Under the pieces are notes generated by a model that saw only the letters and a program-made list of their open reading frames with translations, was not told the DNA's origin and did no database searches. The translations under genes and the position numbers were made by a program. Below, piece after piece: positions 1 to 32,373 of a stretch of DNA of 32,373 nt (position 1 is the first letter of the stretch; the number at the start of each line of letters is the position of its first letter). This stretch comes from a virus: positions 1-32,373 of IMG/VR virus record IMGVR_UViG_3300029319_000257; one strand, given 5' to 3'.

Positions 1-216
1 TCTGTTTTCTTCGGGGACAAAAGCATTTTTCATTATAGCAACAGGTAGTTCAAGGTTTTGTATCACCTCTTCACTAACACCTTCTTTGTTCGCCCAGTTC
101 ATTAGCCGGTCGATATTGCTATGAATAACACCATCGATAGTAGCACCTTCTATATCAATTGATATTTCTTGGGCTTCTTTCAAAAACTTCCGCCACTCTG
201 TTAGTAGTTTTTTCAT
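1..216 (-). CDS. Leader-bearing hypothetical protein, 3' end beyond window
   Basis: Only the first 72 codons are inside the window. The product begins MKKLLTEWRKFLKE, the 14-residue leader shared with the next five genes upstream, with L12-x-E14 fitting a prohead-protease type cleavage site. The visible body after the leader is acidic and rich in I, N and E, with no motif that I recognise. The ATG overlaps the stop of the metalloprotease-like gene as ATGA, so translation is probably coupled. The first 26 bases are identical to the start of the gene at 3224 and then differ at synonymous positions (CGG/CGT, AAG/AAA, TTG/CTG, GAA/GAG). What I see is the open frame and the leader; virion location is inferred. 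It was found by extending the repeated leader, and the start is secure because of the overlap. Confidence 0.85.
   Translation of the reverse strand, partial: MKKLLTEWRKFLKEAQEISIDIEGATIDGVIHSNIDRLMNWANKEGVSEEVIQNLELPVAIMKNAFVPEENR
191..216 (-). repeat. 26-base direct repeat, copy 2 (leader start)
   Basis: Identical to 3199-3224 on the same strand, about 3 kb away. Together with the diverged copies at the starts at 1037, 1549, 2145 and 2609, it forms a six-member family of 5' coding segments attached to unrelated bodies. Confidence 0.9.
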
Positions 217-1037
217 ATTCCCACGGCCTCTGGGTATTTCGTTTTAGCATACTCAATATACTTGTCACGTAGTTCCTTGAAAAAGAAGTCTTTGAGTTCT
301 TCTTCAGTGTATTGAACTCTGTATTCCCCAGGAGTTTCTCTTTCGTCTTCGGCGTTCATCTTGTCTCGGCGTCGGCGGAACATATCAAAGAATTGTTTGA
401 GACGCCTATCCAATGCTTCCGTGTAGGGTATCTTGTAATACTTTGCTCTTTTGTAAACTTCTTTAGTGTAAGAATCTGTTTCAGATTCCGAAGCATAATA
501 TCCACGGACACCATCAAGTTTATTATAGTTCCAGTTGAGTCCGCCCATAGGGTTGTTAGTGCGGGGGTCGGAAGTTTTCAACACGTCATCAGTTTGGCCG
601 CCATGCTGAATCTCGTGGATGGTGACTGATTTGAGTTCGCCAAGATAAGAGTTCAGGTCTTGCTCATTGAAGCCGATGTCCAAATAACTATTGACTACCA
701 TATAACTGTCTCTTGGGTCTTGTGGGTCTCCCATAAAAGCCCCGCCGATTTGGAACTTGTCCCCTGTTTCTTCTGCTAGTTTTTTATCAATATAAAATTT
801 GAACGAAACAGAATACATTTTTTCGTCAAGTTCTTTTGGTAGTCCTTTACCTCTTTCATATCTTTTGGGAGTTACAAGGATCAAGTCCTTTTGTGAGTTT
901 TGGACATTCTCGCCAGGAATAACCTCGTCAATAATATATTTGACATAAGGTATTACCTTGCGGGTCAGTTCTGTTGTGGCTGCTTCGTACCTTCCCTCCT
1001 GGAGAAAGCCTCGCCACCCTTCCATAATCAGTTTCAT
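213..1037 (-). CDS. Leader-bearing HExxH putative zinc metalloprotease
   Basis: A 274-residue protein. It starts with the variant leader MKLIMEGWRGFLQE (L12-x-E14). A zincin motif, H141-E-I-Q-H145, follows a hydrophobic-ended strand, and the downstream segment YYASESETDSY (residues 180-190) offers E184 or E186 as a third metal ligand, as in gluzincin-type small phage metallopeptidases. The C-terminal third (about 190-265) is highly charged and probably helical, with an RRRR run at 221-224. No signal peptide or membrane segment is visible. It overlaps both neighbours by ATGA junctions. The HExxH and the leader are seen directly; peptidase activity is inferred from the motif, and the substrate is unknown. 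If the leader is a capsid-targeting signal, this would be a head-packaged protease, possibly ejected into the host. Confidence 0.75.
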   Translation of the reverse strand: MKLIMEGWRGFLQEGRYEAATTELTRKVIPYVKYIIDEVIPGENVQNSQKDLILVTPKRYERGKGLPKELDEKMYSVSFKFYIDKKLAEETGDKFQIGGAFMGDPQDPRDSYMVVNSYLDIGFNEQDLNSYLGELKSVTIHEIQHGGQTDDVLKTSDPRTNNPMGGLNWNYNKLDGVRGYYASESETDSYTKEVYKRAKYYKIPYTEALDRRLKQFFDMFRRRRDKMNAEDERETPGEYRVQYTEEELKDFFFKELRDKYIEYAKTKYPEAVGI

Positions 1038-1549
1038 TTTTTAGATATCCTCATCCGAGAAGGAGTAGGATTTAGTTTTGTTTTGTTAATATGTTTTGCG
1101 AGAGCGGATGTAAAATTAGGCAAAGGAGTGTTATCAGAAAGACCCATAATCTTGCTAGTATATCTCTCAATATACTTGTCTAGGAATTCTCTCTCGACCT
1201 CATCGTCTATTATCTTCGAAAATTCAGGATCGATTCCCAACATCTTTACCCAAGGTTTGTTGTCTAGTTTCCCTTGGTTTATATTTTTGGGACTGGTTGC
1301 AGCCTTGAACAAACCTGTAACATTGTCCACTATTTCAGCCCCATCTCTTAAAACAGTGCCAACCACTGGGATCAGACCCAGCCCTATTTTAAAGCCCAAT
1401 TTTCCTAGTTTCTTAAGTTTTGATTGTTTTTCGGAAACATCTACCTCAGAAGACAATATTTCTACCACAGCCCTTAGTTGGCCAACTGTAATAGGTTGTT
1501 GTTCCTCTTCGTTCAAAAATTGTCGCCATTCTATCATTATCTTTTTCAT
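1034..1549 (-). CDS. Leader-bearing protein with glycine-rich hydrophobic segment
   Basis: A 171-residue protein beginning MKKIMIEWRQFLNE, so it has the common leader with L12-x-E14. A second leader-like segment follows at residues 20-32 (ITVGQLRAVVEIL), which resembles the N-terminus of the 288-residue protein upstream (VTMSQLRTMVEQAL). Residues 49-83 are glycine-rich and hydrophobic (for example GLGLIPVVGTVL at 57-67), long enough to lie in or cross a membrane, although no clean flanking topology signal is visible. Residues 98-150 are acidic and helical with aromatic residues (KPWVKMLGIDPEF at 98-110), and the tail is basic. It overlaps the genes on both sides by ATGA. I do not recognise the family; membrane activity is a guess from composition. 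Confidence 0.75.
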   Translation of the reverse strand: MKKIMIEWRQFLNEEEQQPITVGQLRAVVEILSSEVDVSEKQSKLKKLGKLGFKIGLGLIPVVGTVLRDGAEIVDNVTGLFKAATSPKNINQGKLDNKPWVKMLGIDPEFSKIIDDEVEREFLDKYIERYTSKIMGLSDNTPLPNFTSALAKHINKTKLNPTPSRMRISKK

Positions 1550-2145
1550 CGTGATTGTACCGTGTAAGTTTTTTGCTCACCGCCTCCAAAGCTATCTGTC
1601 TTAAAGTCATCTTTACGCATGACTGTAATTACTTTTATTGTGTCCGGGCCTTTTCGCATATCCAAAACAGCGATGACATTGAGGGCTGGGACTTTGCCTC
1701 TGCCTACCATACGGATATGGAAAGGCTCGTCGTTGCCCAGTTCGCCGTTCGCATAGTCCTGAATGATTTTGCCGATGGCTAGTTCAACCGCTTGGATGAT
1801 TGCTCGGTTGGAAATCTTTTCGTCGTGACGGAACTGTCGCTCTTTGCTGTGCTTAGTTGCCTGAAGGTCTGTATCTTTTAAGTTGATAATAACATTGACG
1901 CCTTTAACCTTTGTGCTGTATGCTTGTTCGGCATCAAGGTCAGCCATCTTTTCTTCCATAAGATGGTCGGCTGGACGTCCTTGGCTTATCCAGTCTTCAA
2001 CAACAAATACTTTTTGGTCTTCCGACAAATTCCAGAAAACCTCTTGGAGTTCTTCGCTCAAGCGAGAGGCATACTGCTTGTAAACCTTTTCATTTACTTT
2101 TTGTACTTTGACAAAATTACGCCACTCGGTCATCAACTTTTTCAT
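1546..2145 (-). CDS. Leader-bearing protein with possible RelE/BECR-like domain
   Basis: A 199-residue protein starting at MKKLMTEWRNF. The frame is open 35 codons further upstream, but that extension would overlap the previous gene by 105 bases, whereas the ATG at 2145 forms a TAATG junction with its stop and restores the leader. This leader is the exception: residues 12-14 are V-K-V and the nearest x-x-E is VNE at 17-19. Residues 20-75 are charged and probably helical. Residues 84-182 show beta-alpha-beta patterning with HSKER at 99-103, a helix (ISNRAIIQAVELAIGKII, 111-128), and two closing strands ALNVIAVLDM and IKVITVMRKDDF. That layout recalls small RelE/DUF4258-like (BECR-fold) RNases or toxins. 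The leader is seen directly; the fold assignment is a hypothesis from pattern. Confidence 0.72.
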   Translation of the reverse strand: MKKLMTEWRNFVKVQKVNEKVYKQYASRLSEELQEVFWNLSEDQKVFVVEDWISQGRPADHLMEEKMADLDAEQAYSTKVKGVNVIINLKDTDLQATKHSKERQFRHDEKISNRAIIQAVELAIGKIIQDYANGELGNDEPFHIRMVGRGKVPALNVIAVLDMRKGPDTIKVITVMRKDDFKTDSFGGGEQKTYTVQSR

Positions 2146-2609
2146 TATTCGTCCCCGAAGTCGTTTCTTTCTTGCCACTCGTAAGACACACTGTCTTCTT
2201 TGATTGGTCCGCCTTTTGCCCAAGTGCGACAAGAGCGAGCAGAGTGACACTTGAAGTGGTGCATCCAGCAGTAGCCAAGTCTGCCATCGTCGTCAGAAGT
2301 CACGCCTGGCATACAATCGTCCATTCGTGGGGAAATATCAAAAGCGGTGCAATTACCGCAGTTAGACTTTTTAGCAGCCTCTTCGGTCGTGTTCCAATAT
2401 TCGGCTATATCTTTCCAGTAATCACCTGGCTCATCTACATTGAGTGGTCCATACTGGATGTGTTCTGCTTTTATAGAAGCGTCACGATTCTTTGTGTTGA
2501 GTTCCAGGTCTTGGGTTGCAGGCGGACAAACAAAATCTTTTGCTGCCTTGATAACAACCTTCATCTCCTCTTGGAGAAACTTTCTCCACTCGGTCATCAG
2601 TTGTTTCAT
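2145..2609 (-). CDS. Leader-bearing seven-cysteine protein
   Basis: A 154-residue protein starting MKQLMTEWRKFLQEE (L12-x-E14). The body holds seven cysteines at 28, 84, 87, 99, 114, 121 and 127, with histidines at 117 and 118. The core runs CGNC-x11-C-x14-C-x6-C-x5-C, with GYCWMHHFKC at 112-121. This spacing looks like a metal or iron-sulfur binding module rather than a secreted disulfide protein, since no signal peptide is present. It loosely recalls the G-[YW]-C end of high-potential iron-sulfur proteins, but the hydrophobic position of that signature does not match. It begins one base after the TAA of the previous gene (TAAATG) and its own TAA overlaps the next ATG. I have the impression that this module recurs in marine phage proteins but cannot name it; function unknown. 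Confidence 0.75.
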   Translation of the reverse strand: MKQLMTEWRKFLQEEMKVVIKAAKDFVCPPATQDLELNTKNRDASIKAEHIQYGPLNVDEPGDYWKDIAEYWNTTEEAAKKSNCGNCTAFDISPRMDDCMPGVTSDDDGRLGYCWMHHFKCHSARSCRTWAKGGPIKEDSVSYEWQERNDFGDE

Positions 2610-3224
2610 TTACCACTTCCTACAAGACCAATAGCGAGCCTTTGTTTTTGGTCCTGGGTTATCACAGTTATGTCGAGCCCTGAAAGACTTGCGGCGCTTT
2701 GGGTTGGACTTTTTAATTCTCATTTTTTTGTCCCCAAAGTTAACCTTCTTTACGTTCCCCGTCTTAGGATCTTTGACATAAACCTTGAATTTCTTTACAT
2801 CGCCACGAGTAGGCTTGTTAAGGGTAACTTTGCGGCCACGATATTCTGCTTCGACAACTACATCGTCCCAAAATTCTATATCTTCAACAATAGTGCCATC
2901 ATCATAAGAAGCGTCAGAAATATAATAATACTCTTCATTTAACTCACCTGCCAGCAAACCCTTAACACTGACGCCCAGGTTTTTTTGGAGGGATGCTTCC
3001 ATTTGATCCATCACTTCTTGGAATTCTTCTGGTGTCCGTCCAGTTTCGGCGGGCCAATCATCCATACCCAGAACCCAGTCTTGACCAGCATCATCTAGAG
3101 CATTTTCAATTTCCATTTTAATGTCGGCGTGCTTACCAAAGTCTACATCTCTCTCGACAGATGCCTCTACATCATAGTCAATCTCTTTCAGAAATTTACG
3201 CCACTCTGTTAGTAGTTTTTTCAT
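2610..3224 (-). CDS. Leader-bearing protein with basic Cys-containing C-terminal module
   Basis: A 204-residue protein starting MKKLLTEWRKFLKE (L12-x-E14). The N-terminal half (15-125) is strongly acidic, with many D and E, including an EEYYYISDASYDDGTIVED stretch at 97-115. The C-terminal 60 residues are strongly basic: KKFKVYVKDP, VNFGDKKMRIKKSNPKRRKSFRARH, C187, and a terminal YWSCRKW with C201. This acid/base split and the RH-x-C...C ending resemble a C-terminal module that I recall from structural or scaffold-associated proteins of marine T4-like phages; it may bind DNA or metal. The ATG overlaps the stop of the 288-residue gene (ATGA), and a purine-rich AAAAAGG lies just ahead. The charge pattern is seen directly; virion role and DNA binding are inferred. 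Confidence 0.78.
   Translation of the reverse strand: MKKLLTEWRKFLKEIDYDVEASVERDVDFGKHADIKMEIENALDDAGQDWVLGMDDWPAETGRTPEEFQEVMDQMEASLQKNLGVSVKGLLAGELNEEYYYISDASYDDGTIVEDIEFWDDVVVEAEYRGRKVTLNKPTRGDVKKFKVYVKDPKTGNVKKVNFGDKKMRIKKSNPKRRKSFRARHNCDNPGPKTKARYWSCRKW
3199..3224 (-). repeat. 26-base direct repeat, copy 1 (leader start)
   Basis: The first 26 bases of the gene starting at 3224, through the second base of codon 9, are identical to bases 216 down to 191. Identity stops abruptly at the ATG on the upstream side and at the wobble base of R9. Beyond that, differences are mostly synonymous up to codon 14. This suggests duplication or recombination of the leader coding segment rather than of a whole gene. 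Confidence 0.9.
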
Positions 3225-4087
3225 CCTTTTTTACCTGCCTTTGATTTTTTGCCGTAGTTACCTCGGTCCCCACAAGCTGACGGAGTAGGGCGGCACTTCG
3301 GATACTTTGCTCGTTTTTCGCCGCTTTCACGACCGCAGGCACTACATTTCTTTCTGCCTGTCTTTTTATCTTTGCGGCAGGTGTTGCAATCCACCCATCC
3401 GCTTTTGCTACCCTTGGCACCTTTGCGACCAAACCAGTCACGCAGACTTGTTTCAGACGAAGGTTTCTTGGTTAGTTTTCTTTTCTTTTCCTCGATAGGT
3501 TCTTCTTCGAGGTTCTCATCTTTTTTTACAGAGTTGATGTATTTTCTGTAAACTGCGGCGGCAGAGGCTTTGCCCGCTGCCTTGGCTCTTTGTTCCATAG
3601 CCACAGCGGCTTGAACCTTGTGAGCGTGTGAGCGGCTGGAGTTTCTAATCTTGGATACGCTTTTCTTTGCGTCTGCCTCAGTGGCGAACTTCAGTCCGTG
3701 GATTGTACCCTTGGGGTCCTCATCTGTGTAGAGATCGCTATGCTTTTTTGACTTTGCCTTTTGTCCTTTTTTTCTTGGGATGCGAGGGTTACTTTTTTTT
3801 TCGGACAACTCTGAAATGGCTTCACGGATCATATCACGGAGAGGGTCTTGCTCGACACTTTCTTTTTTGCTTTTGTTTCCCCAGTTGGCAGCACCAACCT
3901 TACGGCACTTCACTAGGGCACCAGAGGCATAAGCGGATGGCCAAACATCATAACGTGCCTTAACCTTGTGATAGCAAGCGTCCTTTTTGCCACCGCTTTT
4001 CTTCTTCTTCTTTTTTTTACGCTTCTTCTTTTTCTCGACAAGGGCTTGTTCAACCATTGTTCGAAGTTGCGACATTGTCACTTTCAT
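3221..4087 (-). CDS. Basic three-module protein with Cys-rich tail
   Basis: A 288-residue, very lysine-rich protein. Its N-terminus, MKVTMSQLRTMVEQALVE, is an amphipathic helix of a different type from the neighbours' leader but also ends in L-x-E (16-18), directly before a lysine run at 19-30. Three modules follow. One spans about 36-74 (ACYHKVKARYDVWPSAYASG, C38 and C61). One spans about 125-190 (SRSHAHKVQAAVAMEQRAKA, VYRKYIN). One spans about 207-280, SLRDWFGRKGAKGSKSGW then C234, C237, C248, C251, C265 and C272, probably zinc binding. I recall similar modules as separate small proteins in phages and large DNA viruses. A second L-R-x-M-I helix lies at 83-95. The GAGGG ribosome binding site is 6 bases from the ATG. 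Role as a head-packaged nucleic-acid-binding protein is inferred. Confidence 0.75.
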   Translation of the reverse strand: MKVTMSQLRTMVEQALVEKKKKRKKKKKKKSGGKKDACYHKVKARYDVWPSAYASGALVKCRKVGAANWGNKSKKESVEQDPLRDMIREAISELSEKKSNPRIPRKKGQKAKSKKHSDLYTDEDPKGTIHGLKFATEADAKKSVSKIRNSSRSHAHKVQAAVAMEQRAKAAGKASAAAVYRKYINSVKKDENLEEEPIEEKKRKLTKKPSSETSLRDWFGRKGAKGSKSGWVDCNTCRKDKKTGRKKCSACGRESGEKRAKYPKCRPTPSACGDRGNYGKKSKAGKKG

Positions 4088-4096
4088 TCTTAACCC

Positions 4097-5044
4097 TCAT
4101 GCCAATAAAGCAATCCTCATTAAGTAGGCATCAGAATCAATAAAAGGAGCATCTTCTTTGCGTTCGTCAAAAACCTCTTGTGGCATCTCGCCGATGTCTT
4201 TGTAGCCAGACGTATCCATCAGTCGAACTTCTACATCATAAGCCAGCAAAGCCTTCACAAGTTTCATGGCTTTTTTATGGGCATCAGCATCCAATCCCAA
4301 CAGGACTGGTGTATCGTTTTTTACAATCTTTCTGAAGAGTCTGCTGTCTTCCCGAAGTGTTGAGCCGAGCAGTGGAATACTGTTCTCGCCAGCAACGATT
4401 GCGTCAAAGACACCCTCGACCAAAGTGACCTCTCGTTCCCAGTCAATCAGCAGTTCGTTAAAGATGATATCTTTGTTCCCTGGTCCGTTGAGATAAGGAG
4501 GCCAGACATTGGGGTCATATGTGCGGGACGTAAAAAAGTTACAATAGCCTTCTTCGTCAAACGATGGGAGAATAATTCTATTTTTGTATTCCCCAGAAGC
4601 GCAGTAGCCAATCTTCCAATAGAGAACGTCCTTCTGTTCAACGGCACGTTTGCGGAGATAGTTTAGGGGCACTCTTGCCGAGGCAGGGTGAGAGCGACCA
4701 GTAAGTGTTTGAAACTCATTTGGAAGGTCAATTCGTTGCGGAGAATCTTCTTCCTTCGCAAACAGGTTGTCTAGGTCGCCCAACTCAATATCGGCGTCAA
4801 AGTCCTTCCATCTATGGATGTGACTTACATCGCCCCAACGCCTGACAAGGCGTCGTAAATTTTTGGTGCGGAAGTCACACGCCCAGCACTTAGCTACATT
4901 CTTGTCAAAATTGACTGACAGCTTGGGTTTGTGGTGCGAGCAACAGCGAGACTCGTATAGATACTCCTTACCTTGACGATACGCTCTGCCGAGTATCTCG
5001 TCAAGGATTTTCTTTTTCTTTACTGAATTAGGGTCACTAAACAA
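4097..5044 (-). CDS. DNA primase, T4 gp61-like (zinc finger plus TOPRIM)
   Basis: A 315-residue primase that would make RNA primers for lagging-strand synthesis with the phage replicative helicase. The N-terminal zinc-ribbon candidate is C34/C35-S-H-H then C53-x2-C56 (KCWAC). The TOPRIM core shows VTLVEGVFDA with E210 and G211, and LLGLDADA with D252 and D254, the expected acidic catalytic positions. The length is close to T4 gp61, about 340 residues. The start is a TTG immediately after the TGA of the nucleotidase gene and in the same frame (TGATTG). No ATG or GTG is usable nearby and the first internal Met is far inside, so the protein arises either by reinitiation at TTG or by TGA readthrough. 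It ends 9 bases before the next ATG. Confidence 0.85.
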   Translation of the reverse strand: MFSDPNSVKKKKILDEILGRAYRQGKEYLYESRCCSHHKPKLSVNFDKNVAKCWACDFRTKNLRRLVRRWGDVSHIHRWKDFDADIELGDLDNLFAKEEDSPQRIDLPNEFQTLTGRSHPASARVPLNYLRKRAVEQKDVLYWKIGYCASGEYKNRIILPSFDEEGYCNFFTSRTYDPNVWPPYLNGPGNKDIIFNELLIDWEREVTLVEGVFDAIVAGENSIPLLGSTLREDSRLFRKIVKNDTPVLLGLDADAHKKAMKLVKALLAYDVEVRLMDTSGYKDIGEMPQEVFDERKEDAPFIDSDAYLMRIALLA

Positions 5045-5650
5045 TCACAGCCCAAGTTCTTTAAGTTGTGCGATCGTTGCCGCAACATTGTCGGGGTCGT
5101 GCTTGATGGCAATGCCGCCACCCTCACGGAACTCGTTGACGTATTTATCACGGTCGTCGATTAAGAGACCCTGCTTGCCGTTCCAGACTCCGTATGGCTT
5201 CTTACTGTCAGACAAGTTGACTTTTTCTACTGGAAGTCCTAGCTCTCGTTCAACCCAGATTCGTTTGCCAACCTTAGAGCCTTCGGCCATCGGGGCAGAC
5301 AAGATCTCTAGCCCTGGGATGTCTTTGATGTAGTCCCAAAGTTCTTTGCCGCCCCGCTCCCAGCCGAGGTTTGCCCAAAGGTCAACGTCGTCCTCAACCA
5401 GTCGGTACATAAAGTCTCGGACACGATAGTTCCGAGGCAGGCTACTCTCCTGATCAGAGCGAGCAATGTGCCACTTGTTGATTACCACATCCCAGCCGCC
5501 AAGTTCTTTGGCTGCCGAGCGGGCAAGTTTGTAGTCAGGATGATCAGGCTCGTGGCGAAGTTCTCGCAGGCGCTTGTTCATATAATTAAGGACACCATCC
5601 TCGAAGTTGACGAGGACACCATCCATATCACTAAAAACTTGGTATCTCAT
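5045..5650 (-). CDS. HAD-family 5'(3')-deoxyribonucleotidase-like protein
   Basis: A 201-residue protein of the haloacid dehalogenase fold, probably removing phosphate from (deoxy)nucleotides or a related substrate in the cytoplasm. Motif I is FSDMDGVLVNF with D8 and D10. Motif II is probably S118 in LEILSAP, motif III a lysine near 150-151 (SDSKKPYG), and motif IV D165-D166 in LLIDDRDKYV. I chose the ATG at 5650 over the in-frame ATG at 5674 because an excellent AGGGAGGTG ribosome binding site sits 5 bases ahead of 5650, and the longer start would place that site inside the gene. A promoter-like sequence lies just upstream. The substrate could also be a polynucleotide 5' or 3' phosphate; the fold assignment is firmer than the reaction. 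Confidence 0.82.
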   Translation of the reverse strand: MRYQVFSDMDGVLVNFEDGVLNYMNKRLRELRHEPDHPDYKLARSAAKELGGWDVVINKWHIARSDQESSLPRNYRVRDFMYRLVEDDVDLWANLGWERGGKELWDYIKDIPGLEILSAPMAEGSKVGKRIWVERELGLPVEKVNLSDSKKPYGVWNGKQGLLIDDRDKYVNEFREGGGIAIKHDPDNVAATIAQLKELGL

Positions 5651-5664
5651 AGGGACACCTCCCT
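5651..5664 (-). promoter_or_regulatory. Strong RBS inside a short hairpin abutting the start codon
   Basis: The transcript reads AGGGA-GGUG-UCCCU directly before the AUG at 5650. The two arms form a perfect 5 base-pair stem with a 4-base loop, and the Shine-Dalgarno AGGGAGGUG occupies the 5' arm and loop. When paired, ribosome access would be reduced, so this could be a translational control element or a protein-binding operator. The pairing is read directly from the sequence; the function is inferred. Confidence 0.5.
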
Positions 5665-5672
5665 TCACAAGC

Positions 5673-5700
5673 ATAATACCACAGGTTTTGCTTAGGTCAA
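5673..5700 (-). promoter_or_regulatory. Sigma70-like promoter ahead of nucleotidase-primase block
   Basis: The -35 hexamer TTGACC (5695-5700) and the -10 hexamer TATTAT (5673-5678) are separated by 16 bases. The bases just before the -10 read TGG, which fits an extended -10 (TGn). Transcription would start near 5665, just before the ribosome binding site of the HAD gene. It sits in the 54-base gap after the resolvase gene, one of the few gaps in the window large enough for a promoter. It would let host RNA polymerase transcribe the metabolism genes and the leader cassette separately from the tail genes. Confidence 0.55.
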
Positions 5701-5704
5701 GATA

Positions 5705-6283
5705 TTAATCAACGAGTATAATTTTTTCTGTAAGAAACCCTTTGTTATTTTTGTTTCTTATCGAATACTCGCCAGCACGGGCGATCACAACAGCATCAGC
5801 CCGATCATCAGTTCCTTTTTTGTAGTTACGTCCACCTCTGGCCATCTCATATTTAAAAGCTGTTTTTTCTTTTTCAATAACAGCCTCAATGACCATCTTT
5901 TTCCTTTGCGGTCCTTTTGTGCCTCTTGGAAATGACAATCCGTACAAAGTTCGAGCCGTGTTCACATTAATATAAACAGGGTCTTTTTCAAAACACTCGA
6001 AACAAATCCAGGAAACTATGCCGTTAAATTTTGCTAACTTTATGATCGTGTCCGCTCTTGACTTGCCAGGAAGAAACTTTTTAAGAGCGGTCTCAATAAA
6101 AACCTCTTTAATGTTATATTCAGATCTTAGTGTGTATAGTTCTGCCCCAATAATCTCAGCCTTTTCAAAAAGCGTGCTAGCTTTCGATATATCCCATCCA
6201 TCAACAACAACTAATTCACGAGTTTCTGGGTTTACAACTGCAACACCAACCATGGTGGTAGAGATGTCTAATCCTAGTATCAT
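5705..6283 (-). CDS. RuvC-like Holliday junction resolvase
   Basis: A 192-residue protein of the RNase H-like nuclease fold. The four acidic positions expected for RuvC-type enzymes are present: D6 in ILGLDIST, E64 in VFIETALKKF, and D159/D160 and D163 in TDDRADAVVIA. It would cleave branched DNA during recombination and before packaging. T4 itself uses endonuclease VII (gp49), a different fold, for this, so this phage has the RuvC-type solution. The start ATG at 6283 has no clear ribosome binding site; the gap to the tail gene ahead is only 12 bases, so it may be read through from the structural operon. The C-terminus is basic and then hydrophobic (KIILVD). Confidence 0.82.
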   Translation of the reverse strand: MILGLDISTTMVGVAVVNPETRELVVVDGWDISKASTLFEKAEIIGAELYTLRSEYNIKEVFIETALKKFLPGKSRADTIIKLAKFNGIVSWICFECFEKDPVYINVNTARTLYGLSFPRGTKGPQRKKMVIEAVIEKEKTAFKYEMARGGRNYKKGTDDRADAVVIARAGEYSIRNKNNKGFLTEKIILVD

Positions 6284-6295
6284 ATAAAAACTATA

Positions 6296-7642
6296 TCAGA
6301 AATCAAGCTTAAGTTTAAACGTGTAAGAATCAGTTTCTTTTTTAAGCACAGGAGTTGCTAACTTCGCTATGCCCAAAAGATTTTTGTCGTCATCATAAAT
6401 AGCAATTTTACTAATGAATGTTTGCTTTTCAAATTGGTCTTCGTGATTGCAGTATTCGGATTCTACTGTGTTTTTGATAGCAATTTCTTTTGGCTCAACA
6501 TAGGACGAACTATCAAAGTGAACTAGTTCTTTCCAGTTCGAGTAGGATGACGAAATCCAAGTTGGATTTAGTGAGTTGTTAAGTTTCCCTGCTGGTGCGT
6601 TAGCAAACATTGTTAAAGTTGGTATGGTATTTTTACCTCGGAAACTCATCGCAAAGTGACTTGAACTAGGAAAATACCCAAAGTTTGCGTCTGTTCTAGT
6701 GGCTCCACCTGGAGCGTGGTCTACACCATCGGCGGCAGCGATACCCTGACTGCCAGAGGATCCTGTGTTATATGACCAAAAATATGTCCAGTTTGGTCTA
6801 AAGCCTTGGCCTGCTCCCTCTGATCCAGTAGCTGTATAAGAATCAAGGATTGCTGCATTTCCGTTTATTGGCTCTTCGTTATACAAGAACACAAAACCCT
6901 CGTCATACAAAACAAGTCCAACTGTTGTACCGCTTACCTCTGAACCTGGTTGGACTGAAATCAGTTCGCCGTTTCTTTTTTCGTCCCTGCACCTATCCAT
7001 CAGGGTGCCAGTGTAGTAAAACTCTAAATCAACACTACCTCTTTCGATACTCGATCCATAAAAAATGGAGGGAATACTTATCAGGTTAATAGCACCTGTT
7101 AAGAATGGAGGGATAGTTGGGTCAACTGTTTTGCTTCCTGAGAACGTGTAAAGGGGGCTGTATCTTTTGTATTTTTCAACCGATGTTCTCAACGCCAATA
7201 AACTTTTACTTTGGCTAAAATACAAGTCTGTTGTGTTGGCCGAAGCTCTGTTTATATCTTGAACACCTATTGTATATGCAAAAGGGTATGTTCTGCCTCC
7301 ATAAATATATTGCCGACTTATACTAGCAGTTAACGGATATGCCCCTGTGAGCTTTGTTCCATATTCTGCTTCGCTGTATGTTCCAGTGGCAACGCTCTGG
7401 AAAGACATATTAGATCCGTCTTTTATGATAAACGCATGAACAGTGTTTGTATCGTCTGGACTTGTTGTCCTGTCTACATTAAGTTCATACAAACTTATTG
7501 ATCCAGTGCCGATGTTTACACCTTTGTATCTGGACTCATTAACATAAAGAGATCCACTGTAGGCCGTAAACTTTTTGCCTGGCGAAGTCTCTAAATTATT
7601 TTGAAATATATCGTCGGGACCAAACTCGTGGAGGAACGGCAT
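6296..7642 (-). CDS. Virion structural protein (paralogous C-terminus with next gene)
   Basis: A 448-residue protein rich in S, T, G, Y and N with beta-strand patterning and no membrane segments, typical of tail, fibre or baseplate decoration proteins. Its last about 50 residues (FISKIAIYDDDKNLLGIAKL through FKLKLDF) align with the end of the 382-residue protein encoded just upstream (YITTVGLYGANNELLAVAKL through RVRLDY), so the two share a C-terminal domain. The start has an excellent GGAGGTG ribosome binding site 4 bases before the ATG. I cannot assign it to a named T4 protein. It is the last gene of the structural block. Confidence 0.75.
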   Translation of the reverse strand: MPFLHEFGPDDIFQNNLETSPGKKFTAYSGSLYVNESRYKGVNIGTGSISLYELNVDRTTSPDDTNTVHAFIIKDGSNMSFQSVATGTYSEAEYGTKLTGAYPLTASISRQYIYGGRTYPFAYTIGVQDINRASANTTDLYFSQSKSLLALRTSVEKYKRYSPLYTFSGSKTVDPTIPPFLTGAINLISIPSIFYGSSIERGSVDLEFYYTGTLMDRCRDEKRNGELISVQPGSEVSGTTVGLVLYDEGFVFLYNEEPINGNAAILDSYTATGSEGAGQGFRPNWTYFWSYNTGSSGSQGIAAADGVDHAPGGATRTDANFGYFPSSSHFAMSFRGKNTIPTLTMFANAPAGKLNNSLNPTWISSSYSNWKELVHFDSSSYVEPKEIAIKNTVESEYCNHEDQFEKQTFISKIAIYDDDKNLLGIAKLATPVLKKETDSYTFKLKLDF

Positions 7643-7646
7643 TTTG

Positions 7647-7653
7647 CACCTCC
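7647..7653 (-). promoter_or_regulatory. Strong ribosome binding site GGAGGTG
   Basis: It lies 4 bases upstream of the ATG at 7642 in the 12-base gap between two paralogous structural genes and fixes the start of the 448-residue protein. Confidence 0.75.
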
Positions 7654-7654
7654 G

Positions 7655-8803
7655 CTAGTAATCTAGTCTGACTCGTAACGTAAACTCATTTGATGGAGTT
7701 TTCTTAAGCGGTTCGCTAAGTTTTGCTACAGCGAGCAACTCGTTGTTCGCACCATAAAGCCCAACAGTCGTAATGTATGATACAGGAGAATCTTCTCTTG
7801 TTTCTTTTACTCTAATCTGGCTTTTTGACAGGTACGTCGGGTTACTTGAATAGTTAAAATCAGAAGCGTTAGCACGACAGAAGTAAATTGTTGAGTTTAG
7901 CTCCGTAGTGTTAGCAAAGTATATGTCTTGAAGTCTATTTCTTAAATCATTAGCGGTGCCACTGATTGAGTTCGCTTGTAGGTCCTCATCAATATTACGG
8001 TTTGAGGCACTGTCCATAGTAACTTTACCACCCGAGTCAGGGGCCAGGTCTTCGCCCCAACCATAGAGATCGTTCCCAAGGAGACCGCCACTTGCCTGAA
8101 CTTTAAACAAGGAAGAAGTAAGAACAGCGATACCCGCCTGATAGTACAGGAGACCACACAGCAAACCTTGGTTATCGGTTGGCATCGTATTAAGAGTGCC
8201 GCTATTTGAAGACGTCACAAACAACAGTCCGTATTCACCAGCAGGTGAATTTGTCTTAAAGGACGTGGAACCACTTGAGTCTTGAATTTGTATGACTCTG
8301 TTTGTTCTAGCTATCTGATCATAAGCACCAGTGGGATCAACACTAAAGTTCATCCTAAAAGTGCCTTTTTGAATCTCGTCCTTAACTAAAAGTCTTGAGA
8401 AGTTAAAGAAGATTGCATCATGGAACTTCTCGCCAGAAGTCAAATCGCCATCTTTGTCAAACTCCCTAATGCTTCCAGTTGCATCATGACCCACCAATAT
8501 CTGTGCCATTTGGTTATACAATTGTAGTTTTTGCTTGCCCTGGACGTTAGTCGAAGCTGACAACGCTGAATTGGCACTCAGACCAACCGTGATATCAAAG
8601 ATGTGGTTAGCAGAGGAACTTAGGTACGGATAGTCAAACACGCTTTGGAACATACCGTGACTAAAGTTTTTAACGTTGGTAGACTCATTTGCCACCAAAT
8701 AGGTTCCCGAAACAATTGTCCCCGTAATCGGGATGGCCTCATGAAGCTTAGTTCTCGATGACTGTATGTCAGAAGCCTGTAGTGTTTTAAAAGATGTTGC
8801 CAT
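7655..8803 (-). CDS. Virion structural protein (paralogous C-terminus with following gene)
   Basis: A 382-residue S/T/N-rich beta protein beginning MATSFKTLQASDIQSSRTKL. The middle contains short asparagine- and serine-rich turns and no recognised enzyme motif. The C-terminal segment TTVGLYGANNELLAVAKLSE...LRVRLDY matches the corresponding end of the 448-residue neighbour, with a shared L(Y/I)-x-x-x-N-x-L-L-x-x-A-K-L core. It would be a tail or fibre-associated subunit. The start has AAGGG 7 bases ahead and follows the previous stop by 13 bases. Function beyond 'structural' is not supported. Confidence 0.75.
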   Translation of the reverse strand: MATSFKTLQASDIQSSRTKLHEAIPITGTIVSGTYLVANESTNVKNFSHGMFQSVFDYPYLSSSANHIFDITVGLSANSALSASTNVQGKQKLQLYNQMAQILVGHDATGSIREFDKDGDLTSGEKFHDAIFFNFSRLLVKDEIQKGTFRMNFSVDPTGAYDQIARTNRVIQIQDSSGSTSFKTNSPAGEYGLLFVTSSNSGTLNTMPTDNQGLLCGLLYYQAGIAVLTSSLFKVQASGGLLGNDLYGWGEDLAPDSGGKVTMDSASNRNIDEDLQANSISGTANDLRNRLQDIYFANTTELNSTIYFCRANASDFNYSSNPTYLSKSQIRVKETREDSPVSYITTVGLYGANNELLAVAKLSEPLKKTPSNEFTLRVRLDY

Positions 8804-8816
8804 TGTTTAACCCTTA

Positions 8817-9857
8817 TTATACCTTCTTAACGAATCTCACAGGGATATCAACTCTATAGCCAGTTGTAAAACCTGTAACTCTAATTGTTGAGTCTACAAA
8901 CCTAAATGAATTGCCGCTGCTCACATAGTCAGCAGCAGTGGTGCCGCCAAGCTTGTCAAACAAAACGTTACTAGTTTGAAGGTTTTCTGATGCCAGTAGA
9001 CGGAATGCAAATCTAGTTCCATATCGCCCACCATTCGTATCCCCAATCACCGAGAAAGTATCTGCGGGTGAGTCGTCATTTGTAGATCTATTAAATTCAG
9101 CAACACCAGGAGCCTGTCCATCTGGTGCTGAAAAATATTGTGCATTTGAATTTAGCGAGAAATAGTAGCTAGCGATGTTGTCGTCATCTATGAATGACGG
9201 TCTAGCCACCGTTGTTCCATCGAGGGACAGAACCTGCCCCAGACGATTATCCATTTCTACCAAATATTGTGTTTCCCTAAGAGCGTCCGCAGTGTCCAAC
9301 TTTTGAACTGACAGGTCTGTGTTGTCTATCCCCTGGTCTAAGCAGATAAACTGACCTGCTGTAGCAAAGCTGCGATTGCCACGAACTATACCGATAAATG
9401 TTCTAAACGGCGAAGTGGCCGTCGAGGTCGAAAATGTGTCGGGGTCAGAGGTTGTGTAATCAGTTGTCACTAGATATCCACCTACTGGAATATCTGAAAG
9501 CGCTGCGGTGTTTTTGTCAACTGTCTGAGAAATAGTATCGTTGTTCTTGATAACTGGCAAGTAAAGCAAATCATCTCGAACGTATGAAACCAACTTATGG
9601 TTCATGATAGAAGTATTGTTTGTAAAGGCCTCAAGAATAGGAGACTGCAAAATGTTTATGTCATAATATGCTGAGCCGCTGGGGTGGATACCCTCGGCAG
9701 CATTGCTGTTTCGGTACAATGTATAGTCTATCTCATCATCACCAAGAGCAAATTTTGCAATGCGGAAACTGCCGTCGCCCGCCGCTAATCTTTTTCTGCC
9801 AGTGTCAGTTAAAACCGCATCTAAAATAATATCGCCACTGTTATCTAAAAACGCCAT
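8817..9857 (-). CDS. Tail-associated structural protein with LTxxGR...DDEIDY motif
   Basis: A 346-residue protein whose N-terminus (MAFLDNSGDIILDAVLTDTG, then GDGSFRIAKFALGDDEIDY) is of a type that I recall from tail genes of marine myophages. The pattern L-T-x-x-G-(K/R)...G-x-F...F-x-x-x-D-D-x-I-x-Y is also present at the start of the 336-residue protein at 17920. The rest is beta-rich, ending in strands TIRVTGFTTGYRVDIPVRF. The ATG has an AGAGGGAG ribosome binding site 5 bases ahead. The 83-base gap before it (9858-9940), the largest in the window, is AT-rich; I see no convincing promoter or terminator there, only a weak 4 base-pair GAAC/GTTC stem. Confidence 0.78.
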   Translation of the reverse strand: MAFLDNSGDIILDAVLTDTGRKRLAAGDGSFRIAKFALGDDEIDYTLYRNSNAAEGIHPSGSAYYDINILQSPILEAFTNNTSIMNHKLVSYVRDDLLYLPVIKNNDTISQTVDKNTAALSDIPVGGYLVTTDYTTSDPDTFSTSTATSPFRTFIGIVRGNRSFATAGQFICLDQGIDNTDLSVQKLDTADALRETQYLVEMDNRLGQVLSLDGTTVARPSFIDDDNIASYYFSLNSNAQYFSAPDGQAPGVAEFNRSTNDDSPADTFSVIGDTNGGRYGTRFAFRLLASENLQTSNVLFDKLGGTTAADYVSSGNSFRFVDSTIRVTGFTTGYRVDIPVRFVKKV

Positions 9858-9940
9858 GTTGGCTCCCTCTTATGAATAACTATTATTGTTGAACGTCGTA
9901 GTTCTTAATAAGTAGTATTGTTTTTATCTTTTTGATCCTT

Positions 9941-12900
9941 TTACCTGTTTTCGGTGCTTGTAAAGTTGAGAACAATATCAACTTTCCTTCCTGTATCCCT
10001 CGAAGTAATTCTCACTACAAATTGATTCCCAGTTATCCCGTTGTCACCTATCTGTGGGACTAAACTTTTTTCCGAGGCAAACAACCCAGTCCTTGAATTA
10101 GAGAATCCACTATTTTGACTAACCTCTGCAAAAGGTAAAGTTTGAATGTCTGCTCCTTTTATTTCTATAAATCTTTTCATCTTCTTGGAGGGCATCTTTG
10201 TTGTTGTTACCTCTGGAGTATATTCTTTAACAATCGGTGTATAAAACCCCTCACTTAGACGAAGCTCAACTTCATAAATTGGTCCTGGGTTTGAAAAAAA
10301 TTGTCCTGCGGCCGCTCTAAATGTATAGTAATACTTTCTATTAGGCTGAATGTCATCCACAAAATCGTAAGCACGGGCAAAATCCTCTGCTCCAGCGGAT
10401 GCATTTATATTGAGCCTTTTAAGCAGCTTGCCCGAAAAAGATCTGTACAAGTCCTCAGGCTTTGCTACATTTGTGTTAATCTCATCAGTTCGATAGATTA
10501 GCATTTCTGGTGCTCTTCGACTTTCTTTGTAGCTTATTCTGTTGGCTGGTTGGGACGGGTCTTGGATTCTTTGGTTAGACTCTAGCTCCTGAAGAGCCTC
10601 TCTTTCCTGCTGATCAAACGCAATATAATTTAGGGCGTTCGCACCAACATATTCCCCAACCGAGGGAGAAAGGTTTATCAAAATCTTATTGCTTGTATTT
10701 TGATACGAAAAGATACTTGCTTCAGGCGTGAGAGGGGGATATGGTATGATCTTAACAATCGGATAAGCCACACCACCTACGAACGTGTCAGGTCGTCCGG
10801 CCATACTAGCAGCAGCAAAACGCTCAATAAATCTTCTCCCACTTCCATCATCTGTGGTCTTCCACCCGCCAATAATTAGTGGGTATTCTATAACCTTAAC
10901 GTTTGGCTGTGTGTCTACGTTAAACGAATAGAAACCAAGAGTCCCACCCTCATTAGATCCTCTTTGTCTTGCTATTAACTGATCTCTCGCCCCTGGGAAA
11001 GACGCAAACCTTGTTCTAAACAAAAACTTAGACCCATAAACAACATCATATGCATAAAGCTCGTACTGATAATATTTGTTTGATTTAACTTGGGTGTCCA
11101 CAAACCTAAGGAGATCGATTTCATTAGTGTTCGCAAAATAGTAATTTTGTAACACCCTGCGGCGTTGTGGTTCGTGCCTGTTTGCACGGGTAGCATATTT
11201 CACAAGCTTGTAGACTATTGTCTCGGATTCACTTAATGTTTTTCGCCCCTCTAGAAGTTCTTTATACTTTACAGCTTTTTGGCGGGACTGCCTTCTAACA
11301 AGATTGTTTATTTGACTTGTCCAAGCGTTAACTGCGGCCTGACCACCGTTTCTTTCTCTCCAGGGACCATTCAAACTGAGTTCTGACATATTATCCGAAC
11401 GAAGAGATTGAGCCGTATTTCTTAGCCAATCTGAAAAGTCAAACACTCTTGTTTGTTGTCTGGATTGTACTATAGAAACAGTTCTCTCCCTGGAGTCAAA
11501 CTGATCTGGTCCGAGCCTAGAAACACCCTGAGGAGCAATGGCACCATAAGTTGTAAATCTAAAACCAACAGAAGAAGAAGCTATCTCAGGGTTTATGATA
11601 GAGTTTACCATCGAAGTAGCACCAAGTGTTCTGTTCAAAAACTGATTTAAGCTGCCCTGCTCCAGCATCGGAATTGATATTTCTGTATAAAGAGGAAACT
11701 CATTTTTATATTCGTTAAATTCTTCAAACAAATTCATCGAGGTTGCATCAGTTGTCTGATTGTAGAAGCGTCTTGCTATTGATGAGGTTAGATCAATAAC
11801 AACGTTTGTGTTTCTGGTTGCTCTGCCATACTGAATAAGATAATCTGATATGCCCCTATCTTCGTCTGCTGCTTGTTGAGCCCTCAGTCTCGGAAGCGTG
11901 CCTGTGATAAATTCGTTTAGTCTAACTAATCCATCATACCCTCTTCTTACTTCATCGCCCTCAGGTGAAGAGTCCCAACCCTGGCCAGACAGATTCTCTA
12001 TGGGATTAGCGCCAACAGCCAATTGATACACATAGAGGTTAGGCAAAGCCGATTCAGGTATTGCACTGTTAGCAATTGAATTTTCATATCCAGGCAATCC
12101 ATAGTTGTAAACACCCTCTATTCTGGCAGGCTGAGCAACGTTAGCTTCTCTGCTAAGTTGGGTTCTTGTTGATGGTACCTCCTCAAGAACTGCCGTGAAA
12201 GGATCCCTAACAAAACTGGTCCTAGTTTCAAAATCATAAAATTCATACACAACTGGCTCGGCCTGTTCTGCAAGAATAATTCTCTCTTGTCTAGTAAGTG
12301 CGGCGTTGGCTGCCTCAAGAGCCTTACTGATACCATACTCGCTGCGAATTCTTTCCAGCACAGCTATTAAAGAGTTGTTGTATCTATCGTATGGAGACAA
12401 TCTTTGGTTATCTGGTATGTGTTCGTTCGAATAATATGGGTTACCAACTCCCTCAGGAGTAAACATAGTATGATCTTCTAGAAATTCATCAAAGTCATCA
12501 TAATCTAAAACACGAAGAATTCTGTTCATTCGAGGACTGGGCTGCCAAAGTCTTTCTGTTCCTCTTTGAGTTCGGATAACCCTCGGGTCACCACCAATTG
12601 TTTTTGTACGAGAGCCGTTTTCAAGAGCAACCCCCCGTGGGAAAAAATCTTCTACCTCTGCAAACGTTTCAAATATCTCTGGGAATCCAGCGGAAGCTAA
12701 ATTATTAATTTCATTGAAGAAATTAAACGGGCGGTCGCCTATTGTGCTGTTCGGAAACTCTGCTGGAAAAACATATCCTCGATATCTTTCCTCGCCAGGA
12801 TTGGCTGCAACGTGTCGTCTAACTCTTCCTGCTCGGGCAGCTATAATATCATCCTTATCACCTTGGTTAAGTCCAAGTATTACTGTCCTAGATCCATCCC

Positions 12901-13321
12901 TAACGTATCCAGGGATGCTAAAATTAACATTAACAGATGTCGGAGCCTCTGGTGTAAGTCTTCTATTAGCATATGCATCATTAGATTCCAAGGGTGTGAA
13001 TGTTACTTTATCGGCCAAGTTTCTATCACTTCCCATACTATAGTATTTGTTTATAGGATCCAATAAGCTCAATGCTCGCTGTGCGATGACCTGCCTTGAA
13101 GAAAAGTCAGGACTCCTTTGTCCAGACAACACATTTAATGACTGATATTTTTGATTTGGGCTACCCTGTGGCTGGACAAATTCATAAAACTCTTGCCCAC
13201 TAGCAACAAGATTACCTTGAACTTCTGACGTTAGGTTCTCAAGAAAGGTTTCCCTTCTTTCTCCGAGTTCAACCTCGTTTACCTCTGGTTCTTGTTGTCT
13301 ATTTCTATCGCCGGCTGCCAA
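9941..13321 (-). CDS. Large tail/baseplate protein with fibronectin III-like modules
   Basis: A 1126-residue protein with no early ATG. The TTG at 13321 is preceded at 7 bases by AGAGGA, so a TTG start is likely. The product is rich in Y, N, R, E and Q. Two segments have the strand pattern of fibronectin type III-like folds: about residues 735-770 (KYYQYELYAYDVVYGSK) and about 985-1030 (PNRKYYYTFRAAAGQFFSNP). No catalytic motif is visible. It follows the 1195-residue gene by one base. Its size and place between other structural genes suggest a baseplate or tail-tip component; I cannot equate it with a T4 protein. Confidence 0.75.
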   Translation of the reverse strand: MAAGDRNRQQEPEVNEVELGERRETFLENLTSEVQGNLVASGQEFYEFVQPQGSPNQKYQSLNVLSGQRSPDFSSRQVIAQRALSLLDPINKYYSMGSDRNLADKVTFTPLESNDAYANRRLTPEAPTSVNVNFSIPGYVRDGSRTVILGLNQGDKDDIIAARAGRVRRHVAANPGEERYRGYVFPAEFPNSTIGDRPFNFFNEINNLASAGFPEIFETFAEVEDFFPRGVALENGSRTKTIGGDPRVIRTQRGTERLWQPSPRMNRILRVLDYDDFDEFLEDHTMFTPEGVGNPYYSNEHIPDNQRLSPYDRYNNSLIAVLERIRSEYGISKALEAANAALTRQERIILAEQAEPVVYEFYDFETRTSFVRDPFTAVLEEVPSTRTQLSREANVAQPARIEGVYNYGLPGYENSIANSAIPESALPNLYVYQLAVGANPIENLSGQGWDSSPEGDEVRRGYDGLVRLNEFITGTLPRLRAQQAADEDRGISDYLIQYGRATRNTNVVIDLTSSIARRFYNQTTDATSMNLFEEFNEYKNEFPLYTEISIPMLEQGSLNQFLNRTLGATSMVNSIINPEIASSSVGFRFTTYGAIAPQGVSRLGPDQFDSRERTVSIVQSRQQTRVFDFSDWLRNTAQSLRSDNMSELSLNGPWRERNGGQAAVNAWTSQINNLVRRQSRQKAVKYKELLEGRKTLSESETIVYKLVKYATRANRHEPQRRRVLQNYYFANTNEIDLLRFVDTQVKSNKYYQYELYAYDVVYGSKFLFRTRFASFPGARDQLIARQRGSNEGGTLGFYSFNVDTQPNVKVIEYPLIIGGWKTTDDGSGRRFIERFAAASMAGRPDTFVGGVAYPIVKIIPYPPLTPEASIFSYQNTSNKILINLSPSVGEYVGANALNYIAFDQQEREALQELESNQRIQDPSQPANRISYKESRRAPEMLIYRTDEINTNVAKPEDLYRSFSGKLLKRLNINASAGAEDFARAYDFVDDIQPNRKYYYTFRAAAGQFFSNPGPIYEVELRLSEGFYTPIVKEYTPEVTTTKMPSKKMKRFIEIKGADIQTLPFAEVSQNSGFSNSRTGLFASEKSLVPQIGDNGITGNQFVVRITSRDTGRKVDIVLNFTSTENR

Positions 13322-13322
13322 A

Positions 13323-16300
13323 CTACTGTCCTCTTAAAATAAAGTATCTATTGTATATAGGAAGATCAAACAAATCCCTAGAGTCAACATCGATACCCTT
13401 GTTTAGATTATTTACTGTCCCAGAAGCTGCAACTGATTCAAGCACCAAATCATTTTTTGATATGTTTCTAACACGACATAAAAAAGTGCTCTGAACAGAA
13501 GAATTGTAAAAGTCTGGTGTAAACTTTCTCCACACAGGCCTTAGCGGTTTTTTGGAGAAAGTTGGGTCCGAGTTTCCAATCCTCACACCAAACGGAACAT
13601 TTTCCAAATCTTCAAAGCCTGACAGATACTCAACAACCCCTATCTGCTTGTAGTTCATCCAAAACGTTAAAAACTTAGCGTAAGTTTTCATTGGGTCACG
13701 GGCAGATTTATACGGAGGGAAATCTTCGTTTTGGTTAATATAAGATATTGAGTCCGAAAAATCTGCAATATCTACATCTTCCAACTGTGGACGGACAGCA
13801 TCAAAGCCAGCCCCACCAAGAGACTTTGGTCTTTGCGACGTTGCGATAACAAACATAGACTTAAACTGATTTGGCATTTGTGAATATTTACCCTCGATTG
13901 CACTCTGAACACTCGTGTCATCAAGTCCTAGCTTGTTAACGTTGTTAACCATCGAGTTAAAAGTCTCTTTAAGGTAGTTAACGCTATCTAGCTTAGAATC
14001 TAATTCAAGCTCACCAAGTATTGCAAATGTTAATTTTGTGGGTGGCAGTCCTGCTGGTGCTATTGGAAGCTCCTCTTTGTCAATAGCGGATGGGTCAAGT
14101 ATAGCACCGTAAGTTCCAGTTGCATATGGAGCCAACTCTTGTTCCGTGGTCTTGAGAAAATCTTTGGCCTCTATATCACTATCATCATTGCCACCAAGAA
14201 ATGTTCCGATAATTCTTGGCGCATCAGAATCTGCTGTAGGATTGCCATCTTTACCAACTTTGATTACTTTCGTTACATTTTCTCCAGCGCTTGGAATAGA
14301 AAACTGCTGCTCAATACCCTCGCTAATTGTACACCCTAAGGCTGACAATGAATTATTGGCGCTGTTAAACAAGTCTCTAGGAGTTACATCAAAATCCTGT
14401 GCCGAAAAAAATGGCAACTCATTATTGTGAGAATAGATTTTACTATTGACTAAATCAGATAGAAGATCTGCATATCTGTCAACATCATAGTTGAGTATAT
14501 TTTCATCCTCGGATCTGTAAGAAGTTTGTACAATTGTTTGTTTTCCAAAATTTTTAATTGCTTTTGGAGTAAAATACTGGTAGCTTGATAGCTCATAAGA
14601 TGTACCGTCGGGACTAGCGTTTGATCCAGCAGAACCTGGCTGGTTGTAAGTTCCAAAATATTTGTTGAATTCTTCGCCCCTTCTGGTGTTAAAAAAGTCT
14701 TTAGAAAATGTTGGCAAACCTCCAGGGTTAGGAACATTTCCAGCTACCTCTTCTGAAAGATACAAATACCCTGTTCCATACCTTTTACCAAATTCATATA
14801 GGTCGTCAAAATAATGTTTGTGAGTTAGGATGTTTATCCTTGTTGGAGTCGTGTTTGCTCCTAGCTTCTGTAAGGCCGTAGTTGATTCAAGTCCAGGATC
14901 CTTAGGCAGCTTAGTTTCAATTATCTTTTCTATGCTTCTTTTAAATCCTTCGACAATATCATAAAAGTCTTTGATACCCTGTGGGTCTTTCTTTCTAACC
15001 ATAGCCACCAACATATTATTAATCGCATCAAAACTTAGAGCAGTCGCTGGTATCATTTTTGTATAAAGGCTAACATAATCCCTGATGTCAGACCTCAGAG
15101 ATTCCAACAAGGTCTGTCCATCGAACGCAATAGAATCTAAGGGCACTATTCTTTCATTTCGTCCCATATCATAAAGCCCGATGCCGTCAGTTACCAGTCC
15201 TGTTTTTCTCTCCAGTTCCGCTGGCGGCGAGTTCACTATCAAATCATAAGCGCCAAGCGCTCTTGATGAGAGTATAGAAAGTCTGGAAATGTATTTTCTT
15301 AAATACGTTAACGATGGATCATACACGGTTACAGCAGCAGCGTATTGAAAACTCCCTGCGGTCAAGGACTTAAACTTATCTTCGTAGGTGTCATAGCCTT
15401 CATAAAAGCTCATCCTTCTAGTAACTGCTGGATCAAGAAGTGCGCCAATGCTCTCAATTAGTGTAGGCTCTACTACTACCTCTTCTGGTCGGTAATAAGA
15501 TTCATCGTACTTTTTCTGTCTCCCATAAGTCAAATCGTTCAAGGCCAGTGATCTGTTTGTCTGTATTTGTCTTTTTGACATTGTGATGTTTAAACATCTC
15601 GCAACGTCATCTTCAAAATCCAAATCTTGGTTGCCTTCTAGTAAATCTCTAGCCGTATCAGGATTAGTATATAAAAATGGAAATTCGCTTTTCTTTGTTA
15701 GGAACGATAACTTGTCAAAAACAAAACCAAATCTTGCATTATCATCTTCGCACCTGGTAACCCAGAAGTCTGAAAAGAAATTTTCCGACTTTATCTCGTC
15801 TGAAATTTTGTTGTTAAAGTCTTGCCTTCTTAGAAGCTGATTGGCTGTTACAGTAACTTGGTCCTTAAAGTTATCTAAACTAAGACGCTCGTAGCCTCGT
15901 TGGTCAGATAGGCGAGCAGACAACGCAGGATTGGAGTTCTCTGACTGTATTTCATCTCCAGTAACTAGCGGTATATTTTGCTGCGTGACAAACTCAAATT
16001 CTGTTCCTCTAAACACAGAACGACGAATAAACCCCATACCCGTCTCTAGAAGTCTGTCCTCCTCACCAATTGCAAAATCATTTTGTATTCCTTGGCTTTC
16101 TAGAAAGGCTTGGTTGTCTAAGTACGTAAAAGCATAAAATCTAATGTTCGCTAAGTTAGTGCTTGTATACTGTTCATTTTTACCAATTTTAAACTCAAAT
16201 GTTTTTAGAAGCAAACTGTCTAGAACATAGTCTTGAAATTCTTCGGCCGAGGGGGCACCTGCATTTTTTCTAACTGGTTTTGTTTTTTGGTCCCTCTGAA

Positions 16301-16910
16301 CTCTCCCGTCTTTGTCCTTGATAAGCGCATCATCAACTGGCATATCATATACAATAATACCATCATTTACTGAGGTTGGGCTATAATACACTTTATTACC
16401 AATGCTTGTCTTAACGATGTTAAGGAGAGATTCTGCGCCGAATGGACCAGTTGGTGCTAATATTCCATAACTTCTAGTGTTCAGATTATTGACCAAGCTA
16501 ACAAAAAACTGGTCTGCATTATCCTCTCCAGATATTGACATTAACCCAGCTTGATACTCATTCATTCTTTGGGTGATAAAATCTAATTCGTATCCCTGAT
16601 TCCCTAAGCAGGCAATAACTCTTATTCTGAGATTATTGATGTAATTTGCCGTATTGTAAAACCTTACAAAATTCTGGTCATTTACCAAGGCCGGTAAAAC
16701 TGCCTCAGACAATTTAGGCTTTACAGCTATTGTTACAGTTTCCTCGTCACCAGATTCACCTGTTGTTTTAATATCATTGGTTACAGTAACGTCACTTATG
16801 GTGACGCTTGGATAATTTGAAGACAAGTAGACTTGCTCTGTCTTATTTTGCAATCCAGGAACTAAATCTGGAAAGAAGTTGTTCTGGTCTCGTGAAACTA
16901 TGCTAGCCAT
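13323..16910 (-). CDS. Large virion structural protein
   Basis: A 1195-residue protein starting MASIVSRDQNNFFPDLVPGL. It is acidic, rich in D, N, S, Y and F, and without signal peptide or enzyme motif. The N-terminal about 100 residues have beta patterning (VTISDVTVTNDIKTTG, EETVTIAVKPKL); the middle is mixed and probably helical. The C-terminal about 120 residues include FLTFWMNYKQIGVVEYLSGF and a final beta-rich CRVRNISKNDLVLESVA. Its ATG overlaps the stop of the preceding gene (TAATG), and its own TAG lies just before the TTG start of the next, implying coordinated synthesis. Tail or baseplate location is inferred from the neighbours; I do not recognise the family. Confidence 0.75.
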   Translation of the reverse strand: MASIVSRDQNNFFPDLVPGLQNKTEQVYLSSNYPSVTISDVTVTNDIKTTGESGDEETVTIAVKPKLSEAVLPALVNDQNFVRFYNTANYINNLRIRVIACLGNQGYELDFITQRMNEYQAGLMSISGEDNADQFFVSLVNNLNTRSYGILAPTGPFGAESLLNIVKTSIGNKVYYSPTSVNDGIIVYDMPVDDALIKDKDGRVQRDQKTKPVRKNAGAPSAEEFQDYVLDSLLLKTFEFKIGKNEQYTSTNLANIRFYAFTYLDNQAFLESQGIQNDFAIGEEDRLLETGMGFIRRSVFRGTEFEFVTQQNIPLVTGDEIQSENSNPALSARLSDQRGYERLSLDNFKDQVTVTANQLLRRQDFNNKISDEIKSENFFSDFWVTRCEDDNARFGFVFDKLSFLTKKSEFPFLYTNPDTARDLLEGNQDLDFEDDVARCLNITMSKRQIQTNRSLALNDLTYGRQKKYDESYYRPEEVVVEPTLIESIGALLDPAVTRRMSFYEGYDTYEDKFKSLTAGSFQYAAAVTVYDPSLTYLRKYISRLSILSSRALGAYDLIVNSPPAELERKTGLVTDGIGLYDMGRNERIVPLDSIAFDGQTLLESLRSDIRDYVSLYTKMIPATALSFDAINNMLVAMVRKKDPQGIKDFYDIVEGFKRSIEKIIETKLPKDPGLESTTALQKLGANTTPTRINILTHKHYFDDLYEFGKRYGTGYLYLSEEVAGNVPNPGGLPTFSKDFFNTRRGEEFNKYFGTYNQPGSAGSNASPDGTSYELSSYQYFTPKAIKNFGKQTIVQTSYRSEDENILNYDVDRYADLLSDLVNSKIYSHNNELPFFSAQDFDVTPRDLFNSANNSLSALGCTISEGIEQQFSIPSAGENVTKVIKVGKDGNPTADSDAPRIIGTFLGGNDDSDIEAKDFLKTTEQELAPYATGTYGAILDPSAIDKEELPIAPAGLPPTKLTFAILGELELDSKLDSVNYLKETFNSMVNNVNKLGLDDTSVQSAIEGKYSQMPNQFKSMFVIATSQRPKSLGGAGFDAVRPQLEDVDIADFSDSISYINQNEDFPPYKSARDPMKTYAKFLTFWMNYKQIGVVEYLSGFEDLENVPFGVRIGNSDPTFSKKPLRPVWRKFTPDFYNSSVQSTFLCRVRNISKNDLVLESVAASGTVNNLNKGIDVDSRDLFDLPIYNRYFILRGQ
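13329..13334 (-). promoter_or_regulatory. Ribosome binding site supporting a TTG start
   Basis: AGAGGA lies 7 bases upstream of the TTG at 13321, inside the last codons of the previous gene. It decides the non-ATG start of the 1126-residue protein, which has no ATG among its first tens of codons. Confidence 0.6.
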
Positions 16911-17920
16911 TATACGTCCTCACACGGATCAACAGGATCAGTTGGACCACCTTGATAAAGGGTGTCGCCTCTAACCTGAACCTCTTCTATTGCCTCGTCA
17001 ACCCTCACAGATAGAAAATACTCAACATAAGTAGGATCTAGTAGCGGAACATTTTCCCCTATAATTTCATCGTCGCCGGCCAGGGCTCTTGCATATTCGT
17101 CAGGGTCTTCCTGTATTCTTAGCCCGTTAGCGTCCAAAAAACTGTCATTAATAAAATGTAATCTTTGAGCTTCGAGCCTTTGCCCTTGTCTGATTGGCGT
17201 CTTAAACACTTCAATATCAAAATTGCCGTTAGATTTAAAGACCGTGTTTAATTCTTGAATGTCCAAAAGAAGCCTGCCCTCTTTTGTTATTTCAAATATA
17301 TCTTCGGTTACCTCTCTGCCGCCGTCCTGTATGACAACATTGTTTGCATCCACATTAACTGTAATTGTGTCTACCTCGTATTCTAATGGCAAGCTCGATG
17401 AAAAGTACGGGACAATAACTTCAGATCCTGAAGCTCCATTCCTAAGAGGGAAATCTTCTGTGCCCGAAACTGAAAGAGGTTCGCTTCCAGGCATTGTTTT
17501 TATCTCCCAAGCTGGTGCGAAGTTTTTTAAAGGACTACTTGTCCCTATAGGTCTTAAGAATTTTGCAGTCGCAGGACTTATCTGGTTTGGAGTTACTGCG
17601 CCAGCATTTGTGTTTTCAGCGTGATCTTCACCAGTAGCAGTAAAAAACTTATGATTTTTTTCCCAACCACTGTCACTTATGACAGAGACTCTTGGTGTAG
17701 TCTTAATACGATCAACAATGTCATTTTGTTTTTCTTCGTCGTTCTTAGGATTGCTGTTCTTTATACTACCACTTGTTCCAAATTCACTATCATACAATAT
17801 GTCATCATCGTGAAAAGAATAGAACTTTGGTGCAAACTTGCCCATAGAAAAAGACCTTTTACCATACTTGGTAAGTTCTATTTCTATTACCTGCTCTTTT
17901 CTATCAAAAAATTTAGACAT
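16910..17920 (-). CDS. Tail-associated structural protein, motif shared with 346-residue protein
   Basis: A 336-residue protein starting MSKFFDRKEQVIEIELTKYG, followed by FAPKFYSFHDDDILYDSEFG. This N-terminal motif (L-T-x-x-G-K...G-x-F...F-x-x-x-D-D-x-I-x-Y-D) corresponds to that of the 346-residue protein at 9857. The body is acidic with strands around DTITVNVDANNVVIQDGG. The C-terminus is a short P/D-rich tail ending in CEDV. It follows the giant gene by 36 bases with no clear ribosome binding site. The family is familiar to me from marine myophage tail modules, but no function is established from the sequence. Confidence 0.78.
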   Translation of the reverse strand: MSKFFDRKEQVIEIELTKYGKRSFSMGKFAPKFYSFHDDDILYDSEFGTSGSIKNSNPKNDEEKQNDIVDRIKTTPRVSVISDSGWEKNHKFFTATGEDHAENTNAGAVTPNQISPATAKFLRPIGTSSPLKNFAPAWEIKTMPGSEPLSVSGTEDFPLRNGASGSEVIVPYFSSSLPLEYEVDTITVNVDANNVVIQDGGREVTEDIFEITKEGRLLLDIQELNTVFKSNGNFDIEVFKTPIRQGQRLEAQRLHFINDSFLDANGLRIQEDPDEYARALAGDDEIIGENVPLLDPTYVEYFLSVRVDEAIEEVQVRGDTLYQGGPTDPVDPCEDV

Positions 17921-17956
17921 ACAATAAATACATTCCGTTGAAAATTAGTTCGTTAT

Positions 17957-20900
17957 TTAATAGCTTCCGCCTTCACTACCCCCGCCGTTTGGCCTTGGAA
18001 CGGGCGATGTAAAACTTCCCATATTTTCAGGACGCCTAGGCTCTCTAGCTTTAGACATTTCTTCAGCACGACGGCGTTCCATATCGGCAGGGGTCATATT
18101 CCTAAATTCGGGAGGAATATTTTCTGGTGATATTTTTCCTGGATCAAACTGCTCTGGAGAAATGGGTCGTTCGTTGGCAAAAGGATCTTGCTGCTGAGGC
18201 GGGACCATACCTTCAGGCAAACCTACAGGTAATTCATCCCCTGGAGAGAATGGCTGATCTAATTCTGGAACTGGTTGTCCCATTCCTGGAAGGTTAGCCG
18301 GAGGAGGGACAGGATCACCTGAACCAACTGGAATTGGTGGAGGTGTTCTGTTTATGCGAGCTTGATCTGCTTGTTGATTTTCTAAAATCTTTCTGTTTCG
18401 CTGTCCTCTGCTTCTAGCGTTGGTTTCTTGCTCCTCTGAGATGTCTTCAACCTCTCGGTCCAACTCTGCTCTAAATCCAACATTCACAGATAACTTACCT
18501 AGCTCTACTAGTGAGCAATAGTCATACGGCCAATTGTATGTGTTGCCAGCAACCCCTAATTCATCGCTAACATAGAGACCCTTGGTGTATTCTGTTTTCT
18601 TTCTTCGCAAGAAGTCTTTTTGTTCTTCAGGCAGATTGTCCGCAATGACTCCAAAAACATTATCGTAAGAGAACGATCCTGGTCCACCGTTTAACTCTTC
18701 TGATATAAATCTTGAGAAGGTATCAACACCTCGTTCCTTAACCTTAAACACCATCCATTTAATGTCAGGGATAAACCCATCTTTTGTTCCGACTGGGGCA
18801 ATGTCTAAGAGATCAACCCTTGGGTGCCCATTACGGGGTAAACCTAGCTCTAACTCCTTGAGTAAAAGCTCTGGGAATATAGTTTTATTACCAACACCAG
18901 AAACTCTTTCGCCTGGCATATAGTGATCGATCGCTGAAACGCTAGTCTTCATAGAAGCTCCGATGTCTGGCATTATGCCCTGCCAAATATCTGCGAGATC
19001 TTGTCGAGACAAAGCAACTGTGTGCTCCAGAAGATAAACGACGGGAATGTTTACATCTTCTTCTGTCGGCAAAATCGAATCATATTCGTCGCCACCAAAA
19101 GGATTAATAAATTTCGAAACCTTCGGGTAGTTAGGCGGCAACAAAGAAGTAAGCTGTTTTTTGAGCGGAGGCGGGAAAGAATACTTTGTAAAGTTTTTCC
19201 TAAACTCTTTGACCTTAGGACCTAAAGAATCCATATTGCCCTTAAGGGTCACCACTTTCATTTCCTGACTTTCGGGGTCTAAGTAGAATGGCATCGCCAA
19301 TACAGCCTCAGAAATTGTTTTCTCTCCATTTTCTGCCAACTGTCCAAGCCTCTTGGCTTTTTCAGGTTGGAAAGTTCCAGGAGATTGAATCTCCTCTTCC
19401 TTAAACCCAACCAATCTGGCCAGCGAATCAACTTCACGCCCCGAGTCTATCACAAATTTTGGAACCTTTCTTACTAGTTCGACTTTTGCCGTACCACTCA
19501 GGAAGGTGCCTGTGGCTTCATCAGATCGTTGCGCTGCTGAGCCTGTCGGATTGCCCAAAAGTCTTAACTCTGTTGAATCAACGGACACATCGGAAATGAA
19601 CATAAACACACCTTCCGCAGAAGACGAAGGCATTGTGCCATACTGATGCCACATACCTCTAACCTTTGGATCGTGCTCCCCAACATTGACCGAAGAACTA
19701 AAAGCATAATCATTATTTGCTGTCGGGAAGTCTAATATTGGACACTCCCACTTAGGCATAATCACCCACTTGTTTTGGTCTCTTGGAGAAACATCAGCCG
19801 CATCTGTCGGATAAACGTTATCAACAACTATTGAAGCATCCAAGTCTTGTCTATTTTGCCAAGCTCTGTTAAAACCATAAGCTGGCACACCATCAAGGCT
19901 ATGCACCTGGTTGTTTGTTCCAACAAACGATCCAGAGTCAAAATCATAATAATATCCATTTTCATTGTTATATTCAACAAACAATTCTTCGCCACTAAGA
20001 ATTTCTCTGAGTGTTACCTCGCCGGACTGCCTTGGGACGTAGGTAATTCTGACAACGCTTGGACCATAAAAATACGTTGGGGTGTATGGCGCAAATTCTG
20101 CTCGGTGGTAAGGCCACTCTTGCCCCTGTGGAAGTCCACCAGTCTGTTCTGTCGTTGCAACCGTAAACAATGGAGCCAACAAGCCACCAGCAAAAGGACC
20201 TGGCGTGGTAACGCCTTCACCTGGCTGGTCTGGCTCAACAGCAGTTCCAACAATTTCGTTTCCATTAAATCTGTCTGTCCGCAATTGCTGGGTAATACTC
20301 ACCGTACCAGTACCAGAATCGGCGGAGGAATCTGTCATAAGATCACCATTATCTTTTGCCAACACTAACGCATTAAAAATAGCGCCGCCGAGATCTACTT
20401 CGCTGCCAACGCCTTGAACACCGACTGTGTATTCAGTTGCACTTGCTTTAGCTGGAGCACTTGCTGCTGCACTCTTGCTAAAGGTAAACGTTACTTGAGT
20501 TGTTGTTCCACCAGAATTAGAGCCAGTTATTGCAAAGAAGTTTCCATCTATAAGATTCTCATCAAAGTTATTCATTGTCAAGCTTGCAGTTGCTTGTGCT
20601 CCATGAGTAACAGCAGTCGGTGCTGACGCAGATGGTCCAGCAGCCAACATCTCGTTCCAATCGAATGACCCTGTGGCTGTGGCAGGCCCAAAAGCAGCGG
20701 GGTTGCTGTACATCATATGCCTATCAGTTTGTTTAAGCCCTATCTCCATAATATAAGCCTTGTTTTTAGAAACTGAAACTGTCCTAGCCTCATTTTGTTG
20801 TGCTGCTGCGGCACCAGCAGGATTGTCTGCCGGGGCTCTGGAAGGTATCTCAGCAACAAACTTAGACATAAACCCGCCATCTTCTTTCTTTTTCAAGAAG

Positions 20901-23900
20901 AATCTCGGTATATTTGCCATAAAGTTTGACATTCCAAGGCGATATAAATCATCATCAAACTTAATAAACTCTGTAACGGTTACCAATTCCTCACCTATTT
21001 CTTGTTCAGAAGTAACAAGTGCGCCTGTGGTGGGAACAGAGGCAGTTATCTCTTGATAAAGAACTGGGTTTACGTCCGATAAAACTATGCCTCTTTTATC
21101 TGTCGAGATATGCTCCATTGGCTTAAAGATACCCTCAAAGGGGACAACATCCGAATAGAACATTCTGTGCGGTGCGCCACGGCTGCCATCCTTTAACTGA
21201 TCGCCTTCAACGCCAGCATCTAACTTAAAGAAGTCGAAGTTGTCTGCTGCACCCTCTTTTCTTCTGCGACGTCCACCTGGGATTGTAATAGCTGTCTCCG
21301 CAGATCCTGAGATACCAATGTCGCCACTGGGCAATGAGAAAAAGATAGAGGCACTCAGTTGCCCATGCAATGGATCTTGTATTGAGGACGATTGTATCGA
21401 TCCCATACCCTTACGCATAATAGGATACTGAACACCGACACCTGCCTTAATAGAGTTATATACAATACCTGGTGCGAAGAATGGCCTTGAAATTGTTCTA
21501 AAAGCTCTAGGTTGCTTATCGTTTGTTGTACCTGGCGACGGTGGCTCTAAAGTCTTATAGTTGGGCGCACCATTGGTATAACCCTCTCCACTATATTCAA
21601 CTGCATGACCGTAAGATTGAGAAAACAATCTTCCCAGTTCAAGAGTTCTAAGAACTGGATAGAAGCCCTCGTAAGGTAACAACTTTAACAGGGCTTCAGA
21701 CTTTATTTCTAGATGCCTTGGGTCCTTGTTGAACTCTTTATCTTTAGATCCAGCTTTCATAAAGCTCTTAAGATATTCTGCTGCGTCGGTTGTGGCGTAG
21801 CGAGGCAAAAATTCTCTATCAGCGCTGTTAAACGCAGACCGAGAACCAGTGTCGTTTGTCGCACCAGTAACACTGAGAGCACCAGACAAAACAGTACCAA
21901 AACTACCAAGAGTTTTATACGTTGGCATAAGTTCACTAATCCGATACTCAGGGATAATTGTGTGGTCTTTTCCTAAGTTTCTTAGTTCTTGTTGCCAATC
22001 TTCGTAGCTATTATACCACGGATACCTAGCTGGTGCAAGTGTATTTTTCTTTGGTCCGTCTACAAATTTTCTTCTCTTAGCTGCAATCCAAGCAGGTCTG
22101 GTAACTGGTCCGCCAACTGCATTAGCCTCAGCGATAAACTTAGCAGTGCGATTTGAAATATCTGTTGTTCTAATTTTTTCTGTTGGCAATGTATAAATGT
22201 ATTGTGGCGAGTTCAAGCTAGAAGTGTTGAACCTGATACCGCCTAGTTCAGAACTGCTGTTTGCAGCATTACCGCTCATTACTATACCATAATGAGGCAT
22301 CATCAATTCGCCAGCAGGCATTGTCGATGCCATACAGAATAATAAGTTTGTACCCTGATCTGTGCCGCTATATGCAGACGTTGGCAATACCCCAGAGAAC
22401 TCGGCGTAGTAAAAAGAGTCTAGTGGCCATATTGAGCCAGTTCCAGGGTTTCTGCTTCCCCCCTGACCAGTGTAAGGTGTTGCTTTCAGGGGAGGATCCC
22501 AGCCAAAGTTACCTGAAGAATTGCCTTGAAAAATTGCTACTGGGAACTGCTCATCCATTTTTACAAAGTAATCAAACGAAGAAGAATAGCCTCGACCTTC
22601 CAACTGTCTATCATCTGCTCTTCTTTCCCAGTTGCTATTAAAATCTTGAATGTTGGAATCGTGAATAAGACCAGACATATTTGTCACTGTTGCAAGCAAC
22701 GTTTGAGCCGATCCTGTTTTAACATCTGATCTCCAGAAACTGTTTTCATAAAAGTTTCTTGCTCTTGTTGCTGAAAGATAAGTGTAAATTTCTTTTGGAT
22801 AAATTGTTTCTTTGTAGCTCATCAATTTTATTAGCTCTGAGCCGTCAACCGATGGGTCAACATTGTCTACAAAAGTATCTCTAAGAACTTCATACGGTCT
22901 TTTAAGTTTACCAAGTTTAAAATCTTGCTTATTTCCTAAATCTATATTTAAGCCCCTATTTGCAAAGCCCTGCAATTCGTTACCGTATGAGTATTTTACA
23001 GTTACGTCAACAGATTTATTTTCTGTTTGTCCAGCCGTACCTCGTTTAGTTTTCACCTGATGTATGACAGGCTTATATCTTGAGGTTACTGGCGGCTCTT
23101 TATATCTTTTACTGATGTGATGTATAAGAATATTTCCGTTTGCGCCGGCAAAAAGCTGGAGGGAGTTATCATTATCAGTCACAGTTGATTTCTGAAAATC
23201 TTTAAATGTCTCCATCTGTTCCGTAACTGTTAGCTTTTTACCAGTTTGTTGATCAACGCTTTCTGCTTTCTTTGTCAACATTGGAGAATCAATTAGATAA
23301 AAGTTTTGTTTAGCATTAAACTTGCCTTTAGTTGTATATTGTCCAAAGCGAGTTTGAGTCCAAGGGGACCAAAGTCCAGCACCATTTCTTTCCCAAATAT
23401 AAGTGATGCCACCAGCCGAGTTGCTAAAAACACCCTTTGCTTGTGCTGCAAAACTGCCTGGGTAAATTCTGTCTTTTTCTGCCGTGGCCAACGAAGAGGT
23501 GTACAGGGTTATGTCGTCTGGATACCTGGATGACGACAAAATGAAGTTGTAGTAATTATCGCCAACATTTTGTGTTGGATAATCTCCAAGAGCATCTTGC
23601 GAGTGTGACAAAGCTAAGAACCAACTATATCTGTCACCAGCAGGGATTGGTCTCGTAACAAAAGCATTATCTCTTGACGACCCTGTTTTCATTATAGGAA
23701 CTAAAGGCGATTGTAAATTGCCAGAAACAAGTTCTAGTCTTAGCGTGGTATTTCGTTGTGTCTTGTGAACTGCCACAAGCGATGCTGTGTGGACTGAAAG
23801 ATCATCGCCGTGAACAGAAGGAAGGGACACTATTCCTGCATTAAGGGAACTTAAATCTGTAGAATCAAAGCGATCCAACAGGGTTACCAAAGAAGATGTC

Positions 23901-26900
23901 TGGAAACCACCAAAGCCCGTGTGTCGTTTGAGAAGTGTATTGTACCGTTGTCTTACCTTTATGTTTCTAAATGGCAACGCATTATTTGGTGAGAATTGGT
24001 CCGAAGATCTATCTCTAAACAACTGCTTGGAGTCTTCCTTACTACCAGGCGCAGAAAATCTATCTGCTATGATCGTCTTGTTAGTTCGAACACCATCACG
24101 CTGTCTTGGCGCAGTGTATTCAACCGAGCCAGTCAGTCCATCATTTCTTCTGCTGACCGAGGTCAAGAAGGCCGTTGGCATTGTACCACTAGCCAGCGAG
24201 GCTGTGTGATACGAATCAGGATTAAACGCAAAGTCAACATTAGTAGCAGCACGGTTGTTAATATTGACAACTTCATAGTTTTTGGTAAAGTTACCTAAAA
24301 TACTAACGCCACCCTCAGGCGATAAAGTTCCAGTTGTTGATTGTATGTTAGCAACACTTACAGGACTAGAAGCACCAGTACCACGTTTGTACTGTCCCTT
24401 AGGTGTAGGGGCATCTGGTTTGTCGAACTCGCCTGCTGCATCAGCAATCTCTAACTTGTATGATTCTTTTCGTACATTATCAGACTGGTTAAGCTGAGCA
24501 CCTGGAGGCGCTGACCTTGCCTGTTGCCCGCCCACATGTGCCTTTGTAAATGGAGACTGCATAGCAGTTGGTCGAACATGCAAGTTTGAAAAATCAACGT
24601 TCTCTAGTCCTGCATCCTGAAGTTGTTTTTGGTATCCAGAATTAATTGTAGAACTAACTGGAGTAAACGGTAAGACGACCTGTCCTTGCAAGTCGTTACC
24701 GTCAACAGATGCACTTAATTGACGTTGTGCCTTCTGGTTAGGGATAATGACATCCTTTGTGTCTTGATCTAATTGTAGTCCACCAAACTTGACCTTTGCG
24801 TTTCCTACTTCTGTCTTCTTTTCTTTCTCGTTACCTATGCCCTGATTAGTTGGTTGAAACTCTTGAGGCAAAAACGCACTAATTGTGACTAGACCATTAG
24901 GAGAATAGAAAGACTTCGCCTGCTTAAAGATGGCCTCTCTGGACGCCATCACCCCAGGATCTGATTGTGATATAGTAACTGTATATCTTTCTGCTCGGGT
25001 CATCCACCACAAGGTATTTTTATTTTCAGGCGGTGGCGACTCTGGTAAGGGCGCTCTCAAGAGATCATACGAAACAGGACTAACGAGCCCTGCGTTACTT
25101 ACAATCTGAATATTTTTTGGTTTCACCACTTGTGGCGGTGGTTTGATTGGCTTAGCTGCTTGTATTTGCCTCTGAGGCGGAGGTGTTTCATCAATTTCTG
25201 GCGTAAGCCCAGCAGGCTCTGGATTACTAATTACATTTGCTTCGTTACCGCCAACTATAGATTGTCGGAGAGACTTTTTCCTATTGCCCATAAAAGTGTA
25301 GTTAAATTTAGATCTTTCTAACAAGTGACTTTCAACTATGTTTCTAACACCTGGAGCGACCTTAGCAGACGCTGGGAATAGCTGCTCTAACATTTGTCCG
25401 ATCGAAGAGTCTAGCCATTTGTAGTAGTCAAGATACTTTTGTAAGTCAGGTGTGTTACCAACCTTTGAAAAGAATATTTGTCTAAGTTTTTCCATAGACT
25501 TATAGTTTGGCCTGTATCTGTTAACTGGATCGCCTATCAGATCATTAAGCTCCTCAACAGACGCAAACAAATGCAGCATCCTCTCAGAGATACTTCTGTA
25601 CATGCTTTTTTCTATCGCATAGTAAAATGTTTCAGGGCGAAGCATTGGTGCATACGCAGCGTCATCCATATTCTTAACTTGCACCATATCACTACTGACA
25701 GCATACTCTGGTAATTCGAGCCTGTCTGTATACAATAGCTCTTTTCGAACTGGCGTTGAGGAAGCAGGGAAAAAGTCGCCTCGGCCAGTGTGCTGTCTAG
25801 AATTAATGTGCTGAGGTGATTCGTGATAAAGATCGCCACCACTTCCAGAATCTAAAGACCCAGAGGAAAAATCATTTACATTAAAGCGTCCAGAGGAGTC
25901 ACTTCCTGTTACGTCAGCAAAATCCCAATGCAGTGCTAAGGTATCTACTTGAGGAATGTATATCCCTGGGTTGTCGCTTTGGAAAGTGTATGCCTGTCTA
26001 GTAGGATTAAACGTACCATAACTATCGACACTCCTAGCGTGCATATCTATTGTACCAGTTGGAAGAACATCCGTCCAGTAGCGGAAGCTCGATGCTCTAA
26101 CATCACTGCGAGTCACAATAGATCCTGTAAAGTTTACTCTTCTGGCTCCAACATAATATCTTTTTGCAGCAGAAACAATATCAGACCCTGACCTATAGGT
26201 TAAAGATCCAGTCTTGTAGTAGCTTTCTTGTCTAAGACCTGAATCATAATTTACAGCATAAAAGTCTATATCGTACCCGTCATGCAAATTAGCGTTAGCA
26301 CCAGAGGTCTGCGCAAATGGGAACCTCTTTGGGTGAACAGACAAAGCGATATTCCACTTTTGATTCTCATACACGTTCCTAAAAACAGGAGAAACTATGA
26401 GTTCATTGTCGTGTCTATCTAGAACTTTAAAAAATACGTCCTTAACTTTGTGACCAGGAGATGTGATCTCGGCCATTTGTGATGCAGATTTAATCGCAAC
26501 AACGTGCAAACCTGCATCTACCTGTGCGCTTTGGTAGGTTGTATCAGTGGAGGACGACAGTAGTTTGTGCTCTCCTGCTGGAGTGTGCCAACCAAACAGC
26601 GACGACGTGACCACTTGTATTGGAGTGTGGTCGAGTGTGTCTATCTCTTTTCTGTTTGGAAAAACAAATTCTGCTTGTGCAGTGAAACCAAACTCTATTA
26701 AACTAACACTACCACTACTACCACTTATCACACCATAAGATTCTGGCAAGTCAGAATTTGGATATTGATAGACCGTAGCGTTAGACGAATCTTGGTCTAT
26801 TAGCCCCGTAAAGTCAGCATATTTTTTATTGCTTGTATCTGCCCTGTAATTGTTTTCTAGTTTGTAGGTTGAGTTATCAGAATAAACATTGACTTTCAAT

Positions 26901-28735
26901 ATTTCTTCATCTATACCAAAACATCTAACCAAGTTTCTGATGGCTTTTTCGTTACCCTTTGACTTAAGGACGTGGTTTAAGTTGTTGTAGATATTTTTGT
27001 ATATTGTATTCTTAATCGATGCAAGATCATATTGAAAGTTTATGCTCCCATCTCTTTTTAGAAACTGTGCCAGCAGATCAGCGTTTTGGAAAAGTTCTGG
27101 GGCTTCCATCCCCAGTTCTTCTACTAGCCTATCGTTGTGAGGAAACTCAAATATGCTACCTGTAGCGCTCCCGCTAATGTAGTCCATTGATTTGATGCTT
27201 GTCAAATAAGATATTTGAGAATACAAAGTATCAAAGTATGTCGATATTATCTGCGTCGAATTTTTAAGTTCGGACCCAAACCTAGAATCCTCTTCTACAA
27301 TCCAGTCTGGAAATGTGTTAAGAATATACGAGGAGTTGTTTCTGTCGTGCTCAAGCCCTACCTGCTTTAGTTCGTCTCTACGAACAGTTAGCACCGAAGC
27401 CGACGGTATAACAATTGGATCCTCTGGTTCTGTGCGTCCAGATACTGACTGGGTTAACGCTTGAAGTGTTACGGCAGAGCCAGTATCTCTAGCGCCGGCC
27501 GCATACCCTGTCCAAGCTCCGTTAGACAGCCTGCCAGAATAATCTAGCACAACATTATCAACACTTCCTGTGCCAGACACCCCCTCATTAAACTTGTAAT
27601 ATACACCAAGACCTACGTTTGCGTCTTGCGTGTCTGTTCCGCCGTGAACATGAGTAAACCAATTCCTGCCAATATCTTCCCCACTTCTAGCTGTTTTCCA
27701 AAATCTAAACTCGTCCAAAGCGCCAGAAAGTTTACCACGTCCTTGCATAGAGTTAGAATCAGATACACCCGATGGAGCTACACGAAGAGCGCCAATGTTA
27801 CCAATTAGACTACCTGTAACAAGGCTGATCTGTCCGGCCTGATGTCCTACAGGAGATATGCCTGTTTCATGACAAACACCATTTATATAAAAATCAATCG
27901 TTGGCGAACTTTCGGAAGTATTAAAGACAAAAGCGAAATGATTAAATCCGCTACCTGTAATATACTTGCCAACTCCGCCAGTGGTTGGGACCGACTGAGT
28001 GACGTACCCTGCCGTACCCGACAGCATTGTAACCAGAAATCGATCCTCTGCACTTTTTGATAATTCAATCCTTAAGTTACCGTAGCAACCATTTGTTTCG
28101 TCATCATCAACAGACCCTGTAGAAACTCCATTCCAGAGATCAAAGATAACCTGCCTTGGAGACTGGGCTGTTGAAACTGCTCCCCCACCTGGAATTGCAG
28201 ACTTTGACAGGAAAAATTCAACAGTTGATCCACTAGGTCCACCAAACTCCAAATTGTTCTGTCTAAAATTAGAAGAAAATACTGTGCCAGAATGAGGACC
28301 ACCCTTTATTTGAATGTATTCATCTTTGGGCGAAGAGAAATAATGGGAACTGTGAGATACGGCTGTACCATAGTTTGTCCCGATATTTACAAATCCAGTT
28401 GACCTGGGATATCTTTCGTTGAAAATGTACTTTTCTATTGGACTTAGATCATTATAGAACTTTTCTTTTTCGTAAGCTGATCCGTCATAGGGATAGTTTT
28501 GAAGAATATAGTTGAAAGAGTTTTCGTAGTACTTTTCAGCAGAACCATACTTTGCAAACTCGTCTGGATTACCATAATCCAATGGTGCTGTGAATTCTTG
28601 CTGACGTCTTATACTTTCGCTAAGATGATCAGCAGATTCAATACCGCCACTTAAAGCACCCACTGCGCTGCTCTTGAGGTATTTTCCTACAGAGTTGGCC
28701 TGCTTACTATTTTCAAATAACTTTTTTATGCTCAT
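17957..28735 (-). CDS. Giant 3592-residue tail/fibre protein with LamG-like domain
   Basis: A single frame of 10.8 kb, a third of the window. Approximate domains: residues 60-110, a short aromatic N-terminal region (SFNYILQNYPYDG); residues 140-420, a concanavalin/LamG-like sandwich (FNHFAFVFNTSESSPTIDFY, LSGALDEFRFWKTARSGEDI, YYKFNEG), a fold often used for glycan binding; residues 460-630, a helical region with KSKGNEKAIRNLVRCFG recalling the KGT segment of P2 gpI-like tail proteins; residues 1175-1215, a proline-rich linker; about 2720-2840, a glycine/serine/threonine-rich sandwich; about 3450-3590, a proline/glutamine-rich tail ending GGGSEGGSY. SGS turns recur throughout. The ATG overlaps the previous stop (ATGA). 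It is probably a composite baseplate/fibre protein involved in host binding; the exact role is inferred. Confidence 0.82.
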   Translation of the reverse strand: MSIKKLFENSKQANSVGKYLKSSAVGALSGGIESADHLSESIRRQQEFTAPLDYGNPDEFAKYGSAEKYYENSFNYILQNYPYDGSAYEKEKFYNDLSPIEKYIFNERYPRSTGFVNIGTNYGTAVSHSSHYFSSPKDEYIQIKGGPHSGTVFSSNFRQNNLEFGGPSGSTVEFFLSKSAIPGGGAVSTAQSPRQVIFDLWNGVSTGSVDDDETNGCYGNLRIELSKSAEDRFLVTMLSGTAGYVTQSVPTTGGVGKYITGSGFNHFAFVFNTSESSPTIDFYINGVCHETGISPVGHQAGQISLVTGSLIGNIGALRVAPSGVSDSNSMQGRGKLSGALDEFRFWKTARSGEDIGRNWFTHVHGGTDTQDANVGLGVYYKFNEGVSGTGSVDNVVLDYSGRLSNGAWTGYAAGARDTGSAVTLQALTQSVSGRTEPEDPIVIPSASVLTVRRDELKQVGLEHDRNNSSYILNTFPDWIVEEDSRFGSELKNSTQIISTYFDTLYSQISYLTSIKSMDYISGSATGSIFEFPHNDRLVEELGMEAPELFQNADLLAQFLKRDGSINFQYDLASIKNTIYKNIYNNLNHVLKSKGNEKAIRNLVRCFGIDEEILKVNVYSDNSTYKLENNYRADTSNKKYADFTGLIDQDSSNATVYQYPNSDLPESYGVISGSSGSVSLIEFGFTAQAEFVFPNRKEIDTLDHTPIQVVTSSLFGWHTPAGEHKLLSSSTDTTYQSAQVDAGLHVVAIKSASQMAEITSPGHKVKDVFFKVLDRHDNELIVSPVFRNVYENQKWNIALSVHPKRFPFAQTSGANANLHDGYDIDFYAVNYDSGLRQESYYKTGSLTYRSGSDIVSAAKRYYVGARRVNFTGSIVTRSDVRASSFRYWTDVLPTGTIDMHARSVDSYGTFNPTRQAYTFQSDNPGIYIPQVDTLALHWDFADVTGSDSSGRFNVNDFSSGSLDSGSGGDLYHESPQHINSRQHTGRGDFFPASSTPVRKELLYTDRLELPEYAVSSDMVQVKNMDDAAYAPMLRPETFYYAIEKSMYRSISERMLHLFASVEELNDLIGDPVNRYRPNYKSMEKLRQIFFSKVGNTPDLQKYLDYYKWLDSSIGQMLEQLFPASAKVAPGVRNIVESHLLERSKFNYTFMGNRKKSLRQSIVGGNEANVISNPEPAGLTPEIDETPPPQRQIQAAKPIKPPPQVVKPKNIQIVSNAGLVSPVSYDLLRAPLPESPPPENKNTLWWMTRAERYTVTISQSDPGVMASREAIFKQAKSFYSPNGLVTISAFLPQEFQPTNQGIGNEKEKKTEVGNAKVKFGGLQLDQDTKDVIIPNQKAQRQLSASVDGNDLQGQVVLPFTPVSSTINSGYQKQLQDAGLENVDFSNLHVRPTAMQSPFTKAHVGGQQARSAPPGAQLNQSDNVRKESYKLEIADAAGEFDKPDAPTPKGQYKRGTGASSPVSVANIQSTTGTLSPEGGVSILGNFTKNYEVVNINNRAATNVDFAFNPDSYHTASLASGTMPTAFLTSVSRRNDGLTGSVEYTAPRQRDGVRTNKTIIADRFSAPGSKEDSKQLFRDRSSDQFSPNNALPFRNIKVRQRYNTLLKRHTGFGGFQTSSLVTLLDRFDSTDLSSLNAGIVSLPSVHGDDLSVHTASLVAVHKTQRNTTLRLELVSGNLQSPLVPIMKTGSSRDNAFVTRPIPAGDRYSWFLALSHSQDALGDYPTQNVGDNYYNFILSSSRYPDDITLYTSSLATAEKDRIYPGSFAAQAKGVFSNSAGGITYIWERNGAGLWSPWTQTRFGQYTTKGKFNAKQNFYLIDSPMLTKKAESVDQQTGKKLTVTEQMETFKDFQKSTVTDNDNSLQLFAGANGNILIHHISKRYKEPPVTSRYKPVIHQVKTKRGTAGQTENKSVDVTVKYSYGNELQGFANRGLNIDLGNKQDFKLGKLKRPYEVLRDTFVDNVDPSVDGSELIKLMSYKETIYPKEIYTYLSATRARNFYENSFWRSDVKTGSAQTLLATVTNMSGLIHDSNIQDFNSNWERRADDRQLEGRGYSSSFDYFVKMDEQFPVAIFQGNSSGNFGWDPPLKATPYTGQGGSRNPGTGSIWPLDSFYYAEFSGVLPTSAYSGTDQGTNLLFCMASTMPAGELMMPHYGIVMSGNAANSSSELGGIRFNTSSLNSPQYIYTLPTEKIRTTDISNRTAKFIAEANAVGGPVTRPAWIAAKRRKFVDGPKKNTLAPARYPWYNSYEDWQQELRNLGKDHTIIPEYRISELMPTYKTLGSFGTVLSGALSVTGATNDTGSRSAFNSADREFLPRYATTDAAEYLKSFMKAGSKDKEFNKDPRHLEIKSEALLKLLPYEGFYPVLRTLELGRLFSQSYGHAVEYSGEGYTNGAPNYKTLEPPSPGTTNDKQPRAFRTISRPFFAPGIVYNSIKAGVGVQYPIMRKGMGSIQSSSIQDPLHGQLSASIFFSLPSGDIGISGSAETAITIPGGRRRRKEGAADNFDFFKLDAGVEGDQLKDGSRGAPHRMFYSDVVPFEGIFKPMEHISTDKRGIVLSDVNPVLYQEITASVPTTGALVTSEQEIGEELVTVTEFIKFDDDLYRLGMSNFMANIPRFFLKKKEDGGFMSKFVAEIPSRAPADNPAGAAAAQQNEARTVSVSKNKAYIMEIGLKQTDRHMMYSNPAAFGPATATGSFDWNEMLAAGPSASAPTAVTHGAQATASLTMNNFDENLIDGNFFAITGSNSGGTTTQVTFTFSKSAAASAPAKASATEYTVGVQGVGSEVDLGGAIFNALVLAKDNGDLMTDSSADSGTGTVSITQQLRTDRFNGNEIVGTAVEPDQPGEGVTTPGPFAGGLLAPLFTVATTEQTGGLPQGQEWPYHRAEFAPYTPTYFYGPSVVRITYVPRQSGEVTLREILSGEELFVEYNNENGYYYDFDSGSFVGTNNQVHSLDGVPAYGFNRAWQNRQDLDASIVVDNVYPTDAADVSPRDQNKWVIMPKWECPILDFPTANNDYAFSSSVNVGEHDPKVRGMWHQYGTMPSSSAEGVFMFISDVSVDSTELRLLGNPTGSAAQRSDEATGTFLSGTAKVELVRKVPKFVIDSGREVDSLARLVGFKEEEIQSPGTFQPEKAKRLGQLAENGEKTISEAVLAMPFYLDPESQEMKVVTLKGNMDSLGPKVKEFRKNFTKYSFPPPLKKQLTSLLPPNYPKVSKFINPFGGDEYDSILPTEEDVNIPVVYLLEHTVALSRQDLADIWQGIMPDIGASMKTSVSAIDHYMPGERVSGVGNKTIFPELLLKELELGLPRNGHPRVDLLDIAPVGTKDGFIPDIKWMVFKVKERGVDTFSRFISEELNGGPGSFSYDNVFGVIADNLPEEQKDFLRRKKTEYTKGLYVSDELGVAGNTYNWPYDYCSLVELGKLSVNVGFRAELDREVEDISEEQETNARSRGQRNRKILENQQADQARINRTPPPIPVGSGDPVPPPANLPGMGQPVPELDQPFSPGDELPVGLPEGMVPPQQQDPFANERPISPEQFDPGKISPENIPPEFRNMTPADMERRRAEEMSKAREPRRPENMGSFTSPVPRPNGGGSEGGSY

Positions 28736-30240
28736 ACGGGCTCTTCATCAACCTTAAATTTAAATATCTCTGGCTGCTCAACATACTTTCCATTTAAGTA
28801 GTAAACAAATTGTAATCCGTAAGCATATCCTTGATCTAATATTGATGTGTCTACTTCAAAATAATTTCCACTAACATCATAAGACATTCTGGTGTGATTA
28901 TATGTTCCTGTGCCATACGGGACAACATCAAGATTATCGACAACTCTAAACAGACGCCAATAGGCATCTTCAATTATTTCGGTCGGAGGCTCAGATACAG
29001 CGACGCTATAAACATTTGGACTCCAGTTTTTCTCTCTAGCATACACTCTAAAGACTGGCTTCTGTCCCTTCACATAGGACTTTTTAAGGTTAGTAATATC
29101 GCTGATGTGTTGTGTTTCGTATTGAGCAAAACTTGCTGTTAATCCTTCCAGGCTGATCGACCCTGTGAAATACTCCACACTTCCAGAGTGCCACACATCG
29201 TGAACAGTAGATAAGGAACTCGTTATTGCGAACGAGCAACTGTATATCCCCGTTCTAGCCACCCCATTTTCAACTACGATGCCACCAGTTATCTCTTGTT
29301 GTACTAAGCCCGCAGAATCTAAAACGTGAAGTCTGTGCCCTGTTGGCTCATTAGCATTACTACCACTGTAGAAACTAACATAGATTATTTGATCATCGCC
29401 CGTTAGACTTGGTATGTCTCTCAACTGGCCACGTATTCGGTTGTATAAATACACCGTATTAAGATTGTCTGCTGGTGGCGCAAGGGCGCTTGAAATTACT
29501 GTGACGCCTCTTTGGTCCTTTCTGGAATCGTCCCACCTAGCTTCAATATAAGGTCTCTTAAGGAAATACTCGCTTGTTCTTCCGAAAAATCTTTTTGTAA
29601 AGAACGAACCAGAGGATCCAGAAATAATGTCGTCATCGTGCTTGATCATAAATCCAAAGTTTGATGCTGTACCAATACCATCAGATCTCCACAAGTTAAC
29701 AGCAAAAGTAACATCAACATCTAGGTCTTCTGCTCCGCCCGACAAGTAGAAGCTTGAAGAATAGGATGTGTCGCCACTGCTTGCGCTGTTATAGAAATCG
29801 CCACCCTGGCTGACCCAGGGAGATCCTGTTGAACTAGAAATCCAATTACAGACACCGAAATCTGTATACTCGTTCATATCTAGCCCACGACCCTCGTCCC
29901 AAGAACTGCCACTAACAACAGCAACTTTCAGAGGGTAGTTGTATGGCAGACTGTCCCCGTGCGGAGCATTAAACATTTTTAGCCTGTACTCAACGCTTGA
30001 AGAGGGTATAACTCCATCTGTTACGTCTGAAACGATAGCATCTATCGGGAACTGTATAAGAATTCTTGCTTGCTCTGCATTTGCAGCGTCAATTGAAGCC
30101 GAAGTTTGCCCGTGTATAACAAAAGCCTCCAGTATGTCAGAGGCACCCATATTAGAACCAGTTCCTCTAGTCCTAAGATTAGCTTTAAAAGCATTGGTAA
30201 TTGTATTGTCTTGCGAAGCAAAGTATCTTTTGATGGCCAT
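28732..30240 (-). CDS. Baseplate/tail structural protein with DNRLRE-like domain
   Basis: A 502-residue protein starting MAIKRYFASQDNTITNAFKA. Residues about 55-160 show the pattern of DNRLRE-type beta domains: ARILIQFPIDAI, YRLKMFNAPHG, YNYPLKVAVVSGSSWDEGRG, then D-x-x-x-Y-x-D-x-G-x-x-NW. The rest is beta-rich, with S/G turns and repeated FxG and YxG strands, ending in VYYLNGKYVEQPEIFKFKV. Its ATG overlaps the stop of the gp6-like gene (TAATG) and its stop overlaps the start of the giant gene (ATGA), so it probably assembles with those two. It may be a wedge or fibre-attachment component; no T4 equivalent is assigned. Confidence 0.77.
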   Translation of the reverse strand: MAIKRYFASQDNTITNAFKANLRTRGTGSNMGASDILEAFVIHGQTSASIDAANAEQARILIQFPIDAIVSDVTDGVIPSSSVEYRLKMFNAPHGDSLPYNYPLKVAVVSGSSWDEGRGLDMNEYTDFGVCNWISSSTGSPWVSQGGDFYNSASSGDTSYSSSFYLSGGAEDLDVDVTFAVNLWRSDGIGTASNFGFMIKHDDDIISGSSGSFFTKRFFGRTSEYFLKRPYIEARWDDSRKDQRGVTVISSALAPPADNLNTVYLYNRIRGQLRDIPSLTGDDQIIYVSFYSGSNANEPTGHRLHVLDSAGLVQQEITGGIVVENGVARTGIYSCSFAITSSLSTVHDVWHSGSVEYFTGSISLEGLTASFAQYETQHISDITNLKKSYVKGQKPVFRVYAREKNWSPNVYSVAVSEPPTEIIEDAYWRLFRVVDNLDVVPYGTGTYNHTRMSYDVSGNYFEVDTSILDQGYAYGLQFVYYLNGKYVEQPEIFKFKVDEEPV

Positions 30241-32033
30241 TATTTAACAACTCCCGTCACATCGTCATCAGGAAACAACACATCTGCAACTGCATCTGGC
30301 GGCACTATTAAAAATCTTCCGTCATCAGAAAGATTCTTTTCAATTTCATATGCATAAGAACTGTAGGACCCACCTGTTTTGTTAACCAGTTTGACCATAG
30401 TTGTGTCAACAACTCCTGGAACAGAGTTTAGGTGCTTAAATATTTCTGAGATGTAGATTGGCTCTCCCATCTCCTTAGAAACATTCAAGAACTTTTCACG
30501 CAGTTTATCGACGCAAGCATTCAAAACTTCAAATCGATTTACTCCAGTCTCAGACACAACCTCAAACTGTATTCCATAATTGATTATTTTTCCGTCTAGA
30601 ATATCTACCGTATCGTTGATCATTCTGTATCTGTCAATCCAAGTTTTCAAGTTTGTTTTTAATTGACTTGGTGCTACAGAGAATCTTCCATTCGAACCCT
30701 CAGCTAAAACATAAAGATTTAAGTTTCTCCTGTTAGATCTGGGATCTTGCATTATGTTAACTCTTTTAACCTTTCCGAAACCACTTGGCATACGATAGCA
30801 GATACTGACATAGTCTTCTTTTGTCACTGCTCTATTTTGAGATGCGTATGCTGCATACGCACGAATCCTCAATTCATCCGCCGTCAACTCTTCCGTGTCT
30901 CCCAGGATGGGTTCAGGATTTTCAACCTCCAAAGAGGCCTCGACTCCATTTACCAAGGGGTCAGATAAAGCATCACGGTTATCAAAAGTAAATGAGGATT
31001 CAAAAACTTGATTGACTGTGCTAGCTGCGGCATTTATGTTCGTGCCGTCATTAGACCTGTAGGTAACTGTCAGAGTTGTGTTCTCTGGCACAACACCAAA
31101 CTTATCTGTTTTTATTAGGTTACTCGGGTCAAACGTTGTGTCAGAAACGTATTCTCTGCCAGTCATATCTAAAACAACGTCCGCTGGGCTAGCCAGCAAA
31201 TCGCCCGTTAAATTATCAGAAGAACCATATCCAAACTGCAAGAAGGCTGTTCCCTCTGTGTCAAACTCGGTAACAAATCTTCTGGGGCACGGTTTTGTTT
31301 TCATAATAAATGGAACTGAATCTCTATTTGTTCCTCTGTTCGGCTCTTTCGACAACACTATGTCCTGGGTAAGGTAGTCTACCTGGTGGTATTCATTGCC
31401 CTGTGAATCAACGACCGACACTATTTCAGATATGTCTGCTGCCGACATTCTTAATCTTAAGAATCTTTGGTAGTTGCCAACAGTAATCTCTTCTTCTCTT
31501 AGTCTACCCGATATCACCTGCGCTCTACCCTTGATGGCAAACTCTGTTGGAACACCCGTATCAGTGTCAACCTTGGCGACTGTTATCTCATTGTTGCTGT
31601 CAGTAAAATCAACATCTTGTGTAACTGTATACACAGCCCCACCCTGTCCGCCGATAATGGTGCCACGTTGCAGGATAGGAATATAATTAACATCCGGCCC
31701 GCCAGTTGTAGCAGCCGCAGGGACGAGAACATAAAAATTACAAACGCCAGTTGAAGTAGGAGAACCAGGCATTTTGTAACCTAGCTGTTTTGCGAGTCGC
31801 TGCACATTATTCAATTCGATAGCTGTATCTAAGAAGCTTTCGTTTGCTTGATAATCTGTATAAAAAGAAAGCTGGTCGCCGACGTAAGCAACCAGATCTA
31901 ACATCATTGCACCAAAGGACGCTTCGTTAAAGTCTTGGTATGTATTTGCGTAATAACGTTTTGCATAATTTACAAGCGATTCTTTGATCGTTTCAAACTC
32001 TCTGCTTGTATAATTTATTGGGCGTTTTGGCAT
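30240..32033 (-). CDS. Baseplate wedge protein, T4 gp6-like
   Basis: A 597-residue protein starting MPKRPINYTSREFETIKESL. The next stretch, YYANTYQDFNEASFGAMMLD followed by LVAYVGDQLSFYTDYQANES, is characteristic of gp6/baseplate J-like wedge proteins, as is the later LRIRAYAAYASQNRAVTKED. gp6 forms the ring of wedges around the baseplate hub in contractile tails. Length is near the 660 residues of T4 gp6. A GTG one codon earlier (32036) is possible, but the ATG at 32033 has AGAGG 7 bases ahead and is preferred. It lies 24 bases after the gp25-like gene, the same gene order as in many T4-like phages. Confidence 0.88.
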   Translation of the reverse strand: MPKRPINYTSREFETIKESLVNYAKRYYANTYQDFNEASFGAMMLDLVAYVGDQLSFYTDYQANESFLDTAIELNNVQRLAKQLGYKMPGSPTSTGVCNFYVLVPAAATTGGPDVNYIPILQRGTIIGGQGGAVYTVTQDVDFTDSNNEITVAKVDTDTGVPTEFAIKGRAQVISGRLREEEITVGNYQRFLRLRMSAADISEIVSVVDSQGNEYHQVDYLTQDIVLSKEPNRGTNRDSVPFIMKTKPCPRRFVTEFDTEGTAFLQFGYGSSDNLTGDLLASPADVVLDMTGREYVSDTTFDPSNLIKTDKFGVVPENTTLTVTYRSNDGTNINAAASTVNQVFESSFTFDNRDALSDPLVNGVEASLEVENPEPILGDTEELTADELRIRAYAAYASQNRAVTKEDYVSICYRMPSGFGKVKRVNIMQDPRSNRRNLNLYVLAEGSNGRFSVAPSQLKTNLKTWIDRYRMINDTVDILDGKIINYGIQFEVVSETGVNRFEVLNACVDKLREKFLNVSKEMGEPIYISEIFKHLNSVPGVVDTTMVKLVNKTGGSYSSYAYEIEKNLSDDGRFLIVPPDAVADVLFPDDDVTGVVK

Positions 32034-32057
32034 CACTAAACCTCTAAGCTTCAGTAA

Positions 32058-32373
32058 TTAGTTCTGGTTCTGAGTTATTATCAAGGTATCGCTGTCATTA
32101 ATTGGACCTATATTATACTTCAGCACCAACCTGACTGCATTAGGCGATAAACTCTCGTCCTCTTCTGAGGTTAAAAAGAACAAATCTTGAATCTCAACAA
32201 ATGGCATATACCTAGTAATTTGTGAGGAAATTCTTTCTTTAGCAAGGTTGTAAGTTTGCGCTGTCCCTGGCTCAAACAGTAATCGACGAACACCAGCACC
32301 AAAATCTGGTAACATAATCCTTTCACCAGGAGAAGTCAATACCAAGTTTTTTAAGTTTTGCTTAACAACATCT
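32058..32373 (-). CDS. Baseplate wedge protein, T4 gp25-like, 5' end beyond window
   Basis: About 105 residues are visible. The frame stays open to the window edge (reading ...DVVKQNLKNLVLTSPGERIM), so the TTG at 32345 is an internal leucine and not the start. The core NLKNLVLTSPGERIMLPDFG is the hallmark of the GPW/gp25 family, which resembles a lysozyme-like small wedge subunit and joins gp6 in the baseplate wedge. The tail (LKYNIGPINDSDTLIITQ) is a beta strand and loop typical of the family. T4 gp25 is 132 residues, so about 25-30 residues are missing. It is followed after 24 bases by the gp6-like gene, supporting the call. Confidence 0.85.
   Translation of the reverse strand, partial: DVVKQNLKNLVLTSPGERIMLPDFGAGVRRLLFEPGTAQTYNLAKERISSQITRYMPFVEIQDLFFLTSEEDESLSPNAVRLVLKYNIGPINDSDTLIITQNQN

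Follow-up and report, generated by a model that had tools for sequence, protein, structure and literature searches.

A common 14-residue leader on unrelated phage proteins is most likely a tag for loading into the virus head

T4-like phages generally have a Peptidase_S77 (gp21-type) protease, and in T4 the Alt protein has a propeptide of its own. The internal proteins IPI, IPII and IPIII of T-even phages carry a capsid-targeting sequence that is cut by gp21 (PMC9026906, PMC9958956, PMC3012670), and anti-restriction roles have been described for T-even internal proteins (PMC12373910). gp21 cleaves after L/I-x-E, and the propeptide of gp23 is 65 residues long (PMC9026906). In the T4 tag, residues 4 and 7 serve targeting and residues 8 and 10 serve processing; a tag with Asp at position 10 still targets, while its processing is blocked (PMC9026906). 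Polyvalent proteins are predicted, from domain content and context, to be injected (PMC5512222), and ART, GNAT and NUDIX are among their domains (PMC5512222, PMC7824862). The head ejection proteins of phiKZ and SPN3US likewise have N-terminal propeptides, which a diverged gp21 homologue cuts after a short motif ending in E (PMC10052503, PMC5694885); unlike the leader described here, most of those propeptides are long, and they have no single common 14-residue tag.

In the window analysed here (a 32,373-base stretch of viral DNA, taken whole), six minus-strand genes start with a leader of consensus MKxLLxEWRxFLxE (Table 1). As the first-pass annotation had recorded for these starts, W8, R9 and F11 are present in all six leaders and L12-x-E14 ends five of them. 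The exception is the FVKV of the gene at 2145. That annotation also took the six genes to be translationally coupled, which is plausible because the junctions are tight, with ATGA overlaps at 3224, 1549, 1037 and 216, TAATG at 2145 and TAAATG at 2609. The two copies of MKKLLTEWRKFLKE are identical over their first 26 bases.

Table 1. Leader-bearing genes of the window and the neighbouring primase-like gene
Feature	Coordinates	Strand	Remarks
Leader 1, MKKLLTEWRKFLKE	175..216	-	gene truncated by contig end
Tagged gene, leader MKLIMEGWRGFLQE (996-1037)	213..1037	-	274 aa, HEIQH metal-binding-type motif
Tagged gene, leader MKKIMIEWRQFLNE (1508-1549)	1034..1549	-	171 aa, hydrophobic stretch
Tagged gene, leader MKKLMTEWRNFVKV (2104-2145), without E14	1546..2145	-	C-terminal domain 1549-1959
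Tagged gene, leader MKQLMTEWRKFLQE (2568-2609)	2145..2609	-	cysteine-rich body
Tagged gene, leader MKKLLTEWRKFLKE (3183-3224)	2610..3224	-	C-terminal phrog_7595 domain
Upstream gene, class-2 leader MKVTMSQLRTMVEQ (4046-4087)	3221..4087	-	domain matches
Primase-like gene anchoring the cassette	4097..5044	-	90% identical to G001 counterpart

The tagged bodies of the window gave no Pfam match at a useful level, and family searches with the 1034..1549 protein gave none. An intact relative of the truncated gene at 216 (L099:4757-5173) has a weak match to GNAT acetyltransferases. The AlphaFold model of the HEIQH protein is unusable (pLDDT 37), so we make no metallopeptidase claim for it. The model of the 1549-1959 body (pLDDT 70.6) has a helix followed by four strands, and Foldseek matched it to HigB, RelE and YoeB at E values all above 0.05, below significance, with VIA Z below 6; this domain is possibly RelE/BECR-like. 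The cysteine-rich body has untagged relatives in unrelated phages, one of which adjoins a capsid maturation protease gene, and the body of the upstream gene has domains in common with cyanophage proteins that are annotated as structural or neighbour capsid genes. The remaining genes of the window encode a primase, a nucleotidase-like protein, RuvC, and tail or baseplate proteins; a search for head genes across the window found none, a point against a capsid-targeting role.

A pattern search of IMG/VR, with M1, K2, E7, W8 and F11 fixed, positions 4, 5, 9 and 10 partly constrained and position 14 free, matched 108 stretches, many of them multi-copy, with up to eight tagged genes per locus (at L071). 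Combining these matches with those from less strict reading at these loci and from seven whole relatives of the window, we found the leader on 171 distinct complete proteins of uncultured viral contigs, representing 71 body families at a BLAST E value of 1e-4. In an alignment of 69 tagged proteins, the continuous consensus is confined to MKxLLxEWRKFLxE, and the bodies are unrelated. The family-weighted profile reads MK(K/E)(L/I)L(T)(E)WRKF(L/I/V)(N/K)E. Residue E14, which lies outside the search pattern, is present in 87% of families (family-weighted), and [LIVM]12-x-E14 in 61.5 of 71; the roughly 13% of families that lack the latter motif count against a capsid-targeting role. Conservation ends sharply: the information per position drops from 3.2 bits at 14 to 1.0 and 0.6 at 15 and 16, and stays near 0.2 from 17 onwards.

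The leader is beyond chance, since the anchored core starts 34 of the 1393 genes of the seven whole relatives (31 with E14), where shuffled N-termini would give 0.045. Of 13 unanchored matches in these genomes, five are N-terminal variants shifted by one or two residues; for the other eight, the corresponding figure from shuffled proteins is 5.4. Unbiased clustering of the N-termini of unrelated genes recovers the leaders in the relatives, and in a positive control with T4 the top cluster is the T4 tag, joined by a further 54-residue ORF. A leader occurring in a host genome without a prohead protease had been named beforehand as contrary evidence; across bacterial and archaeal genomes totalling 257 Gb the pattern matched 13 times, and none of these matches is a gene start with E14. 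Searches of annotated phages with the bare leaders (tblastn) gave no matches, the peptides being too short or absent there, and a full-text literature search for the leader strings returned no paper containing them. We also considered that the leader had been added before an old start codon; this was rejected, as Met at positions 15-22 is not enriched over background, despite cases such as ...LQE/EMKVV. In these genomes the T4-type late promoter TATAAATA shows no enrichment, which is uninformative on expression time.

By sequence, the collinear relatives of the window are divergent, uncultured T4-like phages. In particular, the window is collinear with G001 (identities of 90% for the primase, 82% for RuvC and 60% for a baseplate protein); on this contig of 190 kb, too, the primase gene is followed by the tagged cassette in the same order. 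The annotated phages with the nearest capsids are Rhodothermus phage RM378, Flavobacterium phage immuto and Microcystis phage Mel-JY01. Co-occurrence of the leader with a gp21-type protease, a check proposed in the first-pass annotation, came out as predicted: among 26 leader-carrying records, a Gp23 capsid gene is present in 15, all but one of which (14) also have Peptidase_S77, with the match in G001 at contig positions 15033-15455; the fifteenth contig starts at the capsid gene, so that the protease would fall beyond its edge. In the 11 records without Gp23, S77 is likewise absent. As the 26 records were picked for carrying the leader, this is a consistency test rather than a discriminating one, and the co-occurrence alone is weak because T4-like phages generally have S77.

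All seven relatives have LL[RK]E at one site of the capsid protein, and in an alignment this L-[RK]-E falls in the same column as the LTE of the T4 gp23 cleavage motif (FLTE/A), the VSE of immuto and the ISE of Mel-JY01. The leader, too, ends in L-x-E; this tripeptide is itself common, which counts against the capsid-tag reading. The proposed comparison of the leader with the scaffold N-terminus yielded no resemblance, as the putative scaffold starts with MSNMLEQAIVDAQ.

The leader can be aligned with the T4 tag itself. In the T4 record, IPII and IPIII start with MKTYQEFIAE, and anchoring the alignment on the final E places Y4, F7, I8 and E10 of T4 opposite W8, F11, L12 and E14, which are among the most conserved positions of the leader. 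Furthermore, a protein of a Vibrio Straboviridae phage with a related ART-like domain starts with the T4-like tag MKNLKSFMEE. Nearly all testable sequence-level predictions of the T4 analogy, namely the S77 protease, the capsid L-x-E column, the MKTYQEFIAE alignment and the absence of gene starts with E14 among the matches in cellular genomes, fit, with packaging, cleavage and injection predicted by analogy.

We propose that, in a phage lineage divergent from T4 but T4-like, the 14-residue leader would be a propeptide for capsid targeting. First, an amphipathic helix (L4, L5, W8, F11 and L12) would dock the cargo into the prohead core, as the residue match to T4 suggests. Second, a gp21-type serine protease would cut after L12-x-E14 during head maturation and free the cargo inside with the DNA, as the motif, the sharp boundary, the protease and the capsid site suggest. 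We consider these two steps, core docking and an S77 cut after E14, together to be quite probable. Less confidently, the cargo may then stay in the head and be ejected into the host on infection, as T4 and the cargo type would lead one to expect. With similarly reduced confidence, and judging solely from their domains, the ADP-ribosyltransferases, acetyltransferases, NUDIX hydrolases, exonucleases and phosphoesterases may hit host machinery or defences before phage gene expression. Most likely, by analogy with T4, the tag loads unrelated proteins into the virus head for injection with the DNA.

It is unlikely that the leader instead docks proteins, uncut, on a different structure of the phage within the infected cell (membrane, replication complex, RNA polymerase or phage factory), with L-x-E as a mere helix end. 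The predicted amphipathic helix would suit such docking, as would the primase and RuvC genes that adjoin the cassette in the window and its relatives and the nucleic-acid or nucleotide enzymes that make up part of the cargo. Against it stand the abrupt end of conservation at E14, the residue matches to the T4 capsid tag and the capsid cleavage site, and the distance of other tagged genes from the primase. Also against it, the small protein whose gene lies between those of the protease and the scaffold starts with a peptide, MKKSELKNIIKEC, resembling a second class of leader (below). Somewhat less probable still is a leader that binds the core and remains on the protein in the head; the minority without E14, such as the window gene at 2145, and the Asp10 variant of the T4 tag (PMC9026906) would fit, but conservation of E14 over unrelated bodies is hard to explain without a cut. 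A translation-initiation or recombination module, with the initial 42 bases spreading at the DNA level to provide strong start sites or recombination points, is very improbable: the ATGA/TAATG overlaps and the 26-base identity of the two MKKLLTEWRKFLKE copies would agree with it, but synonymous codons are highly varied at the conserved L4, L5, R9 and L12, so that the leader is not a DNA repeat and selection acts on the peptide, divergent leaders on the same cargo keep W-x-x-F-[LI]-x-E, and the T4 tag offers a parallel.

The proposed capsid-targeting propeptide precedes a varied cargo. Matches above the curated cut-off comprise ART-PolyVal, GNAT, AAT and tRNA_lig_CPD (2H phosphoesterase; LigT/tRNA_lig_CPD); NUDIX, RNase_T and an AAA_33 kinase matched at strong E-values, and ParB and polynucleotide kinase phosphatase more weakly. 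Several types of cargo, DnaQ-like exonuclease and HAD phosphatase among them, would also suit ordinary cytoplasmic enzymes, which counts against the capsid-tag reading. Leader and body are combined in a modular manner. Specifically, the 1549-1959 body lies directly behind the leader in L067, behind the leader and a 50-residue segment in the window, and behind the leader and a different segment in L077, and it also occurs behind divergent leaders such as MHNIFTGWKRFLAE; divergent leaders on the same cargo body retain W-[RK]-x-F-[LI]-x-E.

The relatives also have a second class of leader, MK[IL]TKSQLRKIIKEEL (consensus MK[IL]TKSQL[RK]KIIKEEL), which heads 36 body families in the seven genomes, with I12 at 95% and E14 at 94%, and often outnumbers the first class. 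Both classes agree in register, with hydrophobic residues at 8, 11 and 12, a basic residue at 9 and E14, and fall in one N-terminal cluster in G001, and certain cargo families, including a SAM-lyase-like family, occur behind either class. In the window, a class-2 variant starts the gene directly upstream of the cassette. The MKKSELKNIIKEC protein between protease and scaffold hints that peptides of this type belong to the head core, and we infer that class 2 would do the same job as the first class.

Like the T-even internal proteins, the proteins described here have a short N-terminal MK... tag that ends in aromatic-x-x-F-[IL]-x-E on unrelated bodies, are encoded in small variable gene clusters, and occur, in the relatives, together with a gp21-type protease and a gp23-type capsid with L-x-E. 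Unlike the 10-residue T-even tag, the leader has 14 residues, with an LLxE segment before the aromatic residue; furthermore, loci hold up to about eight tagged genes, the 71 body families across contigs are many of them enzymatic, and there are two leader classes in a lineage divergent from T4, with packaging and cleavage here predicted from sequence. As with T4 Alt, ADP-ribosyltransferase cargo is predicted to be packaged and ejected, although the ART domains on the tagged proteins are ART-PolyVal and Alt is placed in a different ART clade (PMC5512222). The term little-described system, applied to the locus beforehand, is only partly right, the T-even internal proteins being a well-described precedent; the principle is known from T-even phages (PMC9026906, PMC3012670, PMC12373910), and what is new is the scale, the two leader classes and a link to polyproteins. 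If the capsid-targeting reading is true, a 14-residue signature would mark hypothetical genes in a group of uncultured phages as predicted injected effectors, with exact mature N-termini predicted and at least 71 effector families from one search (more from the second leader class), and would provide a sequence handle on new anti-defence and host-takeover proteins. The three internal proteins of T4 would then be the small end of a far wider head-loading strategy, and the leader would be a new short tag to package proteins in phage heads.

The second leader class, and giant proteins with similar peptides between their domains, go beyond the first-pass annotation. As with polyvalent proteins (Iyer et al. 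2017, PMC5512222), the cargo includes ART, GNAT, NUDIX and possibly BECR domains, and the same phages encode giant multidomain versions, one with an N-terminal leader. Unlike in polyvalent proteins, most effectors here have a tagged gene of their own, the domains of the giant proteins are set apart by leader-like peptides, and the candidate processing enzyme is the S77 protease rather than the metallopeptidase proposed for polyvalent proteins (PMC5512222). It is a tentative idea, which we hold to be possible and somewhat doubtful, that the leaders are module delimiters in polyproteins of 1600-1900 residues, that the prohead protease frees several effectors from them in the head, that effectors swap between separate and fused formats, and that W-type and L-type leaders address the same head core. 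The tagged proteins of the window are small, and a second domain was found in none of them. Among the ORFs of the relatives are multidomain ones of 1664 and 1871 aa in which the same domains recur. In the giant proteins of the relatives, class-2-like peptides (SLIRSLIKEVLEE, LNYLRNLIREAMEDE, LKALIKQTINE and VKSLLKNMIMEQ) lie at or near apparent domain boundaries, and a further leader-like peptide, VSLIRSLIKEVLEEE, lies between apparent domains. The body of L019:406-900 corresponds, at 95% identity, to residues 1516-1664 of a 1664-residue ORF in the same phages, and a NUDIX domain occupies residues 1423-1506 of an 1868-residue protein that itself starts with MKDLLHSWNQYLAD.

A second leader class, MK[IL]TKSQLRKIIKEEL, which keeps the register of the 14-residue class-1 leader (MKxLLxEWRxFLxE), is found at window 3221-4087, in the collinear 190-kb relative G001, and in other relatives, in several of which it is commoner than class 1. 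Its E14, the counterpart of the class-1 residue after which the prohead protease is proposed to cut, is kept in 94% of body families. Class-2-like peptides ending in [LI]-x-E stand between the domains of two giant proteins, from records L154 and L083, and the domain order is shuffled between the two proteins, which are candidate polyproteins and prohead protease substrates. Both leader classes are found on cargo resembling S-adenosylmethionine lyase.

Coordinates of giant proteins and lyase-like cargo (G, contigs; L, other sequence records)
Feature	Location	Strand	Size	Cut-off	Leader at start
Giant multidomain protein	L154:12950-18556	minus
Giant multidomain protein	L083		1664-aa ORF
S-adenosylmethionine-lyase-like match	G009:151253-151675			above	class-2
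S-adenosylmethionine-lyase-like match	G004:59249-59587			below	class-2
S-adenosylmethionine-lyase-like match	G002:50184-50417			below	class-1

The T4 record contains a 54-residue ORF (18966-19130, minus strand) with the N-terminus MKTFKEFIKEDM, which groups with the IPII/IPIII tags in clustering. In Prochlorococcus phage P-TIM68, a gene shortly downstream of the capsid gene (L191:1297-2418) encodes two T4-tag-like segments, MMKSFIDFSE at the N-terminus and MKNFTSFMEAS inside the protein. The Vibrio phage QD01 protein (L248:1480-2595) starts with a T4-like tag, MKNLKSFMEE, and is akin to the ADP-ribosyltransferase-like end of a giant protein of contig G007.

An untagged relative of the cysteine-rich protein of window 2145-2609 is encoded in Actinomycetia phage DSL-LC01 (L188:156-890), directly followed by a gene annotated as capsid maturation protease. 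Eight small genes clustered at G004:85565-89900 start with MKIGDLV or similar; what they share is probably not a leader but a small domain that recurs. The tail region of the window contains an ORF of 3592 residues (17957-28735), which is common to relatives at 34-62% identity.
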